Notes under the pieces: model-generated
What the model was told of the DNA's origin: nothing
Database searches by the model: none
What the model saw: only the letters and a program-made list of their open reading frames with translations
Program-made: the position numbers and the translations under genes
In this document: piece by piece, positions 1-64,000 of the stretch
Layout of the letters: every line of letters starts with the position of its first letter
How positions within the stretch are numbered: position 1 is the first letter of the stretch
Source of the DNA: Phycisphaerales bacterium
GTDB taxonomy: Bacteria > Planctomycetota > Phycisphaerae > Phycisphaerales > SM1A02
NCBI GenBank assembly: GCA_009691915.1
Contig: SIAD01000001.1
Location: forward strand, 310,001 to 374,000
Direction of reading: 5' to 3'
Length of the DNA stretch: 64,000 nucleotides

Positions 1-101
1 GACATCGCCGCTTGACAGGCGCACACGGCGAGGTCCCACTGCGCCACACGCATGATTCCGGCCCCAGGAGCACGGCGCCGATGATCAAGCAGCGCGATCA
101 C
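1..101 (-). CDS. Probable 1-acyl-glycerol-3-phosphate acyltransferase, N-terminal fragment
   Basis: The reading frame opens with a GTG that overlaps the cmk stop in a GTGA junction and runs off the left edge after 33 codons. The visible residues (RRRAPGAGIMRV, then a hydrophobic run) resemble the start of PlsC acyltransferases, which often follow cmk. PlsC adds the second acyl chain to lysophosphatidic acid at the membrane. No catalytic HX4D motif is visible because the gene is cut. The assignment is inferred from position and a weak N-terminal resemblance only. Confidence 0.35.
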   Translation of the reverse strand, partial: MIALLDHRRRAPGAGIMRVAQWDLAVCACQAAM

Positions 102-811
102 ACCAGTCCCCCGCAGCCGCACCCCACCGCCGAGGCGGGGACGCGGGCGCGGACAACTCGTTCGAGCTCCTCCAGCACTTGCGCAAAGGACAGATCGCTA
201 GTGTCTATGGAGACCGCACCGCTAGGACGCGCGAGCGGCCCATCGCGCCGACCTCGATCAGAGGCGTCGCGCGCCGAGATGTCCGCCATCACCTCATGAT
301 CGTTTACACAGAGTCCGTGGCAACGCAACTCCTCCGCGCGCCGATGAGCCCTCACCTCGGGTCGCGCATCGAGCCAGAGTCGCACGGCCGCGTCGGGAAA
401 CACAACACTTCCCTGATCGCGCCCCTCGGTGATGAGGCGAGCGTGCTGCGCCGCCACGGCGCGCTGGGCCTCGACCATGCGCGCACGCACGGCAGTGTGC
501 GAGGCCACTTCGGAGACAATCCTGGTCACATCTTCATCACGGATGCGTTCGTGGACATCGCGCGAACCCAGGCGCACGATCGGCGGGCGCGACGAGAAGT
601 CGACCACCAGTTCGCACCGATCCATCTCTGCAACGATGCCGGGCCCGTTCGACGGCGCGATCGCCCGTTCAATCGCCAGCAACGCGACCGCGCGGTACAT
701 AGCACCGGTGTCCAGCATGTCGAAGCCGAGCCGCAGCGCGAGCGCTGCGGCCGCTGACGATTTCCCCGTCCCAGCTGGTCCATCGATCGTGATCACGATC
801 CCCGGCTTCAT
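98..811 (-). CDS. cmk: Cytidylate kinase
   Basis: Cmk phosphorylates CMP and dCMP with ATP in pyrimidine nucleotide recycling in the cytoplasm. The 237-residue protein begins with ITIDGPAGTGKSS (P-loop, residues 7-19), followed by LDTGAMYRA, the CMP-binding signature. It also has TEGRDQGSVVFPDA, close to the family's GRDIGTVVFPDA, and RRAEELRCHG in the lid region. Length is normal. Its ATG overlaps the stop of the upstream TIM-barrel gene by four bases, so the two are probably co-transcribed, with the plsC-like fragment following. The NMP kinase family is certain. The choice of Cmk over other NMP kinases rests on the DTGAMYRA motif. Confidence 0.95.
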   Translation of the reverse strand: MKPGIVITIDGPAGTGKSSAAAALALRLGFDMLDTGAMYRAVALLAIERAIAPSNGPGIVAEMDRCELVVDFSSRPPIVRLGSRDVHERIRDEDVTRIVSEVASHTAVRARMVEAQRAVAAQHARLITEGRDQGSVVFPDAAVRLWLDARPEVRAHRRAEELRCHGLCVNDHEVMADISARDASDRGRRDGPLARPSGAVSIDTSDLSFAQVLEELERVVRARVPASAVGCGCGGLV

Positions 812-1599
812 GCCACTGGATCCTCACGGCCAAGCAGCTGCATGAGTCGCTCTCGTGCGCGTTCGATCCCCGCGACCCAGTTGGTCTTGCCCTCCCAGCT
901 GAGGGCGAACTTGTTGGTGTATCCGTAGGACAGCAATCCATCAACGAACGCCGCGATATCCCATGAGGGGTGCTCACCATCCTTTGTGAATCCCGCGACC
1001 GAGAGCTCGATGGCCCCCGCGTAGGGAGCGAGCTTGCGCAGAGTCGCGATGCCGTCCCCAGTTGCCTCGGCATGGGCAAAACTCGGCATAGCCCCGATGT
1101 GAAATCCGCCGATGCGCTTGATCGACTCCATGAGCTGCATCGGATCCGAGACTGGATCAAGCGTCGGACGAAGAAGAAGGTTGATGTCCTGCGCGTGCGG
1201 CGATTGAAGCACACTTCGAACCGCCACGACGGCGCGTTCCTCGTTCTCCGGCTGGGTCTTGGAGCGGATCGCCACCTCGCTGCAGCCCAGCAGTTTCGCC
1301 GCTCGCAGAAGCGTCGTGAGCGTCTTTGTTGCGCTGTCGTCGGCTGCCCCGAAGTCGAGCGGCGCGTCCTGCATCAGCGTCAAGCACGGGCAATGCGCGC
1401 GATCCGCCTCGTCTCTAAACCGTTCGAGGTGCGCGGCGGTCCGACCACGAATCAGATCGACCGGGACGACGAGCCCGCGCAACTCCATGGTCTCTGCAAC
1501 AAACTTGGGAATGTCGAAGAGGTCGAGCGGTTCCCCCTTGCGGGGCAGCGGCGTCATCGCACAACCGGCACAGAGAGCGAGAAGGATCTGGTTGCTCAT
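808..1599 (-). CDS. TIM-barrel sugar phosphate isomerase/epimerase-like protein
   Basis: This 263-residue protein looks like a member of the xylose-isomerase-like TIM-barrel (AP endonuclease 2) superfamily. The pattern of beta strands (for example LRGLVVPVDL, ALSWEGKTNW near the end) and the lack of a signal peptide support a cytoplasmic enzyme. No substrate can be inferred, and I do not see a full set of metal-binding Glu/His/Asp residues. It lies directly upstream of cmk with a 4-base overlap. A second member of the same superfamily starts at 63624. Divergently placed gcvH is 75 bases away, and a TATCCT element 24 bases upstream is a possible -10. Confidence 0.5.
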   Translation of the reverse strand: MSNQILLALCAGCAMTPLPRKGEPLDLFDIPKFVAETMELRGLVVPVDLIRGRTAAHLERFRDEADRAHCPCLTLMQDAPLDFGAADDSATKTLTTLLRAAKLLGCSEVAIRSKTQPENEERAVVAVRSVLQSPHAQDINLLLRPTLDPVSDPMQLMESIKRIGGFHIGAMPSFAHAEATGDGIATLRKLAPYAGAIELSVAGFTKDGEHPSWDIAAFVDGLLSYGYTNKFALSWEGKTNWVAGIERARERLMQLLGREDPVA

Positions 1600-1673
1600 C
1601 GAGTGGCGTGCAAGTCCGCCTCGGTGAGGATATCAGGAGGCTATGATTCCCACCCCCCAAGGAGACCCTCTCG

Positions 1674-2057
1674 ATGCCCAGCCCGTCCAACCTCAAGTTC
1701 ACCGACTCGCACGAGTGGTTCCGCGTGGATCACGAGACGGTTACGGTCGGCATCACCCAGTACGCGGCGAACGAATTGACCGATGTCACCTATGTCCAGA
1801 TGAAGGCGCCAGGGACCCAGATCGATCCCGGTACGAGCATCGGGGAAGTTGAGAGCGTCAAGACGACAAGCGATGTTTACTCAGTGGTCGGCGGATCGAT
1901 CGTCGAAGTCAACGACGCCGTCTCGAAGGATGCCTCACTGGTCAATAGTGACCCTTACGGCAAGGGCTGGCTCGTCAAACTCAAGGCGACCGACATCTCG
2001 GGGCTCCAGCAATTGATGGACGCCTCGTCGTATGACTCGAAGCACCCAATCCACTGA
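1674..2057 (+). CDS. gcvH: Glycine cleavage system H protein
   Basis: GcvH carries the lipoyl group that shuttles the aminomethyl intermediate between the P, T and L proteins of glycine cleavage. The 127-residue length is typical. The lipoyl domain contains GEVESVKTTSDVYS, with Lys63 as the predicted lipoylation site, and FTDSHEW near the N-terminus is characteristic. The ATG follows a good Shine-Dalgarno (AAGGAGA), one of few in the window, and TATGAT about 30 bases upstream may be the -10. No gcvT, gcvP or lipoylation gene is nearby. Its last 26 bases overlap the next ABC transporter gene. Confidence 0.96.
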   Translation: MPSPSNLKFTDSHEWFRVDHETVTVGITQYAANELTDVTYVQMKAPGTQIDPGTSIGEVESVKTTSDVYSVVGGSIVEVNDAVSKDASLVNSDPYGKGWLVKLKATDISGLQQLMDASSYDSKHPIH

Positions 2058-2805
2058 CCCATCGATCAGGGTCAGCGGGCTCCACAAGACCTACTTCCCA
2101 CGCGGCGCGCGCGCCAGGTTGCGCGCCGTAGAGGCGCTGCGCGGCGTCGACCTCACCATCGACGCCCCCGGGTTCTACGCCGTCATGGGCCGTTCCGGAA
2201 GCGGCAAGAGCACGCTGCTGCATCTCCTGGCTGGTCTCGACCGCCCCGACTCCGGGGAGATCTGGGTCGGATCTCAGGCCGTCCATGCGATGCCCGAGCG
2301 GGACCTCGTCCTCTACCGGCGCAAGTCAATCGGCATCGTCTTCCAGCAGTTCAATCTGCTGCCCACCTTGGATGCCCTGGGGAACACGATCCTTCCCGGA
2401 GTGCTCGATGGTGCCGAGCGCGGCGCGGTCGAGTCCCGCGGTCGCGCGCTGCTCGAGGAACTCGATCTCGGTTCGCGCATGCATCACCGGCCGGAGGCCC
2501 TCTCCGGTGGGGAGCAGCAGCGAGTGGCGATCGCCCGCGCGCTTCTGTTTGAACCACGGCTCATCCTCGCCGACGAGCCCACAGGGAGTCTCGACTCCGC
2601 CTCCAGCGAGCGACTCTGGAGCTTGCTCGAGTCAATGGCCCGCGCCCGTGGGATCATCGTGCTGATGGTGACGCACGAGAGCGTCGCCGCCGCGCACTGC
2701 GACCGGACATTCGTGCTTTCTGACGGACGAGTCTCAGGGGAGTTCAACAGTCATGGGCTCGATGCAGCCAGTCTGGCATCTCGCGCATCTGACCTTGCTC
2801 GGTAG
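2032..2805 (+). CDS. ABC transporter ATP-binding protein, LolD/MacB family
   Basis: This is the ATPase of a type VII (MacB/LolCDE/FtsEX-like) ABC system. The 257-residue protein shows Walker A GRSGSGKST, the Q-loop VFQQFNLLPTL, the signature LSGGEQQRVAIARAL, Walker B LILADEPTGSLD and the switch histidine in VTHE. The signature and DEPTGSLD form are diagnostic for the LolD/MacB group. It overlaps gcvH by 26 bases at its start and the FtsX-domain permease by 53 bases at its end, so it is translationally coupled to its membrane partner. The substrate is unknown; lipoprotein or peptide export, or envelope stress signalling, are the usual roles. Confidence 0.92.
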   Translation: MTRSTQSTDPSIRVSGLHKTYFPRGARARLRAVEALRGVDLTIDAPGFYAVMGRSGSGKSTLLHLLAGLDRPDSGEIWVGSQAVHAMPERDLVLYRRKSIGIVFQQFNLLPTLDALGNTILPGVLDGAERGAVESRGRALLEELDLGSRMHHRPEALSGGEQQRVAIARALLFEPRLILADEPTGSLDSASSERLWSLLESMARARGIIVLMVTHESVAAAHCDRTFVLSDGRVSGEFNSHGLDAASLASRASDLAR

Positions 2806-5353
2806 GCCGATGCGCTGCGTGCTCGTCGCCGCCGCCATCGCGGTGGCGAGCGCCCTCGTCGTTGCCATGAGCTGCGCGATCGAAACAGCCGTCGACAATG
2901 TGCAGGCGCGGATGGAGAAGCTCATCGGGGAGGCAGATGCCCGGGTCATCCATCAACACGGAGCGAACTTCGATCCAGCCATGCTCCAAGACATTCAGTC
3001 CTGGGACTCGGTGGCGGCAGCCGCGGGCCGGATCGCTGGCGCGCTCCTCCTTGAGCGCGTAGATGAGAGCGGCCCAACCAGCGGGCGGTCGCATCGTGCA
3101 ACCGTGCGATTCAGGGGAACCGATCTCGCTCAGGACGCGAGCTTTGCGCAACTCGACTATCGAATCGGGCGCGCCCCGAATGCACCGCTCGAAGTCGGCC
3201 TCGACCCATCCGCCGCAGAGGCGCTCGGTGCGTCGGTGGGGACGCGCCTCATGGTCGTTCGGTTCGGCGAGCCGCTGGAACTCATCGTCTCTGGGCTCTA
3301 CACCCGTCCGACGCTGGGTGCGCTCCAGCGACCGTCAGGCCACATCGCACGCGAGACCCTCGCGCAGGCCGCCGACTCGGATGATGGCGTCGCCATGATT
3401 TCCATCGCGCTCGCCAAGGATGTAGATGCCACTGCGTGGGTGGCCGCCCACAAGGATCGCATCCGTTCACCCTTGCTGCTGGAGACGACGACGATGGCCA
3501 CCAGCGGGCTCGACCGTCCCGCCCGCGTCGGCCGACTCCTTCTGGCGATCTTGACGATGCTCGCCTTCCTGTGCTGCTCGATCATCGTGGCGACGGCTAT
3601 GACCACCGCGCTCGCGCAGCAGCAACGCGAGCTGGCGATCACGCGGTGCGTCGGCGCTTCAAGATGTCAACTAGTCGCGGGGCAGGTGCTCGCCGGGGCG
3701 GCGCTCGGGGGAGCTGCGGGCGCAGTCGGAGTTCCGATTGGTCTCGGACTCGCCCGAGGAGTGGTCTGGTGGTATTCGAGCCTCCTGCCTGAGGGGATGA
3801 CCCTCGCGTGGCAAGGTGTCGCACTAGCAGTTGCAGGCGCAATCATCGCGGGAACTCTCGGCGCGCTCTGGCCGGCGGTGTCGGCGGCGCGCGTCGATGT
3901 CCTCAAGGCCCTCTCGCCCCATGCGAGTCCTACGAGTTCGCGGTCAATCGCCGTGGCGGCGGGCATCTGTGTCGCAGCCGTCGGGGCGCAGGTGGCACTC
4001 CTTCTGGTCGCGGACCATGAGGCCCGCTTCTGGGCATATGTCCTCGCCGGCCTTCCACTGCTCCATCTTGGACTGTTCCTGGCGGCGGTCCCAGTCCTGT
4101 GGGTCGTTGGGTGCCTCCTCTCAGGCGCACTCGAGAAGCTCCTCGGGCTCCCGCGCTCTCTTCTCAAGACCTCGATCGTCTCGTCCGTGTGGCGGATGGG
4201 ATTGGTCGCCGGTGCCCTCATGATCGGTGTCGCGATCCTTGTTGGCACATGGACCAGTGGGCGCGCGATCCTCAGCGATGTGACTCAGCGCATCCGGTTT
4301 GGTGACGCATTCGCCTTCAAGTCAACCGGATTCTCTTCGGCGGAGAGCGCGAGAATAAGAGCGATTGAAGGGATCGATCAGGTGGCGGCGGTTGGCTATC
4401 TCCCTCTGAGAGTAGTGGGAACGCAGGTATTCGGTCTCACGGGAATCGCCCCCGCCAATGTGGTCTGCATCGGCTTCGAAGTGGATCCGTTTCTCGCGAT
4501 GAATCATCTCGAGTGGGTGGCGGGTGATCCCACCCGAGCCGCCGCGCGCCTCAAGGAGGGCGATGCCATCCTGGTCGCCAGCGAATTCATGGTCGCCAAG
4601 GGGATCGGCCCGGGTCAGCACCTCGAACTCGGGAGCGCGGACGACCACAAGTCCTTCGAGGTCGTCGGGGTCGTCGGCGCCGCAGGCCTCGATGTCGCAA
4701 CGCAATTCTTTGGAATCCGCAGCTTTTACATGGAACATGCGATCAGCTGCGTCTTCATGGACTTCGACGCTGTCGCGAGGCATTTCGGAAGCCGCGAGGC
4801 GTTCCTGATGCAGATGTCATTGCCAGCGACGGCGACACGCGACGACGAACGGCGGATTCACAGTGCGATCGAGGCGGCGGCCCCGGGGACGGTCTTCGCC
4901 AGCGGTCGTTCAATCCGTAACGAGGTGCTGGACATCGGCCGCGTCGTGATGACGATCTGCAGCTCGATTGCGGGAGGCGCATTGATTCTTGCGTCGCTTG
5001 CCTGCGCGACGGTCATCGCTGCAGGAGTGTCCGCGCGCCAGCGCGAATTCGGAATCCTTCAGGCGGTCGGCGCCACGCGAGGGTTGGTCGTGCGCCTCGT
5101 GGCGGGCGAGGCAATTGTGATGGGAGTGACCGCCTCGCTGGTGGGGACGGCATTCGGATGGCATCTCGCATGGATGGAGGCGCGCGTCTATCACGATCTC
5201 GTCGGTCTCGAACTGCATCCGACCCTCGATCCGACGATCGCGCTCATCGGTGCCGCCACCGTCATCGTCACCGCGCTCCTTGCCTCCGTGCCCTCGATGC
5301 GACTCGTCACTCGCCGGAGTCCCAGCGCGCTCCTCACCTCGGCCGCCGCCTAG
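2753..5353 (+). CDS. FtsX-like ABC transporter permease
   Basis: This 866-residue membrane protein pairs with the upstream ATPase. An N-terminal membrane segment is followed by a large extracytoplasmic domain. Next comes a first FtsX-type bundle around residues 265-380, containing QQQRELAITRCVGASR, then further hydrophobic segments. A second extracytoplasmic domain (about residues 510-710) precedes a C-terminal FtsX bundle containing ARQREFGILQAVGATR. The two copies of the R-E-L/F-x-I-x-x-x-VGA motif are the typical coupling helices. The duplicated layout resembles fused LolC/LolE-type permeases. No accessory membrane-fusion protein lies nearby. Confidence 0.88.
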   Translation: MGSMQPVWHLAHLTLLGRPMRCVLVAAAIAVASALVVAMSCAIETAVDNVQARMEKLIGEADARVIHQHGANFDPAMLQDIQSWDSVAAAAGRIAGALLLERVDESGPTSGRSHRATVRFRGTDLAQDASFAQLDYRIGRAPNAPLEVGLDPSAAEALGASVGTRLMVVRFGEPLELIVSGLYTRPTLGALQRPSGHIARETLAQAADSDDGVAMISIALAKDVDATAWVAAHKDRIRSPLLLETTTMATSGLDRPARVGRLLLAILTMLAFLCCSIIVATAMTTALAQQQRELAITRCVGASRCQLVAGQVLAGAALGGAAGAVGVPIGLGLARGVVWWYSSLLPEGMTLAWQGVALAVAGAIIAGTLGALWPAVSAARVDVLKALSPHASPTSSRSIAVAAGICVAAVGAQVALLLVADHEARFWAYVLAGLPLLHLGLFLAAVPVLWVVGCLLSGALEKLLGLPRSLLKTSIVSSVWRMGLVAGALMIGVAILVGTWTSGRAILSDVTQRIRFGDAFAFKSTGFSSAESARIRAIEGIDQVAAVGYLPLRVVGTQVFGLTGIAPANVVCIGFEVDPFLAMNHLEWVAGDPTRAAARLKEGDAILVASEFMVAKGIGPGQHLELGSADDHKSFEVVGVVGAAGLDVATQFFGIRSFYMEHAISCVFMDFDAVARHFGSREAFLMQMSLPATATRDDERRIHSAIEAAAPGTVFASGRSIRNEVLDIGRVVMTICSSIAGGALILASLACATVIAAGVSARQREFGILQAVGATRGLVVRLVAGEAIVMGVTASLVGTAFGWHLAWMEARVYHDLVGLELHPTLDPTIALIGAATVIVTALLASVPSMRLVTRRSPSALLTSAAA

Positions 5354-5387
5354 TCCCGACTACTCTGGGACTCGGCGCAAGCGCACG

Positions 5388-7478
5388 ATGTCCACGCGAT
5401 TCAGGATCCATAGCCCTTACCAGCCTGCGGGCGACCAGCCCGAGGCGATCGAGCGACTCTGTCAGGGAATCGCGCAGGGACACCCATACCAGACGCTCCT
5501 CGGGGCCACCGGCACAGGCAAGACTTTCACGATGGCGAATGTCATCGAGCGGACGCAGCGACCGGCGCTCATTCTGAGCCACAACAAGACGCTCGCGGCG
5601 CAACTGTTCGAGGAGATGAAGGCGCTGTTTCCCGAGAACGCGGTGAGTTACTTCGTTTCGTACTACGACTACTTCCAGCCGGAGGCCTACCTCCCCGCGC
5701 GCGACATTTACATCGAAAAGGACTCGTCGCGTAATGCGGACCTTGACCGACTGCGCCTGGCGACGACCAGCAACCTTCTCCACCGCGACGACTCGGTGGT
5801 GGTTGCAAGCGTCTCATGCATCTACGGCCTCGGCTCTCCCGAGGAGTACGCGAATCGGAGCGCACTGGTTACACGCGGCGCCCCCGTTGACCGCACCGAG
5901 CTCCTCATGTCGCTGTGCGCGATGCAGTATTCGCGCAATGATGCGGCCCCGGAACGGGGCAACTACCGGGTTCGCGGCGAGTGCATCGAAGTGTGGCCCG
6001 CCTACGCCCAGCATGCGATCCGCATTGATCTCGCTGATGGCGTCGTCGAACGGGTGGAAAGATTCGACTCCCTGACCGGCGAGGGCTTCGGCGAAGAAGA
6101 CCGCGCGTACATCTTTCCGGCCGTTCACTACATGATGCCCCGGGACCAGCTCGACCGTGCCATCAAGACGATCCGCGAGGAAATGACCGTGCAGGTCGCC
6201 GCGCTCCAAGGCCAGGGCAAGCTGCTGGAGGCGCAGCGACTCATGGGTCGAACCCGATACGACCTCGAGATGCTGACGGAAACGGGAACTTGCGCGGGAA
6301 TAGAAAACTACTCACGCCACATGGAGGGGCGCGACGCCGGCAGCCGGGGCTACTGCCTCCTCGATTACTTCCGCCGAATGCCAGGACGCGCCAGTGACGA
6401 GTGGCTCGTGTTCGTCGACGAGAGCCATGTCACACTCCCCCAACTCCGCGGCATGCACGCGGGAGACCGAGCGCGCAAGGAGACGCTGGTGACTCACGGC
6501 TTCCGTCTCCCGAGCGCGCTTGACAACCGTCCCCTGATGTTCTCTGAGTGGGAGAGCCTGATCCCGCAGTGCGTCTTCGTAAGCGCGACGCCATCGCGCT
6601 TTGAACTCGAGCGCTCCGGTGGATTGGTGGCGGAGCAGATCATTCGTCCGACCGGGCTTCTTGACCCGCCAGTCGAAGTCCGGAGCGCGCGCGAACAGGT
6701 CCCCGACATTCTCAGAGAGATCAGCATCGTCGCCCAGCGCGGACTGCGCACGCTCGTGACCGCACTCACCAAGCGGCTCTGCGAAGAGCTCACGCGTTAC
6801 CTCGACGAGGCGGGGGTGCGAGTGCGTTACTTGCACAGTGATATCGAGACGCTCGAGAGGCTGGAGATTCTCCGCGATCTGCGGGAGGGGGCATTCGATG
6901 TTCTGGTGGGAGTGAACCTGCTGCGCGAGGGGCTCGATCTGCCGGAAGTTGCGCTCGTCTGCATCCTTGATGCCGACCGTCAGGGGTTCCTCCGAAGCGA
7001 GGCCAGTCTGATCCAGACGATGGGACGGGCAGCGCGCAACTCAGAAAGCCGATGCATCCTCTATGCCGACAGGATGACCCCGGAGATGCAGCGGGCCATC
7101 GACGAGATCGGACGACGACGAACAAAGCAGATCGCTCACAATCTGGCCCACGGGATCGTCCCAACGACCGTCGTCAAGAGCCAGCGACGCGCGCTTGAAG
7201 GAGAACTTGCCTCGGTGCGCGATCCGACGCCGCGGAAACCCGCGCCCCACAAGATCCTCCGAGCCGAACTGCTCGAGGAACTGGAGTCGGAGATGGCCGA
7301 GGCAGCCAAGGCCCTGCAGTTTGAGCGAGCCGCCCACTTGAGGGACGAGGCACTTCGCGTTCGAGCCATGGTTGGGGAGAGCGTCGAGGTCAGCGAGCCT
7401 GATCCCTCAGCGACGAAGGATCCTCCTCCCGGGTCTGCCAAGCGCAGGTCTGGTAGACGGTGGAAAAACCGCCGCTAG
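5388..7478 (+). CDS. uvrB: Excinuclease ABC subunit B
   Basis: UvrB is the damage-verifying helicase-like subunit of nucleotide excision repair. The 696-residue protein has Walker A GATGTGKTFT, the beta-hairpin region (YYDYFQPEAY), helicase motif DESHVTLPQL, motif VFVSATPS, the motif VI region QTMGRAARN and a C-terminal UVR domain (LQFERAAHLRDEA) that binds UvrC. I start at the ATG giving MSTRFRIHSPYQPAGDQP, the canonical N-terminus; the frame stays open for 46 codons upstream into the permease gene. TACTCT 21 bases upstream is a candidate -10. uvrA follows on the same strand after a 340-base gap. Confidence 0.97.
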   Translation: MSTRFRIHSPYQPAGDQPEAIERLCQGIAQGHPYQTLLGATGTGKTFTMANVIERTQRPALILSHNKTLAAQLFEEMKALFPENAVSYFVSYYDYFQPEAYLPARDIYIEKDSSRNADLDRLRLATTSNLLHRDDSVVVASVSCIYGLGSPEEYANRSALVTRGAPVDRTELLMSLCAMQYSRNDAAPERGNYRVRGECIEVWPAYAQHAIRIDLADGVVERVERFDSLTGEGFGEEDRAYIFPAVHYMMPRDQLDRAIKTIREEMTVQVAALQGQGKLLEAQRLMGRTRYDLEMLTETGTCAGIENYSRHMEGRDAGSRGYCLLDYFRRMPGRASDEWLVFVDESHVTLPQLRGMHAGDRARKETLVTHGFRLPSALDNRPLMFSEWESLIPQCVFVSATPSRFELERSGGLVAEQIIRPTGLLDPPVEVRSAREQVPDILREISIVAQRGLRTLVTALTKRLCEELTRYLDEAGVRVRYLHSDIETLERLEILRDLREGAFDVLVGVNLLREGLDLPEVALVCILDADRQGFLRSEASLIQTMGRAARNSESRCILYADRMTPEMQRAIDEIGRRRTKQIAHNLAHGIVPTTVVKSQRRALEGELASVRDPTPRKPAPHKILRAELLEELESEMAEAAKALQFERAAHLRDEALRVRAMVGESVEVSEPDPSATKDPPPGSAKRRSGRRWKNRR

Positions 7479-7818
7479 CGGTGGGCGACCCCGCGCAGCC
7501 GGATCCGTTTCGACCGCTCGGCGAGATCGTGATCTGCCCCGCCGGCGTTTGCCACAATCGATGTAGTCGGGGCGGGGATGGATGGCCGCACGACGACGCG
7601 CTTGGGGGGGTGCGGCGGGCATGCCAAGATCCGGGCCTGGGTATCGAAAGCAACTGTTGCAGCAGGACTTCGGGGCACTGAGAACTCCGTTCGTGCCCCT
7701 CAATTCGGTCAGTTCAAGCCCAGGGATGCACAATTCCCGAATCTATGATGACCACCTTGGGTTGCTGTCGCAGGCTCCCAGCCCGATCCGAGCGTCCCAG
7801 CGCATTATTCGAGCACCC
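7479..7818. other. 340-base gap between uvrB and uvrA, content unclear
   Basis: No recognisable gene lies here. The uvrA frame stays open back to 7582, but that extension has no family resemblance. Short open frames with fairly high third-position GC exist on both strands over about 7475-7680, and I cannot tell which, if either, is coding. TATGAT at 7744-7749 is a candidate -10 for uvrA, and an inverted GGGA/TCCC pair lies just before it. A small RNA, a small protein or a decayed gene are all possible. Confidence 0.4.
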
Positions 7819-10785
7819 ATGGCCCCACGCCGACCAACTTCCATTCCTCCGGCAATCCGCATTCGCGGCGCGCGGGAACACAACTTGCGGGGGATCGACA
7901 TCGACATTCCCCGTGATCGGATGGTTGTCATCACCGGAGTGTCGGGGAGCGGAAAGAGTTCGCTGGCATTCGACACGATCTTCGCCGAGGGGCAGCGCAA
8001 GTACATGGAAAGCCTCTCCTCCTACGCGAGGCAGTTCCTCGACCAGATGCACAAGCCGCATGTTGAGTCTGCGGACGGACTCCCCCCCACGATTGCCATC
8101 GAGCAGCGGTCTGGCGGCCACTCCCCGCGATCGACCGTCGCCACGACAACTGAGATCTACGACTACCTCCGTCTCCTCTACGCGCGCTGCGGCGATGCCC
8201 GCTGCTGGCAAACCGATGAGAAGGGACGCGTGTGCGGCAAGCCCATCAGGGCGACTAGCGCGACCCAGATAGTCGCGTCGATCCTCGAACAATGGGCTGG
8301 AAAGCGAGTGATGATCGCCGCCAGCGTCGTGCGCGGGCGAAAGGGGCATCACAAGGAGGCCGCGGAAGAGTTGCAGAAGGCAGGATTCGTGCGCGCGCGG
8401 ATCGACGGCAAGATTGTTGATCTTCGAGATGCGCTCAAGGGCGGCGGCGAGAATCCGCTCGCTCTGGCGCGCTACGAGGCTCATGACATCGAGGCGATCA
8501 TTGATCGGCTCGTGCCCAGCGATGACCACCGCCAACGACTGGCAGAGAGCATTGAGACTGGATTGAAGACTGGTTCGGGGGCGGTCACGATCCTGATCGA
8601 AGGCGAGGGCAGTGCATGGAACGAGGCTCGGTACAGCGAGCGGTTCGCCTGCCCCGACCACCCCCACTGCTCTCTTGCTGAGATCGAACCACGACTGTTC
8701 TCATTCAACTCGCCACACGGGGCGTGCCCGGAGTGCGCGGGGCTGGGGACAGTCGAGGAGTTTGACGGCGCACTGGTCGTTCCCGACCCTTCGCGGACGA
8801 TGGCCCAGGGACCCATTGAGCCCTGGCGCACCAGCGGCAAGCAACTGTTCCGCTGGTACGGGAGGCTCCTGCGAAAGTTCTGTGCGAAGACCGGGACCGA
8901 TGTCGAGACACCATTCAACGCGCTCCCCAAAGACACCGCTCGGATGCTGATGCACGGCACCAGCAAGGAGGACACCGCGCGTCTCGGGTACTCCTTTGAT
9001 GGTGTGCTGCCGAGACTGCGTCGGCGTTACCGCGAAACCGAGAGTGAGTTTGTGCGGGAGCGTCTAGGCGCCTACACCACCAGTGCCCCCTGCCGAGCTT
9101 GCCAAGGACAACGGCTTCGACCCGAGGCGCTCGCGGTCGTACTGCACGCTGGGAAGGAGTCGCTCGGAATCAACCAGTTCACTGCACTCTCCATCGAACG
9201 CGCGCAGGCGTTGGTCGAGACGCTCGCCTTCTCTCCAGCGCAGTCGATGGTCGCCGAGCCGATCCTAAAGGAAGTGCGCGCGCGCCTCGGGTTCCTGGCA
9301 TCGGTCGGGCTCGGATACCTCACGCTCGACCGAGGCGCATCGACCCTCTCCGGAGGCGAGGCACAGCGCATTCGGCTGGCCACGCAGGTCGGGTCGGGCC
9401 TCGTCGGAGTGTGCTATGTCCTCGACGAACCGACGATCGGACTTCACCAACGCGACAACGAACGGCTCATCGGGACGCTGCGACGGCTCACCTCAATCGG
9501 CAACACCGTGCTGGTGGTCGAGCATGACGAAGACACGATCCGCGCCGCCGACCATTTGATCGATGTCGGACCCGGCCCGGGATGCCACGGAGGAATGATC
9601 GTTGCCCAGGGGTCGCTCGAGGATGTCTGCGCCGAACCCGCGAGCATCACCGGCCAGTATCTGACGGGCGCGCTCCGAATCGAACTACCGCTTCGGCGGC
9701 GCGAGGTGTCGGAGACGAACGCGATCGTTGTTCGCGGTGCGTCGCAGAACAATCTCAAGGGGATCGATGTTGCCTTCCCCATAGGTGGGTTCATCTGTGT
9801 CACCGGGGTCTCCGGGAGCGGCAAGAGCACGCTCGTCAGCGACATCCTGTTGCGTGCGGCCCTGCGCCGGGTCGCGACTTCGCGCACAGCCCCGGGGGCG
9901 CACACCAGCATCGATGGACTGGACTCCTTCGAACGCGTCGTCGAAGTCGATCAGTCACCCATCGGCAGAACGCCTCGGTCAAATCCGGCGACCTACACCG
10001 GAATCTTCGACGAGATCCGCAAGGTCTTCACGAAAGTCCCCGAGGCGAAGATCCGCGGATACGAGCCCGGTCGCTTCTCGTTCAATGTCAAGGGCGGGCG
10101 ATGCGAAACCTGTCAGGGACAGGGAGTCACGAGAGTCGAAATGCACTTTCTCGCGGATGTCTTCGTCGAGTGCGAGGAGTGTGCGGGCGCGCGCTACAAC
10201 CGCGAGACCTTGGAGGTCCGCTATCGCGACCGGAGCATCGCGGCGGTTCTCGACATGACCGTCGACGAGGCGGCTGAGTTCTTTGAGGCCCACCGCAGGA
10301 TCGCCCGCATGCTGGTGTGCTTGCGCGATGTGGGGCTCGGATACATCCAACTTGGACAGGCATCGACCACTCTGTCCGGTGGCGAAGCTCAGCGGATCAA
10401 GCTGGCGACGGAGCTTGGCGTGACTTCTCAGGGCACAACGCTTTACATCCTTGATGAGCCCACGACCGGGCTTCATTTCGCGGATGTACACCGGCTGTTG
10501 GCGGTTCTCCAGCGACTCACAGCGGCCGGCAACACCCTTGTCGTCATCGAACACAATCTTGATGTCATCAAGTGCGCGGACTGGATCATCGATCTCGGCC
10601 CCGAAGGTGGCGACCGCGGAGGCCAGATCATCGCGCGCGGAACACCCGAGGCCCTTGCCGCCGACCCGGCCAGCAGCACCGGGCAGTATCTCAAGCGGCT
10701 CCTCGGTGCGACGAGCGCGCTGGGCACGACTACCGCAACGGCAGGTACGAAGGGCCGACGCAAGGAGCGACTAGAATCGCGATGA
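7819..10785 (+). CDS. uvrA: Excinuclease ABC subunit A
   Basis: UvrA is the dimeric ABC-type damage sensor of nucleotide excision repair. The 988-residue protein contains two ATPase modules: Walker A GVSGSGKSSLAFDT near residue 40 and GVSGSGKSTLVSDI in the second half. Signature motifs STLSGGEAQRIRLAT and TTLSGGEAQRIKLAT are present, as are zinc-binding CPECAGLGT and CETCQGQG/CEECAGARY. The start at 7819 (MAPRRPTSIPPAIRIRGA) places the first Walker A where the family has it. Its TGA overlaps the start of the thioesterase gene in an ATGA junction. Confidence 0.97.
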   Translation: MAPRRPTSIPPAIRIRGAREHNLRGIDIDIPRDRMVVITGVSGSGKSSLAFDTIFAEGQRKYMESLSSYARQFLDQMHKPHVESADGLPPTIAIEQRSGGHSPRSTVATTTEIYDYLRLLYARCGDARCWQTDEKGRVCGKPIRATSATQIVASILEQWAGKRVMIAASVVRGRKGHHKEAAEELQKAGFVRARIDGKIVDLRDALKGGGENPLALARYEAHDIEAIIDRLVPSDDHRQRLAESIETGLKTGSGAVTILIEGEGSAWNEARYSERFACPDHPHCSLAEIEPRLFSFNSPHGACPECAGLGTVEEFDGALVVPDPSRTMAQGPIEPWRTSGKQLFRWYGRLLRKFCAKTGTDVETPFNALPKDTARMLMHGTSKEDTARLGYSFDGVLPRLRRRYRETESEFVRERLGAYTTSAPCRACQGQRLRPEALAVVLHAGKESLGINQFTALSIERAQALVETLAFSPAQSMVAEPILKEVRARLGFLASVGLGYLTLDRGASTLSGGEAQRIRLATQVGSGLVGVCYVLDEPTIGLHQRDNERLIGTLRRLTSIGNTVLVVEHDEDTIRAADHLIDVGPGPGCHGGMIVAQGSLEDVCAEPASITGQYLTGALRIELPLRRREVSETNAIVVRGASQNNLKGIDVAFPIGGFICVTGVSGSGKSTLVSDILLRAALRRVATSRTAPGAHTSIDGLDSFERVVEVDQSPIGRTPRSNPATYTGIFDEIRKVFTKVPEAKIRGYEPGRFSFNVKGGRCETCQGQGVTRVEMHFLADVFVECEECAGARYNRETLEVRYRDRSIAAVLDMTVDEAAEFFEAHRRIARMLVCLRDVGLGYIQLGQASTTLSGGEAQRIKLATELGVTSQGTTLYILDEPTTGLHFADVHRLLAVLQRLTAAGNTLVVIEHNLDVIKCADWIIDLGPEGGDRGGQIIARGTPEALAADPASSTGQYLKRLLGATSALGTTTATAGTKGRRKERLESR

Positions 10786-11195
10786 TGGTTCACGCCGACG
10801 GAACGATCGCCCTTCGCGTGATGACCATGCCGCGCGACACGAACCATAGCGGGACGGTCTTCGGCGGGGTCATCATGAGCTACATCGACCAGGCGGCGTA
10901 TGTTCATGCGCGCTCGCTGGGCCTTCACTGCTGGGTCACCGTGATGGTTGAGCGCATCGAGTTCGTCGCCCCGGTCTATGTCGGCGAACTGGTGACGCTC
11001 CGCACCGCGACGGAAATCACTGGTCGATCGTCCGCATCCATCCGCGTGACGGTATTCGCCGAGAGATACTCGACCGGCAAGGAAGTCCGAGTGACGCACG
11101 CACTCGTCAAGATGGTGGCGCTCGACAGCCTCCGCAAGCCGATCCCATTCTCAACCCCGGCGACTCTCTCCCCGGAGGAGGGCCGGTCGTTGTGA
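10782..11195 (+). CDS. Acyl-CoA thioesterase, YciA-type hotdog protein
   Basis: This 137-residue hotdog-fold protein probably hydrolyses acyl-CoA thioesters in the cytoplasm. The helix segment TNHSGTVFGGVIMSYIDQAA matches the YciA/acyl-CoA hydrolase pattern, with the catalytic Asp in IDQAA. VERIEFVAPVYVGELV is the typical second half. It overlaps uvrA by four bases at its start (ATGA) and purN by four at its end (GTGA), so all three are probably read from one transcript. The substrate chain length cannot be read from sequence. Confidence 0.88.
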   Translation: MMVHADGTIALRVMTMPRDTNHSGTVFGGVIMSYIDQAAYVHARSLGLHCWVTVMVERIEFVAPVYVGELVTLRTATEITGRSSASIRVTVFAERYSTGKEVRVTHALVKMVALDSLRKPIPFSTPATLSPEEGRSL

Positions 11196-11794
11196 GCACC
11201 GCTGCGCGTCCGCGCGCCGCCGCGCTCGTCTCCGGCGGCGGCACGACCGCACTCAACCTGATCGAACAGGATCGCGCGGGAGTGCTGGGCGTATCAGTTT
11301 CCCTCGTGATCGCCCATCGAACAGACATCCCCGCCGTCGAACGATGCCGAGAGGCAGGATGTGAGGTTGTCGTTGTCGAAGGACCACCATGCGCGGCGAC
11401 GAGCGATCGTGTTGATGAACTCCTCGGTCAACGGGCGATCGATCTCGTGCTTCTGGCTGGGTACCTACGCCACTTTCGAGTCGGGCCATGGCGAGGACGG
11501 GTGCTCAATATTCATCCCGCGCTCCTGCCTTCGTTTGGAGGCAAGGGAATGCACGGCGATCGAGTGCATGAGGAGGTCTTGGCGTCAGGCGCATCGCGAT
11601 CGGGATGCACTGTCCACTTCGTCGACGATGAGTACGACCACGGCGAGACAGTTCTAATGCGGGAAGTTTCCGTCGATCCGACAGACACAGTCGCGACACT
11701 CTCCGCGCGGGTGCGGGGAATGGAGCGCATCGCCTATCCCGAGGCGATTCGCATGTGGGTGGCTGGTCGGCGGTCGCACGACTCTCCCCTTTGA
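11192..11794 (+). CDS. purN: Phosphoribosylglycinamide formyltransferase
   Basis: PurN transfers a formyl group from 10-formyltetrahydrofolate to GAR in the third step of purine synthesis. The 200-residue length is normal. An N-terminal glycine-rich loop (SGGGTTALNLI) binds the phosphoribosyl substrate. VLNIHPALLPSF supplies the catalytic Asn and His, and VDDEYDHGETV supplies the conserved Asp. It starts with GTG inside the stop of the thioesterase gene. No other purine gene is nearby, so its position downstream of uvrA looks like compact packing rather than pathway clustering. Confidence 0.92.
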   Translation: MSTAARPRAAALVSGGGTTALNLIEQDRAGVLGVSVSLVIAHRTDIPAVERCREAGCEVVVVEGPPCAATSDRVDELLGQRAIDLVLLAGYLRHFRVGPWRGRVLNIHPALLPSFGGKGMHGDRVHEEVLASGASRSGCTVHFVDDEYDHGETVLMREVSVDPTDTVATLSARVRGMERIAYPEAIRMWVAGRRSHDSPL

Positions 11795-11866
11795 CGAATC
11801 GGCAGAGGGACAATCCGTGACGCTCCCGAGGGCCGGGCCGCAGTGCCGGACTACGCTTATAAGCCA

Positions 11867-13378
11867 ATGGGCACCCATGAGTCGGCACTTGGCTTCGTCC
11901 GCTGGGCGATGGTGGTCGTGTCTCTAGGTGGAGCGGCCCAGGCGGCAGAACAATCCCAGTCGCGGGCCGAGATTGAGCGAACCGTCGCGCGGCTCCTCGC
12001 CTCCGACCGCGCCCCCGAAGCTGCGGCGGTGCTCGAAGAATTCCTCAAGACCAACCCCGCCGACCCCCAGATTCTCTTTGACGCATCGCGAGTGTCTGCG
12101 CGCATGGGTGATCCTCGGCGCAGCGCCTCGTACGCGATCGAGGCACTGCGCGCCGGCTGGATGGACGACAAGGCACTCGATGAGCACCCCGACCTCGCCA
12201 GTGCCCGCGGGCACGAGTCATGGGAGCAGGTTGTCAAGATCCGGCTGGACCTGCGGGCGACCGGCCCGGCACCCGATCCAGCGCGAGTACCTGGAAGCAC
12301 CCGCGAGGAGTGCGAGCTCGGTCCCAGCGCCACGGCGAGGACATCGCTCTCGGCGTGGCTCGATCGGTTCGGGGGCGGTCGCTACAGGATCGAGCCTGCG
12401 GCGAGACTCAATCTCCTCGTCGCATCGTCGATCGATCGTGAGGGGCTCGACCGAACCTTGGCAATGCTCGCAAAACTCGCCGATGCCCTCACCCAGACCC
12501 TGCTTGAGCGCACACCGGAACAGGCGGTTCTGTTAGTCATCGCGACCCCCACTGACGCGCAGGCGTACTTCAAGGATCCCCAACAGGCCGGCCTCTATGA
12601 ACACCGCCTCCGACAGCTTGTTGTGCGCGACACTGGGTCGACTCTCCGGCATGAGTACACCCACGCGATCCATCATGGCCACATGGAACGGCTCGGCCAG
12701 CGCCACCCCCTCTGGATCCAAGAGGCTCTCGCAACCCTCTTCGAGGACTGGGAGAGGGGTCCAAACAACGAAGTCGTCCTGAAGCCGAACCTGCGCACCA
12801 ACGAGGCCTATGAGTTGGTTCGAAAGCGCAAGGACCTGCCCTGGACCGAGTTCGTCGCGCTTGACGACGCGGCATTCATGACCGCGGCGGTTGATCACTA
12901 TGCGCAGGCCCGATCGATGCTCCTGTATGCGGCTGAGATGGGGAAACTCCAGGAGTGGTACCGGGCTCTCACCAAGGGCTTTGGGACCGATCCGACGGGA
13001 CGCCGGGCACTCGAACAGGTGTTTTCCGCACCGATTGGGCGAATCGAGGAGCAGTGGCGGGCCTGGGTCATGGATCGTGGAAAAATCGACGCCACCCTCG
13101 CCGATGGGGACGGCGTCATGGGAATCTCGGTCTCCGGGGTTGCAGACGGAGTCCACATCGACAGCGTGCAGGCTGGAGGCCCCGCCCAGCGCGCCGGACT
13201 TCGGGAGGGCGATGTGATCGTCCAGATTGACGCAACCGAAATTCGAAGCGCCGGCGATTTTCTCGTGGCCTCGGCACGAAGAAATGCGGGAGAAAGTTTG
13301 GCGGTCCGCTTTCGCCGAGGCCAAATCTATGGCACTATTCAGGTAAGGCTGGCATCGGGACATGCGTCACCCTCTTGA
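11867..13378 (+). CDS. Secreted TPR/HEXXH metallopeptidase-like protein with C-terminal PDZ domain
   Basis: The 503-residue product begins with a signal-peptide-like segment (to about residue 27), then a helical TPR-like region (35-100). A gluzincin-type domain has HEYTH at 262-266 and a downstream Glu in WIQEALATLFED (about 286). A PDZ domain (about 415-500, GGPAQRAGLREGDVIVQID) ends the protein. The layout resembles the DUF1570-type peptidase-like proteins common in planctomycetes. Residues needed for zinc binding appear present, but activity is unproven. I prefer ATG 11867 to the upstream GTG at 11843 because TACGCT lies 9 bases before it and the signal peptide then starts correctly. Confidence 0.75.
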   Translation: MGTHESALGFVRWAMVVVSLGGAAQAAEQSQSRAEIERTVARLLASDRAPEAAAVLEEFLKTNPADPQILFDASRVSARMGDPRRSASYAIEALRAGWMDDKALDEHPDLASARGHESWEQVVKIRLDLRATGPAPDPARVPGSTREECELGPSATARTSLSAWLDRFGGGRYRIEPAARLNLLVASSIDREGLDRTLAMLAKLADALTQTLLERTPEQAVLLVIATPTDAQAYFKDPQQAGLYEHRLRQLVVRDTGSTLRHEYTHAIHHGHMERLGQRHPLWIQEALATLFEDWERGPNNEVVLKPNLRTNEAYELVRKRKDLPWTEFVALDDAAFMTAAVDHYAQARSMLLYAAEMGKLQEWYRALTKGFGTDPTGRRALEQVFSAPIGRIEEQWRAWVMDRGKIDATLADGDGVMGISVSGVADGVHIDSVQAGGPAQRAGLREGDVIVQIDATEIRSAGDFLVASARRNAGESLAVRFRRGQIYGTIQVRLASGHASPS

Positions 13379-13563
13379 ACACATCTCAAGCGTCGAGTCA
13401 CGGCGAGACGCCTCAAGTGCCGACGAGAAGATGGCGATGCCTTCGGACGGTTCTGCATGATCTCGTCGTCGTGCGCAACGATTGTCGCGCGCGCTGAACG
13501 AATCCCTGCGGCAGTGTTTGCCGATGCTGAACCCGACGAGCGTCGGCCCTGGAGGATTCATTC

Positions 13564-13860
13564 ATGCTCATCACCATCAGCGCGAAGCACATGGAACTGA
13601 CAGAGGCGATCACGAAGTACATCACCTCGAAAGTCGGAAAGCTCCCGCGTTTTTTTCGAGGACTTCAGCAGCTCGCGGTCACTGTCGAGAGGATCCCGAT
13701 GGGGTACCACGTGGAGATCCGCTCGGATGTCGAGCGGCACGCGGACTTCATCTGCAATTTTGAGCACCGGAATCTTTACGCGTGCGTCGATCTCGCGGTC
13801 GATCGCGGGGCGCGGCAACTGTCGCATTACAAGGACCGAGTCCGGCATCACCATCGATGA
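13564..13860 (+). CDS. hpf: Ribosome hibernation promoting factor, short form
   Basis: This 98-residue protein belongs to the HPF/YfiA family, which binds the 30S decoding centre and silences ribosomes in stationary phase. MLITISAKHMELTEAITKYI is the standard N-terminus, and the alternating strands and the C-terminal YACVDLAVDRGARQL helix fit the short form with no dimerisation extension. A strong Shine-Dalgarno, GGAGG, lies 8 bases before the ATG. ptsN and ptsH follow, an arrangement seen in many bacteria next to rpoN, but no rpoN is present here. The preceding 185 bases contain no recognisable gene. Confidence 0.9.
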   Translation: MLITISAKHMELTEAITKYITSKVGKLPRFFRGLQQLAVTVERIPMGYHVEIRSDVERHADFICNFEHRNLYACVDLAVDRGARQLSHYKDRVRHHHR

Positions 13861-13899
13861 TGGACGGGGGTTCACCCCGTCGTTACCATTGATCGTCCG

Positions 13900-14376
13900 A
13901 TGAACCTACGAGACATCGTGGTCGCTTCCGCTGTCTTTCCGTCGCTCAAGTCCACTAAACGGGACGCGGTCATCGGCGAACTGGTCGACGGGCTGATTGC
14001 GTCGGGGATTCTGGCTGCCACTGATCGCGCGACAGTCATAAGGGACACGCTGGCGCGCGAGCGCAAGGGGTCAACGGGATTCGGACACGGGGTCGCAGTT
14101 CCTCACGCCAAGACCGCCCTCGTGAAGCGACCTCACGCGGCGGTCGGGGTGTGCGCCGCCGGAGTCGAGTTCAATTCGCTCGATCGACAGCCGGTCTACT
14201 CGGTCGTGTTCCTTCTCAGCCCGCTCTCGGACCCGGAGGCGCATCTCACAGCCATGGAGTCGATCTTCGGCGCGCTCAGCCAGGAGCCATTCCGGCGGTT
14301 CATGCGCCAAGCCAAGTGCGTCGAAGACATCACCGGCCTCTTCGATGAAGTGGACGGATCGCGCCAGGCGCGCTGA
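13900..14376 (+). CDS. ptsN: PTS nitrogen-regulatory-type EIIA protein
   Basis: This is a 158-residue EIIA-Ntr/fructose-family domain, the phosphate acceptor at the end of the regulatory PTS branch. GFGHGVAVPHAKT holds the active-site histidine. LLSPLSDPEAHLTAMESIFG is the conserved second half. It sits between hpf and ptsH, consistent with a regulatory rather than sugar-transport role, and no EIIB/EIIC gene is present. TACCAT lies 10 bases upstream of the ATG as a possible -10. The HPr gene begins 9 bases after its stop. Confidence 0.88.
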   Translation: MNLRDIVVASAVFPSLKSTKRDAVIGELVDGLIASGILAATDRATVIRDTLARERKGSTGFGHGVAVPHAKTALVKRPHAAVGVCAAGVEFNSLDRQPVYSVVFLLSPLSDPEAHLTAMESIFGALSQEPFRRFMRQAKCVEDITGLFDEVDGSRQAR

Positions 14377-14385
14377 GATCCACCG

Positions 14386-14658
14386 TTGGTTCGCGCTCGC
14401 GCCATGATCCTCAATCGGCTTGGACTGCACGCGCGTCCCGCCATGAGCTTTGTGCAGTTGGCCAACGCTGAGGCGGCGACAGTCCGGGTGCGACGCGCGG
14501 ACAACGATGAGTGGATCGATGGCAAGAGCATCATGCAGATGCTCCTGCTGGCGGCGACGGAAGGCACAGTCATCGAGATCGAGTGCGAGGGGAGCGACGA
14601 AAACGCGGCGCTTGAGCGCCTCCTTCACCTAGTCATGCGGAAGTTTGACGAGGAGTGA
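14386..14658 (+). CDS. ptsH: Phosphocarrier protein HPr
   Basis: HPr relays phosphate from enzyme I to EIIA proteins. Starting at the TTG at 14386 gives a 90-residue protein in which NRLGLHARPAM puts the active-site histidine exactly at position 15, as in classical HPr; the ATG at 14404 would remove the first beta strand. The regulatory segment IDGKSIMQMLLLAA has Ser48 at the position of Ser46. No ptsI or hprK is in the window. The 3' end overlaps obg, on the opposite strand, by 26 bases. Confidence 0.9.
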   Translation: MVRARAMILNRLGLHARPAMSFVQLANAEAATVRVRRADNDEWIDGKSIMQMLLLAATEGTVIEIECEGSDENAALERLLHLVMRKFDEE

Positions 14659-15682
14659 ACCCGACTGCGCTCTCGCCGCGATGGGCGAGTGCCCACGCCG
14701 CTTCGATCGCACTGCGGACACCGACCCCCGTCGCCGCGCTTGCCGACAACGGAGTGACGCCCCGTTCGCGCACAAAACGAAGAGTCAACGCCTCGATCGC
14801 CGCGGCACGGTCGGCCTCGGGGACAAGGTCGAGCTTGTTCAGTACGACGATCTCAGGCTTCCGTGCGAGCTCTTCGCTAAACTCGGCGAGTTCGCGTCGG
14901 ATCACACGATAGTTGGCCACCGGATCGGATCCATCTTCGGGGGCGATGCTGACCACATGGAGGATCACGCGGGTGCGCTCAATGTGCCGGAGGAAGTCGT
15001 GGCCGAGGCCGACCCCCTGCGATGCCCCTTCGATGAGCCCGGGAAGATCCGCCTCCACCAGCCTGCGATCGTCGCTTAGCTCCGCGATCCCCAATTGGGG
15101 AGAGAGCGTGGTGAACGGATAGTCCGCGACCTTGGGGTTGGCACGGGTCGAGGCTCTGAGCCAAGTCGACTTACCGGCGTTGGGAAGACCGACGAGACCC
15201 ACATCCGCGATCAGACGAAGTTCAACCCGCAGCGATCGCTCGACAGCCTCACCCCCCTTGGTGGTCTCCGTCGGAGTCTGGTGCGTCGCGGACTTGAATC
15301 GATCATTGCCTATTCCCCCTTCACCGCCACGCGCCAGCACAATGCGCTGCCCGGGCGCGGCGATGTCCGCGACGAGCTCGCCGGACTCAGCATCGAAGAT
15401 CTGGGATCCCACGGGAAAGGAGATAATGAGATCCGCCGAGGCCTTGCCTGCCTTCTTCTTCTTCAGCCCCGGTTCGCCATCGACCGCAAACCACTGAGGT
15501 CGGAACCCAAACTGAACGAGGGTGTCGAGATGGGTGTCAGTAACGGCGATGACATCGCCTCCTTTGCCGCCGTCTCCTCCATCGGGACCACCCTTGGCGT
15601 TTCCCTTGACGCGGAGGAAGTGGCAGCAGCCATCGCCCCCCTTGCCCGAGCGGACTGTGATCGATGCAGTGTCGACGAACAT
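14633..15682 (-). CDS. obg: Obg/CgtA GTPase
   Basis: Obg is an essential GTPase of late 50S ribosome assembly and stress control. The 349-residue protein has the glycine-rich N-terminal Obg fold (GGPDGGDGGKGGDV, LARGGEGGIGN). The G domain follows: G1 GLPNAGKSTW, G3 DLPGLIEGA, G4 NKLD, G5 SAS. The C-terminal extension is minimal. rpmA lies 80 bases upstream on the same strand, the classical rpmA-obg pairing; rplU is not adjacent. Its 3' end overlaps ptsH on the other strand. Confidence 0.96.
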   Translation of the reverse strand: MFVDTASITVRSGKGGDGCCHFLRVKGNAKGGPDGGDGGKGGDVIAVTDTHLDTLVQFGFRPQWFAVDGEPGLKKKKAGKASADLIISFPVGSQIFDAESGELVADIAAPGQRIVLARGGEGGIGNDRFKSATHQTPTETTKGGEAVERSLRVELRLIADVGLVGLPNAGKSTWLRASTRANPKVADYPFTTLSPQLGIAELSDDRRLVEADLPGLIEGASQGVGLGHDFLRHIERTRVILHVVSIAPEDGSDPVANYRVIRRELAEFSEELARKPEIVVLNKLDLVPEADRAAAIEALTLRFVRERGVTPLSASAATGVGVRSAIEAAWALAHRGESAVGFTPRQTSA

Positions 15683-15762
15683 GGCATCACGCGGTGCGCA
15701 GGCGGGGCGAACACATGTAGCCGCGACGGGCGGTCATCGGCGGAAGCGTCCGACCTGGCGCC

Positions 15763-16035
15763 TCAGCGGTCAATCGCCAGGCGCGGCGTCGAGGGATCGG
15801 CTGGGATGATGTCGACGCAGCGGCCTCGGAATCGAACCGTGCCGTCAGCCAATGCTGTCAGCGTGTAGTCCCGCCCCTGATGCACGAGGTACCCTGGCCG
15901 CCACTTGGTGCCGCACTGGCTGACAATCACCGCACCCGCCTGGGTCGCCTGACCGCCGAAGATCTTGATCCCTCGATACTGCGCGTTCGAGTCGCGTCCG
16001 TTCTGGGTAGAGCCTTGTCCTTTTTTGTGCGCCAT
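15763..16035 (-). CDS. rpmA: 50S ribosomal protein bL27
   Basis: This 90-residue ribosomal protein begins [20 protein letters not shown], the hallmark of bL27, whose N-terminal tail reaches the peptidyl transferase centre. [20 protein letters not shown] matches the core. There is no Firmicutes-type cleavable N-terminal extension. TATCCT about 40 bases upstream and GGAGCACC just before the ATG are candidate promoter and ribosome-binding elements. The usual upstream partner rplU is replaced by an unrelated secreted protein gene. Confidence 0.96.
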
Positions 16036-16124
16036 GGCGAGGTGCTCCGAGTGAGGTTCCGTCGAGCACCGGAGGATACCGTGTCACTCGCGCACTGACA
16101 AGTGGTCGGGGTGCCGTGCCTTTC

Positions 16125-16805
16125 CTACCGCATGATCCACTGCTGCAACTCGCACGGGACAGGCTCGGCACCACGCGCCTTGGGGTCTCCTGCGACACGA
16201 AAGTCACACTTGAGGCTCTTGTGAAGGTTCTGCGTCTCACCCGACTTGGGGTCGGTCACGGCCTTCATTTCGCTGGAGATCCCTCGCACGAACACATGCA
16301 ACTCAGTCGCGGTTGCCGGTTCCGCCGGCCACACCACGACCCCCTCCTTGGCGTTGGCCTCTCCCTGATGGATCTCGCCGAGAATCTGGTACTGATCTTC
16401 GACCAGCCGATTGCCAAGGAGTGCTTCCACACGCTTGCTGATGATGACCGGGACACTGCGACCCGATCGCAACAGTCGCCCTCCATCATCGAGCATCTCG
16501 AACTTCGGCCCCCACCATCGATCCTGACCAGTCCGATTGACCACCTTGTAGGTCAGATACCAGTAGGCGACGCCCGACTCAGGATCCTTGAAGAGCCGCA
16601 ACTCGCCTAGTTTGAATTCGAGTTGCCACTGCCCCGCCGCCGGTTCGGCGGAGACAGTCTGAGCCGGATCGGTGGGCAGCGGCTCATGCGGCTTGGGCTC
16701 CTTCGATGGTGGAGTCTGATCGCCGGAGTTCTGCGCCAGGGAACCAGAGGTCAAAAGCGCGATAGCGACCGATGCGACAAGAGTAAGGCTGGCGCGGGAG
16801 ACCAT
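16125..16805 (-). CDS. Secreted protein of unknown function
   Basis: The 226-residue product has a clear signal peptide (MVSRASLTLVASVAIALL, cleavage near residue 25). A Pro/Glu-rich linker follows, then a beta-rich domain from about residue 58 (WQLEFKLGELRLFKDPESG, WYLTYKVVNRTGQDRWW). I do not recognise the family; the pattern suggests an immunoglobulin-like or DUF-type periplasmic domain. I start at 16805 rather than at the longer open frame because TACACT lies 6 bases before this ATG and the signal peptide begins here. It is divergent from the GNAT gene, with 43 bases between starts. Confidence 0.7.
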   Translation of the reverse strand: MVSRASLTLVASVAIALLTSGSLAQNSGDQTPPSKEPKPHEPLPTDPAQTVSAEPAAGQWQLEFKLGELRLFKDPESGVAYWYLTYKVVNRTGQDRWWGPKFEMLDDGGRLLRSGRSVPVIISKRVEALLGNRLVEDQYQILGEIHQGEANAKEGVVVWPAEPATATELHVFVRGISSEMKAVTDPKSGETQNLHKSLKCDFRVAGDPKARGAEPVPCELQQWIMR

Positions 16806-16811
16806 TAGACG

Positions 16812-16840
16812 AGTGTACCGATGGGTACGGGTGCTACGCT
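16812..16840. promoter_or_regulatory. Divergent pair of start-proximal -10 elements
   Basis: On the minus strand TACACT (16812-16817) lies 6 bases before the ATG at 16805. On the plus strand TACGCT (16835-16840) lies 8 bases before the GTG at 16849. Both spacings would put transcription starts at or next to the start codons. No convincing -35 element accompanies either. This is inferred from position and similarity to TAnnnT only. Confidence 0.5.
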
Positions 16841-16848
16841 CGAATACC

Positions 16849-17823
16849 GTGACGACCGCTGGCTCCATGCCGCCATCCATCATTGAACCGTCGCCGGGTG
16901 ATGCGGCGTCGGCGCTGGCGGCGGTGTTCGGGGGATCGTCCGAGCGGGCCCGGCGATTCGCGCGGCTTGGTCGAAGTGATTGCCACCACCTGCTGTTCGC
17001 CATGGACCCGATGGGTGGTGCCTTTGCCAACGCCGCGATCCTGAGCCGCTATCCGGGAAGAACAGCGATGCTCCTGGTAACGAGCCCGCGCACGGAGGAC
17101 GACTTTTCGCACGGCGCGGCGCTCGTGGCCCATGGACTCGCGCGAGCGAGCGAAATGGGTGCCTGGGTCGTGCAGGCACTCGTCGAACCCATGCGTACGC
17201 GGGAGCGTGCGATGTTTGAGAAGGGCGGCATGCGCACGATCGGAACGCTGGCCTACCTCGAATTGCAGCACCCGCAGGCCTGCGCGCGCACTCCGCGGGC
17301 TCGTGACCCACGAGTGACCATTCGCCCGTGGTCACCCTCGGAGCGAACATTGCTCGAAGGCCTGCTCGAAGAGACCTACATCGACTCGCTCGACTGTCCG
17401 GGGCTATCGTCGATGCGGCCGACCTCGGACATCCTCGATGGCCACATGCAGACTGGCAAACTCGATCCTCAACGCTGGCTCATCCTTGAGATCGATGGAG
17501 TTCCATCGGGTATCTCCTTGATGAGCGAGATCCCATCGAGTCAGCGCCTTGAGATCGTGTACTTCGGGCTTGCACGGCGCGCTCGCGGTCGGGGGCTCGC
17601 GGGTCATCTGCTTGATTCCACGCTTGCTCTGGCGGATGGCTCGCCTGTGACGCTGGCCTGCGACGAAGGCAACGCGCCCGCCATCCGGCTGTACCAGTCA
17701 CGCGCGTTTTGTGTGCGGCTCCGGCGTACCGCGATGGTCGCCCCCGCAGGTTGCATAGTGGCGGAAGCGATTCCCACGGGTTATCCACTCGGTGCGAATC
17801 GCGGTGCACCGACTTCTGCGTGA
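16849..17823 (+). CDS. GNAT-family acetyltransferase
   Basis: This 324-residue protein appears to contain two GNAT-like halves. The N-terminal half contains FEKGGMRTIGTLAYLEL. The C-terminal half contains IVYFGLARRARGRGLAGHLL, a good acetyl-CoA pyrophosphate-binding motif (R/QxxGxG/A), and NAPAIRLYQSRAF. The GTG at 16849 is chosen because TACGCT precedes it by 8 bases; ATG 16867 is the alternative. The substrate is unknown. Near its 3' end a CGGTGC/GCACCG stem followed by a T-rich stretch may act as a terminator, and TTATCCACT (17781-17789) resembles a DnaA box. Confidence 0.75.
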   Translation: MTTAGSMPPSIIEPSPGDAASALAAVFGGSSERARRFARLGRSDCHHLLFAMDPMGGAFANAAILSRYPGRTAMLLVTSPRTEDDFSHGAALVAHGLARASEMGAWVVQALVEPMRTRERAMFEKGGMRTIGTLAYLELQHPQACARTPRARDPRVTIRPWSPSERTLLEGLLEETYIDSLDCPGLSSMRPTSDILDGHMQTGKLDPQRWLILEIDGVPSGISLMSEIPSSQRLEIVYFGLARRARGRGLAGHLLDSTLALADGSPVTLACDEGNAPAIRLYQSRAFCVRLRRTAMVAPAGCIVAEAIPTGYPLGANRGAPTSA

Positions 17824-18095
17824 AATTTTTCTTCGTCGCCAACTGCCGCTGAATCAGGCGCATACGGTGAGGAAGTGTGAACGCCGCGTGCGCGTCAGAA
17901 AAAGGGGCTGTTGACCACGTACCTTTCCGCATGTCGCGCGGCATGGACGCGTCGCGATACGGAGTCCACCCGTCCCTCGGCATACTGCTGCGCGGGAGAC
18001 CCCGATCGTGAAGGGACTCGCCACCAGATGATGATTCTCTGTGGGATCGAACGCTCCGACAACGGGCGCGGGCGGTCGCCTTGGAAGGGCCCTCG

Positions 18096-19544
18096 ATGCC
18101 GACCGCGACACAAGATCATGCAGCACAGACGGTTCAGAGAACAACACCCCTCAGGGCCTTCGCCGTGGGGCTGAGCAGCACGATCGGACCACGCAAGTAC
18201 CAGATGTGGTTCGGCTCAGAGACGCGTTTCAGCTACTCCGAGGGCGCTGTGCGCGTGGAGCCGCCGAGCGTGTTTGCCGGCCAGTGGATTGCGCAACACT
18301 ACTCGGAGCAACTCGCTGCAACCGCGAAGAGCGTGTTCGGCGAGGAGTGCACAGTAGAAATCGTTGCGGTGACTGTTCCGATCCCGACCGAGCCAGCGAC
18401 CCAACCACACCCTGGCGCCCGCGAGACCCCCACACCGGCACTCCGCGCCCGTATGGAGAGAACTGGAGCGAGGGCACACGACCACATCGACGGACCATGG
18501 CGTTCCTTCGCGGACTTCATCGTCGGAGACTCGAACCGTCTGGCATTTGAGAGCGCACGCCAGATGGCCGAATCAGACAGTCTGTCGACAAAGCTCCTGT
18601 TCCTTCATGGATCCTGCGGGGTCGGCAAGACCCATCTCCTTCAGGCGCTCTGTCGGAGGATCCGCGAGAGGCGGCCGGGCGCGAGAGTGCGCTACTCGAC
18701 CGCTGAACAGTTCACCAACGAGTACATCGCCGCAGTCCGAGAAGGCACCATCGACAGCTATCGCAAACGGATGCGGCGCGTCGAACTCCTCGTCATCGAC
18801 GATGTCCACTTCTTCGCCAAGAAGACTGCGACGCAATCGGAGTTCCTGCACACCATCGATGCCATAGGGTATTGCGGATCGCGGGTGGTCCTCGCATCCG
18901 ACGCCCATCCCCGTGAGATCGCCAAGCTGAGTGCCCCACTGGTGAGCCGGTTTCTGGCCGGAATGGTTGTCCATGTCGCCGATCCAGACCGTGTAACGCG
19001 GCGGGCGCTTGCCTGCGCCTTTGCCGCGAGGCGTCTCCTTGATCTCAGCGACGATGCACTCGATCTCCTCGTCGATCGCGCGGGGGGAACTGCCCGCGAG
19101 ATCGAGGGAGCAATCATGACCGTCGCGGCACTGAGCGCCCTGGAACCAGGGAGTGGCCCGGGCAGTCGTCTTGTCGTCGAGCGCTCCCTCGGGCGTCGGG
19201 CGATCGGCCCCACCGGACGGCCTGTCCGGGTGGGAGAGATAATGGATGCCGTCTGCGCAACAACCGGGGTCGAGCGAGAGGATCTGGTGGGGCCGGGCAG
19301 GCATCGGCGCGTGGTCACGGCCCGGGGACTTGCCGCGCATCTCGCGCGCGAGATGACCACGCACTCCTTCCCGGAGATCGCTGCGGCGCTGGGTCGTTCT
19401 ACGCACTCGACGGTCCACGCTGCGGCCGCCAGGTTCCGGACGATGATCGACCACGATGAACCGTGCGCGACGAGGGATGAGATTGTCGGCGCGCCGGACC
19501 TTGTGGAGCGCGTGCGCCGCGAGATCCTTCGAGCGCGCGCGTGA
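18096..19544 (+). CDS. dnaA: Chromosomal replication initiator protein DnaA
   Basis: DnaA melts the origin and loads the replicative helicase. The 482-residue protein has domain I (about 18-90), a proline-rich linker (91-130) and the AAA+ domain with Walker A GSCGVGKT (172-179) and Walker B LLVIDDVHFF. Sensor and arginine-finger regions follow, then the DNA-binding domain IV with the signature ALGRSTHSTVHAAAARF. I start at ATG 18096; a TTG 15 bases upstream is also in frame. dnaN, gyrB and rpmH are not adjacent (rpmH is at 56.5 kb). The 272 bases upstream hold no gene and no clear cluster of DnaA boxes. Confidence 0.95.
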   Translation: MPTATQDHAAQTVQRTTPLRAFAVGLSSTIGPRKYQMWFGSETRFSYSEGAVRVEPPSVFAGQWIAQHYSEQLAATAKSVFGEECTVEIVAVTVPIPTEPATQPHPGARETPTPALRARMERTGARAHDHIDGPWRSFADFIVGDSNRLAFESARQMAESDSLSTKLLFLHGSCGVGKTHLLQALCRRIRERRPGARVRYSTAEQFTNEYIAAVREGTIDSYRKRMRRVELLVIDDVHFFAKKTATQSEFLHTIDAIGYCGSRVVLASDAHPREIAKLSAPLVSRFLAGMVVHVADPDRVTRRALACAFAARRLLDLSDDALDLLVDRAGGTAREIEGAIMTVAALSALEPGSGPGSRLVVERSLGRRAIGPTGRPVRVGEIMDAVCATTGVEREDLVGPGRHRRVVTARGLAAHLAREMTTHSFPEIAAALGRSTHSTVHAAAARFRTMIDHDEPCATRDEIVGAPDLVERVRREILRARA

Positions 19545-19578
19545 CGCCCGCTCCCGCGTCCCCGTTACACTTCGGAGT

Positions 19579-21117
19579 GTGCCCCACGCGCCGCGTTCGA
19601 TCACACGACGACCCCTGTGGCGAGCTGGTTTCCGCGCAGCCTTGGTGGCCACGGCGGCCATCGCCGTCGTCCTGAACAGTTCGCAGGCCCAGTCGACGAG
19701 AACCGACCACTTCGACGGGGCCGTGTCCACGCTGCAACGCTGCGTGATTCCAACTGACACGCGCGAGCACCATGCGCTCATCGTGTCGCTGCGGGCTCTT
19801 AGAGATCCCGCCCTCCAACCATTCTTCGAGGAGTTGACTCGGTCGACAAACTGGAGTTCGCGCGTCGACGGCATCCTTGGTCTTGCGGAACTTTCGAAGA
19901 CCAGAGACATCGACCCGCACCTTGTGGAACGGCTGGCGTCGGCTGAGGATCGGTCGACTGCGATCCGCAACGCCGTCGGATTCCGGCTCCTGTCTCCCGC
20001 GTCAATCCGTCAACTGCTTCGATTGCCCGACTGGCCAGCGCTCGACCTGGTCGTTCTCAACGCCGAGCTGCACCGTCAGGGGGAGAAGGTCGACGAGGCC
20101 GTGCTGAAGGTGACCGCCTCTGACCCATCAGACGAGATTGCGGCACTTGCCTGCGCGCTGCTCATCTCCGGCGACGGCGAGGAGTCATGGAACGCGTTCG
20201 AGGCCCGCCTCGCGAGGCGCACCCCCGAAGTGCGCAATCTCGTCCTGCAGGAGATGGCAAAGGCGATCCTTCTCTACGAGATCGAGGAGGCCGTCGTGCC
20301 GATGTTGCGACTGGTCGCTGACGACGCGTACACCACGGCAACTCGCATGATGGCCAACGGATCCGCGCTGGCACTCGCCCCTGCGGCCGGCCAGGAGGCG
20401 TGGAAGCGCCTCGCCCAGAGTGAGCGGGCGCAGACGGCACTGGTGCGAGCCGGACTGCAGCTGATGTCCCAGACCAAGCCAATCGAACCCGGCCTCGCGT
20501 CAGCGATCCGAAATGGAGAGCCGCTGGTCGAGGCGATCGCCGATGCCATCGAGGCAAATGCGTCGGGCGATCAGGAGGCTCTGGCCGCGGCACTGATGGT
20601 AGTCATCGACCGCGGAAATCGTCAGAGTGCGGAGTGGGCTGTGCAGCGCGCCGCGGCCCTTCCCAGCGTGCTTGGAGTGCGCGTATGGCGACACCTGCTT
20701 GACCGATTCCTGACAGCACCCGACAACTCGCTGGCTCTGGGCGCGGTCGTAGTCGATGCCGCTCGGCGGCTGGCACTCGCTGATCCACCAATCGTCGAGT
20801 CGCTCATCCGGGGCGCGGCACGCGAACCACAGGTGCAGGAGATTCTGGTGCTGGCACTATGCGATGCGGCGAGCCCGGAGGCAGCGAAGGTGGCGCGCTC
20901 GGTGCGAGGGTCGTTTACACGGCGCGGGGATTCACTCGCCATTCTGGCTATCGCACGGGGTGAACCGACGATCGACCCCGAGACACTCCGTGAGCTGGGG
21001 ATCATCGGCGCGGGCGGAGGTGATCTCGATCCGACGCTGCTGGTGCAGGCCGCGTGGCTCTTTGCTCGTCACAGCGGCCGCGCCGATCAGGCCTTGGCGC
21101 GAGTCAATCCCCAATGA
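19579..21117 (+). CDS. Secreted helical-repeat protein of unknown function
   Basis: The 512-residue product starts with a basic segment and a membrane-spanning or signal segment (FRAALVATAAIAVVL, cleavage near SQAQ). It continues as an almost entirely helical protein with irregular HEAT/TPR-like repeats. I do not recognise the family. I start at GTG 19579, because TACACT precedes it by 7 bases; the frame is open further upstream but lies inside dnaA. Its stop overlaps the start of the DegT-like gene (ATGA), suggesting co-expression. The large secreted repeat protein at 22448 has a similar composition. Confidence 0.7.
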   Translation: MPHAPRSITRRPLWRAGFRAALVATAAIAVVLNSSQAQSTRTDHFDGAVSTLQRCVIPTDTREHHALIVSLRALRDPALQPFFEELTRSTNWSSRVDGILGLAELSKTRDIDPHLVERLASAEDRSTAIRNAVGFRLLSPASIRQLLRLPDWPALDLVVLNAELHRQGEKVDEAVLKVTASDPSDEIAALACALLISGDGEESWNAFEARLARRTPEVRNLVLQEMAKAILLYEIEEAVVPMLRLVADDAYTTATRMMANGSALALAPAAGQEAWKRLAQSERAQTALVRAGLQLMSQTKPIEPGLASAIRNGEPLVEAIADAIEANASGDQEALAAALMVVIDRGNRQSAEWAVQRAAALPSVLGVRVWRHLLDRFLTAPDNSLALGAVVVDAARRLALADPPIVESLIRGAAREPQVQEILVLALCDAASPEAAKVARSVRGSFTRRGDSLAILAIARGEPTIDPETLRELGIIGAGGGDLDPTLLVQAAWLFARHSGRADQALARVNPQ

Positions 21118-22283
21118 AGTTTGACATTCCCCTGAGCCGTCCCGATGTCACGGAGGAGGACCGCCAGGCTGTTCTCAGGACTCTCCAAGGAACACCACTG
21201 TCGATGGGGACGGCCCTCAGCGAACTGGAGGCGACGCTCGCCGCAACTGTCCATCGCACCTACGGGATCGGAGTTACCAGTTCCGGAACGGGGTTGGAGA
21301 TCGCCCTGCGCGCACTCGGCATCGGCCCGCGCAGCGAGGTCCTGGTCCCTGCCCTCTCGTATTCGTCGAATGTGAATGCCGTGATCGCCGTAGGCGCGAC
21401 TCCGATCTTTGTCGATTGCGACCCGCGTAGCCTGAACATGCGGATCGTCGATGCGGAAGCGCGCATCACTCCCCAGACGCGCGCGATCATCGGCGTGCCA
21501 ATCCTCGGCAATCCGACCGGACTCCCGGAACTCATCGCGCTCTGTTCTCGGTATGAAGTCCCAATGATCGAGCACGCCTCGGAGGGTCTCGGCTCGACAA
21601 TTGGCGATGACAATGTCGGACGGTTCGGCCGACTCAGCGTGTTTGGATTCGGACCCAACCGTCCAATCGGCTGCGGCGAAGGAGGCGCGATCGTCACCAA
21701 TGACGATCGGCTCATGGCCGCGTGCCGTGCCTTGCGAACGCAGGGGCGAGTCGACCGACAGAGTTTCGCTGGGCAACCGATGGACCTTGGCATGCTCATG
21801 GAGTTCTCAGGATTCGGGCTCGACGCGCGCCTGGCGGAGCCACTTGCGGCACTGGCGTTGAGCCAACTCAAGAGACTCGACTCGATCCGCGACGCACGCA
21901 ACGAGGTCGCCAATGAGTACATCCGCCGCCTCGCGGGTCACCCGTCGCTCATCCTGCCCACCATCCCCGAGAACGCACGGATCTGCTGGCCCCTCTTCTG
22001 GGTACGACTAAGCGACCGATTCGGCCCCGAGGATCGAGACGCGGTCATCGCTGGATTGCATCGGCACGACATCGGTGCCGCGAATCACTACCCCCCGGCG
22101 CATCTGCTGCCGCATGTGCGTGCCGCATTCGGCACGAAAGAGGGGGATTTCCCCGCCGCCGAGTCAATCGGTGATCGAATGGTGTCTCTACCCATGTTTG
22201 CCTCGATGCAGCTTCGTGAAGTCGCCACGGTCTGCCAGGCACTCGATGTCATTCTCTGCGGGCTTGGACACGCCCGGGCCTGA
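21114..22283 (+). CDS. DegT/DnrJ/EryC1-family protein lacking PLP ligands
   Basis: The 389-residue protein is full length for the DegT aminotransferase family, which normally makes amino sugars using PLP. It has IPLSRPDVTEED at the start and VTSSGTGLEIALRALGIG and ATPIFVDCDP further on. Three key positions differ. The Lys forming the Schiff base is Arg183 (in FGPNRPIGCGEGG). The Asp that holds the pyridine nitrogen is His154 (in IEHASEGLG). The Ser contacting the phosphate five residues before the Lys is Gly178. It is therefore unlikely to be an ordinary aminotransferase. It could be a binding or scaffold protein, or a PLP-independent enzyme. It overlaps the upstream secreted-protein gene by four bases. 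Confidence 0.85.
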   Translation: MKFDIPLSRPDVTEEDRQAVLRTLQGTPLSMGTALSELEATLAATVHRTYGIGVTSSGTGLEIALRALGIGPRSEVLVPALSYSSNVNAVIAVGATPIFVDCDPRSLNMRIVDAEARITPQTRAIIGVPILGNPTGLPELIALCSRYEVPMIEHASEGLGSTIGDDNVGRFGRLSVFGFGPNRPIGCGEGGAIVTNDDRLMAACRALRTQGRVDRQSFAGQPMDLGMLMEFSGFGLDARLAEPLAALALSQLKRLDSIRDARNEVANEYIRRLAGHPSLILPTIPENARICWPLFWVRLSDRFGPEDRDAVIAGLHRHDIGAANHYPPAHLLPHVRAAFGTKEGDFPAAESIGDRMVSLPMFASMQLREVATVCQALDVILCGLGHARA

Positions 22284-22299
22284 ACTGGTCGTGGCGGAA

Positions 22300-22371
22300 A
22301 GCCACCCATGGGATTTGAACCCACGACCTATGCTTTACGAAAGCATCGCTCTACCGCTGAGCTAGGGTGGC
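22300..22371 (-). tRNA. tRNA-Thr (CGT)
   Basis: Read on the minus strand, the acceptor stem GCCACCC pairs with GGGTGGC, the D stem is GCTC/GAGC, the anticodon stem is ATGCT/AGCAT with loop TTCGTAA, and the T arm is GTGGG/CCCAT with TTCAAAT. The anticodon CGT reads ACG (Thr). The 72-base gene has no encoded CCA. It lies just after the DegT-like gene on the opposite strand. Confidence 0.95.
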
Positions 22372-22447
22372 GTGTAGTCGGCGGGTACTGACCCGTGGAC
22401 GCGGCGGAGTGTAGCGCGTTGAAGAAAGTCCCAGACGGACTCGCGAA

Positions 22448-24829
22448 TCACTTTGATGGCGCGATGATCAATGAGACCACATCAGAGGTGGACAGCCCCA
22501 AGGCGCCGTGGACTGCTCCGGCGGCATCCGCCGAAGTGCCAGTTGAACCCTGGATCAACCCGCGCAGCGACGCGACCTGACGCGGCAGAAGGAGGTTGCC
22601 GAACTTGCGAGCGCTGGTTGCAACCTCACCAAACAGCGCGACCTGCTCGTCACCCGACGCAGAGAGCGCGGCATCCATGAGTGCTCGCTGCGCGTCCTCG
22701 GTCGGAATCAATGCGAGCACACCGGAAACCGCCAGCCGCTGCGCGCTTTCGCCCTGATTGAGCGCGGCCACGAGGGTTGACTCCGCATCGCGGACATCAA
22801 AGACCGGGCTTCCCGTCTGCGCGACTAGCCGAAGTGCGTCGAGTGCTGCGGTCGAATAGGTGACCCCCTCCGCCTCACTGATCGCGAGCCCACCCGCGGC
22901 CCCCACCGCCGAGGCAACTGCCCTGGCAAAGGCTTCTTCAGGGGCGCTGGCGACGAAGATCGCCACCCGGGAGTCGGATTCGTAGTCGGAAGAGAGCCCT
23001 GTGGCATCCCCTCCACTCGTGACGACGACCACCGGCGCGGTCGCCGCGGCGCGCGACACCCGCAGCGAACGCACCGCATCGTCGACCGCACCGCGCGCTC
23101 CCTGAATGATGATCAGGTCAATCGTCTGACCAGGGGCGACCTTGCCCTCAGCTTCGCTGAATGTGCCGCCGGTCACGACGGCCGCAATACCGAGCGCACT
23201 GACGCGCGAGGCGAGTCCCTGACGATCCTCTTCGGTCGAGGCGATCACCGCCCCAATCGAACCGCCAGACTTGACCATTGAGGCGAGGATCGGAATGACT
23301 TGCGAGTCAGTGGCAAACCCGACCTGCGGCAGTGCATGCGCGAGGAGGAGCGACGCCTCACAGCGCACGCGCCGATCGGCAAAGGAGAGACACTCGACTA
23401 CTGGCGAGCGACCGCCGGACGGATCGACCAGACCCGCGGCTGATCCATTCTTCGCAAGCACCGCAAGGACCGCCCGCGCCAGCAGCGGATCGTTGGCGTC
23501 GATCGCCATTCCTAGCGCTGTCTGCGCGACGCGCGCCCCAGCGGCGGTCGCGAAGAACTCCGCGCTGTATCGCGTGGACAGGATGGAAGGGTGCGCATCT
23601 ACCGGCTCCGCCTCACCCTCTTGGGCGTTGGCTGATGGCTCCCCGTGTCCCATGAGAGCGGCAAGAACACCGCGCCTGAGATCCGCGGCCACGAACACCG
23701 AGAGTGCCGCGTGCGAACTCGGATCGAGCTCGAGTGCGCGACGCGCGGCGATCACCGCCATCGTCTCGCAGAAGACCGGCGTTGGGATTTCCGTGCCGAC
23801 GAGGCCGTAGGCGGCGGAGTCCTCCCACACTGGATTGGTGGCGTCGGATGGATAGGGAATCAGTGCGGGGGTCTGGTCGAAGTACCGCCGAGCGAGTGCG
23901 GCAAACTGGCTAGACGCACTCTCGGAAGTTCCACCGAGCCGTGCGTAGGCGCGCAGGGCCGCCTGTCGCACATCTTCGGGAGTTCCTGCCTGACTGGCCA
24001 GCGCGAAGAGGTACGGCTCGGCCGTCGGGTAGCCGATCTCGCCGAGAATCTCACACATCGCGCGCTGGGTCGAGGCCGCGCTTCCTTCCAAGCCGGCACA
24101 CAGGGGAGCCACCGCGAGCCGCTTGATATCGACGAGTGTCGCGCGAGCTGCCGCCGCGAGCTTCGGGTTCGCTTGGTCGGCAAGCGCCCTCACGAGAGCG
24201 GGCACGGCGTACTCACCCGCTGTCAACAGTCGTCCGCGGGCGACCATCTGCTGTCGCATCGAACCGCCAAGATCCCTCACGGCTGCTTCGATGCGGATGG
24301 CATTGCGGCTGGTGGCTCGGGTCCCGGCGAGGATGCGTGACTCGAACTCTGCTACCAGCGGCGCCGCGCCGTCCATTGACCGTCCGCGCGAAAGGGCGCG
24401 GTCGAGGCGCTCCTGAAGGCCGCGCTCGTCAACCAGTTGGGCGAGTTGCTCGTCGGTGATCCCCGAGTCAAAGAGCACCTGGATTGAACTGTGCACGAGT
24501 TCAGGCTTGGCGATGAGTATGTAGTGAAGCACTGTGTCAAACTGACGGGTCTGATCCGCAGTCGCGGGCTGGATCCCAGCGGGCGGAACGGTCGCTGGCG
24601 GGGGCTCCGGCACCGAAAGCTCTTCCGTCCCCGGAGTCTCCTGTGACGCGGCGGTCTCGTCCGTGGGTTCCTCCGCGGGGGCGGGCTGCTTGGGATCGTC
24701 TGTTGCGATCATCGCAATGGCTGCCACTGACCCGCACTCGGGTACTGCCCGCGCCACGAACGCCATGGATGAGGTGGCGATGATGCAGGTTGCGGCGAAT
24801 GCGATGGCGCAAGGCGGGTAGTCGGACAC
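22448..24829 (-). CDS. Large secreted HEAT-repeat protein with degenerate receiver-like domain
   Basis: The 793-residue product starts at a GTG preceded by AGGAG. It has a hydrophobic N-terminal segment with probable signal function, then a Glu/Pro-rich linker and many alpha-helical HEAT-like repeats. Residues about 526-645 look like a CheY fold: an acidic pocket in ASTEEDR, strand IDLIIIQ where the phospho-Asp should be but Gln576 is found, and strand APVVVVTS. Helical repeats resume after it. No function is recognised. It is divergent from the B12 riboswitch operon, with 426 bases between start codons. Confidence 0.7.
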   Translation of the reverse strand: MSDYPPCAIAFAATCIIATSSMAFVARAVPECGSVAAIAMIATDDPKQPAPAEEPTDETAASQETPGTEELSVPEPPPATVPPAGIQPATADQTRQFDTVLHYILIAKPELVHSSIQVLFDSGITDEQLAQLVDERGLQERLDRALSRGRSMDGAAPLVAEFESRILAGTRATSRNAIRIEAAVRDLGGSMRQQMVARGRLLTAGEYAVPALVRALADQANPKLAAAARATLVDIKRLAVAPLCAGLEGSAASTQRAMCEILGEIGYPTAEPYLFALASQAGTPEDVRQAALRAYARLGGTSESASSQFAALARRYFDQTPALIPYPSDATNPVWEDSAAYGLVGTEIPTPVFCETMAVIAARRALELDPSSHAALSVFVAADLRRGVLAALMGHGEPSANAQEGEAEPVDAHPSILSTRYSAEFFATAAGARVAQTALGMAIDANDPLLARAVLAVLAKNGSAAGLVDPSGGRSPVVECLSFADRRVRCEASLLLAHALPQVGFATDSQVIPILASMVKSGGSIGAVIASTEEDRQGLASRVSALGIAAVVTGGTFSEAEGKVAPGQTIDLIIIQGARGAVDDAVRSLRVSRAAATAPVVVVTSGGDATGLSSDYESDSRVAIFVASAPEEAFARAVASAVGAAGGLAISEAEGVTYSTAALDALRLVAQTGSPVFDVRDAESTLVAALNQGESAQRLAVSGVLALIPTEDAQRALMDAALSASGDEQVALFGEVATSARKFGNLLLPRQVASLRGLIQGSTGTSADAAGAVHGALGLSTSDVVSLIIAPSK

Positions 24830-24974
24830 TTGAAGCTGCTCCTATTTGATCGAAGTCTGCGCCCTTGGCACGGGCGGTGGATAGACGGGGAAAAGTATCG
24901 CACTCGCGCCATGATTGCAATTGATGGAGCGACATGGGTGGTGGTAGAGTCATGGGCGTGATTGCCCCCCGCCA

Positions 24975-25172
24975 TTCGTGTGGCGGGGCGCGTTCGGGGC
25001 GGTTGCACCGCCTTGAGCGCGAGGGAAGGCGGTGAAAATCCGCCGTGGACGCGCCGCCGTAACGGGCGGGGAACAACCGTTCCCCTCCCCTGGACACGAT
25101 TAGCCACTGGGTTCCGCTTTCGCGGCCTGGGAAGGCAGGTCCAGGTGCCCGAAGTCGGAAGACCTGCCTTCA
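24975..25172 (+). promoter_or_regulatory. Cobalamin riboswitch
   Basis: Conserved cobalamin-aptamer blocks occur in order: GGGAA at 25023, GGTGAAAATCC (25031-25041), TAGCCACTGG (25101-25110), GGGAAGGCAGG (about 25129) and the B12 box ending GGAAGACCTGCC (25157-25168). Adenosyl- or aquocobalamin binding normally represses the downstream gene. The first downstream gene is the secreted dockerin protein at 25256, 88 bases after the B12 box. The outer boundaries are approximate, because the P1 pairing is not resolved by eye. Confidence 0.9.
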
Positions 25173-25177
25173 CGATG

Positions 25178-25214
25178 CGCCGCCCCCTCGCGGCGAGCGG
25201 GATTTCCCCGCTCG
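25178..25214 (+). promoter_or_regulatory. Candidate riboswitch expression platform (two competing hairpins)
   Basis: CGCCGC (25178-25183) can pair with GCGGCG (25190-25195). CGAGCGGG (25194-25201) can pair with CCCGCTCG (25207-25214) around a 5-base loop. The two stems share bases 25194-25195, so they cannot both form fully. There is no T tract, so the second stem is not an ordinary intrinsic terminator, and no Shine-Dalgarno is visible. Alternative folding is inferred only. Confidence 0.45.
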
Positions 25215-25255
25215 AAGGGCCAGCGGCGCGAGACCTCTTCCCCCATAGTCCATCC

Positions 25256-26164
25256 ATGTTCCACCGTGTCGCACAAGTGTGCGTCAATGCGTCCGCCGTC
25301 GTAGTGGCCACCACCGCGGCGTTCGGCAGCGACTTCGCACATCAAGTCATCTCGTACATCCCCGGCACTGGACCGGTTCCTGGGTACACCGATCCGGCGA
25401 CTGCGCTCGGAGCACCGGAGCGCGTCACCGGCTATCCGTTCGCGCCCGGGGTCGTGAGCCCATTCAATCCGGCGTACCTCCCTGACGAGATCGTCTCCAT
25501 CGGCGTCGGCGGATCGCTAACGCTGGCCTTTGATCCTCCGCTTGTGGACGCGCCCGCAAATCCGTTCGGCATCGACTTCATCGTGTTCGGCAATTCGTTC
25601 TTTGTGGACCTCGGATACCCCACCGGAGTTGCGGGGCCCATCGTCAGCGATGGCGGCGTCGTCGAGGCAACCGCGGATGGGGTCAACTGGATCGCATTCC
25701 CGCAAGGGGAGCCAGACGGATTCCTTCCGACGATGGCCTTTGTTGATGCGGGCCCATACGACGCCGCGGCCGGAGTGATGGCTGCGAATCCGCATCGCCC
25801 GGTCGATCCTGCCATCACTCCCGATTCCCTGATCGATGCCACCTACCAGCAACTCGTGACCGCGTATGGCGGAAGTGCCGGCGGCTCGGGGTTCGATCTG
25901 GCAGCGGTCGGGCTCGCCCATGCGATCGCTATCCGAATCACTGTCCCTGGCGACTCCGCGACGAATGTCGAGGTGGACGCGGTGGCGCGTGTGTTGAGCG
26001 CGTCCTCGGGCGCGGACATCAACCGCGACGGGGCAGTTGATGGCTTTGACCTCGGGCAACTCCTCTCCGCGTTCGGCACTGCCGATGCGGCCTCGGATGT
26101 GGATGGCAGCGGCCTTGTCGATGCGAGTGACCTGACCGCCGTCCTTGCGGCGTGGAGTCCATGA
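25256..26164 (+). CDS. Secreted dockerin-like protein under cobalamin riboswitch control
   Basis: The 302-residue product has a signal peptide (to about residue 25). A beta-rich domain follows, containing PFGIDFIVFGNSFF and TADGVNWIAFP, then a C-terminal pair of calcium-loop repeats (about 253-302; ADINRDGAVDGFDL and SDVDGSGLVDASDL) typical of type I dockerins. The central domain resembles cell-surface proteins found in cobalamin loci of other phyla, from memory and not searched. The riboswitch suggests a role in corrinoid capture or surface adaptation to B12 shortage. I start at ATG 25256, where the signal peptide begins. The stop overlaps the pseudopilin gene (ATGA). Confidence 0.75.
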   Translation: MFHRVAQVCVNASAVVVATTAAFGSDFAHQVISYIPGTGPVPGYTDPATALGAPERVTGYPFAPGVVSPFNPAYLPDEIVSIGVGGSLTLAFDPPLVDAPANPFGIDFIVFGNSFFVDLGYPTGVAGPIVSDGGVVEATADGVNWIAFPQGEPDGFLPTMAFVDAGPYDAAAGVMAANPHRPVDPAITPDSLIDATYQQLVTAYGGSAGGSGFDLAAVGLAHAIAIRITVPGDSATNVEVDAVARVLSASSGADINRDGAVDGFDLGQLLSAFGTADAASDVDGSGLVDASDLTAVLAAWSP

Positions 26165-26949
26165 ACCACCGTCGCGGTGTGTCGCTCATCGAACTGTTGG
26201 TCGTCATTGGACTCGTGGCGCTCCTGCTGTCGCTGCTCGTCCCGGGGGTTGGCGCCGCCCGAGAAGGCGCACGCGCCAGCGAGTGCGCCGGTCGATTGAA
26301 ACAACTCGCCGTTGCCGCGCAGACCTACGCCACGACCTTTCGAGAAGTGTTCCCTCCGGCGATCCTCTACCAGGCAATGTCGGGTGGAGTGCGCACGGTG
26401 GCGTGGGACTTTGCGCACTCCCCCGACGGTTCGATTCGCCCGGGTCCTCTCTGGTCGTTCACCGACAATCCCGACCGAGTGCAGCAGTGCCCTTCCTTCG
26501 TGGGGCCGAGCACATTCGGCCAAGACCCATTCACTGGATTCAATTACAACACGAGTTTCATCGGCGCAGAAGGATCATTTCCGACGGTAGATGGCGATGG
26601 GCGGATCGTGGATGGTTGGGACAGAGCGCGCCGCGGACTTTCTGCGGCGCAACACCGGCGGCCTTCGCAGACCGCACTCTTTGGAGATGGCGGGTGGATC
26701 GGAGGAGCGAACAAGTTCATGCGCAGCCCGTCATCGACGGTGGAAATGAACCTCTCACTCACCTACGCCGGTGGACAGGCGTTCCGTCATTGTGGATGCA
26801 CGAATGTCGCGTGGCTTGATGGGCATGTAAGCGGGGTTTCTCAGCCATGCCGAGGGATGCTTGCCCAGAGCGCGTTGCTGGCCTCGCCCATGGGATGGCC
26901 GGATCAGGGATTTCTCAGCGAAGACGACACCGCGTACGACCCTCGGTAG
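26161..26949 (+). CDS. DUF1559-type prepilin-like secreted protein
   Basis: The 262-residue protein starts with a type II/IV prepilin leader, RRGVSLIELLVVIGLVALL, whose conserved Glu follows the expected peptidase cleavage site. A helix with ECAGRLKQLAVAAQTY and a C-terminal globular part with the WLDGHVSGV motif complete the planctomycete DUF1559 pattern. Such proteins are assembled or sorted by type II secretion-like machinery. No secretion gene is in the window. It overlaps the dockerin gene by four bases, so it should share the cobalamin riboswitch. Confidence 0.85.
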   Translation: MNHRRGVSLIELLVVIGLVALLLSLLVPGVGAAREGARASECAGRLKQLAVAAQTYATTFREVFPPAILYQAMSGGVRTVAWDFAHSPDGSIRPGPLWSFTDNPDRVQQCPSFVGPSTFGQDPFTGFNYNTSFIGAEGSFPTVDGDGRIVDGWDRARRGLSAAQHRRPSQTALFGDGGWIGGANKFMRSPSSTVEMNLSLTYAGGQAFRHCGCTNVAWLDGHVSGVSQPCRGMLAQSALLASPMGWPDQGFLSEDDTAYDPR

Positions 26950-26970
26950 CGGACTCTTGCACGGGCCACC

Positions 26971-28755
26971 TCAGCGACGACCGAATCGTCGCTCGATGTC
27001 CGCGATCGGGATGCGGACACTCGTAGGGCGTCCGTGAGGGCAGTTCGTCGATCGTGCCGTCGAGTTCCGCGCCTCGAGGAGTTGCGCGATCTCTTCCGGG
27101 GAGAGTCGATCGCCTCCCTTGACCGCCGCCTTGCAGGCCATCATGTCGAGAACCTCGGCGAGCGCGGACTCTTTCGACTCGGCGTCGGATGCGGTCAGTG
27201 CGGTCTGGAGCAGTTCGTCGCTCGCCAGCACTTTGGCCACAAATGCTGCCGGGTCGACCCTGCGTGCCGCCAGGAATCCGGGGAACGCGTGGATCGACAG
27301 CGAGCGCGGCCCCGAGGCCGCGAGCTCGATCCCGAGCCGGGCGAAGAGCACACGCAGATCGTCGAGCCGCGCGAGAGCCTCCGGTGGCACCTCGCAGGTT
27401 GCTGGAACAAGGAGCTGTTGCGAGAGGAGATCCCCCGAGGTCACTCGCGCGCGTATCTCCTCGAACATGATCCGTTCGTGGAGCGCATGCTGATCGACGA
27501 TGACGAGATCCCCCCCCTCGGAAAAGATGATCCAGGTGTCGTCGATCTGAAGAAATCTCCCTCCGGCAGATGGGGTTGGCATCAGAGGTGGGGCCTCGCC
27601 GACGAGCCCGTGAACCCACGCGTGCGCCGCTGACGGGGCAGGGTCGCGCTGGAACTCTGTGCCCCGAGCAACGATGTTTCCGCGCCATGCTCCCCCGGAT
27701 TGCCCATCAGAGGCAGGCGGCGCGCCAAGCAACGACACACCAGATACGGCGAGATCCTCGGCGCGCAGCGCCTCAAGCACTGTGCGGTGAACGATCCGGT
27801 GCATGGCCGAGGGCTGCCGCCACCGGACCTCCGACTTCTGCGGGTGGACATTCACATCGACGCAACCGGGATCTACATCGAGGAACAGAATGAACACCGG
27901 CTGCATCGATGGCTCCGCTAGGCCGCGGTACGCCTCGCGCACGGCGTGAATCAGGGAGCGATCGACGATCGGCCTTCCGTTCACAAAGATCCTTTGAAGT
28001 CTGCTGACGGCGCGCATCGAGCTGGGTCGACAGATCAGACCGCCGACGCTGGCGTGGTGTCCCTCTTCAAACTCGGCACTGCGCTCGAGAAGGATCGGTC
28101 GCTCTCCCAGCGACTCGCCAAACACTTCTGCGGCACGCTGCGCGCGCCCGGGGCTTGGCGCGAGGTCAATGACCTTCCGACCCGCGCTCTCGAGGCGGAA
28201 CGCCACGCGCGGGTGGGCGAGCGCGGCATTGAGCACGACCTCCGTGATTCGTGCGGCTTCCGCGGAGTCGCTGCGGAGGAACTTGCGTCGAGCGGGAACA
28301 TTGTTGAAGAGGCCGCAGACTTCGACGGCGGTTCCCTCCGGGGCACCCGTAGGACGCGCCTCGCCGACTTCGCCGAAGCGGGACTCGATCCTCCACGCCT
28401 CCGACGATGCCCGCTGACGGGAGGCGATGGTGACATGAGCAACCGACGCAATCGCGCTGATCGCCTCGCCTCGGAACCCGAATGATGCCAACTGGTTGAG
28501 GTCTTCGAAGCGCTCGATCTTGCTGGTGGCGTGCGGAGCCAGGGCTAGAGGGAGGTCGGCGGGAGCAATGCCGACGCCATCATCGACAACTTGAAGCCGT
28601 TCCCGCCCTCCGCCCTCGATGCGTACATCAATCCGCCCGGCATCGGCATCAAGTGAGTTCTCGATGAGCTCTTTCGCCGCACTCGCGGGCCGCTCGACGA
28701 CTTCGCCCGCCGCGATCTGATTGACGAGCGACTGGGACAGGACTCGGATCGCCAT
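26971..28755 (-). CDS. mutL: DNA mismatch repair protein MutL
   Basis: MutL couples mismatch recognition to strand incision. The 594-residue protein has the GHKL ATPase N-terminus (IAAGEVVERPASAAKELIEN, DDGVGI, FGFRGEA). The C-terminal endonuclease motif DQHALHERIMFEE fits DQHA(X)2E(X)4E, and CKAAVKGGDRL and CPHGRPT supply metal-binding residues. It should therefore be a nicking MutL, as in bacteria without MutH. No mutS is in the window. TAGGAT lies 9 bases before its ATG and overlaps the -10 of the divergent phosphoesterase gene. Confidence 0.96.
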   Translation of the reverse strand: MAIRVLSQSLVNQIAAGEVVERPASAAKELIENSLDADAGRIDVRIEGGGRERLQVVDDGVGIAPADLPLALAPHATSKIERFEDLNQLASFGFRGEAISAIASVAHVTIASRQRASSEAWRIESRFGEVGEARPTGAPEGTAVEVCGLFNNVPARRKFLRSDSAEAARITEVVLNAALAHPRVAFRLESAGRKVIDLAPSPGRAQRAAEVFGESLGERPILLERSAEFEEGHHASVGGLICRPSSMRAVSRLQRIFVNGRPIVDRSLIHAVREAYRGLAEPSMQPVFILFLDVDPGCVDVNVHPQKSEVRWRQPSAMHRIVHRTVLEALRAEDLAVSGVSLLGAPPASDGQSGGAWRGNIVARGTEFQRDPAPSAAHAWVHGLVGEAPPLMPTPSAGGRFLQIDDTWIIFSEGGDLVIVDQHALHERIMFEEIRARVTSGDLLSQQLLVPATCEVPPEALARLDDLRVLFARLGIELAASGPRSLSIHAFPGFLAARRVDPAAFVAKVLASDELLQTALTASDAESKESALAEVLDMMACKAAVKGGDRLSPEEIAQLLEARNSTARSTNCPHGRPTSVRIPIADIERRFGRR

Positions 28756-28763
28756 CGCGTTCG

Positions 28764-28769
28764 TATCCT
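28764..28769. promoter_or_regulatory. Shared -10 element between mutL and the phosphoesterase gene
   Basis: TATCCT (28764-28769, plus) lies 6 bases before the ATG at 28776. Its minus-strand counterpart TAGGAT (28765-28770) lies 9 bases before the mutL ATG. The two elements overlap almost completely, and only 20 bases separate the two start codons. Simultaneous leaderless transcription of both genes from this site would be mutually exclusive. Inferred from sequence position. Confidence 0.45.
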
Positions 28770-28775
28770 ATGAAG

Positions 28776-29552
28776 ATGCTTGACACGGTCGTGATCGGGG
28801 ATGTTCACGGCTGCGGCGAGGAGCTTGGCAGGATGTTTGCTCGACTGCGGACTTGGGCGAGAGACTGTCAGATCGTCCTCATCGGCGACCTTCTGACGAA
28901 GGGCCCGCGGCCCGACCTTGTCATCGAGCACATCCACGCCGAGCGAGACGCCGGACGCCGGATCCGTTTCGTATGCGGCAATCACGAGCAACGGGCGCTG
29001 GCGGCGCTCCGCCGGGCCGGGCCCGACGGCGACACGACACGCCTCCCGCCAAAGCTCGCGGCAATGGTTGAGTGTCTCGCCGAGGCTGACATGATCGAGG
29101 ACGCCATCGTGTTGATGCGCGAAGCGATGAGCTGCATGCGCGTCGGGGGCCGCAACCCCAGATGGAGCGCGATCCATGCGGGCGTTGACCCCGACCTGGG
29201 ACTCGCGGCGACCCCGAGGAGTGTGATGATGTCGATCAAGGCGGCACCAAACGAGTCCGACTGGTGGTGGCGCTACTCGGGACAGGATGGCCTGCTCATC
29301 GTCGGCCACAAGCCACTCTCACGGCCCCTGATTCTTCGCCGCGAAGACGGCCGTCCCGTCGTGGCGGCGATCGACACCGGGTGCGTTTACGGTGGCTACT
29401 TGACTGCCTACAAGGTTCACGCTGACAAGACCCTGATGATCCGGAGTCGGCAGCGTCGTCAGTACAACTTCCAGCGCAGGGTCAGCCGGCGGGAGCCCGG
29501 AAGCGCATGGCGAGTGGCAGCCGCCGCCCGGGGCCGAACGCTCGTGCGCTGA
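28776..29552 (+). CDS. Calcineurin-like metallophosphoesterase (ApaH/PrpE-type)
   Basis: The protein (258 residues from ATG 28776, or 260 from ATG 28770) has the metallophosphoesterase motifs GDVHGC, GDLLTKGP, CGNHEQRA, AIHAGVD and VGHKPLS. This spacing is that of the ApaH/PP2A-like bacterial phosphatases, which act on dinucleoside tetraphosphates or phosphoproteins. I prefer 28776 because TATCCT then precedes the start by 6 bases, as in other genes here. Its last 71 bases overlap the 3' end of nadE on the other strand. Confidence 0.85.
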   Translation: MLDTVVIGDVHGCGEELGRMFARLRTWARDCQIVLIGDLLTKGPRPDLVIEHIHAERDAGRRIRFVCGNHEQRALAALRRAGPDGDTTRLPPKLAAMVECLAEADMIEDAIVLMREAMSCMRVGGRNPRWSAIHAGVDPDLGLAATPRSVMMSIKAAPNESDWWWRYSGQDGLLIVGHKPLSRPLILRREDGRPVVAAIDTGCVYGGYLTAYKVHADKTLMIRSRQRRQYNFQRRVSRREPGSAWRVAAAARGRTLVR

Positions 29553-31161
29553 GTTTGGGGATGATCGGTGCCTGGAAGCGCTTGTAGTGGGCTCGGTCAA
29601 TCGCCGAAGTCCAACGATTCACGACGGCCAGGTCGAGCGAGAGTTCACGCGCGATCGACTCACTCGATCGCTCTTCGTCGACGAAGAGGCTGACGATGCG
29701 GTCGAGGATGTCGTAGGGAGGCAGCGAATCCTGATCGGTCTGATTGGGGCGCAACTCCGCCGATGGCGGTTTGTCGATGCTGGCCTGCGGGATGGGTGCG
29801 CGAGGAAGACCCAGCGACGATGAATGCTCATTGATCCAACGGGCGACCGCATAGACCTGCCCCTTGAGAAGGTCTCCAAGCGGCGCCAGTCCTCCGCACA
29901 TGTCCCCGTAGAGCGTCGCATACCCGACCGCGAGCTCCGACTTATTTCCGGTCGAGAGGACCAGTGCGCCGGTCGCATTCGAGAGTGTCATCAGGGTGAT
30001 CCCCCGCAGACGGCTCTGAAGGTTTTCATCTGTCAGCCCCTCGACCAGTTCGGCGCGCGACACGGCCGTGCGCAAAGTTTCATACGAGTCCAGAATTGGG
30101 ATGGAGTCAGGCGTCTTCATTCCCAGCAGCGACGCGCACTCGATTGCGTCGTGAACCGAACCGTGCGAGGAATGCGGTCCAGGCATGGATACCCCACGCA
30201 CTTGCGCGGGCCCGATCGCGGCGACGGCCAGCGCCGCCACCAAGGCGCTGTCGATTCCACCGGAGAGCCCGAGGAGCACCCGCTCATGGCCGGACTTGCG
30301 CACATACCCCTCGATGGCGCACATGATCGCCCGCGCGAGTTCTTCCTCGACGGCCATCGATCCCGCGGAGGTTGATCGGTCTGAGGCTCGCTCCGTGTCG
30401 ATGACCAGCGAGGCCTCGCGGAATCTGGGCGCGCTGGCGATGACCCCCTCACGATCCACAAGACAGGACCCGCCATCAAACACGAAGTCGTCGTTGGATC
30501 CAACCGCGTTGACGCTGAGAATCGCTGCACCTGATTCGCGCGCCCGCTGCGCAAGGAGCTCCAGTCGCCTCGTGTGCTTGAGGGCAAAGAAAGGCGACGC
30601 ACTCGGCGCCACCACGACCTTCGCCCCACGGGCGACGGTTTCTGCCAGGGGATCCGCCACATACCGGCCCCCTTCCATGACATCGTCGCCGCGCCATAGG
30701 TCCTCACAGATGAGGACGCCGACGCGTCCGCTACCAACCTCGATCTCGACGCACTCGTCCCCGGCCGAGAAGTATCTCGACTCGTCGAAAACATCGTAGG
30801 AGGGAAGCAATCGCTTCGAATAGATGCGCTCAACGATTCCGTTGCGCAGGATTGCGACGGAATTCGCCGTCGGGCGCGGTCCCCGCCGAGCCGCGGTCGG
30901 CAGCCCCACGATGAGGGCCAGCTCTCCCGCACCACGCGAGGCGAGTTCCCGCGCCAATCGGTCGCACGCCCTCTCGCACGCAGCGACGAACCCTTCGCGC
31001 AGGAGAATGTCGCGCGGCGGGTATCCGACGAGCGAGAGTTCTGCGGTGACCGCGAGCTCGGCCCCGTCGGCGTGCGCTCGCACCGCCGCATCGAGGATTC
31101 GCGCAGCGTTCCCTTCGAGGTCGCCAACGACGGAGTCGAGCTGGATGGCTGCGACGCGCAT
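29482..31161 (-). CDS. nadE: Glutamine-dependent NAD+ synthetase
   Basis: NadE amidates nicotinic acid adenine dinucleotide to NAD, using ammonia released from glutamine. The 559-residue protein is a fusion. A nitrilase-type glutaminase comes first (VAAIQLDSVVGDLEGN, Glu in AELSLVGYPP, Lys in YSKRLLP, Cys in VLICEDLWR). The synthetase domain follows, with the PP-loop GLSGGIDSALVAAL. I start at 31161 (MRVAAIQ); the frame is open upstream but lies in ilvA. The ilvA stop is only 7 bases upstream. Confidence 0.95.
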   Translation of the reverse strand: MRVAAIQLDSVVGDLEGNAARILDAAVRAHADGAELAVTAELSLVGYPPRDILLREGFVAACERACDRLARELASRGAGELALIVGLPTAARRGPRPTANSVAILRNGIVERIYSKRLLPSYDVFDESRYFSAGDECVEIEVGSGRVGVLICEDLWRGDDVMEGGRYVADPLAETVARGAKVVVAPSASPFFALKHTRRLELLAQRARESGAAILSVNAVGSNDDFVFDGGSCLVDREGVIASAPRFREASLVIDTERASDRSTSAGSMAVEEELARAIMCAIEGYVRKSGHERVLLGLSGGIDSALVAALAVAAIGPAQVRGVSMPGPHSSHGSVHDAIECASLLGMKTPDSIPILDSYETLRTAVSRAELVEGLTDENLQSRLRGITLMTLSNATGALVLSTGNKSELAVGYATLYGDMCGGLAPLGDLLKGQVYAVARWINEHSSSLGLPRAPIPQASIDKPPSAELRPNQTDQDSLPPYDILDRIVSLFVDEERSSESIARELSLDLAVVNRWTSAIDRAHYKRFQAPIIPKLSARAFGPGRRLPLAMRFRAPAG

Positions 31162-31168
31162 AGAGAAC

Positions 31169-32455
31169 TCAGCCTCCCTGAATTTCCTTGAGTCCGCCGC
31201 GGGCGATGACCTCGATCTCCTTCGCCCGCAGCAGCGTGTAGAGCTCTGACGCGTGGGGACCTCCGCGCACCTCGACTTGGCAGAGGACCTGCACTTTCGA
31301 GACATCCGCGTCCCCAAACGCCCGCTCGTGTGACACCTGCTTGATGCTCGCGCCGGTTGACGCGATGGCCGAGGCGAGTTCCGCCAAGCCGCCCGGGCGA
31401 TCCTTGATTACCGCCAGGAACTGAATGAGCCGCCCTTCGATCGCCAGCCCGTGTTCGATCACCCGCGCGAAAACCGTCGGGTCGATATTTCCGCCGCAGA
31501 GAACTAGGACGACACGCATCCCCTCAAGGGGTCGCAGTCGCCCGGCCAGGAACGCAGCCAGTGGAGTCGCCCCAGCTCCCTCGACGACTCCCTTCTCGAG
31601 TTCCGCCAGAGCGAGGATCGCCCGCGTGATCGACTCCTCGTCGACCGTCACGACCTGGTCGATCCGTCCGCGCGCGATTTCAAAGCTGGTGGGCCCTACT
31701 TCGGGGACGCCGAGACCATCGGCCAGCGAAGGCTGTGCCGATACCCGCACGGGATGTCCGGCCGCGAGGGCGGCAGTCATGCTCGGGCATCGCGCCGACT
31801 CGACGCCGATCACCTTGGTCGCGGCGCGGCGTTCACGCGATACAAGACTCACACCAGCGATCAATCCGCCGCCTCCCACGGGAACAACGATGGCGTCCGG
31901 CTCCGACACCTGATCGAAGATCTCCAGTGCGCAGGTGCCAGCACCAGAAATGATGGCTGCATCGTTGAATCCGTTGATGTAGGAGAGACTTTCCGCTGCG
32001 ACGAACTCGTCGGCGCGCTGTCTGGCATCGGCAATATTGTCGCCGTGCAGAACTACCCGCGCACCGTAGTCACGACACCTAACCTGCTTGACGAGCGGCG
32101 CGAACTTCGGCATGACGACCGTGATGGGGACCTTGAGGTCCCGCCCGTGGTATGCGAGCGCAAGAGCATGATTCCCAGCACTTGCCGCGACAACACCGCG
32201 GGAGCGCTGAGTCGGATTCAGCAGCAGGAGAGCGTTTCGAGCACCTCGCTCCTTGAAGGAGCCGGTGGCCTGTTGATAGTCCAACTTGCACCAGATCTCC
32301 GCCTTGCAGATTTCCGACAGGTGCGGGCTGGGCACACACGGGGAGCGCAACACGCCGCCCTCGATGCGCGCTGCCGCCTCGACGACCCTTTCATAGGTGA
32401 TGGATACCTCGGCCGTCACTCGCCCGCGTTCCTCACCCGATGGGCCCAGCGGCAC
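31169..32455 (-). CDS. ilvA: Threonine ammonia-lyase with C-terminal ACT domain
   Basis: This PLP enzyme deaminates threonine to 2-oxobutanoate, the entry step to isoleucine. The 428-residue protein has the PLP lysine in GSFKERGARNALL, the glycine loop VPVGGGGLIAG and a C-terminal ACT-type domain (FLAVIKDRPGGLAELASAIA). This resembles the TdcB-like form with a short regulatory domain, not the long E. coli IlvA. The ATG at 32455 overlaps pckA by 23 bases; GTG 32419 is a possible start just past that overlap. nadE follows. Confidence 0.92.
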   Translation of the reverse strand: MPLGPSGEERGRVTAEVSITYERVVEAAARIEGGVLRSPCVPSPHLSEICKAEIWCKLDYQQATGSFKERGARNALLLLNPTQRSRGVVAASAGNHALALAYHGRDLKVPITVVMPKFAPLVKQVRCRDYGARVVLHGDNIADARQRADEFVAAESLSYINGFNDAAIISGAGTCALEIFDQVSEPDAIVVPVGGGGLIAGVSLVSRERRAATKVIGVESARCPSMTAALAAGHPVRVSAQPSLADGLGVPEVGPTSFEIARGRIDQVVTVDEESITRAILALAELEKGVVEGAGATPLAAFLAGRLRPLEGMRVVLVLCGGNIDPTVFARVIEHGLAIEGRLIQFLAVIKDRPGGLAELASAIASTGASIKQVSHERAFGDADVSKVQVLCQVEVRGGPHASELYTLLRAKEIEVIARGGLKEIQGG

Positions 32456-34025
32456 GAACCGCGTCAGTCATAGTGAACTTCGCGTCGTTGGCGCGGAATT
32501 GGGCAGCGAGGTTCTTGGCGGTCGCGTCGTACGCGGCCTTGTCCACCCAGGTGTTGCGCGGGTCAAGAACTTCGTTGGGAACACCAGCCACCACCGTTGG
32601 CATGGCGAGGGCAAAGATCGGGTGTTGTCTCCACGCCGATTTCGCCAGAGAGCCATCGAGGATTGCGGTAACGAAGGCGCGTGTCCACGAAAGCTTGAAG
32701 CGTGAGCCCGTGCCGTAAGCACCGCCAGTCCATCCCGTGTTGAGCAGCCAGACATCCGAGCGATGCGCGGAGATCCGATCGCGCAGCATCTCGGCATAGC
32801 GCATCGGAGGTCGCGGCATGAACGGTCCACCAAAGCAGGCGGAAAAGTTTGGCTGCGGTTCCGTCACACCCGCCTCGGTTCCGGCGAGCTTCGAGGTGTA
32901 GCCGTTGAGAAAGTAATACATCGCCTGTTCGTGCGTGAGCTTTGACACTGGAGGCAAGACACCGAATGCGTCGGCGGTCAGGAAGATGACATTCTTGGGG
33001 TGACCGGCAACGCTTGGAGTACGGGCGTTGGCGATGTATGACACGGGATAGGTGACCCGTGTGTTCTCCGTCTTGGCAGCGCTGTCGTAGTCGGGCACGC
33101 GAGTCGTCGTGTCAACCACCGTGTTCTCAAGAACGCTCCCGAACCGGATAGCGTTCCAGATCTCCGGTTCACCTTCCTTCGAAAGCTTGATGCACTTCGC
33201 GTAGCAACCGCCCTCGATGTTGAACACTCCCTTGTCGCTCCATCCGTGCTCGTCGTCGCCAACGAGGTCGCGATGGGGATCCGCGGAGAGAGTTGTCTTC
33301 CCGGTTCCGGAGAGTCCGAAGAAGAGCGCCACATTCGAGGGATCCTTCCGGTCCACATTGCAGGAGCAATGCATGGGGAAGGTCTTCATGTCGGGCAGGT
33401 CGTAATTCATCGCGTAGAAGATCGACTTCTTGATCTCGCCCGCGTACCTGGTCCCCACGATGAGGACCGTCCGCTTCTCGAGGCTCTGAGCAATGCAGAC
33501 TGGCCCCTTCGCGCCAAACTTCGCCGGGTCATCGAGTCGGAGACCGCCGGCATCGATAACCGTCCAGTCCTGACGCCACGACGCGAGTTCCGCCGCCGTC
33601 GGGTTGATGAAGAGGGTCTTGGCGAAGAGTGAGTGCCACGCTTCCTCGCTGAAGACCGAAACCTTGAGGCGAAAGGCGGGATCCGCCCCCGCGTGGCCGT
33701 CAAAGCGGTAGAGGTGCTCGCGGCGCGAGAGATACCCCGTCACGAGCGACTCAAGGGCGTCAAAGTGTGCCGGAGTCATCGGCTGATTGACCTTGCCCCA
33801 CTCGATGGTGTCGTGGATTCCCGCAGTGTCCTCAAGGAACTTGTCGTTAGGGCTCCTCCCTGTGCGATCCCCCGTGTCGCAAGCCAACGCGCCGTTGGAG
33901 GCGAGCCGCCCTTCGCCCCGTTGGAGAGCATGCTCCACCAAGACCGGAACTGCGAGGTTTGAGAGGATCTTCGCTCCGCCAAATGCGTGGCGAGGGTGTG
34001 AGTGTGTGGCAGTCATCATTGTCAT
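32433..34025 (-). CDS. pckA: Phosphoenolpyruvate carboxykinase (ATP)
   Basis: PckA converts oxaloacetate and ATP to phosphoenolpyruvate in gluconeogenesis. The 530-residue length is standard. GDRTGRSPNDKF, the P-loop GLSGTGKTTLS, kinase-2 DDEHGW and the signature KDPSNVALFFGLSG are present. GAGGATC a few bases before the ATG may serve as a ribosome-binding site. It heads the minus-strand run pckA-ilvA-nadE and is divergent from the tRNA-His gene. Confidence 0.96.
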   Translation of the reverse strand: MTMMTATHSHPRHAFGGAKILSNLAVPVLVEHALQRGEGRLASNGALACDTGDRTGRSPNDKFLEDTAGIHDTIEWGKVNQPMTPAHFDALESLVTGYLSRREHLYRFDGHAGADPAFRLKVSVFSEEAWHSLFAKTLFINPTAAELASWRQDWTVIDAGGLRLDDPAKFGAKGPVCIAQSLEKRTVLIVGTRYAGEIKKSIFYAMNYDLPDMKTFPMHCSCNVDRKDPSNVALFFGLSGTGKTTLSADPHRDLVGDDEHGWSDKGVFNIEGGCYAKCIKLSKEGEPEIWNAIRFGSVLENTVVDTTTRVPDYDSAAKTENTRVTYPVSYIANARTPSVAGHPKNVIFLTADAFGVLPPVSKLTHEQAMYYFLNGYTSKLAGTEAGVTEPQPNFSACFGGPFMPRPPMRYAEMLRDRISAHRSDVWLLNTGWTGGAYGTGSRFKLSWTRAFVTAILDGSLAKSAWRQHPIFALAMPTVVAGVPNEVLDPRNTWVDKAAYDATAKNLAAQFRANDAKFTMTDAVRAAGPIG

Positions 34026-34121
34026 GGTTTGATCCTCGTGTGTGAGTCGCGGAGGTTACCACGCTGCCGCGTGGACTTTGCACACGGCGCCGCCGTTCAC
34101 CTAGTATTCCTGCCCCACGTC

Positions 34122-34195
34122 GGCGGCCGTAGCTCAGTTGGTAGAGCGCCGGGTTGTGATCCTGGATGTCGCGGGTTCAAGTCCCGTCGGTCGCC
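34122..34195 (+). tRNA. tRNA-His (GTG)
   Basis: Acceptor GCGGCCG pairs with CGGTCGC, and an extra 5' G (34122) faces C73 (34195), the G-1:C73 pair diagnostic of tRNA-His. The anticodon stem CCGGG/CCTGG encloses TTGTGAT, giving anticodon GTG. The T arm is GCGGG/CCCGT with TTCAAGT. No CCA is encoded. A 9-bp repeat array begins nine bases after its 3' end. Confidence 0.96.
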
Positions 34196-34203
34196 CTCTC
34201 GAT

Positions 34204-34230
34204 CCCCTCACGCCTCTCACGCCCCTCATG
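34204..34230 (+). repeat. Three 9-bp tandem repeats after tRNA-His
   Basis: Units CCCCTCACG, CCTCTCACG and CCCCTCATG lie directly in tandem. The ATG in the last unit is the start codon of the nitrilase gene. The unit is almost the same as that in the array at 45535-45570 beside tRNA-Leu. Confidence 0.7.
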
Positions 34231-34995
34231 CGAATCCACGCGATCCAAGCAGACATCGTCTGGGAAGATCACTCCGCCAATCGGGCGGCGATTCAGCAAC
34301 TTGTTGAGTCGGCGCTGCCTGAGCCCGGCGACTTTGTCGTGACACCGGAACTCTGCGAAACCGGCTATACGATGGACTCTGTCGCCGCCGCGCGCGATGA
34401 CTCCGCTCGCTGGGCGTCCGACCTCGCTCGGCAGTACGGCGTTTGGGTTTTCGCTGGAATCGCGCGGCGACACGGAGACGCCATCTCGAATTCGATTACC
34501 GTCGCGGCGCCGGACGGGGTTGAACGGGGGTGCTACCGCAAGACCTTTCTCTTCACGCCAGGCCGCGAGCGGCAGCACTACCTGGCTGGTGACGGACCGT
34601 GCGTCTTTGACTGTGGGGGTGTCAAAGTCGCTCCGCTGGTCTGTTACGACCTCCGATTTCCCGAACTCTTCCGTCGCGCGGCGATGGACGGGGCAGAAAT
34701 CTTCACGGTGTCAGCGTGCTGGCCTAGTGTGCGCCGCCTTCACTGGGAGCGCCTCATCCCCGCACGCGCAATCGAGAATCAGGCGTGGGTTATCGCCGCC
34801 AACAGTTGCGGCGTCGAGCCCACTGGCACCTGCGCCGGGTCGTCGCGGATCGTCGATGTCGATGGCGCAACCCGCGCCGAGTGCGGCAGTTGCGCGGGAG
34901 TCGCCACGCACGAGTTCGATGTCGGTGCAGTCCGCGCTTGGCGCGAAAAATTTCCGGCGCTCATCGACACGCGGCGTGAGTTTCTCGGACTCTGA
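34228..34995 (+). CDS. Carbon-nitrogen hydrolase, omega-amidase-like
   Basis: The 255-residue nitrilase-superfamily protein shows the Glu-Lys-Cys triad: Glu in TPELCETGY, Lys in YRKTFLF and Cys in VCYDLRFPELFR. The YDLRFPELFR context and length fit the omega-amidase (NIT2/YafV) group, which hydrolyses 2-oxoglutaramate and similar amides. The start codon falls in the last unit of the 9-bp repeat array, 32 bases after tRNA-His, so the gene may be read through from the tRNA promoter. A GC-rich hairpin follows its stop. Confidence 0.85.
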   Translation: MRIHAIQADIVWEDHSANRAAIQQLVESALPEPGDFVVTPELCETGYTMDSVAAARDDSARWASDLARQYGVWVFAGIARRHGDAISNSITVAAPDGVERGCYRKTFLFTPGRERQHYLAGDGPCVFDCGGVKVAPLVCYDLRFPELFRRAAMDGAEIFTVSACWPSVRRLHWERLIPARAIENQAWVIAANSCGVEPTGTCAGSSRIVDVDGATRAECGSCAGVATHEFDVGAVRAWREKFPALIDTRREFLGL

Positions 34996-34999
34996 TGCT

Positions 35000-35015
35000 G
35001 GCGCGGAGCCGCGCC
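35000..35015 (+). terminator. GC-rich hairpin after the nitrilase gene
   Basis: GGCGCG (35000-35005) and CGCGCC (35010-35015) form a 6-bp stem with a 4-base loop, starting 5 bases after the stop codon. There is no T tract, so termination is only possible, not shown. Confidence 0.35.
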
Positions 35016-35081
35016 CACGCGCCTGCAGTATTGACCACGCCTGGGCACAGCGATTGCCAACTTCAATACTTCTCTCGTTAG

Positions 35082-35109
35082 TTGACCTTCGTCGTCACGG
35101 TCGTAGACT
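35082..35109 (+). promoter_or_regulatory. Sigma-70-type promoter for the sigma-like gene
   Basis: TTGACC (35082-35087), a 16-base spacer and TAGACT (35104-35109) form a good -35/-10 pair, 52 bases upstream of the ATG at 35162. The surrounding 166-base gap contains no other recognisable feature besides the hairpin at its start. Confidence 0.6.
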
Positions 35110-35161
35110 CGCTGGGCGCGCGTCGCTCAGCGATTCGTGCACTTGAGAACGACGAGAAACG

Positions 35162-35728
35162 ATGACTACAGTCGCACCGCGCAGCAGCGTCAGAAGAGCC
35201 TCCACTGAAGACACGGTCGCCGCGCGGATTGCCGAAGTTCGGCGCGCATACTTCGCGGTGGCATCCTGCCACGCCCATTGGCGCATCGGCGTCGACACCG
35301 TGGTGGCGCTAGCCGGATGCGATCGTCCCCGGTGGAAGAGGCCAGCCGATCTCTGGATGGAAGACCTTCTGGTCGCCGCCGCATGCCTGAAGGGGAATCA
35401 GGAGGCGTGGCATCATCTGGAACTCGCCAACTCGTGGCGGTTGCGCGAGGCTGCGCAATTGCGACTCTCGCCGGGGAGATCCGCCATGTTCGTCGCGCGA
35501 TTCTGGCTCGATCTCAAACGGAACTCGCGCGCAGGAGGCGGGGTGCCATCGCTGACGGACTACTGCGGCGAGGAACTCCTCTCGCGCTGGCTGGTGGCGC
35601 GGCTCTTCGCGCGGCTCGAGTGCACATCCAAGTCACCCCGCAGCCACGCAATTCTTGACAGTGCGGAGTCATGGCGTACCCTCCCGCCCGACGCAGCCGA
35701 GACGATTCGGGTGCCGACGGCAACTTAG
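35162..35728 (+). CDS. Truncated sigma-70-like protein
   Basis: The 188-residue protein resembles the N-terminal part of a divergent group of sigma-70-like factors of planctomycetes and myxobacteria. LWMEDLLVAAACLKGNQEAW matches the start of region 2, and SLTDYCGEELLSRWLVARLF matches their conserved LxDYxGxGxLxxWL segment. No region 4 helix-turn-helix follows, so it lacks -35 recognition. It could be an anti-sigma decoy, a region-2-only factor or a remnant. Its stop codon TAG lies inside the 5' part of tRNA-Phe (10-base overlap), so the gene may have been cut by, or evolved against, the tRNA. Confidence 0.55.
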   Translation: MTTVAPRSSVRRASTEDTVAARIAEVRRAYFAVASCHAHWRIGVDTVVALAGCDRPRWKRPADLWMEDLLVAAACLKGNQEAWHHLELANSWRLREAAQLRLSPGRSAMFVARFWLDLKRNSRAGGGVPSLTDYCGEELLSRWLVARLFARLECTSKSPRSHAILDSAESWRTLPPDAAETIRVPTAT

Positions 35729-35791
35729 CTCAGTTGGTAGAGCACCGCATTGAAAATGCGGGTGTCCCCGGTTCAAGTCCGGGAGTTGCCA
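35719..35791 (+). tRNA. tRNA-Phe (GAA)
   Basis: Acceptor GGCAACT pairs with AGTTGCC, the D stem is GCTC/GAGC, the anticodon stem CCGCA/TGCGG encloses TTGAAAA (anticodon GAA), and the T arm is CCCGG/CCGGG with TTCAAGT. Discriminator A73 is at 35791, with no CCA. Coding frames from both sides end inside it: the sigma-like gene on the plus strand and the MshEN gene on the minus strand. Confidence 0.96.
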
Positions 35792-36312
35792 TTCACCGAA
35801 ACTCCGGAGCGGACGGCACGCACATCGAGGCCACCAATCGGGTAGTGAACGGTCAGCGCATCCGAGAGTTCGTGCGTGTCAACCACCACAAAGAGCGCGG
35901 CAGTTCCGAGCACGCTGCTGGCGAAGCGCGAGGCCCGCGCCAAGTGCGTCGGCGTGGTAGCCATGACGAGAGTCTCGTGATCCAGGCGCAGCGGGACAAC
36001 GCGGAATTGCCAGGCTTGGCGGGCACTCACACGCGCAAGGGCCGCCGGATGGACGCGGGCGAAGTCGGCATCGAACGAGGCGGCGAGCGCGCGATACTGA
36101 TCGACCCATGCCCCTTCCACAAGAGATGGGTCAACTCCGAACATCTCCTCGCAGAGCGCGCCGAATGGTCGGTTCGACTCGAGTTGTGCAGCCAGCACCT
36201 CATCGACCTCGCGCTCAGTGAGCAGCCCCTGCGCCACGAGCAGTTCACCAAGCTTGGGAACGCGCGGGGTCGGTGCTGCGTGGGTCGGAGGGCCGTCCAG
36301 TGTCATGGGCAT
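35773..36312 (-). CDS. Stand-alone MshEN (GspE/PilB N-terminal) domain protein
   Basis: The 179-residue product contains the domain usually found in front of type II secretion or type IV pilus ATPases. PKLGELLVAQGLLTEREVDE, followed by VLAAQ, matches the c-di-GMP-binding MshEN motif, with Lys in place of the first Arg. The second half (AARQAWQFRVVPL-like strands and helices) fits the rest of the T2SSE-N fold. There is no ATPase domain. It may be a c-di-GMP sensor acting in trans. The last 19 bases lie antisense to the 3' end of tRNA-Phe. hflX lies about 270 bases upstream. Confidence 0.7.
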   Translation of the reverse strand: MPMTLDGPPTHAAPTPRVPKLGELLVAQGLLTEREVDEVLAAQLESNRPFGALCEEMFGVDPSLVEGAWVDQYRALAASFDADFARVHPAALARVSARQAWQFRVVPLRLDHETLVMATTPTHLARASRFASSVLGTAALFVVVDTHELSDALTVHYPIGGLDVRAVRSGVSVNGNSRT

Positions 36313-36578
36313 ACTGGCTCATCGGATGGCCGAAGCCCCGACTTTCGCCAACTTTGGGCAATGCCCGCAATCGGGTCTTTCCTGCAGGTTCGCCGCCGGA
36401 GGACCGTCGATGGGCGCTGAAACGATTCCCGAGCCGCTGGAACGACAGGCGCGACGGTGGCTCGCCTCTAGGGACGCGCAGGGCATGGCCCGAACCGCGA
36501 TCACGCCCAGTTTCTCCGCACTCGTCCGAGCCTCCCAGTCCTCGAAGTGCTCGAATCCCTCATCGGAAACGGGCCCTC

Positions 36579-38009
36579 CTAGCCGCCGTCGCCGACGATC
36601 CGTTGGTGCAGCGGCACACGGCGCGCTGCCTTTGGAGCCGCGCTGGGCCACAGCGTGAGCAGTCCCTCGTGGACGGGGCGACCATCAACAGTACAGCGGC
36701 TCCCCATCGCTACCAGGGCATCGAGATGCCTCCGCGCGAGACGCACTCGCAGCGTGCACGACTCTTCTGTGTAGGTGCGCGAGAGGACCTCCGCGCGCGA
36801 CTCGAGAAAGTCGACTCCGCGACCATCGCGAAGCTCGAGCGCAACGACAGCCTCACGAAGCTCGCCCAGCATGGCCGCCCGCGCAACCTCGGTGAGTTCT
36901 GGAATCCCGACCCCCGTGACCGCGGAGATCGCCACAGCGGATGGCTCCGTCGCCCGCCACTGTTCCAGCGAAGTGACCCCAGCGCGCTCGTGGGGCGCGA
37001 GGGCGGCCATGCGGTCGATCTTGTTGAGGACGACAATCTGTGGCTGAGTGGCGGCGCCGATGGACTCGAGCACTTCGCGCACCGTCGCCAACTGGGCCGC
37101 AGCGCGCGAGTCCGAGGCATCAACCACAACCAGGAGGAGATGCGCGTGCACAGTCTCCTCGAGCGTCGCGCGAAAGCTCGCCACTAGGTGGTGCGGGAGC
37201 CGTTGAATGAAGCCGACCGTGTCGGAGAGCATCGCGTCATTGCCGCCACCAAAGCTCCACCGTTCGGTTCGAGTCTGCAGGGTGGCGAAGAGCTGGTCGT
37301 TCGCGAATGCGCCGCCGTCGGTCAAGGCATTGAAGAGCGTGCTCTTGCCGGCATTGGTGTAGCCGACGATTCCGATCGTAAAATGCTCGGCGCATCGCGC
37401 CTGCACCTCGCGTGCCTTGCGCGCCTGGACCTGCGCAAGTTCGCGCCTTAGCGACACGATCCGCCTAGCCACGAGCCGCCGATCGATCTCCAACTGCTGC
37501 TCGCCGGGACCACGCGTACCCACCCCCATGGGGGCGCCACCGGTCACCTGCCCGAGGTGGGACCACATGGCTCGCAGCCGTGGCGCGGTGTACTCGAGCT
37601 GTGCGATCTCGACTTGCAACTGAGCCGCCTTCGTCGAGGCCCGGTTGGCGAAGATGTCGAGGATGAGTTCGCTGCGATCGAGCACTTTGCGGGAGATCGC
37701 CTTCTCGATGTTGCGCAACTGACTCGGTGTCAGTTCGTGGTCGAAGATGACAGTTCCGGCATCGAGCTCCGCGGCCATCGCCGCGAGCTCCGTCACTTTG
37801 CCCTTTCCGAGGCAGGTCCGCACATCAACGCCGCTGCGGTTCTGGATGAGTTCGCCGACTACGCGCACACCCGCCGAGTCGGCAAGCGCACGCAGCTCTT
37901 CGAGCGGATCGAGCGCGCCGGAACCCGCGTCCCCGGACGACAGCACGACGGCCGCGAGGATCGCCCGTTCCGCCTGCACCGATCCATCGCCACGACGGCC
38001 TGACTCCAT
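36579..38009 (-). CDS. hflX: GTPase HflX
   Basis: HflX is a ribosome-splitting GTPase active under stress. The 476-residue protein has the N-terminal HflX domain (CLGKGKVTEL, VIFDHELTPSQLRNIE) and the GTGGPGE-like loop GVGTRGPGEQQLEIDRR. The G domain has G1 GYTNAGKSTLF, G3 DTVGFI, G4 NKID and a C-terminal extension. I start at ATG 38009 because TAGGAT lies 7 bases upstream; the frame stays open back to 38321 across tsaD. It is divergent from tsaD, with 40 bases between start codons. Confidence 0.94.
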   Translation of the reverse strand: MESGRRGDGSVQAERAILAAVVLSSGDAGSGALDPLEELRALADSAGVRVVGELIQNRSGVDVRTCLGKGKVTELAAMAAELDAGTVIFDHELTPSQLRNIEKAISRKVLDRSELILDIFANRASTKAAQLQVEIAQLEYTAPRLRAMWSHLGQVTGGAPMGVGTRGPGEQQLEIDRRLVARRIVSLRRELAQVQARKAREVQARCAEHFTIGIVGYTNAGKSTLFNALTDGGAFANDQLFATLQTRTERWSFGGGNDAMLSDTVGFIQRLPHHLVASFRATLEETVHAHLLLVVVDASDSRAAAQLATVREVLESIGAATQPQIVVLNKIDRMAALAPHERAGVTSLEQWRATEPSAVAISAVTGVGIPELTEVARAAMLGELREAVVALELRDGRGVDFLESRAEVLSRTYTEESCTLRVRLARRHLDALVAMGSRCTVDGRPVHEGLLTLWPSAAPKAARRVPLHQRIVGDGG

Positions 38010-38016
38010 CGGCGCG

Positions 38017-38042
38017 ATCCTACGCCGCATGAGCGATACCCT
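38017..38042. promoter_or_regulatory. Divergent start-proximal -10 elements for hflX and tsaD
   Basis: TAGGAT on the minus strand (38017-38022) lies 7 bases before the hflX ATG (38009). TACCCT on the plus strand (38037-38042) lies 7 bases before the tsaD ATG (38050). Both spacings put transcription starts at the start codons. Inferred. Confidence 0.5.
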
Positions 38043-38049
38043 TTGGTGA

Positions 38050-39090
38050 ATGGGCAGGACGATCGTGCTTGGCATCGAGAGCAGCTGCGATGAGACCTCG
38101 GCGGCGGTCGTCACCAATGACGATGGCGCGCTTCGGGTCCTCTCCTGCGTCACCACCGGACAGGATGCGCTGCATGAGGAGTATCGAGGGGTCGTCCCGG
38201 AGATCGCCAGTCGCGCGCACCTAGAGAACATCCTCCCGGTGATCCGCCGTGCGCTCCGAGACGCCAAGACCCTTCCCATCGAACTCAGCGGAGTTGCCGC
38301 CGGGCATCGGCCCGGACTCATTGGATCGCTCCTCGTGGGGACGAGTGCCGCGAAGGCGTTCGCGTGGGGGCTATCGCTGCCGTTTGTCGGGGTCGATCAT
38401 GTCGTCGCCCACCTCACCGCTGCCCTGCTAGATCGACCACCCATCGAGTGGCCAGCGGTCGGACTCGTCGTATCGGGTGGTCACACGAGCCTGTTCATCA
38501 TGCGGAGCCCGCTGGATCTCGACCTCGTTGGCGCAACCCTCGATGACGCGGCCGGCGAGGCGTTCGACAAGGCGGCCGCAATCCTCGACCTCGGCTATCC
38601 GGGAGGGGCACTCGTCGATGCTGCGGCCGAATCCGGCAACGCGAGATCGATCGATCTGCCGGTTGCCCGTCTCCCAGGCCTCGACTTCTCCTTCAGCGGA
38701 GTGAAGACCGCGCTATCGCGTGTCGCGCGCGAGAGCGTGTGGAGCGGACGGCGGAACGATCTGGCCGCCGCGTTCCGTCGCGCCGTCGTCGCACAGATCA
38801 TCCGCAACCTCAGCGCGGCGATAGATGAACACAACGCCCGCTCGTGCCTGATGGGTGGCGGTGTTGCGGCCAACCGATTGCTGCGCGACGACGCCGCGCG
38901 AGTATGCGCGGCGCGGGGGTGTGAACTCCGGGTAGCCGAGCCCCGTTGGTGCACGGACAATGCCGCCATGATCGGCGCGTGCGGTGCCCTCAGGATTGCG
39001 GTGGGCGATCGCGACGGATGGGAACTCGCGCCGCAGCCATTGTCCGCGATTGCGCGGGGAGAACGCGGACCACGACGGCTTGGCGCATGA
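38050..39090 (+). CDS. tsaD: tRNA N6-threonylcarbamoyladenosine synthase, TsaD subunit
   Basis: TsaD transfers the threonylcarbamoyl group to A37 of ANN-decoding tRNAs, with TsaB and TsaE. The 346-residue protein has GIESSCDETSAAVV, the metal ligands in VDHVVAHL (HxxxH), VSGGHTSL and the C-terminal DNAAMIGACGA. One motif usually written YGPGL appears as HRPGL. tsaB, tsaC and tsaE are not in the window. It overlaps the release-factor-like gene by four bases. Confidence 0.95.
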   Translation: MGRTIVLGIESSCDETSAAVVTNDDGALRVLSCVTTGQDALHEEYRGVVPEIASRAHLENILPVIRRALRDAKTLPIELSGVAAGHRPGLIGSLLVGTSAAKAFAWGLSLPFVGVDHVVAHLTAALLDRPPIEWPAVGLVVSGGHTSLFIMRSPLDLDLVGATLDDAAGEAFDKAAAILDLGYPGGALVDAAAESGNARSIDLPVARLPGLDFSFSGVKTALSRVARESVWSGRRNDLAAAFRRAVVAQIIRNLSAAIDEHNARSCLMGGGVAANRLLRDDAARVCAARGCELRVAEPRWCTDNAAMIGACGALRIAVGDRDGWELAPQPLSAIARGERGPRRLGA

Positions 39091-39644
39091 CCTATCGCCC
39101 TCCTCACATCGATCCCGACTCCATCCTTCTTCCGGGGGCGCACCCCACGCTGCTGGCGATGGCCGACTTCATGCGCGAGTGTGCGCTCACGACCGGTCGC
39201 GTCTCCGGACCGGGCGGCCAGCATCGCAACCGTGTGGAAACCGGCGTTTTTCTGACCCACAGACCGACATCGCTCGAAGCGCAGGCGACCGAACGACGCA
39301 GCCAAGTCGAGAACCGGCGAGTAGCCATCGACCGACTTCGCCTGAAGCTTGCCGTGCACGCGCGCAGCGTCACCGGGCGCTCGACGCACGACCCGAGCGA
39401 CCTGTGGAAGTCGCGGCGCTCGGGGCGGATGATTCGAGTCAGCGCCAACCACTGGGACTACCCAGCCATTCTTGCGGAGGCACTGGATGTGATCGTCGCC
39501 CACCACTTTGATGTCGCGTCAGCGGCGTCTGTCCTTGGAGTCTCCGCGACCCAGTTGGCAAAGCTTCTAGCGCGTGAGAAAGAGGCTTGGGGATACCTCG
39601 CGCGGGGCCGGAAGGCCGCGGGACTCCGACCACTCTCGCTGTGA
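39087..39644 (+). CDS. Peptide-chain release-factor-like protein with GGQ motif
   Basis: The 185-residue protein carries the class I release factor catalytic loop RVSGPGGQHRNRVETGV, with the GGQ tripeptide that triggers peptidyl-tRNA hydrolysis. It has no codon-recognition domain. It resembles ArfB/ICT1-type rescue factors, but instead of ending in a short basic tail it continues into a helical C-terminal domain (about residues 110-185; ASAASVLGVSATQLAKLL). A role in rescuing stalled ribosomes is likely. The ATGA overlap with tsaD implies co-expression. Confidence 0.85.
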   Translation: MTYRPPHIDPDSILLPGAHPTLLAMADFMRECALTTGRVSGPGGQHRNRVETGVFLTHRPTSLEAQATERRSQVENRRVAIDRLRLKLAVHARSVTGRSTHDPSDLWKSRRSGRMIRVSANHWDYPAILAEALDVIVAHHFDVASAASVLGVSATQLAKLLAREKEAWGYLARGRKAAGLRPLSL

Positions 39645-39663
39645 GCGCCACACCGATCGCAAC

Positions 39664-39669
39664 TACCCT
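39664..39669 (+). promoter_or_regulatory. Start-proximal -10 element before the M20 hydrolase gene
   Basis: TACCCT (39664-39669) lies 6 bases before the ATG at 39676. The same hexamer and spacing precede the ilvC GTG (58497-58502). Confidence 0.45.
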
Positions 39670-39675
39670 CGTCCC

Positions 39676-40869
39676 ATGACCGCGCCAGCCAATCTCTCGC
39701 AGCTCATTGCGCGCGAAATCCCCAGCCTCATCGAGCTGCGACACGATCTTCACGCGCATCCCGAAGTGGGCCTGTGCGAGAAGCGCACTTCAGCACTCGT
39801 GATGCGCGAACTCGCCGCATGCGGCATCGAGCACGAAGGCGCACTGGCGGGAGGCACGGGAGTGATCGCGCACATCAGTGGGCGAAACCCTGACGCTGTC
39901 GCGCTGCGCTGCGACATTGACGCGCTCCCCATTTCCGAAGAGACGGGCCTGCCCTACACCTCGAGGGTCCAGGGGGTGATGCACGCATGCGGCCACGATG
40001 GTCACACGGCAATCATGATCGGCACCGCGCGTGTGCTGGCGGCCATCGCGCGGGAGTCTCTGCCACCCCGTGGGGTCACCATGCTCTTCCAACCGGCAGA
40101 AGAGAGTCTCGGTGGGGCAAGTCGGATGATCGACGATGGGTGCCTCGCGGGGCGGCTTGGCCCACCAGTCAGCGAGATCTTCGGGCTGCACGGATGGCCG
40201 TGGCTTCCCTTGGGCGCGATCGGCGTCCGCAACGGTCCCCTCCTTGCCGCCGGGGAATTCTTCACGGTCACCATCAAAGGGCGCGGTTCGCACGCGGGAT
40301 GGCCCCACCTGTCCCACGATGTGATCGTGGCGATGGCGGCGACGATTACATCGCTGCAGACGATCGTCAGCCGATCGACCGATCCATGCGACAGCGTCGT
40401 CGTCTCGGTGTGCCGGATCCGGGCTGGGGACGCGCTCAATGTGCTCCCGAAGGATCTTGTCTTCGAGGGGACGATCCGGACCCTTGGAGGCCAGGCGCGA
40501 ACGCGGACGATGGATCGTTTCAGGGAAGTCATCGACCTCGTCGCACGGGCCCACGAGTGCACGGCAACGATTTCTTTCGATGTCGGCTGTCCGGCCACCG
40601 TGAATGATGCGGCCGCAACCGATGCGGTGAGGCGGGCGGCGGCCCAGATGGGCCCTACGACTCTCGTTGAGGTGGTCGAACCATCGATGGGGGGAGAGGA
40701 CTTTGCGTGGTACGGACAGCAAGTACCCGCTAGTTTTTTCCTCATCGGCCTTCGCCCCCGAGACGAATCGTCCATGCCAGGCCTCCACCATCCCGCGTTT
40801 GACTTCAACGATGATGCGATTGCAGTCGGCGTCGAGGCGATGTGCCGCCTCGCCCTCGAGGATCGATGA
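39676..40869 (+). CDS. M20-family amidohydrolase/peptidase
   Basis: This 397-residue enzyme belongs to the M20D group, which includes hippurate hydrolase, IAA-amino acid hydrolase and N-acyl amino acid amidohydrolases. Metal ligands are in MHACGHDGHTA and FQPAEES, the dimerisation lid contains GRGSHAGWPH, and the last ligand region is MGGEDFAWY. LRHDLHAHPEVGLCE is the characteristic N-terminus. It is cytoplasmic (no signal peptide). The substrate cannot be told from sequence. TACCCT lies 6 bases upstream of the ATG. Confidence 0.9.
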   Translation: MTAPANLSQLIAREIPSLIELRHDLHAHPEVGLCEKRTSALVMRELAACGIEHEGALAGGTGVIAHISGRNPDAVALRCDIDALPISEETGLPYTSRVQGVMHACGHDGHTAIMIGTARVLAAIARESLPPRGVTMLFQPAEESLGGASRMIDDGCLAGRLGPPVSEIFGLHGWPWLPLGAIGVRNGPLLAAGEFFTVTIKGRGSHAGWPHLSHDVIVAMAATITSLQTIVSRSTDPCDSVVVSVCRIRAGDALNVLPKDLVFEGTIRTLGGQARTRTMDRFREVIDLVARAHECTATISFDVGCPATVNDAAATDAVRRAAAQMGPTTLVEVVEPSMGGEDFAWYGQQVPASFFLIGLRPRDESSMPGLHHPAFDFNDDAIAVGVEAMCRLALEDR

Positions 40870-40884
40870 TTCGTGTGCTATCAG

Positions 40885-40913
40885 TTGGAATCCGCCATCA
40901 TCGGTGGCATAAT
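40885..40913 (+). promoter_or_regulatory. Sigma-70-type promoter of the metalloprotease gene
   Basis: TTGGAA (40885-40890), a 17-base spacer and CATAAT (40908-40913) lie 40 bases upstream of the ATG at 40954. A TG two bases before the -10 adds an extended element. Confidence 0.6.
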
Positions 40914-40921
40914 TGCGTAGA

Positions 40922-40936
40922 GTTGGGCTCCCCAAC
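40922..40936 (+). other. Small hairpin in the metalloprotease 5' leader
   Basis: GTTGGG (40922-40927) and CCCAAC (40931-40936) form a perfect 6-bp stem with a CTC loop. It starts at about the predicted transcription start, so it may stabilise the 5' end of the mRNA. Confidence 0.4.
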
Positions 40937-40953
40937 CCCCTCCGACCCCAGCA

Positions 40954-43212
40954 ATGATCATCGCACTCTTCGCTCTCGCTCTGGTTGAGGGAACAGCGCC
41001 CTCCGCGCCATCCGTGGCGGCGATACTCCCCGTGGCTCGACCATCCATCGCCCAGGTGGTGCGGACTCCCGCTGCCCTTGTGCGCGCGAGCGATCAACGG
41101 GCGATCCCCGACCATCTCCGGGAGTCGGTCGCGGCACTCAGCATTGACGAGGCAGCATGGGCCGCGCTTGCGTCCGAACCGCATGCACTACTAGAGTCGC
41201 TCCCACTCGGCCCTTGCGAATCTAGGTCGGTGGTGCTCCACCGCGTCGACCCATTCGCGCACGCGGCCGCCTTGGTAGTCGCGGGAGTCGGACCTGAGGG
41301 GCGCGTCGCCGAGCGCACCGTCGCGCCCCCACCGCTCGACTGCTTCGTCGGCACACTGCTCGATGACGATGACTCCCGCGTACTTCTCTCGCGCGGCGAA
41401 GGGTTTCTCTCGGGATTTGTCGTTGCAGAGGGGCGCACCTGGGTCATCTCAGGGGGAGGCCCGGGTAGCGAAGGACCACTGGTCTCCTACGCAATGGACA
41501 AAGTGCCGCCAGGAACCTTTCCCGTCCACCCTTGGAGCTGCGAGGCGCTTGTCGCCCCCGGCGCTCCGGGCGCGGGGATCCCTGACGGCGGTATCGCGTT
41601 CGTCGAACCCTGCCGCGAGGCACGAGTGGCGGTCGAGACGGACGCGGAGTTTCTGAACTTGTTCGGCGGGAACCAAGCATCGGCGATGGGCTATGTCGGG
41701 ACACTCTTTGCCGCACTCACCGACATCTACTCGCGAGATGTGAACTTCCGGCCGGGGATGTGCTACCTGAGGCTCTGGGAAACACCCACCGACCCCTGGA
41801 ATGGGACATCGACGAGCGCAACGCTCTATGAGTTCCGCGACTACTGGTACTTCGGAATGTCCATGGTCGAGCGAGATGGTGCCATGTTTCTCTCGGGGCG
41901 CGGCCTTGGCGGCGGCGTGGCGTGGCTCAATGCGGGCTGCGGGGAGAATGCCTACGCCGTGGCCGCCAACCTCGCCGGATCCTTTCCATACCCGCTTGTC
42001 GACAACAGCGGTGCCAACTGGGACATCTTGGTGGTCGCGCACGAACTGGGACACAACTACGGTGCGCCTCACACCCACAACTACAACCCTCCCGCCGATG
42101 GCTGCGGACTGAACCCACAGGATTGCTCCGCCGCCGACACCAACACCGGGACAATCATGAGCTACTGCCACACCTGCAGCGGCGGGATGACAAACATCCA
42201 GCTCAGGTTCCACCCGGTCAACATCATTTCCATCGGCGCCTACCTGCATTCGGGGATCTGCCCGTTCACTCCGGCCCAGCAGAACCCCCTGGCCTACCCC
42301 GACCGAGTGAGCGCGATTCCGGGTACTTCGCGGGACATCGATGTCCTCGCCAACGATCTCCGATTTAACTGCCAGGCACTCACGCTGTCCGGCGTCACGC
42401 AGCCTTCGTTTGGGGGAAGCGCGGTGATAGTCGCCGGAGTCGGCCCCGAGGGACGGGACATCGTGCGGTTCACTCCAACGCCATCGCAGACGGGGACGGT
42501 CCCGTTCGCCTACACGATCACCGATTCCGGTGGTGCCAGTCAGATCGGTTCGATCATTGTCGATCTCACTCCCATGCGGCTTCCCGAGAATCCGATCGGT
42601 GACACGCCTCAAGTCGCCGTGGACTACTTCGTGCTCGCTAGCCCCAGCGTCCTGCCAGATTTCTCGTCGCTCACTCCCTACCTCGCGACGACGGTGCCGA
42701 ATGTCAACTACGCATCGACCAGCGGGAACTACGCGACCAGTGGTCGCGCCGATCAGGTGGGCGCGCGCTACACGGGATGGGTGAACATCCCCGCCTCGGG
42801 TTCCTGGACCTTCTTCACGAACTCAGATGATGGATCCCGCCTCCTTATTGGCTCGACGCAGGTCGTCTTGAATGACGGTATGCACCCAATGCAGGAGCGA
42901 AGCGGGACGATCGAGCTCGCTCAGGGGCGGCACGCGATCACGATGGAGTTCTTCGAGAACGGCGGAGGTGCGGGGATGATCAGCTCGTGGCAAGGGCCAT
43001 CTGTAACCAAGGCCGCGATTCCCCCGACGGCACTGACCCACGGAGGGGCGGTCAATCGAGCTGACATCAATCATGATGGCACGGTCAACGGACTCGACAT
43101 CACGACACTCCTCTCAAACTGGGGGACCAGTGATCCCGATGCCGACATCAACCAGGATGGAACGGTCAGCGGCAGCGACCTGACCCTGATCCTCGCGACC
43201 TGGACCGGCTGA
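40954..43212 (+). CDS. Secreted reprolysin-like zinc metalloprotease with PA14 and dockerin domains
   Basis: The 752-residue product has a signal peptide and a propeptide-like region. A metzincin catalytic domain has HELGHNYGAPH (363-373) and the Met-turn IMSY (401-404). A cadherin/Ig-like domain (about 450-540) is followed by a PA14-like carbohydrate-binding domain (about 560-680; YTGWVNIPASGSWTFFTNSD) and a terminal dockerin-like pair of calcium loops (703-752; ADINHDGTVNGLDI, ADINQDGTVSGSDL). It is probably extracellular and cell-anchored. Catalytic residues look intact. A recognisable promoter and leader hairpin precede it. Confidence 0.85.
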   Translation: MIIALFALALVEGTAPSAPSVAAILPVARPSIAQVVRTPAALVRASDQRAIPDHLRESVAALSIDEAAWAALASEPHALLESLPLGPCESRSVVLHRVDPFAHAAALVVAGVGPEGRVAERTVAPPPLDCFVGTLLDDDDSRVLLSRGEGFLSGFVVAEGRTWVISGGGPGSEGPLVSYAMDKVPPGTFPVHPWSCEALVAPGAPGAGIPDGGIAFVEPCREARVAVETDAEFLNLFGGNQASAMGYVGTLFAALTDIYSRDVNFRPGMCYLRLWETPTDPWNGTSTSATLYEFRDYWYFGMSMVERDGAMFLSGRGLGGGVAWLNAGCGENAYAVAANLAGSFPYPLVDNSGANWDILVVAHELGHNYGAPHTHNYNPPADGCGLNPQDCSAADTNTGTIMSYCHTCSGGMTNIQLRFHPVNIISIGAYLHSGICPFTPAQQNPLAYPDRVSAIPGTSRDIDVLANDLRFNCQALTLSGVTQPSFGGSAVIVAGVGPEGRDIVRFTPTPSQTGTVPFAYTITDSGGASQIGSIIVDLTPMRLPENPIGDTPQVAVDYFVLASPSVLPDFSSLTPYLATTVPNVNYASTSGNYATSGRADQVGARYTGWVNIPASGSWTFFTNSDDGSRLLIGSTQVVLNDGMHPMQERSGTIELAQGRHAITMEFFENGGGAGMISSWQGPSVTKAAIPPTALTHGGAVNRADINHDGTVNGLDITTLLSNWGTSDPDADINQDGTVSGSDLTLILATWTG

Positions 43213-43222
43213 GACGGTTCGG

Positions 43223-44305
43223 CTACCCCGCTAGAACCGCGCTCTTCTCACCGATCTTTGCGATCAATTGTTTCCAGCTGGCGTTAAATGAGTCTCGTCC
43301 TTCGAGCTGCAGCTCGGCCGCACACTTCTCCAGATCGAGCCCGGCCTTTGACGCCGCAAGAAGCGCCGCCTGCCACGAAGTGTCGGAGGGCGCAAGGACC
43401 GCAGTGGCTGATACTCCCTTGACAACTGCCATCAGCGTCTCTTCGGGCATGGTGTTGACGGTGCGAGGCGACAGGAGCGCATCGACATAGAGCGTTGCCT
43501 TGAGCGCGGGATCCTTGGTGCTTGTACTCGCGTAGAGGAGCCGCTGGGGACGCGCCCCCGCGGCTTCCAGTGCAAGCCATCGGTCAGACGCATAGAACTC
43601 GCAGTAGGCGTGGTAGCACTCGCGGCTCACGGCGATGCCGATGGTGTTGCGCATTTCTAGGGGAAGCTTGGGTGCGGTCTTTTTGTCCCATCGTGACACG
43701 AATAAGCTCGCCACGCTCGACACGCATCCGAGCGGCAGTCCCTTCGCGGCGCGGCGCTCGAGTCCTCGAAGGTAGGCCTCGGCGGCCGCGAGGTACTGGC
43801 TCTTTGAGAAGAGGAGCGTCACATTGATGCTGATCCCGGCAGCGACGAGTTCTTCGATCGCGGGAATCCCCTCAGCGGTTCCGGGCACCTTGATGAACAG
43901 ATTGGGGCGCTTTGCGCGCGCATGCAGATCCTTGGCCTGGTCGACTGTCGCCGCTGTGTCATTGGCCAGGAGCGGCGAGACTTCCAATGACACCCACCCA
44001 TCGATGCCGCCGGTGCGGTCATAGACCCCGCGGAAGAGATCGCACGCCCTCGTGAGATCGGCGAGTGCGCACTCGAAGAAAATCGGTTCGGACTTCATGC
44101 CCCGCGCGATCAGCGGGCGGATCTGCTCGTCGTAGTCGGTGCTGCCGTCAATCGCTTTCTCGAAAATCGACGGGTTCGAAGTGAGCCCGACCACGGAGCA
44201 CTCGCGGATCCACCTCTCGAGTTGTCCCGAGTCAAGGAGCCTCCGGGTGATGTTGTCGAGCCAGATTGACTGGCCAGTCATGGCGACGAGTGCAGTGGGA
44301 CGCAT
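43223..44305 (-). CDS. tal: Transaldolase
   Basis: Transaldolase moves a dihydroxyacetone unit between sugar phosphates in the pentose phosphate pathway. The 360-residue protein fits the longer actinobacterial/cyanobacterial-type family. VGLTSNPSIFEKAI is the signature, and Lys in NLFIKVPGTAEG forms the Schiff base. I start at 44305 (MRPTALVAMTGQSIWLDN); the frame is open upstream but lies inside the desulfurase gene. The start codon shares one base with the desulfurase stop (TGATG), so translation should be coupled. Confidence 0.94.
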   Translation of the reverse strand: MRPTALVAMTGQSIWLDNITRRLLDSGQLERWIRECSVVGLTSNPSIFEKAIDGSTDYDEQIRPLIARGMKSEPIFFECALADLTRACDLFRGVYDRTGGIDGWVSLEVSPLLANDTAATVDQAKDLHARAKRPNLFIKVPGTAEGIPAIEELVAAGISINVTLLFSKSQYLAAAEAYLRGLERRAAKGLPLGCVSSVASLFVSRWDKKTAPKLPLEMRNTIGIAVSRECYHAYCEFYASDRWLALEAAGARPQRLLYASTSTKDPALKATLYVDALLSPRTVNTMPEETLMAVVKGVSATAVLAPSDTSWQAALLAASKAGLDLEKCAAELQLEGRDSFNASWKQLIAKIGEKSAVLAG

Positions 44306-45510
44306 CAGTTCTCCTCTCGGGCGAAACTCTCCCGCGAGGATACCGGCGGTAGGCGCGGCGGCATTGAGCGGGCGACCCTGGAGACACACTCGATGACAAT
44401 TGCCGCGGCGGACTCGGCCAGTGCGAGAGTTGCATCGCGCGCGAAGGAAAAGCGCACGGCGCCGTGGGCTTCGTGGCGTGGGATCCCCATCGCTAGCAGC
44501 ACGGGCGACGGGTCGAGCGATCCCGAGGAGCACGCCGCTCCGGCCGAGGCACAGAGGCCGCTTCGCGAGAGCGCAATGAGGATCGCTTCCGCTTCGAGGT
44601 GGGCGAATGCAATGTTCGAAGTACTCCAGATACGCATGCCATCGCGCGCGATCACCCGGGAGCCCGCCACGCCGGCCAGCACGCGCGCCTCGAAGCCATC
44701 GCGAACCGCAGCGAGCGCGATCCTGGGTCCCTCGCCCTGCGCCAGCCACTCCACCGAGACGGCGGCGGCCTCACCCATGCCGACGATGCCCGGGACATTC
44801 TCGGTGCCCGCGCGCCGCCCGTGCTCCTGAGCGCCGCCAATGATCGTGGCGTGAATCGGTTGCGCAGGCGACGCAACGAGCGCCCCGACCCCCTTCGGGC
44901 CGTGAAACTTGTGAGCCGAGAGGCTCAGGAGGTCAATCGGCATCGAGCGCATGAAAGTCGGCTCCTTGCCGACCCACTGGGTTGCGTCGACATGAAATGG
45001 AACCCCGTGTCTCCGGCAAACCGCGCCTAGGTCGGCCACATTCTGGATCGACCCGGTCTCATTGTTGGCCCATTGGATTGAGACAACTGCACAATCACCC
45101 GTTCCCGCGAGCGCATTCTCGAGCAGTGCGGAATCGAGGATCCCGTTTTCGTCCCCGTCAACCCAGGTGACCATCCCGCCGCGCTTCGCGTGTGCCAGAG
45201 CGACTTCGCGCACGGCGCTGTGTTCGTATGGGTCAGTCACGATACGCCTGCGCGCGGGGTCCCCCGCGAGGCATGACGAGATTGCAAGGTTGCACGACTC
45301 CGTTCCGCCGGAGGTGAACACCACATTGCGCCCGTCGCTTCCGACGAGGAGGGCGACTTGAACGCGCGCACACTCGACGGCGTGCCGGGCGCGCTCACCG
45401 ACTCGGTGAAGACTGGACGGGTTCCCCCACTCCTCGCTCAGGGCGCATGTCACGGCCGCCACAACCCGTGGGTCGGGCATGGTCGTGGCGTTGTTGTCGA
45501 GATAGATCAT
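44305..45510 (-). CDS. Cysteine desulfurase, NifS/IscS family
   Basis: This 401-residue PLP enzyme removes sulfur from cysteine for Fe-S clusters and thiolated tRNA. IYLDNNATT begins the protein, SAHKFHGPKG holds the PLP lysine, and GAACSSGSLDPS holds the catalytic cysteine in the group I-type loop. No iscU, iscR or suf gene is adjacent; transaldolase follows by a 1-base overlap. A 9-bp repeat array and tRNA-Leu lie just upstream on the same strand. Confidence 0.93.
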   Translation of the reverse strand: MIYLDNNATTMPDPRVVAAVTCALSEEWGNPSSLHRVGERARHAVECARVQVALLVGSDGRNVVFTSGGTESCNLAISSCLAGDPARRRIVTDPYEHSAVREVALAHAKRGGMVTWVDGDENGILDSALLENALAGTGDCAVVSIQWANNETGSIQNVADLGAVCRRHGVPFHVDATQWVGKEPTFMRSMPIDLLSLSAHKFHGPKGVGALVASPAQPIHATIIGGAQEHGRRAGTENVPGIVGMGEAAAVSVEWLAQGEGPRIALAAVRDGFEARVLAGVAGSRVIARDGMRIWSTSNIAFAHLEAEAILIALSRSGLCASAGAACSSGSLDPSPVLLAMGIPRHEAHGAVRFSFARDATLALAESAAAIVIECVSRVARSMPPRLPPVSSRESFAREEN

Positions 45511-45534
45511 GGAGAGTATCCCCTCGGGCGCCTA

Positions 45535-45570
45535 CTCCTCATGCTCCTCATGCTCTGCATGCTCTTCATT
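45535..45570. repeat. Four 9-bp tandem repeats between the desulfurase gene and tRNA-Leu
   Basis: On the plus strand the units are CTCCTCATG, CTCCTCATG, CTCTGCATG and CTCTTCATT. The array is 11 bases from the 3' end of tRNA-Leu and 24 bases from the desulfurase start. The unit nearly matches that beside tRNA-His, but in the opposite orientation relative to the tRNA. Confidence 0.7.
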
Positions 45571-45581
45571 CAACCATCAAG

Positions 45582-45665
45582 TGCGGGCGAGAGGAATCGA
45601 ACCTCCACGGGTTTTACCCCACAAGAACCTGAATCTTGCGCGTCTGCCAATTCCGCCACGCCCGC
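45582..45665 (-). tRNA. tRNA-Leu (CAG)
   Basis: On the minus strand, acceptor GCGGGCG pairs with CGCCCGC, the anticodon stem CAAGA/TCTTG encloses TTCAGGT (anticodon CAG, reading CTG), and there is the long variable arm of class II tRNAs and a T arm with TTCGATT. It is 84 bases with no encoded CCA. Confidence 0.95.
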
Positions 45666-45812
45666 TGGGGAGGGAGATTGTAGCAGCCCGAGTCGGTGCG
45701 CGCACCTTCTTGCACGCAGCGTCCATGCGCGCGAGCGCGATGGTGGCAGGCACGCTGGCCCCTCGCGCCTGCCACCATCGCTCTTCGCTGTTTGTGGCCG
45801 CTTTCGACCGCC

Positions 45813-47105
45813 TCACTCCTCGCCGCGCGGAGTCCTCGGGGTGATCGCAGCATCTGGATTCGCTTCCCGTTTCGCCAGTACCGCGGTGCGGATCTGCGCA
45901 GCGACATCGGCATTCTCGCGGATGAACTGCTTGCTGGCCTCGCGTCCCTGACCCAATCTGATCTGCCCGAAGCTGAACCACGATCCCGCCTTGTCGACGA
46001 CTCCGTGGCTGACGCCAAGGTCGACAAGATCACCCGATGCGCTGATTCCTTCGTTGAACATGATGTCGAACTCCGCCTCGCGAAATGGCGGGGCGATCTT
46101 GTTCTTGACCACCTTGGCGCGAACGCGGTTACCGACATTCTGGTCTCCATCCTTGATCGCGCCGATGCGGCGGATATCGATCCGGATGGTGGAGTAGAAC
46201 TTGAGCGCTCGGCCGCCGGTGGTCGTCTCCGGGCTCCCGAACATCACGCCGATTTTCTCGCGCAGCTGGTTGATGAAGATCACGATCACCTCGCTCTTGG
46301 AGATTGCCCCCGTGAGCTTGCGCATCGCTTGGCTCATGAGCCTCGCGTGCAGGCCGACATGACTGTCCCCCATCTCCCCTTCGATCTCGGCGCGCGGAAT
46401 CAGCGCGGCGACGGAATCGATCACGATCACATCAATGGCGTTGGAACGAACCAGTAACTCGCAGATCTCAAGCGCCTGTTCCCCCGTGTCCGGCTGCGAG
46501 ATGAGCATGTCCTCGAGGCGCACCCCGAGGCGCTTGGCCCACGAGGGATCGAGCGCATGTTCCGCGTCGATGAAGGCAGCGTTCCCTCCATGCTTCTGCG
46601 CGTTGGCAATCACGGTCAAGGCGAGCGTGGTCTTTCCCGACGACTCCGGCCCGAAGATCTCCACGATGCGACCCTTGGGAAGTCCCCGTCCGCCGAGTGC
46701 GAGGTCGAGACTGAGGGTTCCGGTGCCGATCCCAGCGATCTCGGGAAGCTTGTTCCCGACGAAGCGCATGATCGATCCCTTCCCGAACGCCTTCTCGATC
46801 TGGGAGACCGCAGCTTCGAGCGCCCGGCTCCGTCCTGCTGCCTCGGCCGCCTTCTCCTTCGAGTCGGACTTCGAGACCGGCGCCGTCGATGCCGCCGGCA
46901 CTGCCGAACCGACTGCTCCCACCGGCTGTAGCTCAGTGGAACTGGCCTTTGGCTGAAGTGCCGCTGTCGATGTGGTGTTCGTGGCATTCATGACATTCAC
47001 GACATTCATGACATTCATGCCTACTGTTGTAGCCGCCCTCCCTGATGCTGCCCCCGTCGAGGGGGTGATGATTGGGGACTTTGTTGGAACGCTGTTGCTG
47101 ACCAT
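45813..47105 (-). CDS. recA: Recombinase RecA with long N-terminal extension
   Basis: RecA catalyses strand exchange and triggers SOS cleavage of LexA. The core is intact: [19 protein letters not shown], Walker A GPESSGKT at 152-159, [25 protein letters not shown] and the C-terminal domain. E. coli RecA has this Walker A at 66-73, so about 86 residues are added at the N-terminus. They are low complexity, rich in Ala, Thr, Ser and Pro, and include a repeated M/V-N-V unit (residues 30-41). A Shine-Dalgarno (AAAGGA) precedes the first ATG, so the extension is probably translated. A strong promoter lies upstream. Confidence 0.95.
46983..47018. repeat. 9-bp tandem repeat inside the 5' part of recA
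   Basis: Plus-strand units GGCATTCAT, GACATTCAC, GACATTCAT and GACATTCAT are in phase with the recA frame and encode (Met/Val)-Asn-(Val/Ala) four times. Being a multiple of three, copy-number changes would keep the frame. Confidence 0.8.
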
Positions 47106-47131
47106 TGTGGATTCCTTTCCGCCGAGCGAGT

Positions 47132-47148
47132 CTGACCAACGCGGTCAG
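47132..47148 (-). other. Hairpin in the recA 5' leader
   Basis: CTGACC and GGTCAG form a perfect 6-bp stem with a 5-base loop, in the roughly 75-base untranslated leader between the predicted start of transcription and the recA ATG. Confidence 0.45.
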
Positions 47149-47187
47149 GCTTAGAGAGCCGGGCTCATGATGTTGTTTGGAGTTTGT

Positions 47188-47237
47188 ACGGTATCTGTGT
47201 CATCGGCTTTCGTCAACGGTTTGTTCGGTTTTTTTTA
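47188..47237 (-). promoter_or_regulatory. recA promoter with A-tract
   Basis: On the minus strand TTGACG (47211-47216) and TACCGT (47188-47193) are separated by 17 bases. An eight-A tract (about 47229-47236) lies just upstream of the -35, where UP elements bind. CGAACAAACCGTT next to the -35 has a loose resemblance to Gram-positive-type LexA boxes (CGAAC-N4-GTTCG) but is not a match. Confidence 0.65.
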
Positions 47238-47335
47238 GGGTTGATTTGCGACCGATTTCTATGGGTACCCTACCGCCCTTCTAGCCTGTCCCACTAAAAT
47301 CTTCCACTTTTTCGATCCGATAACGAGAGACTCAA

Positions 47336-47617
47336 ATGTGCCAAATACAAGGCCCACCACCCATATGCCCCGAGTGCGCATCGACCAGCCTCTACCGAAC
47401 GACAGTCAACTCCGGAGGTGGCTATGCCCCTAACTACCTCCGCGGACTCTCGTCGTCATGGTGGCGGACCGCGGACTTCGACGTTGTTGTCTGTGAGCAG
47501 TGCGGATTGACTCGGCTGTTCGCGCCGCAGACAGCGCGCGCGAAACTCGCGCGATCGAGCCACTGGTCACGGTTGGTGACACCAGCGACCTCGCCAAAGG
47601 ACACTCGGTCTCAATAG
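47336..47617 (+). CDS. Small zinc-ribbon protein of unknown function
   Basis: The 93-residue frame has two CxxC knuckles, CPEC (11-14) and CEQC (53-56), 38 residues apart, as in zinc ribbons. [12 protein letters not shown] and the preceding DFDVVVCEQ strand support a folded domain. The first 290 bases of this stretch are AT-richer than the rest of the window. No function is recognised. The last 7 bases overlap the UXS gene on the opposite strand. Confidence 0.55.
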
Positions 47618-48582
47618 TTCGGTGTTGGTGCGCGGAACTGGGTGAGGTCGACCGTCTTGAACCAGTCAATCGTCTTGCGCAATCCCGCTTCAAGTTGAAT
47701 CGTCGGTTCCCATCCGATGACGCGACGGGCGAGCGTGATGTCCGGACAGCGCTGCTTCGGGTCGTCCTCGGGGAGCGGTTGCGCCACCTCGATCCTCGAC
47801 GATCCACCAACCAGCGCAACCACACGCTCGGCAAGTTCTCGGATCGTGAACTCCACGGGGTTACCCAGATTCATCGGCCCGGTGAACTCTTCCGGCGTGT
47901 CCATCAATCGGACGAGGCCTTCGATGAGATCATCGACGAAGCAGAACGAGCGAGTCTGCTGACCGTCACCGTAGATCGCCAGAGGCTCACCGGCAACCGC
48001 CTGCCGAATGAAATTGCTCACAACTCGGCCATCGAAGGGATGCATGCGCGGACCATAGGTGTTGAAGATCCTCGCGACCTTGATTCGACTTCCATGCAGC
48101 CTCCGGTAATCGAACATGATCGTCTCGGCCGCCCGTTTCCCTTCGTCGTAGCAGGACCGCGGCCCGATCGTATTGACACAGCCCCGGTAGGACTCCGGCT
48201 GCGGATGGACATCAGGATCCCCGTATATCTCGCTCGTGGACGCCTGCAGCACTTTCGCTCCCACGCGCTTCGCAAGCCCCAGTGCGTGCATGGTCCCCAG
48301 GACACTCGTCTTCATCGTCTTGATGGGGTTGTACTGATAGTGGCCTGGCGCCGCCGGACACGCCAGGTTGTAGATCTCGTCCACCTCAAACTTGAACCCC
48401 TCGGTGACATCATGCCGGACAAACTCGAAGTTCTTGCGACCCAGCAGCTGGGAGATGTTGAGCTTTTGGCTGGTGAAGAGGTTGTCGAGGCAGATCACGT
48501 CATGCCCATCCCCGACGAGACGGTCGCAGAGGTGCGAGCCCAGAAATCCCGCGCCGCCAGTCACCAGAATCCGCTTTGCCAT
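47611..48582 (-). CDS. UDP-glucuronic acid decarboxylase (UDP-xylose synthase), extended SDR
   Basis: This 323-residue extended short-chain dehydrogenase converts UDP-glucuronate to UDP-xylose for surface polysaccharide. [19 protein letters not shown] binds NAD, the catalytic YxxxK is YDEGKRAAE, and [20 protein letters not shown] is the UXS-specific substrate segment. The best match is UXS; a related dTDP-glucose 4,6-dehydratase is less likely. TAGACT lies 9 bases before its ATG. It is divergent from anmK. Confidence 0.9.
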
Positions 48583-48617
48583 TGGCGCGCGAGTCTAGCA
48601 ACTGCTTCAATGCCCCT

Positions 48618-49763
48618 ATGCCGCGGCGATCACTGCATCGACTGGTCTTTGGCGCGATGACCGGTACCAGCATCGACGCGGTCGATGCGGCGGCGGTGCG
48701 TATCCGCGGTCGCGGTCTTGGTGCGCGAGGAGAGTGTCTCGGTGTCAGTTCGGCACCCCTCGGCGATCTCAGGGGGAGACTCCGAGGCGCGCAGCGGCAG
48801 GAGCCCATGTCTGCCGGAGAGTTCGCCCGCCTAGCACACGACATCGCCCTCGCGCATCTACCGCCTCTTAGAGACCTCGTCCGCCGTCACGGAACACCCG
48901 ACCTCGTTGTCGTCCACGGTCAGACGCTCTTTCACGCCCCACCGATCTCGCTCCAACTCATCGATCCGTCGGTCGTGGCGCACGATCTCGGAGTCTCCGT
49001 CGCTAGCGGATTGCGCGCGGCAGACCTCGCCGCGGGCGGCCAAGGAGCGCCGATCACGCCGCTTGCTGACTGGATGATGTTCCGCTCGCGCTCGGCGTCC
49101 CGCTTCGTCGTCAATCTCGGAGGCTTCGCAAACGCCACGCTCGTGCCATCATGTCGGCCCGGGGCAACGCGCGAAGAGTGGATCGACACAATCCGCGGGT
49201 TCGATGTCTGTCTCTGCAATCAACTGCTTGACCACATCGCGCGGACCCGCGCGGGCATGGCGTTTGATGACGGAGGGGCGATGGCGGTCTCGGGAACCGC
49301 TGACGCCCAGGTCACCGACGGCTTGGCAGCCGAACTCGATCGCCAGCGCCGAGCCCGCCGTTCCCTCGGCACACGAGACGAACTCGTCGAGTCGCTCTCG
49401 CAGTTTGCGCAGCATCTCTCGCCCCGTGACGCCCTCGCAAGCGCGGTGAGCGCTATCGGCGGAACGATCGCCTGTGCTCTCGACGAACTTCTTCCCCCCG
49501 CGACGCGCGGCCGCGGATTCCGCGTGCTTCTAGCGGGCGGCGGAGCGCGCAACGCTGCGCTTGCCAGGAGCATCGCCCTCGCTTGCCAGGCGCCTACAAC
49601 CCCCACCGACTCTCTTGGCGTTCCCATAGAAGCCCGCGAGTCGATGGCGATGGCACTTCTGGGCGCTGCCGCGATCGATGGAGCACCGATCACGCTCGCC
49701 CAAGTCACCGGACGAGGCGCCCTGCGATGCGCGGATGCCGCGCTCATCAAACTCCCCGCGTGA
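48618..49763 (+). CDS. anmK: Anhydro-N-acetylmuramic acid kinase
   Basis: AnmK hydrolyses and phosphorylates 1,6-anhydro-MurNAc to MurNAc-6-phosphate during cell-wall recycling. The 381-residue protein has GAMTGTSIDAVDAA at the start, VVHGQTLFHAP, FVVNLGGFANATL and LLAGGGARNAAL at the conserved positions. I start at ATG 48618 rather than 48576, which overlaps the neighbouring divergent gene's leader. phoB begins 5 bases after its stop, so the phosphate regulon may be partly read from this gene's promoter. Confidence 0.92.
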   Translation: MPRRSLHRLVFGAMTGTSIDAVDAAAVRIRGRGLGARGECLGVSSAPLGDLRGRLRGAQRQEPMSAGEFARLAHDIALAHLPPLRDLVRRHGTPDLVVVHGQTLFHAPPISLQLIDPSVVAHDLGVSVASGLRAADLAAGGQGAPITPLADWMMFRSRSASRFVVNLGGFANATLVPSCRPGATREEWIDTIRGFDVCLCNQLLDHIARTRAGMAFDDGGAMAVSGTADAQVTDGLAAELDRQRRARRSLGTRDELVESLSQFAQHLSPRDALASAVSAIGGTIACALDELLPPATRGRGFRVLLAGGGARNAALARSIALACQAPTTPTDSLGVPIEARESMAMALLGAAAIDGAPITLAQVTGRGALRCADAALIKLPA

Positions 49764-49768
49764 CCCCG

Positions 49769-50473
49769 ATGCCTTCACCACTCACCGCACTCATCATCGA
49801 GGACGAGAACGAGATCGCCGAACTCGTCAAGTTTCATCTCTCGCGCAGCGGCATCGAGGCGGTGATTGCACGCACCGGACGACGCGGACTCGAATTGGCG
49901 CGCCACGCACCGCCTGACATCATGGTGCTCGACCTCATGCTCCCCGACCTCGACGGGCTGGAAGTCTGCCGACTAATGCGCGCCGAGGCAGCGACGCGCC
50001 AGGTTCCCATCGTGATGCTCACGGCCAAGGGCAGCGAATCCGACATAGTCGCGGGGATCGAACTTGGCGCCGACGACTATGTCACCAAGCCGTTCAGCCC
50101 CCGCGTGCTGATGGCTAGGCTCAAGAATGCGATGCGCCACCGCAGTGACAGCGCACCTGACTCGAACAGGGGACCGCTGGCGCGCCTCGGGGGGCGGCTG
50201 ACGATCGATCACGAGCGCCACCGGGTGACATGCCTCGGTCAGCTGATCGATCTCACGATTACCGAGTACGAGATGCTCGTCACGCTCGCCAAGAGACCCG
50301 GGTTCGTCCGCACCCGCGACCAGATCATCAGCTCGGTGCATGGACCGCTCACGGTTCTCTCGCAGCGCACCATCGATGTCCACATCACCGCCATCCGCAA
50401 AAAACTCGGAGAACTCGGAGCGGCGATCGAAACCGTCCGCGGCGTCGGCTACCGGTTCCACGATGGCGACTGA
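49769..50473 (+). CDS. phoB: Phosphate regulon response regulator PhoB
   Basis: The 234-residue OmpR/PhoB-family regulator has a receiver domain (acidic pocket IIEDENE, phospho-Asp in VLDLMLPDLDG, Lys in DDYVTKPFSP). Its winged-helix domain ends VRTRDQIISSVHG, RTIDVHITAIRKKLG and VRGVGYRF. Adjacent phoR and pst genes identify it as PhoB rather than another OmpR-type regulator. The expected target is the direct-repeat box in front of pstS. It begins 5 bases after the anmK stop. Confidence 0.93.
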   Translation: MPSPLTALIIEDENEIAELVKFHLSRSGIEAVIARTGRRGLELARHAPPDIMVLDLMLPDLDGLEVCRLMRAEAATRQVPIVMLTAKGSESDIVAGIELGADDYVTKPFSPRVLMARLKNAMRHRSDSAPDSNRGPLARLGGRLTIDHERHRVTCLGQLIDLTITEYEMLVTLAKRPGFVRTRDQIISSVHGPLTVLSQRTIDVHITAIRKKLGELGAAIETVRGVGYRFHDGD

Positions 50474-50500
50474 TTCGACCCGTGCGCCGCCCGGCGCGGC

Positions 50501-50506
50501 TACCTT
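50501..50506 (+). promoter_or_regulatory. Start-proximal -10 element before phoR
   Basis: TACCTT (50501-50506) lies 6 bases before the phoR ATG (50513), suggesting phoR has its own leaderless transcript besides read-through from phoB. Confidence 0.4.
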
Positions 50507-50512
50507 CCTCGC

Positions 50513-51889
50513 ATGATTGCCAGTGCCATGCGCATGCAGAGAGCGATGGGGATCACCGCGGCGATCGGCTTCGCCGTGGCAACCATCGCGGCGATCGTTT
50601 TCGGACACATCACGGCGATCGCGGCGATGGCCGTGTGCGCAATCGTCGGGGCGAGAACCGCCCGCGCACTAGAACGCGCCCGCATTGATCGGACCTACCA
50701 ACTGATGGCCCGGATCGGCGATGGCGAACTCGGTGCTACCAACCCGGCCAGCGAGGACGAACTCGAGCTCCGGCTGCAACGCGCCGTCGCGCGCGCGCAG
50801 CGGGGGTTCTCCGAGGCACTCGCCCACGCCGAGGCGGAGCGCGACGAAATGCGCTCTCTGCTTGGCGCGATCGATAAGGGACTCCTCTCGCTCGATGCCC
50901 ACCTCAGAATCCGCAGCGCCAACCCAGTCGCCGAACGCCTCCTTGGACTCCCAGCCTCCTCGTACCGCGGCCGACTCCTCGCAGAAGTGATCCGGCAGAG
51001 CGAACTTCTTCGCTTCGTCGAGCGAGCCGCGTCGGGAGACGGCGCGACCACCACAGAGATCGCCATCACCGGCGGGAGCGTCGACAGCCTGCTCGTCGCC
51101 GCCGAGCCTCTTCGCGGGCCCGGTGGGCAGCTCAGCGGGGTCTTCGTCGCCTTCGACGACATGACGCGAGTTCGCCGCCTCGAGCAGCTGCGCACCGACT
51201 TCGCGGCCAATGTGTCGCACGAGCTGCGCACACCGATCACCAACATCAAGGGTTACCTCGAGACGCTTTTTGAGATCGGCTATGACGATCCGGCGCAGGT
51301 CTCCAAATTTCTCGAGATCGTGCAGCGAAACGCCAACCGCCTGGGAGCGCTCGTCGAAGATGTCCTCCTCCTCGCGTTCCTCGAACGACCGGGAGCTGAG
51401 CGGCAGGTCTCGTTTGTCCGAGCCCAAGTAAGCGAGGTGGTTCGTGATGCCGTCAGCCAACTGGAAGGAGCTGCCGCTGCCAAGTCGATGGCCCTCGAGA
51501 TCGAGATCGACCCATCGCTCACCATGCTCGTCGATGGGGCGCTTGTCTCTCAGGCCATGCTCAATCTCATCTCCAACGCCATCAAGTACGCCCCCGCGAA
51601 CACTTCCATCCGCGTCAGTGCGGCGCTCCAGGACGGCTCCATATCACTCTGCGTCGCCGACGCTGGGCCGGGGATCGACGCCATGCACATCCCACGACTG
51701 TTTGAGCGGTTCTACCGGATCGAATCCGACCGCAGCCGCGAACTCGGAGGAACCGGACTCGGCCTCTCCATCGTCAAGCACATTGCGCTTCTGCACGGCG
51801 GACGAGTCGATGTCCACTGCCCCTCGGACGGCGGGACGGTCTTTACCCTCGTCCTGCCACGCGGTTCGCGTGAGAATCATCCAGTCTGA
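50513..51889 (+). CDS. phoR: Phosphate regulon sensor histidine kinase PhoR
   Basis: The 458-residue kinase has two N-terminal membrane segments (residues about 9-50), a coiled linker and a PAS domain (about 115-225; AIDKGLLSLDAHLRI). HisKA has the phospho-His in NVSHELRTPITNIKGYLE, followed by an HATPase domain with N-box NLISNAIKYAP, DAGPGID and GGTGLGLSIVKH. This is the standard PhoR layout without a large periplasmic sensor, so phosphate status is probably relayed by Pst/PhoU. The Pho box overlaps its stop codon. Confidence 0.93.
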   Translation: MIASAMRMQRAMGITAAIGFAVATIAAIVFGHITAIAAMAVCAIVGARTARALERARIDRTYQLMARIGDGELGATNPASEDELELRLQRAVARAQRGFSEALAHAEAERDEMRSLLGAIDKGLLSLDAHLRIRSANPVAERLLGLPASSYRGRLLAEVIRQSELLRFVERAASGDGATTTEIAITGGSVDSLLVAAEPLRGPGGQLSGVFVAFDDMTRVRRLEQLRTDFAANVSHELRTPITNIKGYLETLFEIGYDDPAQVSKFLEIVQRNANRLGALVEDVLLLAFLERPGAERQVSFVRAQVSEVVRDAVSQLEGAAAAKSMALEIEIDPSLTMLVDGALVSQAMLNLISNAIKYAPANTSIRVSAALQDGSISLCVADAGPGIDAMHIPRLFERFYRIESDRSRELGGTGLGLSIVKHIALLHGGRVDVHCPSDGGTVFTLVLPRGSRENHPV

Positions 51890-51918
51890 ACGAAATCTGA
51901 ACACGCCCGAGCGAGACT
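51886..51918 (+). promoter_or_regulatory. Pho box and promoter of the pst operon
   Basis: CTGAACG (51886-51892), AAAT and CTGAACA (51897-51903) form two 7-base direct repeats with a 4-base AT-rich spacer, the same architecture as the E. coli Pho box. GAGACT (51913-51918), 9 bases further on, is a plausible -10, and the pstS ATG lies 7 bases after it. In Pho-activated promoters the box replaces the -35. The first repeat covers the phoR stop. Confidence 0.75.
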
Positions 51919-51925
51919 CCATGGC

Positions 51926-52957
51926 ATGACGACCATCGCCCCCCGCACATCGGCATTGGGCTCATCCATTCTTGCCGCGCTCGGTCTCGGCACCGCCGTC
52001 CTTATCGCAAACTCCGCCCTCGCGCAGGCCACCCCCGCACCTACCGATCTCAAGACACTGAAGGGATCGGTTCGAGTTGATGGCTCCTCCACCGTCTTCC
52101 CGGTCATGGAGGCGGTCGCGGAGGAATTCGCCAAGGTGGCGCCCGGAGTCAGGGTCCCGGTGGGCGTCTCGGGCACCGGCGGCGGCTTCAAACGATTCTG
52201 CGCCGGCGAGACGGCGATTTCTACCGCATCGAGACCGATCACTCCCAGCGAAGTGCAACTCGCCGCAGCCAACAAGATCGAGTTCATCGAGCTTCCCATT
52301 GCCTTCGACGCGGTCTCGATCGTCGTCAATTCGAAGAATGACTGGACGAAAACGGTCTCACGAGAGCAGCTCCAGAAGATCTTCTCCGCCGGTGGTGCTA
52401 CCCGATGGAAGGAGATCGATCCCACCTGGCCCGACCGTCCGATGAAGGTGTTTTCACCCGGCACCGACTCGGGAACCTTCGACTACTTCAAGGAGGCGGT
52501 CATCGGAAAGGATGGCAAGGTGCGCTCGGATGTGAGCGTCTCGGAAGATGACAATGTCCTCGTGCTCGGCGTCGAGGGCGACCGTGACGCGATCGGGTTC
52601 TTCGGCCTCGCGTACTTCGAGGAGAACAAGGAGAAACTCCGCGCCGTTCCCGTAATCAGCGCCAGTGGATCTCCAGTAGCGCCGCAAGCTTCGACCGTAA
52701 ACGACGGCACCTATCCACTCTCACGGCCGCTCTTCCTCTATGTCAATGCCGCGAGCGCAAACAAGGCTGACACTGCGGCGCTCATCGACTTCACCTTCAC
52801 TAAGGTCGATGATCTGCTCGACGAAGTCGGCTATGTCCCCCTGCCGACCCAACTCCTCGACAGAAGCAAGGCGAACTGGAAGGCCCGCCGCAGGGGATCG
52901 CAACTTGTGAAGGACGGCGTGAAGGTCGAGGGAGCGTTCGCATCGGTCTATCACTGA
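51926..52957 (+). CDS. pstS: Phosphate ABC transporter substrate-binding protein
   Basis: PstS captures phosphate outside the inner membrane. The 343-residue protein has a signal peptide (cleavage near SALAQ). The phosphate-binding segments include VDGSSTVFPV, SGTGGGFKRFC, AISTASRPIT and PGTDSGTF. This is the shorter PstS type without a lipobox. It heads pstSCAB-phoU and lies just after the Pho box, so it should be strongly induced by phosphate starvation. Confidence 0.94.
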   Translation: MTTIAPRTSALGSSILAALGLGTAVLIANSALAQATPAPTDLKTLKGSVRVDGSSTVFPVMEAVAEEFAKVAPGVRVPVGVSGTGGGFKRFCAGETAISTASRPITPSEVQLAAANKIEFIELPIAFDAVSIVVNSKNDWTKTVSREQLQKIFSAGGATRWKEIDPTWPDRPMKVFSPGTDSGTFDYFKEAVIGKDGKVRSDVSVSEDDNVLVLGVEGDRDAIGFFGLAYFEENKEKLRAVPVISASGSPVAPQASTVNDGTYPLSRPLFLYVNAASANKADTAALIDFTFTKVDDLLDEVGYVPLPTQLLDRSKANWKARRRGSQLVKDGVKVEGAFASVYH

Positions 52958-53007
52958 GCGCGTCGCGCCCCCGCGCACAATGGCGCCAGTAGCCTGATCC
53001 CCCCACC

Positions 53008-53973
53008 ATGACCTCGTTCGCCGCACGAACCGCTGCCGAAGTCTCCCGGCGGGGGCGACGGCGCCATGCGATGGCACGATCGGTCATGGAAGGGTCGATC
53101 GAGTGGTTGCTCTGGCTGTTGACAATGGTGAGCGTCGTGACGACCGTAGCGATCATCGCTGTCTTGGTCTCAGAGTCGGTGCAGTTCTTCACGATGGAGG
53201 GGCATCCGGAGATCTCTCCCTGGTCGTTTCTGACGGGGACGGTGTGGAGCCCGCTACTAGGTGCGCGCCCTGAATTCGGTGTGCTGCCGCTAGTCACGGG
53301 GACGGTCCTCGTCACCGCGATCGCCGGGCTCGTCGCCATGCCGATCGGTCTCCTCACGGCGGTGTATCTCAGCGAATACGCGTCGGCGAAGACCCGCACC
53401 TGCCTCAAGACAGTGCTGGAGATTCTTGCCGGCGTGCCGACCGTCGTCTACGGATTCTTCGCACTCACTTTCATTACGCCGTACCTCCTCCAGCCCCTTT
53501 CAGAGTCCTTCGGAACCTATAACGCGATGGGGGCGGGAATCGCGGTCGGCATCATGATCCTTCCCATCGTCTGCTCCCTCTCGGAAGACTCGCTGCGCGC
53601 GGTTCCGCAGTCGTTGCGCGACGGCGCTTACGCGCTCGGCTCGACCAAGTTTGATGTCACCGCCAAGGTGGTCGTTCCCGCAGGTCTATCGGGAGTTATC
53701 GCGGCGTTTCTCCTCGCGCTCACACGCGCCATCGGCGAGACGATGATCGTCGCGCTCGCTGCGGGCGGGCTGGCGCAGTTGACCGCGAATCCGTCGCAGC
53801 AGGTGCAGACGATGACCGCGTACATGGTGCAGATCTTTCTCGGCGACGCCCCCGCCAACGGCATCGAGTACCGCTCGAGCTACGCGGTCGCGATGACGCT
53901 CTTTGCGATCACCTTTGCGATGACTGGGACGGGGGCGATCGTCTTGAAGCGCTACCGCGAGGAGTACGAGTGA
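53008..53973 (+). CDS. pstC: Phosphate ABC transporter permease PstC
   Basis: The 321-residue inner-membrane protein has about six transmembrane helices. The ABC-coupling EAA loop is DSLRAVPQSLRDGAYALGST, preceded by LEILAGVPTVVYGFFAL, which is characteristic of Pst permeases. It follows pstS by 50 bases and overlaps pstA by four (GTGA). Confidence 0.94.
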   Translation: MTSFAARTAAEVSRRGRRRHAMARSVMEGSIEWLLWLLTMVSVVTTVAIIAVLVSESVQFFTMEGHPEISPWSFLTGTVWSPLLGARPEFGVLPLVTGTVLVTAIAGLVAMPIGLLTAVYLSEYASAKTRTCLKTVLEILAGVPTVVYGFFALTFITPYLLQPLSESFGTYNAMGAGIAVGIMILPIVCSLSEDSLRAVPQSLRDGAYALGSTKFDVTAKVVVPAGLSGVIAAFLLALTRAIGETMIVALAAGGLAQLTANPSQQVQTMTAYMVQIFLGDAPANGIEYRSSYAVAMTLFAITFAMTGTGAIVLKRYREEYE

Positions 53974-54908
53974 CCATCGGCCACACTATCCCCATCGCCC
54001 GGCGGCTCCGCCACGATCGCCTGATGCTGGCGGCGTGCCTCGCCGCGACGACGCTCGCGATTGCGGTCCTCTCCGCGCTGCTCATCTCGATTTTCGTGCA
54101 GGGGTTCTCATCACTCGACTGGCACTTTCTCTCGTCCTTTGCCTCTCGCAAGGCGGCCAACGCCGGAATCCTCGCCCCCCTCATGGGCTCCCTCTGGGTC
54201 TGCACGATCTGCGGGATGGTCGCGATCCCCGTGGGAATCGCGACGGCGATCTATCTCGAGGAGTACGCCAGACGGTCACGGCTGCGCAGCCTGATCCAAC
54301 TCAACATCTCCAATCTGTCTGGCGTGCCGAGCATCGTCTACGGGATCCTGGCATTGGCCGCATTCGGGCGCTGCTTCGGAGCGATTTCCAGTGACGATCC
54401 GTGGACGCTGGGGAGCCCCGACTCGGTCTTCTTCGTCCAATTCCCTTTCGGCCGTAGCGTGCTTGCCGGCGGGCTGACGCTCGCCCTCGTGATCCTGCCC
54501 ATCATGATCATCGCCGCGCAGGAGGCGCTGCGCGCGGTGCCGGTGTCGCTTCGCCAGGCTGCACTCGCCTTGGGGTCGACGAAGTGGCAGGTGGTGTGGA
54601 AGGTCACGCTTCCGTCAGCACTGCCAACCATGATGACCGGTGCGATCCTCTCCATGAGCCGCGCCATCGGCGAGGCCGCACCGCTGCTTGTCATCGGTGG
54701 GGTCTTGCTCCTCTTCAGCGTTCCCGACAACCTGATGAGCGATTTCACCGTCCTGCCGCTGCAGATCTACAACTGGGCGGGGCGGCCGCAGGATGACTTC
54801 CACCGGATCGCCGCCGCCGCCATCATCGTGCAACTCGTTCTGCTCCTAGGGTTCAATTCGGTGGCCATCGTGATCCGCCAGAAGCTTCAGCGTCCGCTAC
54901 AGTCATGA
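53970..54908 (+). CDS. pstA: Phosphate ABC transporter permease PstA
   Basis: The 312-residue partner of PstC has about six transmembrane helices. [18 protein letters not shown] and the EAA loop [20 protein letters not shown] are conserved. It starts with a GTG overlapping the pstC stop, and its own stop overlaps the pstB ATG, so pstCAB translation is tightly coupled. Confidence 0.94.
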
Positions 54909-55780
54909 TCCGACTCGACGCGAGTGCACCCGTGACCGAGCCATTCCCGACACCATCGACGGCACCCTCGCCCCCCGCGCCCGCGGGCGGTCCGTCGCCC
55001 GACCTTCGGGGCGCCGAGGCCGCCCCGACACGGGCCATCGAGATGCGCGCACTCTGCGCGTGGTATGGGAGCCATCAGGTTCTCCACACTGTTGACCTCG
55101 ACATCACCGCCCACCGCGTGTGCGCCCTTATCGGCCCGTCTGGGTGCGGCAAGAGCACTCTTCTGCGATGGATGAACCGGATGAATGACACTATCGCCTC
55201 AGCGCGGGCGTCCGGATCGCTCAACCTCCACGGCCTCGAACTGCTGGATCCCACCCTCGATGTCGTCGATCTGCGCCGGCGGGTGGGAATGGTCTTTCAG
55301 AAACCGAATCCATTTCCCAAATCGATCTTCGAGAATGTCGCTTTCGGTCCGAGGCTCCACCGCAGCTACGGCCGCACCGACCTCGAGGAGTTGGTCGAGC
55401 AGAGCCTCCGCGCCTCGGCGCTCTGGGATGAGGTCAAGGATCGCCTCCACCACTCGGCTCTGGGGCTCTCAGGTGGCCAGCAGCAGCGTCTCTGCATCGC
55501 GCGTGCGATCGCCGTTGATCCGGAGGTTCTCCTGATGGACGAACCCTGCTCGGCGCTCGACCCGCGCTCGACTGCGTCCATCGAGGAACTGATCCGCGAA
55601 CTTCGCGAAACCTACACCATCGTCATCGTCACCCACAACATGCAGCAGGCTTCGAGAGTCTCCGACACCACCGCGTTCTTCGACGAAGGCCGACTGGTGG
55701 AGACCGGAGCCACTGACATTCTCTTCACCGCGCCGCGTGAGCGTCGGACCGAGGACTATGTCTCGGGTCGGTTCGGCTGA
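54905..55780 (+). CDS. pstB: Phosphate ABC transporter ATP-binding protein PstB
   Basis: The 291-residue ATPase powers phosphate import. It has Walker [21 protein letters not shown]-loop [13 protein letters not shown] (PstB-specific), signature [14 protein letters not shown], Walker [14 protein letters not shown] and switch VTHNMQQA. The first 40 residues form a Pro/Ala-rich extension not needed for the fold. The start overlaps the pstA stop (ATGA). Confidence 0.96.
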
Positions 55781-55795
55781 ATTACGGAGAGTCCC

Positions 55796-56452
55796 ATGGG
55801 CGTCAATCTTCAGTCAGACATCATTGAGATCCGCCGCGCACTCCTGGGCATGGGGGCACTCGTCGAGCAGCGTGTGGATGCAGTCGTCGCTGCCATGATC
55901 CAGCGGGACCTCCAGGCCGCCGAGGCGGTGCGGGAGGGAGACGACGAGATCGACCAGATGGAAGTTGCCATCGAGGCGCAGTGCATGCGGCTCCTCGCGC
56001 TCGCCCACCCGGTGGCCACCGACCTGCGTTTCGTGCTTGCCGTCATCCGGATCAGCGGTGAACTGGAGCGTATTGGCGACCTCGCGCGCGGAATTTCCAA
56101 GCGGATCATCAAGCTGGAGCGCGGCGAAGCCTTCGAACTCCCTGCCGCGCTCTTCGATCTGGCGTTCGGTGCGCGCACGATGCTCTGCGATGTTCTCAGC
56201 GGACTCACCAACGACGATGCGCACCTCTGCCGTCAGGTGCGCCGTTCGGATCAACGGGTCGACGACCTGCACAAGTGCGTCCTCTCTTGGGCGCGCGAAG
56301 AGATCCCGCGCAGCGCACTGGCGGCGGCATCGGCGATCGAAGTCATGAGCATCGCCCAGCGGCTCGAGCGGATCGCTGACTTGGCGGCCCATGTCGCCGA
56401 CGATGTGGTCTTCCTCCTCGAGGGCCGCGTGGTACGCCACCAGCCTGACTAG
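55796..56452 (+). CDS. phoU: Phosphate signalling protein PhoU
   Basis: PhoU links the Pst transporter to the PhoR kinase and represses the regulon when phosphate is plentiful. The 218-residue helical protein has the two PhoU repeats (QRDLQAAEAVREGDDEID with QCMRLLALAHPVATDLRF, then DQRVDDLHKCVLSW with ASAIEVMSIAQRLERIADLA), each with the conserved metal-binding acidic helix. GGAGAG precedes the ATG. It ends the pst operon. Confidence 0.94.
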   Translation: MGVNLQSDIIEIRRALLGMGALVEQRVDAVVAAMIQRDLQAAEAVREGDDEIDQMEVAIEAQCMRLLALAHPVATDLRFVLAVIRISGELERIGDLARGISKRIIKLERGEAFELPAALFDLAFGARTMLCDVLSGLTNDDAHLCRQVRRSDQRVDDLHKCVLSWAREEIPRSALAAASAIEVMSIAQRLERIADLAAHVADDVVFLLEGRVVRHQPD

Positions 56453-56461
56453 CGGCCCGAC

Positions 56462-56489
56462 TTGCACGAATGATCCGCTTCGCTATCAT
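56462..56489 (+). promoter_or_regulatory. rpmH promoter
   Basis: TTGCAC (56462-56467), a 16-base spacer and TATCAT (56484-56489) form a good sigma-70-type promoter, 12 bases upstream of the rpmH ATG. Confidence 0.65.
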
Positions 56490-56501
56490 TCCCGACCCGC
56501 C

Positions 56502-56636
56502 ATGCACTATCCACACAAGGTCAGCCGCCGAAAGAAGGTTCGCGCCGTCGGGTTTCGCGCCCGGATGAAGACGAGCAAGGGCCGCAAGATCGTCAACCGC
56601 CAGCGGCGGGTGGGACGAACCGTCGGCGTGCGTTGA
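56502..56636 (+). CDS. rpmH: 50S ribosomal protein bL34
   Basis: This 44-residue basic protein has the bL34 core GFRARMKTSKGRKIVNRQRR. The N-terminus (MHYPHKVSRRKKVRAV) differs from the usual MKRTFQPS form, as in other planctomycetes. It is not followed by rnpA, as in most bacteria; shikimate kinase comes next, overlapping by four bases (TTGA). It is also far from dnaA. Confidence 0.9.
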   Translation: MHYPHKVSRRKKVRAVGFRARMKTSKGRKIVNRQRRVGRTVGVR

Positions 56637-57220
56637 CTCGGGCTGGCAGCAACGGCCTGAGTAGTTTGGGTGTCCGAGGGGTGGTTCTCATCGGGATGCG
56701 GGGCGCCGGAAAGACAACGGTAGGGAAGGTCGCGGCCACACGGCTCGGCTGCACATTCATCGATCTTGATGATCGGGTCCTCGAGCTGCTCGGCGCCTCG
56801 AGCGTCAAGACCGTCTTCGAGGAGTGTGGCGAAGCCGTCTGGCGCGATGGAGAAGCCCGGGCACTGGCCGATACCCTTCGCACGCCCGGAGCGATCGTCG
56901 CCGTAGGGGCGGGCGCGCCAGAAGTGGCCCAGTGCGCTGAACTCATCCGCCTAGCCCGAGGCGCTGGGTGGACGATCATTCACCTCGATGCCTCCGAGGA
57001 GTCGATCAAGCATCGCATCGGTCGCGCTCTGGGTGATCGATCACCGCTGACGAACCTCGCCCCGTTGGACGAACTCCTTGCGCTCGCTCGTCGCCGCCGG
57101 CCGTGCTACGAGTCGCTCGCTGACGCGTCCGTAGATGGGTCGATCGACGGGGTCGAGTCGGTGGCCGATTCGCTGGTACGCCTAGTCATATCGCGTGCCC
57201 CCTCGCCCCCAGGCCACTGA
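56633..57220 (+). CDS. aroK: Shikimate kinase
   Basis: AroK phosphorylates shikimate in aromatic amino acid synthesis. The 195-residue protein has P-loop GMRGAGKTTVGKVAA, the substrate-binding Asp in FIDLDDRV, FEECGEAVWRDGEARAL (normally E-x-x-FR-x-x-E) and the lid Arg in RSPL. The conserved GGG before the lid appears here as VGAGAP. The start is uncertain: the TTG overlaps the rpmH stop, and GTG 56681 is an alternative. Its last 115 bases overlap rnc on the other strand. Confidence 0.85.
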   Translation: MTRAGSNGLSSLGVRGVVLIGMRGAGKTTVGKVAATRLGCTFIDLDDRVLELLGASSVKTVFEECGEAVWRDGEARALADTLRTPGAIVAVGAGAPEVAQCAELIRLARGAGWTIIHLDASEESIKHRIGRALGDRSPLTNLAPLDELLALARRRRPCYESLADASVDGSIDGVESVADSLVRLVISRAPSPPGH

Positions 57221-57936
57221 ATCACGACAGCCGGCTCCTCACCGGCGGCGTAGCCGAGTTCCCGCAGTGCCGCGAGGGCCGCCGCCTGCTCCGCGACCTT
57301 CTTGCTCGATCCCCAGCACGACGAGAACCGTCGTCGGCCGATGGAAACAGCCACTTCGAATGCCTTGGCGTGGTCGGGTCCCTGCTCGTCGAGCACTAGA
57401 TAGGCCGGCACGCCGAGCTGGGTCGACTGCGCGATCTGCTGGAGCACACTCTTGAAGTTCATCTGATGGCCCGTTCGCTCGGTCGCGGCGACATGTGGTC
57501 CCACGAAACGCATGATGAATCCGCTGGCAAGCGCCAGGCCGCCGTCGAGGTAGAGCGCCGCGATCATCGACTCGAAGACGGCCGCCGCCACCGATTGCGG
57601 GAGGGCGCGCTGCGTCGTGAATCCCTTGCCAACCCCCAGCAGATGGACCAGCCCCGCGTCGTGCGCATACTCCGCACACTTGAGACGGCTCACGAGAAAC
57701 GACTTGATCTTGGTGAGGTCTCCTTCATCGGAATCCGGGTAGCGCTGATAGAGATGCTCGCATACGACGAACCCGAGCACACTGTCCCCGAGAAACTCCA
57801 TCCGCTCGTTGGACATCGCCCTCCGTGGGGCGAGCGAAGCATGTGTCAGAGCGCGCTCGATGAGATCCGGGTCAGCGAAGATATGACCGACTGCGCGCTC
57901 TACCTCCTGTCGAACACTGTCATCCACGACCCGCAC
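57106..57936 (-). CDS. rnc: Ribonuclease III
   Basis: RNase III cuts double-stranded RNA in rRNA processing and mRNA decay. The 276-residue protein has the signature NERMEFLGDSVLGFVV, the second acidic cluster VFESMIAALYLDGG and a dsRNA-binding domain (NFKSVLQQIAQST to KKVAEQAAALAALREL). A low-complexity Ser/Thr/Asp-rich tail of about 45 residues follows, and this tail is the part antisense to aroK. Confidence 0.95.
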   Translation of the reverse strand: MRVVDDSVRQEVERAVGHIFADPDLIERALTHASLAPRRAMSNERMEFLGDSVLGFVVCEHLYQRYPDSDEGDLTKIKSFLVSRLKCAEYAHDAGLVHLLGVGKGFTTQRALPQSVAAAVFESMIAALYLDGGLALASGFIMRFVGPHVAATERTGHQMNFKSVLQQIAQSTQLGVPAYLVLDEQGPDHAKAFEVAVSIGRRRFSSCWGSSKKVAEQAAALAALRELGYAAGEEPAVVIQWPGGEGARDMTRRTSESATDSTPSIDPSTDASASDS

Positions 57937-57959
57937 CTCCGAGGGTCGAAGGCACTCGT

Positions 57960-58367
57960 TCAGCTTTCGCGCGGAAAGAAACCGCTCCCCAGAATGCGCG
58001 CCAGTCGGGTCGCATCCTCTGGAGTCTCAAACGATCGAAGCGTCAGGGCCATCCGTCGTGGACCCGGATCACCGTCCTCGTCGTATACGCGGACAATTCG
58101 TCCGCGAGCCTTTATGGAGCGAGTCAAGCCCGGTAGATGCATTTCAAGCGCGACTGTCTCCCCCTCTTCGAGTGGATCATCAAGATCAAGCCGCACCCCC
58201 GTCACGGAGATGTCATACAGGTGCCCCTCGCGGGCAATCTTTGGTTCGACAATCGTTGCTCCCGATGCTGTCTCAGGCCCATCCGGAGTGACCGTGACGC
58301 GAGAATAGCCAAGGACAGGCGCGAACCTGTCCGCAAGCCGTCGATTCTCTCGTACCAACTGCTCCAC
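57960..58367 (-). CDS. PilZ-domain protein
   Basis: The 135-residue protein has the c-di-GMP-binding PilZ motifs RLADR (RxxxR) near the N-terminus and DISVTGVRLDL (DxSxxG), followed by a six-stranded barrel ending near GPRRMALTLRSF. The distance between the two motifs (about 40 residues) is longer than usual. It probably senses c-di-GMP and acts through an unknown partner. rnc begins 23 bases downstream of its stop on the same strand. Confidence 0.75.
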   Translation of the reverse strand: MEQLVRENRRLADRFAPVLGYSRVTVTPDGPETASGATIVEPKIAREGHLYDISVTGVRLDLDDPLEEGETVALEMHLPGLTRSIKARGRIVRVYDEDGDPGPRRMALTLRSFETPEDATRLARILGSGFFPRES

Positions 58368-58496
58368 CTAGTTATTATCGTCCAATTTTGACAGTGACTT
58401 GAAACCTGGGCCTCGTACCGACAACGAACAATTCAACGCACTACAGATACGACTATGCCTCTCAAATGCCGCTGCGCCAACAGATTTGTTCTCTGC

Positions 58497-58502
58497 TACC
58501 CT
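58497..58502 (+). promoter_or_regulatory. Start-proximal -10 element before ilvC
   Basis: TACCCT (58497-58502) lies 6 bases before the GTG at 58509, exactly as at 39664-39669. This placement is what decides the ilvC start, since the frame is open further upstream. Confidence 0.5.
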
Positions 58503-58508
58503 CGATTT

Positions 58509-59540
58509 GTGCCAGCAATCCATGATTATGCCGGGTCTGGGCCACCCCATAGATGCCAAGGAGAGCCCCCAGAACTGGTTGCGATCATTGGGTATGGAAA
58601 CCAAGGGAGTGCACACGCCAAAAACATTCGTGACGACGGCACACAGGTTGTGGTGGGCGGCCGGACTGGATCGGACAGTCTTTTGCTCGCGCGGCGCGAC
58701 GGTTTCGACACCTGTGACGGTCCCGAAGTCGTTCGGGGGGCTGATCTTGTGGTGTTCGCGATCCCCGATTCCGTCCACGGCGCCGTGTGTCCTCGGTACC
58801 TGAGGGCCATGCCCGATGGAGCGGTTGCCGGATTCCTTCACGGCTTCTCCGTCTACTTCCGGCAGGTCAGCGTTCCAAAGCGGCTGGGATGCGCGCTAGT
58901 TGCGCCCAAGGGGCCCGGCGCGGCGCTGCGGGAGCGATACCAGGAAGGCATGGGGATTCCCTGCCTTCTCGCGATCGCCGAGGGCGGACCCGACCCTGCG
59001 AAGACCCGCGCGATCACCTACGGCTGGGCGGACGCCATCGGCTGCGGCCGCGCAGGCATCGTTGAGACCTCTTTCAAGGACGAGGCGGAGACTGATCTCT
59101 TTGGTGAGCAGGCGGTGCTCTGCGGTGGCCTCATCGCACTCATCCGCGGCGCCTACGAGACCCTTGTCGATGCGGGCTATCCCCCGCTTCTTGCCTACAC
59201 CGAGTGCTGCCACGAGGTGAAGCAGATCGCGGATCTGATCTGTGACCAAGGGATCGCGGCGATGACCAAGGCGATTTCCCCCACAGCGAAGTTCGGCGCT
59301 CTCGTCGCGTCCGAGCGGATCCTCGACGAACACTTGCGTAGCCACATGCGCGAACTATTAGCGGCTGTGCGGGACGGCTCCTTCGCGGAGCGCCTCGCCA
59401 GTGATTCGCGAGACGGATCTCCGCTGCTCGCTGAGTTCGATAGGCGACTCGCCGCACATCCGATGGAAGCCGAGGGCACGGCCCTCCGAGCGATGCTCCC
59501 GTGGCTTCGTCGCGCGAAACCGTCGGAGGCGCACGGCTGA
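58509..59540 (+). CDS. ilvC: Ketol-acid reductoisomerase, class I
   Basis: IlvC isomerises and reduces acetolactate in valine, leucine and isoleucine synthesis. The 343-residue length fits class I. The Rossmann motif GYGNQG (28-33) is followed by GGRTGSDS, whose Arg and Ser suggest NADPH use. APKGPGAALRERYQEGMGIP and SFKDEAETDLFGEQAVLCGG supply the metal-binding Asp and Glu, and ECCHEVKQIADLI and the Ser in ISPTAKFG complete the site. No ilvB/ilvN is nearby; ilvA is 26 kb away. The N-terminal 20 residues are unusual for the family. Confidence 0.93.
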   Translation: MPAIHDYAGSGPPHRCQGEPPELVAIIGYGNQGSAHAKNIRDDGTQVVVGGRTGSDSLLLARRDGFDTCDGPEVVRGADLVVFAIPDSVHGAVCPRYLRAMPDGAVAGFLHGFSVYFRQVSVPKRLGCALVAPKGPGAALRERYQEGMGIPCLLAIAEGGPDPAKTRAITYGWADAIGCGRAGIVETSFKDEAETDLFGEQAVLCGGLIALIRGAYETLVDAGYPPLLAYTECCHEVKQIADLICDQGIAAMTKAISPTAKFGALVASERILDEHLRSHMRELLAAVRDGSFAERLASDSRDGSPLLAEFDRRLAAHPMEAEGTALRAMLPWLRRAKPSEAHG

Positions 59541-59547
59541 AACGCCG

Positions 59548-60441
59548 ATGGGAATCGCCATGACACCTCTGGACGCGATCGTGCTGGGCATCGTCGAGGG
59601 GATCACTGAGTACCTCCCTGTCAGTTCGACGGGCCACCTCATTCTCGTTTCCCGACTTCTCGGCCTCGCCACCACCGAAGAGGCGCGCAAGTCGGTCGAT
59701 ACTTTCAACATTGTCGTCCAGGGATCCGCGGTCCTCGCAGTCGCCGGTCTCTACCGGCGCGAGGTACGGGGGATGGTGCGGTCGATCGTGGCCTCCGCGA
59801 GGCTTGTGCGGGTTGGAGTCAACCACCGCGAGCATCTCGTGCTTGTGCGCAACCTCGCGGTCTCGTTTCTTCCCGCAGCCGCCCTTGGCCTCATGATCGA
59901 CGACTGGATCGATGCGCGCTTCTTCAAGGCAGGACCGGTGCTTGCGGCACTCGCGCTGGGTGGGATCCTGATGCTGGCTCTGGCGCCGTGGGTGCGGCAG
60001 CGCTCGCGCGTTGCTTCTGAGACGGGGGTCGATGGGTCGACGATCTCGGTTCCTCAGGCGCTCCTCATCGGCTTGCTCCAGTGCCTCGCGCTCTTCCCCG
60101 GGACGAGCCGCTCGATGGTGACCATCATCGGCAGCCTTCTTGTGGGGCTTCCGCCACGCGAAGCGGCACGCTATTCATTTCTGCTGGCACTTCCGACACT
60201 CGGGGCCGCGTGCGCGTACAAGTCCATCGGGCTCATCAAGACCGGCGGCATGATCGAGTCGCTGGGTGGGTGGACTCCTGTGGTTCTTGGGCTGCTGGCG
60301 GCGTTCGTGAGCGCGGTACTGAGCATCAAGTGGCTCGTTGGATTTCTCGGCCGAGGCGGCTTCGCACTCTTCGGGTGGTGGCGCCTCGCTCTGGCCGGTG
60401 CCGTGGCACTCGGACTGTGGCAAGGGTGGGTGCCCTTCTGA
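59548..60441 (+). CDS. uppP: Undecaprenyl-diphosphatase UppP (BacA)
   Basis: UppP regenerates the undecaprenyl phosphate carrier for cell-wall synthesis. The 297-residue membrane protein has about eight helices and the two family motifs: GIVEGITEYLPVSSTGHLIL with its catalytic Glu cluster, and LFPGTSRSMVTIIGSLL with the PGxSRSxxT phosphate loop. ATG 59548 or 59560 could be the start. It follows ilvC by 7 bases, and a small membrane-protein gene follows. Confidence 0.95.
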   Translation: MGIAMTPLDAIVLGIVEGITEYLPVSSTGHLILVSRLLGLATTEEARKSVDTFNIVVQGSAVLAVAGLYRREVRGMVRSIVASARLVRVGVNHREHLVLVRNLAVSFLPAAALGLMIDDWIDARFFKAGPVLAALALGGILMLALAPWVRQRSRVASETGVDGSTISVPQALLIGLLQCLALFPGTSRSMVTIIGSLLVGLPPREAARYSFLLALPTLGAACAYKSIGLIKTGGMIESLGGWTPVVLGLLAAFVSAVLSIKWLVGFLGRGGFALFGWWRLALAGAVALGLWQGWVPF

Positions 60442-60445
60442 CCCC

Positions 60446-60451
60446 TATCAT
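60446..60451 (+). promoter_or_regulatory. Start-proximal -10 element before the small membrane-protein gene
   Basis: TATCAT (60446-60451) lies 6 bases before the GTG at 60458 and supports that start over ones further upstream. Confidence 0.4.
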
Positions 60452-60457
60452 CCCGCC

Positions 60458-60925
60458 GTGAACGCTCAGTACATGCAGGTCGCGCTCGGTCTGCGAAGTC
60501 TTGCCATCAAGCTTGCCGTCTTCGTCGTACTCGCCGGAGTCTTCGCGTGGTTCGTGGGCGGGTCGATCTTCCCCGGATCGCAGGTTGTCAACGGCCCAGC
60601 CGTCGAGTGGGCGGGAGTCGCGTGGCACCCACAGGTCACCGGCAACGGGCGACACTCCGCGCCAGTCGAGTGGCGCATCTACCGCACCGATGCGAACGGC
60701 ACGGCCCAGGCGGAGTCGTTCGGAGTTCCGAGCCCGTGGCGGCAGGTGCATGGACCGTACCTGGACAACGATGGACTCTCGTGGAAGATCGAGTCGGATG
60801 CCAATGGCACATCGGACTGGTGGCTCGTGTCGATCGATCGCTCAGGGACCGTCACCGTGAAGAAAGCGCCGGAGCATCCCGACATTGTTGGGCTGACACT
60901 CGAGGTACTCACTCCGGTCCCGTGA
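60458..60925 (+). CDS. Small single-pass membrane protein of unknown function
   Basis: The 155-residue product has one membrane helix (residues about 16-38, LAIKLAVFVVLAGVFAWFVG). A beta-rich periplasmic domain with several Trp residues follows (VEWAGVAWHPQVTG, WKIESDANGTSDWWLVSI). I do not recognise the family. It follows uppP by 16 bases. Its last 17 bases overlap the 3' end of ligA on the opposite strand. Confidence 0.6.
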   Translation: MNAQYMQVALGLRSLAIKLAVFVVLAGVFAWFVGGSIFPGSQVVNGPAVEWAGVAWHPQVTGNGRHSAPVEWRIYRTDANGTAQAESFGVPSPWRQVHGPYLDNDGLSWKIESDANGTSDWWLVSIDRSGTVTVKKAPEHPDIVGLTLEVLTPVP

Positions 60926-63005
60926 GTTTGGTGCCGTTCTCGCGCAGTGCCGCGAGCAGCGCCGCCTCATCCCAGATCTCGATCCCAAGGGCCTCTGCCT
61001 TGTCACGCTTTGAGCCTGCCGCACTCCCAGCGATGACTAGCTGCGTCTTGGCCGAGACGCTGCCGCTGACGTGCGCCCCCTCGCGTTCAAGGATCGCCGT
61101 GAGCGTGCGCCGTTCGATCGACTGAAGCGTTCCTGTGAGAACGATGACTCGCCCTCGAAACACCGACGACGCAGCCCTCGCGCCAGAGCCTCGTGCTGAG
61201 GCGAACTCGCGGCTCTCAAAGTCGACTCCGGCAGCGCGGAGCCGTCGAACGGTCTCGCGAAGTGCCGGGCTCGCGAAGTCGTGGACGAAGCTCGCTGCAG
61301 TGATCGCGCCGATGTCAGGCAGCGCTTCCAGTTCCTCGCTTGTCGCGCGCTCGACAGAGGCGATGTCGGGATAGGCGCGGGCGATGGTCTTGGCGGCCGC
61401 AACTCCCATGTGACGAAGGCTGAGAGACGCGAGCACGCGGGAGAGTCCACGGGACTTGGCCTCATTCGCACTGCCGATGATGGCGTCGGCCGTCTTCTCA
61501 CCAAGACGCCTCAGCGTCACGGTCCCCTTCCGGTCGACGCTCTCTGAAGTCAGCGCGGCGAGGCTCTCACGGTCGAGTGCGAAGAGATCCGCGTAGTGCG
61601 ACACGAGCCCGGCATCCACCAGTTGGTCGATGATCCGCTCACCGAGTCCCTCGATGGCCATCTGGTCGCGCCCCACGAACCACTTGAGCCGCTCGCGCAT
61701 CTGGGCAGGACATCCGGGATCGGTGCAGAAGAGTTTGGGACCGTCCTGCACCAGTGCCGATCCGCACGAAGGGCACGCCTCGGGTGGTTCAATCGGAAGC
61801 TCCGTTCCCGTGCGCCGGCTGACAACAGGCGCGATCACCTGCGGTATCACCTCCCCCGCCTTCTCCACTTCAACGATGTCCCCAACGCGGATGTCCTTGC
61901 GCCTGATCTCTTCGATGTTGTGGAGAGTCGCGTGACTGACTGTTGAGCCTGCAACAACTACAGGCTCCATCGTCGCGCGAGGCGTCATCGTCCCCCCCTT
62001 GCCGACTTGCCACTGGACTTCCAGGAGACGGGTAATCCGACGCTCGGCCGGGTACTTGAACGCCACAATCCATCGGGGACTCTTCTCGGTGGTCCCGAGC
62101 GACTCCTGCTGGGCGAAGTCATTGACGCGGACAACCATCCCGTCGACGCCGAATCCAAGCGACGCGCGCCGCGCGGCAAACGCGTCAACCGTTGCGACCG
62201 CGTGGTCGATGGTGTTGCATTCAACCGTATCCGGGTTGACGGGAATTCCCCACGCCTTCAGCTGTCTGAGAAACTCGATGTGCCCGCTCATCGCCGGGCC
62301 GCCGTCACAAGCCCCCCGTCCGTGGGCGAGAAAGGCCAGCCCGCGAGCGGCGACGACCGCCGGGTCGAGGCTCTTGAGTGTCCCCGCCGCCGAGTTGCGC
62401 GCATTCGCAAAGAGCGGCTGACCTCGCGCCTCGCGCTCGCTGTTGATCCGCTCAAACTGCGAGTTAGACATGTAGATCTCCCCCCGCACCTCGAGGAGAT
62501 CCGGTGCTTTGGCGATCGTGGCCCCACGGGAAAGCCGAAGCGGCACCGATCGCATCGCACGGACATTCTCTGTGACGAGATCGCCAGAGGTGCCATCACC
62601 TCTCGTCACGGCCGCCACGAGCCGACCCGCTTCGTAGCGGAGGCTGACCGCGACTCCGTCGATCTTGGGGTCCGCGGCCAGCAGGGGCGCCCCGCCGAGT
62701 GCCTTCTGACAACGCACGAACCAACTCCGCAGCCCGGCGATGTCATAGGTGTTGTCAATCGACTGCATCGGCCGCATGTGGCGGACCTGCTCGAAGGAGT
62801 CGAGAGGTGCACCACCGACACGACGGGTTGGGCTCGTCGGATCGCCGAGCTCCGGATGGGCCGACTCTAGCGCTCCCAAGGCCGCGAGCAACAGGTCGTA
62901 CTCGCCGTCGGCCATCAGCGGTTCGGCATCACAGTAGTACGCAGTATTGGCGCGGTCGAGAAGTTCGCGCAGTCGGGCGACCTCCTTCGACGCGCTCAGG
63001 ACCAT
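60909..63005 (-). CDS. ligA: NAD-dependent DNA ligase
   Basis: LigA seals nicks in replication and repair. The 698-residue protein has the N-terminal Ia domain (DRANTAYYCDAEPLMADGEY), adenylation lysine in DPKIDGVAVSLRYE, GTLKSLDP and the OB fold. The four-Cys zinc finger is CPSCGS and CTDPGCPAQ. Helix-hairpin-helix repeats (ALPDIG) and a terminal BRCT domain (GRVIVLTGTLQSIERR) follow. Length is normal for the family. Confidence 0.97.
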   Translation of the reverse strand: MVLSASKEVARLRELLDRANTAYYCDAEPLMADGEYDLLLAALGALESAHPELGDPTSPTRRVGGAPLDSFEQVRHMRPMQSIDNTYDIAGLRSWFVRCQKALGGAPLLAADPKIDGVAVSLRYEAGRLVAAVTRGDGTSGDLVTENVRAMRSVPLRLSRGATIAKAPDLLEVRGEIYMSNSQFERINSEREARGQPLFANARNSAAGTLKSLDPAVVAARGLAFLAHGRGACDGGPAMSGHIEFLRQLKAWGIPVNPDTVECNTIDHAVATVDAFAARRASLGFGVDGMVVRVNDFAQQESLGTTEKSPRWIVAFKYPAERRITRLLEVQWQVGKGGTMTPRATMEPVVVAGSTVSHATLHNIEEIRRKDIRVGDIVEVEKAGEVIPQVIAPVVSRRTGTELPIEPPEACPSCGSALVQDGPKLFCTDPGCPAQMRERLKWFVGRDQMAIEGLGERIIDQLVDAGLVSHYADLFALDRESLAALTSESVDRKGTVTLRRLGEKTADAIIGSANEAKSRGLSRVLASLSLRHMGVAAAKTIARAYPDIASVERATSEELEALPDIGAITAASFVHDFASPALRETVRRLRAAGVDFESREFASARGSGARAASSVFRGRVIVLTGTLQSIERRTLTAILEREGAHVSGSVSAKTQLVIAGSAAGSKRDKAEALGIEIWDEAALLAALRENGTKLTGPE

Positions 63006-63014
63006 CGGCCGCTG

Positions 63015-63572
63015 TCACCCGCGCGCGAGGCGACGCGCCTTGAGCATGGCCTTCGGAGTGCAGTGGAAGGTCGCCTGGCAGCGACCCACCCGGCGCTGCT
63101 TCCCCGGCGCGATCCCACGCACCTGCTGGATGACTTCGAGCTCGATGTCGATGTTGAATTCGCGACGCGCGGCGATCAATTCGTCAAGGTCATCGCGGCA
63201 GATCACATGGTAGACCGCGGGGCCGACGCACGGTCGGAGAAACCGATAGTTCAGACCCTTGCAGACGACGATGTACTCGCCTCCGCAGCGGGAGAAGAGG
63301 TACATGCCGCCTGCCACCTCGCTGTTGCCAAGGAGCGCCGCGCCGGCCATCGCGTTGTACCAATTGCGGTTGATCCGGCGGAACGGAAGGATCGCCACGA
63401 ACCGATCGGAGCCAAGGCTCTTCATCGTGATCCCCGAACGAAACGCGTAGGGGAGCCAGATGAGCGAACAGACTCGATGCCAGAAGTTGTTCTTGGTCGA
63501 CAGACGAGAGATGTACGCCTCGCACCGCTCGGCGAAAGTCAATTCCATGTGCTCGGATTTGAGTGCGGTCAT
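63015..63572 (-). CDS. DUF4442-like hotdog protein
   Basis: The 185-residue protein resembles the DUF4442 group of hotdog-fold thioesterase-like proteins. The segment RINRNWYNAMAGAALLGNSE is in the position of the hotdog helix, and FNIDIELEVIQQVRGIAPGKQ gives the final strands. Activity is unproven. I start at ATG 63572; ATG 63548 is possible. ligA begins 9 bases downstream on the same strand. Confidence 0.6.
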   Translation of the reverse strand: MTALKSEHMELTFAERCEAYISRLSTKNNFWHRVCSLIWLPYAFRSGITMKSLGSDRFVAILPFRRINRNWYNAMAGAALLGNSEVAGGMYLFSRCGGEYIVVCKGLNYRFLRPCVGPAVYHVICRDDLDELIAARREFNIDIELEVIQQVRGIAPGKQRRVGRCQATFHCTPKAMLKARRLARG

Positions 63573-63623
63573 CGGAGGGCTAAGGGCGGCGAATGGTAGC
63601 ATCGGCCATCTGGCGATCAATCC

Positions 63624-64000
63624 ATGGCGAAACTGGGAGTCTGTTCATGGAGCCTCGCGCCGCGGGACCCTCAGGAGATCGCGGCACGCCTCAAGTCGCT
63701 TGGCATTCCGAGGGTTCAACTCGCCTTGGTTCCGTGCATGGAGAGCGCGGCGTGGCGCGGCGGAATCGACTTTCTGCGCGGCGAAGGGATCGAGATCTTG
63801 AGCGGGATGCTCGCCTTCGCTGGCGAGGACTACACGACGCTTGAGTCGATCGCGCGCACCGGCGGAGTGCGCAGCGACCAGCACTGGGCGCGCAACCTTG
63901 ATCGGGCACTTTCGATTGCCGATCTGGCCGAGCAGTCCGGGATTCCGCTTGTGACCTTTCACGGCGGATTCCTCCCGCACGGCCGCGACATCGCCGTGCG
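63624..64000 (+). CDS. Sugar phosphate isomerase/epimerase-like TIM-barrel protein, 5' part
   Basis: The frame opens at ATG 63624 and runs off the right edge (125 codons visible). LGVCSWSLAPRDPQEIAARL, followed by alternating strand and helix units such as IEILSGMLAFAGEDYTTLES, matches the xylose-isomerase-like TIM-barrel superfamily. PLVTFHGGFLP is the strand that usually carries a metal ligand. It has no stop before the end of the window. It is divergent from the DUF4442-like gene. Confidence 0.7.
   Translation, partial: MAKLGVCSWSLAPRDPQEIAARLKSLGIPRVQLALVPCMESAAWRGGIDFLRGEGIEILSGMLAFAGEDYTTLESIARTGGVRSDQHWARNLDRALSIADLAEQSGIPLVTFHGGFLPHGRDIAV

Follow-up and report, generated by a model that had tools for sequence, protein, structure and literature searches.

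The window, the whole stretch of 64,000 nucleotides that was analysed, contains a DegT-family gene that corresponds by position to the intact DegT orthologue of other genera. It is clustered with a second dnaA paralogue and with the gene of an exported helical-repeat protein. The features of the locus are shown in Table 1. The open reading frame starts with ATG at 21114 and ends with the stop codon at 22281–22283, and both its frame and the coordinates given for it in an earlier note on this sequence were correct. The final four bases of the helical-repeat reading frame overlap the DegT start (ATGA), and no Pfam match was obtained for the helical-repeat protein. The locus is common to genera with an intact PLP site and genera without it. 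Outside the family, DnaA was encoded near DegT in three of six order-level stretches (L054, L057 and L059) and in none of the single class-level stretch. One exception to the fixed locus was found, genome G324 of genus g179, in which DnaA is followed by Obg and no DegT is present on the 7.8-kb contig.

Table 1. Features of the DegT locus in the window, with positions counted from its first nucleotide.
Feature	Position	Strand	Basis or remark
GNAT acetyltransferase, conserved upstream neighbour	16813..17823	+	
Second paralogue of DnaA, upstream in the conserved cluster	18081..19544	+	
Helical-repeat protein with N-terminal hydrophobic stretch, exported	19456..21117	+	Coordinates of the longest ORF; the actual start is probably further in
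DegT/DnrJ/EryC1/StrS-fold protein without PLP site, 389 aa	21114..22283	+	PF01041, AF2 model, structure comparison
Codon 58, GGA (Gly); Thr in 29/29 intact relatives	21285..21287	+	Alignment; role of Thr from excerpts of PMC5936713 and PMC8040287
Codon 154, CAC (His), position of the Asp	21573..21575	+	Alignment
Residues 163–173, conservation higher in the Arg183 clade than in intact relatives	21600..21632	+	One-per-genus comparison
Codon 178, GGA (Gly), position of the phosphate Ser; ancestral, outside the loss	21645..21647	+	Alignment
Codon 183, CGT (Arg), position of the Schiff-base Lys	21660..21662	+	Alignment
Residues 213–233, conservation higher in the Arg183 clade than in intact relatives	21750..21812	+	One-per-genus comparison
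Codon 237, GAC (Asp); Asn in 29/29 intact relatives	21822..21824	+	Alignment; spacing of Asn239 of Pcryo_0638 (excerpt)
Residues 301–334, including the DRDxxIxGLxRHDI stretch retained even in strongly eroded orthologues	22014..22115	+	

The protein belongs to PF01041, which it matched with an E value of 5e-88 and 296.2 bits (curated cut-off 19.8) over profile positions 2–359 of 360, that is, over the whole domain. All nine named NCBIfam sugar-transaminase models that were matched (PseC, ArnB, WecE and others) fell below their curated cut-offs, the best of them, PseC, with 244.3 bits against 423.5. The AF2 monomer model (pLDDT 89.1, pTM 0.88) has the predicted fold of the fold-type I sugar aminotransferases and was superimposed on GDP-perosamine synthase (3bn1_A) with a Z score of 50.0 and 2.0 Å over 365 residues, in agreement with the earlier view that, apart from the cofactor contacts, the DegT fold is well kept. 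The likeness to the enzymes of the ArnB, GDP-perosamine synthase and PseC type extends over nearly the full length (Z 47.8–50.0), the Foldseek alignment giving 32% identity to ArnB, whereas the Lys, Asp, Thr and Asn contacts of these enzymes are all replaced in the window protein.

An excerpt of PMC8040287 names Thr60, Asp156, Ser180, Lys185 and Asn239 as contacts that are strictly conserved among Pcryo_0638, PglE and DesI, and the spacing of the Pcryo_0638 residues is identical to that of positions 58, 154, 178, 183 and 237 of the window protein. For Spr1654, an excerpt of PMC5936713 describes Thr and Ser binding the cofactor phosphate and Asp contacting N1, in addition to the Lys. It had been proposed from the sequence that three main PLP contacts were replaced, the Lys by Arg183, the Asp by His154 and the Ser by Gly178, with unambiguous codons. 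The three codons (CGT, CAC and GGA) were confirmed, as were the replacements of Lys and Asp. Gly178 is present but does not count towards the loss, because Gly is already found at that position in 24 of the 29 relatives that have Lys183 and Asn237 (four have Ala and one Ser). Two further replacements, Thr58 to Gly and Asn237 to Asp, had been missed; Thr58, Asp154, Lys183 and Asn237 are present in 29/29 intact relatives.

The alignment with ArnB (1mdo) had one single-residue gap, located in the low 170s between positions 154 and 183, with matching motifs on either side, and that of an intact orthologue with the window protein was gapless over the same interval. ArnB carries Lys in column 237 and Asn two residues further, so that 237 is not a universal contact, and an ungapped alignment sets the ArnB Asn opposite Arg239. 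The placement of the Asn contact at 237 relies on Asn237 of the intact orthologues and on the spacing in the excerpt on Pcryo_0638, and is less certain than the other assignments.

The replacements are shared by the closest relatives. Thirteen orthologues with 65–81% identity all carry Arg183 and Gly178, together with His154 in 12 and Asn154 in one, which rules out a sequencing error. In the gene tree, the window protein and its orthologues make up a separate clade (15 rows, support 100/99). Among the 32 distinct sequences of this clade, Arg183 occupies the position of the Schiff-base Lys and Asp237 that of the Asn of the GxNxR motif in 32/32, the Asp to the pyridine nitrogen is replaced by His (21/32) or Asn (11/32), and neither Asp154 nor Thr58 is found in any. 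The side chains of Thr and Ser that hold the cofactor phosphate are absent from the window protein, which has Gly58 and Gly178. Position 58 is Gly in 20 members of the clade, Ala in seven and Ser in five; Ser58 in these 5/32 could still hold a phosphate. The only Lys residues of the window protein are 2, 253 and 342. Another Lys in the active site, which would have spoken against the loss, was searched for in the 32 clade sequences and no conserved one was found, Lys being present in at least half of the rows only at columns 2 (17/32) and 9 (24/32).

ColD and E1 are PMP-dependent dehydratases of the DegT fold in which His replaces the Lys and the other cofactor contacts are kept. Structures of ColD and E1 were among the structure matches to the window protein, and that of E1 also in the Z-scored comparison. 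An enzyme of this type, using PMP and needing no Schiff-base Lys, would account for a DegT fold without Lys183. Nevertheless, position 183 is Arg and not His, and the clade lacks Asp154, Thr58 and Asn237 in 32/32, contacts that ColD and E1 retain, and this explanation is therefore very improbable.

Elsewhere in the family and order, the intact DegT encoded at this locus has about 40–51% identity to the window protein, and the locus is shared by most of the family. It has Glu157, Arg239 and usually Gly178 in common with the window protein and differs from it in Thr58, Asp154, Lys183 and Asn237 (29/29). Overall likeness within the Arg183 clade is lower than the mean of the intact relatives (0.540 vs. 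0.675), yet residues 163–173 and 213–233 are more conserved in the clade. Block entropies, affected by uneven sampling, had indicated a wider new conservation, of which the one-per-genus comparison leaves only these two stretches. Residues 213–233 are of low confidence in the AF2 monomer model and, by their offset from the Lys, are the counterpart of a flexible loop of Spr1654 that is ordered on substrate binding (excerpt of PMC5936713). Residues 301–334 are about equally conserved in the clade and in intact relatives. Around the cofactor site conservation is lower in the clade than in intact relatives (residues 51–62, 0.52 vs. 0.72; 148–162, 0.60 vs. 0.82; 174–195, 0.60 vs. 0.86), as expected if PLP was lost, and there is no sign in these stretches of a tightly held new site.

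The pocket of the Arg183 clade could instead belong to a PLP-independent enzyme whose chemistry, of the acid-base kind or assisted by a metal, acts on a phosphate-bearing ligand such as a nucleotide sugar, using His/Asn154, Arg183, Glu157, Asp237 and nearby histidines. Arg183, Asp237, Glu157, Arg239 and the change of Arg316 to His are each found in 32/32 members, His is present at all of positions 316, 318, 325, 330 and 334 in 26/32, and the newly conserved stretches 163–173 and 213–233 are in line with such a role. Members with His325-Tyr326 also resemble, as a motif match only, the conserved His-Tyr/Phe pair in the substrate cavity of sugar aminotransferases described in an excerpt of PMC5936713. 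Against it, residue 154 switches between His and Asn even within one genus (g176), the histidines are absent from some genera of the clade, and the sister clades do without the pocket. A catalytic role of this kind is considered unlikely.

The DegT gene is under strong purifying selection, with dN/dS of 0.037–0.062 in the six closest pairs; the values for the six closest pairs each were 0.11–0.148 in the helical-repeat gene and 0.082–0.121 in the dnaA paralogue. The gene was matched in 18 of the 19 genomes of the genus, all of them without internal stops, and in the remaining one (G212) the contig ends within it, so that an apparent loss of DegT in this genome was rejected. A decaying gene or an assembly artefact without function would agree with the strongly eroded versions seen in some sister genera, but with uninterrupted frames, dN/dS of 0.04–0.06 and replacements fixed in 32/32 it is extremely unlikely, being already contradicted by the selection result. 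Outside the cluster, a pilin-like neighbour is about as constrained as the DegT gene (dN/dS 0.023–0.059).

The family to which the window belongs was surveyed through representatives of 44 genera; genus g174 gave no match in the search and lies outside this survey. The Lys has been lost in 21/44, and the orthologue has an intact PLP site in 22 genera of the family; the residues were therefore lost at the locus itself, in a single line of orthologues. In genera g5 and g179 the active-site motifs are gone and the gene and its C-terminal motif are retained; loss of DegT in these genera was rejected, as a divergent orthologue is present at the locus in three g5 and two g179 genomes. Among order-level relatives (L026–L048, the best 23 of 141 matching genomes outside the family), Lys is present in 23/23 and Asp154 in 22/23. 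The exception, L044, retains Lys183 and Asn237 but has Val154, which breaks a clean rule of intact sites outside the clade.

In the tree of the neighbouring DnaA and GNAT proteins, a quick tree with long branches, Lys losses are placed in three positions and a single origin is rejected (p-AU 0.0135). In the gene's own tree two losses suffice and a single loss is not rejected (p-AU 0.312), so that repeated loss is argued from the neighbour tree. It is probable that the same residues disappeared independently in related lineages.

Pseudoenzymes among fold-type I PLP proteins are familiar chiefly as silent partners of active subunits. SPTLC1, the pseudo-subunit of serine palmitoyltransferase, has lost the catalytic Lys and acts as a heterodimer partner; as in the window protein, the fold is kept under selection in subunits of this type, which are of another subfamily. 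By analogy, the window protein might pair with an active DegT enzyme as the silent or regulatory half of a heterodimer. Enzymes of the DegT family form dimers whose active sites lie at the interface (excerpt of PMC5936713), and the genus has other DegT paralogues, represented by 22 rows and 21 distinct genes, all of them with Asp and Lys. However, the conserved neighbourhood showed no intact DegT, and in G208 (92% complete) and G209 (85%), two of the 19 genus genomes and both incomplete MAGs, the PLP-less protein is the sole full-length DegT among the matches listed. A heterodimer subunit, for which the incompleteness of the MAGs leaves some room, is considered quite unlikely.

On balance, we favour with some reserve the reading of the window protein as a PLP-free binding protein with a DegT fold, a pseudo-aminotransferase that is neither an aminotransferase nor ColD-like. 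Judged from its residues, it most likely works without PLP, because it has no Schiff-base Lys, no Asp for the pyridine nitrogen and altered phosphate-contact positions. The DegT dimer is probably retained, as suggested by the kept fold. The earlier suggestion of a non-PLP function under selection thus passed the sequence tests, save that Ser to Gly is no part of the loss and that failure to bind PLP is deduced from the sequence.

As a binding protein, it would be expressed from the conserved cluster with the second DnaA and the exported helical-repeat protein, and would act in the cytoplasm, its presumed location, as a binding or scaffold protein. The PLP-intact ancestor at the locus most likely already had a PLP-independent role; on this proposal PLP chemistry was free to disappear, probably on more than one occasion, with the gene and its place kept. 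The strong selection and the probably independent loss of the same residues in related lineages suggest a second job that never required vitamin B6. In the clade of the window protein, the emptied pocket (Arg183, His/Asn154, Glu157, Asp237, Arg239 and the newly conserved loop 213–233) has probably been adapted to another ligand. More tentatively, it is possible that the DegT of the dnaA2 cluster has a conserved PLP-independent role, perhaps tied to DnaA2 or the helical-repeat protein, that PLP chemistry was an addition it could do without and that about three lineages dropped independently, and that the pocket of the clade was remodelled to form a new site for binding or catalysis. If true, a PLP-independent role with a rebuilt pocket would define, within the DegT superfamily, a new branch that does not use PLP. 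Literature judged by titles described neither lysine-less DegT proteins of Planctomycetes nor DegT pseudoenzymes.

At one orthologous locus there is a gradient that begins with an intact aminotransferase, passes through a pocket with fixed Arg/His/Asp and ends in complete erosion; the gene is retained, and usually its location as well. This lets one ask directly what the aminotransferase fold does besides transamination. The analysis also points to a conserved cluster around a second DnaA. The label "aminotransferase" on PF01041 members is probably wrong at this locus for roughly half of the family's genera.

By homology and fold, the window protein is a member of PF01041 (DegT_DnrJ_EryC1), whose profile it covers entirely (E 5e-88). 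Judged by its residues, it lacks the cofactor-site features that define the enzymes of this family. Nine NCBIfam models matched, each below its own cut-off, the top one being PseC (244.3 bits, 423.5 needed). In the DegT-type enzyme Spr1654, Lys199 binds PLP, Asp170 lies at N1, His173 at O3', and Ser194 and Thr59 contact the phosphate (PMC5936713); the strictly conserved contacts listed for Pcryo_0638, PglE and DesI are Thr60, Asp156, Ser180, Lys185 and Asn239 (PMC8040287). Window positions 58, 154, 178, 183 and 237 show the same successive spacing as the Pcryo_0638 contacts (96, 24, 5 and 54), and all five differ, the codons giving Gly, His, Gly, Arg and Asp, with the caveat that column 237 is Lys in the aligned ArnB.

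The earlier note had claimed three of these replacements. Arg183 (CGT) at the Lys position and His154 (CAC) at the Asp position were borne out by the alignments with ArnB and with an intact orthologue and by the codons; Gly178 (GGA) does stand at the Ser position, but it predates the loss, as position 178 is Gly in 24, Ala in 4 and Ser in 1 of 29 intact relatives. ColD has His in place of Lys, whereas here Arg replaces it and the remaining contacts are gone, so the protein is not ColD-like. No description of DegT-fold proteins of this kind was found in the literature searched.

Scanning genome contigs turned up 17 loci. Thirteen are orthologues (65–81% identity), with Arg183 and Gly178 in 13/13, His154 in 12 and Asn154 in one. 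An alternative lysine was searched for; none occupies an invariant column of the 14-sequence alignment, and in the wider clade at least half of the rows have Lys at columns 2 and 9 only. Residues were counted on distinct sequences, nine duplicates being removed. Arg183, Asp237, Gly178, Glu157 and Arg239 are each present in 32/32 members of the window's clade, position 154 being His (21) or Asn (11) and position 58 Gly (20), Ala (7) or Ser (5). The 29 intact relatives, from 22 family genera and seven order- or class-level stretches and selected by Lys183 and Asn237, all have Thr58 and Asp154. By these counts, the loss comprises Thr58, Asp154, Lys183 and Asn237, Gly178 being older. A further 23 order- or class-level sequences, from genomes partly overlapping the previous set, have Lys183, Asn237 and Thr58 throughout and Asp154 in 22. 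The exception, an order-level relative (locus L044, genome G066), has Val at the Asp154 position and retains Lys183 and Asn237 in an otherwise intact-looking gene. Sixteen sequences of the divergent clades carry Ser (10), Asp (2), Arg (2), Glu (1) or Gly (1) at position 183, and seven of them retain Asp154.

The fold is predicted to be kept, as had been proposed: the AlphaFold2 model (pLDDT 89.1, pTM 0.88) is low only at 212–217 and 222–233, its top Foldseek match is ArnB (TM 0.87 by query), and VIA-align gave Z 50.0 against GDP-perosamine synthase 3bn1_A and 48.0 against ArnB 4oca. Nei–Gojobori dN/dS for the six closest pairs within the genus was 0.037–0.062 for the DegT gene, 0.082–0.121 for DnaA, 0.11–0.148 for the helical-repeat gene (one pair with 104 codons only) and 0.023–0.059 for the pilin-like gene, which lies beyond the cluster. 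Conservation was compared with one sequence per genus, eight clade genera against eight intact genera in 200 draws. Overall likeness was lower in the window's clade (0.540) than among intact genera (mean 0.675, minimum 0.620), and the cofactor-site stretches 51–62, 63–90, 148–162 and 174–195 were less conserved. Conservation was higher in the clade at 163–173 (0.68, intact median 0.55) and 213–233 (0.51, intact median 0.36), both beyond the 5–95% range of draws, and similar at 196–212, 234–246 and 301–334. This pattern is one of shifted constraint and not of plain decay. The Spr1654 region matching approximately 219–232, by count from the lysine, is described as a flexible loop, ordered upon ligand binding, that extends to the substrate of the neighbouring subunit (PMC5936713).

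Arg183 in 13/13 orthologues, the low dN/dS and the shift in constraint agree with the suggested non-PLP function under selection. Most likely, the product is a PLP-free, cytoplasmic and probably dimeric DegT-fold protein that acts by binding either a ligand or a partner. Candidate partners for an obligate heterodimer with another DegT protein occur in the genus, where 8 of 30 aligned loci carry the PLP-less gene; the remaining 22, representing 21 distinct genes, are different DegT paralogues, each of which has both Asp154 and Lys183. Such pairing is nevertheless unlikely, because in two of 19 genomes, G208 (92% complete) and G209 (85%), the PLP-less protein is the sole full-length DegT among the matches listed.

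Features at the DegT locus
Feature	Coordinates	Strand or orientation	Characteristics
Second DnaA paralogue (dnaA2)	18081-19544		PF00308, 155 bits
Helical-repeat protein	19456-21117		Adjoins dnaA2 and DegT; conserved
DegT-fold ORF	21114-22283	+	389 aa; PF01041 DegT_DnrJ_EryC1 match
HEAT-repeat protein	22448-24829	convergent	793 aa, PF13646

The gene order, GNAT, DnaA, helical-repeat protein, DegT, convergent HEAT protein, gene at 24962 and pilin-like gene, is kept at the 13 orthologue loci up to contig ends, and the stop codon of the upstream gene and the start codon of DegT overlap in ATGA. The DnaA on contig C10 is a better PF00308 match (216.2 bits) than dnaA2, whose cluster is conserved across most of the family. 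The helical-repeat protein, apparently exported, has a hydrophobic N-terminal stretch in most aligned rows, no Pfam match and an all-helical repeat model (pLDDT 84.6). Outside the window's genus, the HEAT-repeat gene was detected beside the cluster in just a few close genera (g184, g176, g177, g9). Loci of MAGs titled 'Singulisphaera sp. GP187' (L005, L008, L009, L010, L012) resemble those in Phycisphaerales-titled records, and the record names may be wrong.

Matches were found in 151/198 genomes class-wide (E ≤ 1e-60) and 160/181 family-wide (E ≤ 1e-45). Among 44 family genera surveyed, with one or few representatives each, 22 have Asp154, Lys183 and Asn237, g150 retains Lys with Ser237 and Gly157, and the lysine is missing from the other 21 (g1, g2, g3, g5, g6, g7, g9, g10, g151, g153, g154, g155, g164, g169, g176–g180, g183, g184). 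The window's DnaA is present in the examined stretches of all 44 except g150, where the helical-repeat gene is the only conserved neighbour, and g172, which has none; beyond the family it lies nearby in 3/6 order-level stretches and 0/1 class-level stretch. Of the orthologues seen, those of g5 and g179 are eroded furthest; they lack the pocket motifs, and a WSRxIVRLD..DRDEIIxGMxRHDI-like stretch persists. In one g179 genome (G324, L164) the locus is rearranged, with dnaA2 followed by Obg and no DegT on the 7.8-kb contig.

On the DegT gene tree, built from 64 rows with the five trait columns masked out, the window protein falls in a clade of its own (15 rows, 100/99), nested within a lysine-less group of 32 rows (87/59) whose sister is the Lys-bearing g150; g153 is placed apart, next to an intact genus. 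This topology requires a minimum of two changes, but a single lysine-less clade was not rejected (p-AU 0.312). On the neighbour tree of DnaA and GNAT proteins, which comes from a quick rather than a careful search over 58 rows, lysine-less genera stand at three places, a 30-row clade (SH-aLRT 95), g153 and g180, the last joining intact g181 and g175 (100). There, a single lysine-less clade was rejected (p-AU 0.0135); a DegT tree constrained to group g180 with g181 and g175 was not (p-AU 0.088). On balance, independent loss on two or three occasions is favoured. In g153 (L114, L115), which adjoins intact g182 on both trees and whose lysine loss is separate, Asp154 is retained, Lys183 is replaced by Ala or Thr and Asn237 by Gly or Ser.

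The ancestor at this locus probably already had a PLP-independent role, the PLP chemistry then being lost, probably more than once, while locus position and C-terminal motif were kept; such a role would best explain repeated loss of the chemistry at a locus keeping its place and that motif. The fixed new pocket residues and newly conserved substrate loop of the window's clade suggest that this clade has a ligand of its own. Five His lie within 19 residues (316, 318, 325, 330, 334; 22059–22115), all five in 26/32 clade members and Arg316 replaced by His in 32/32; this group is a possible metal site.
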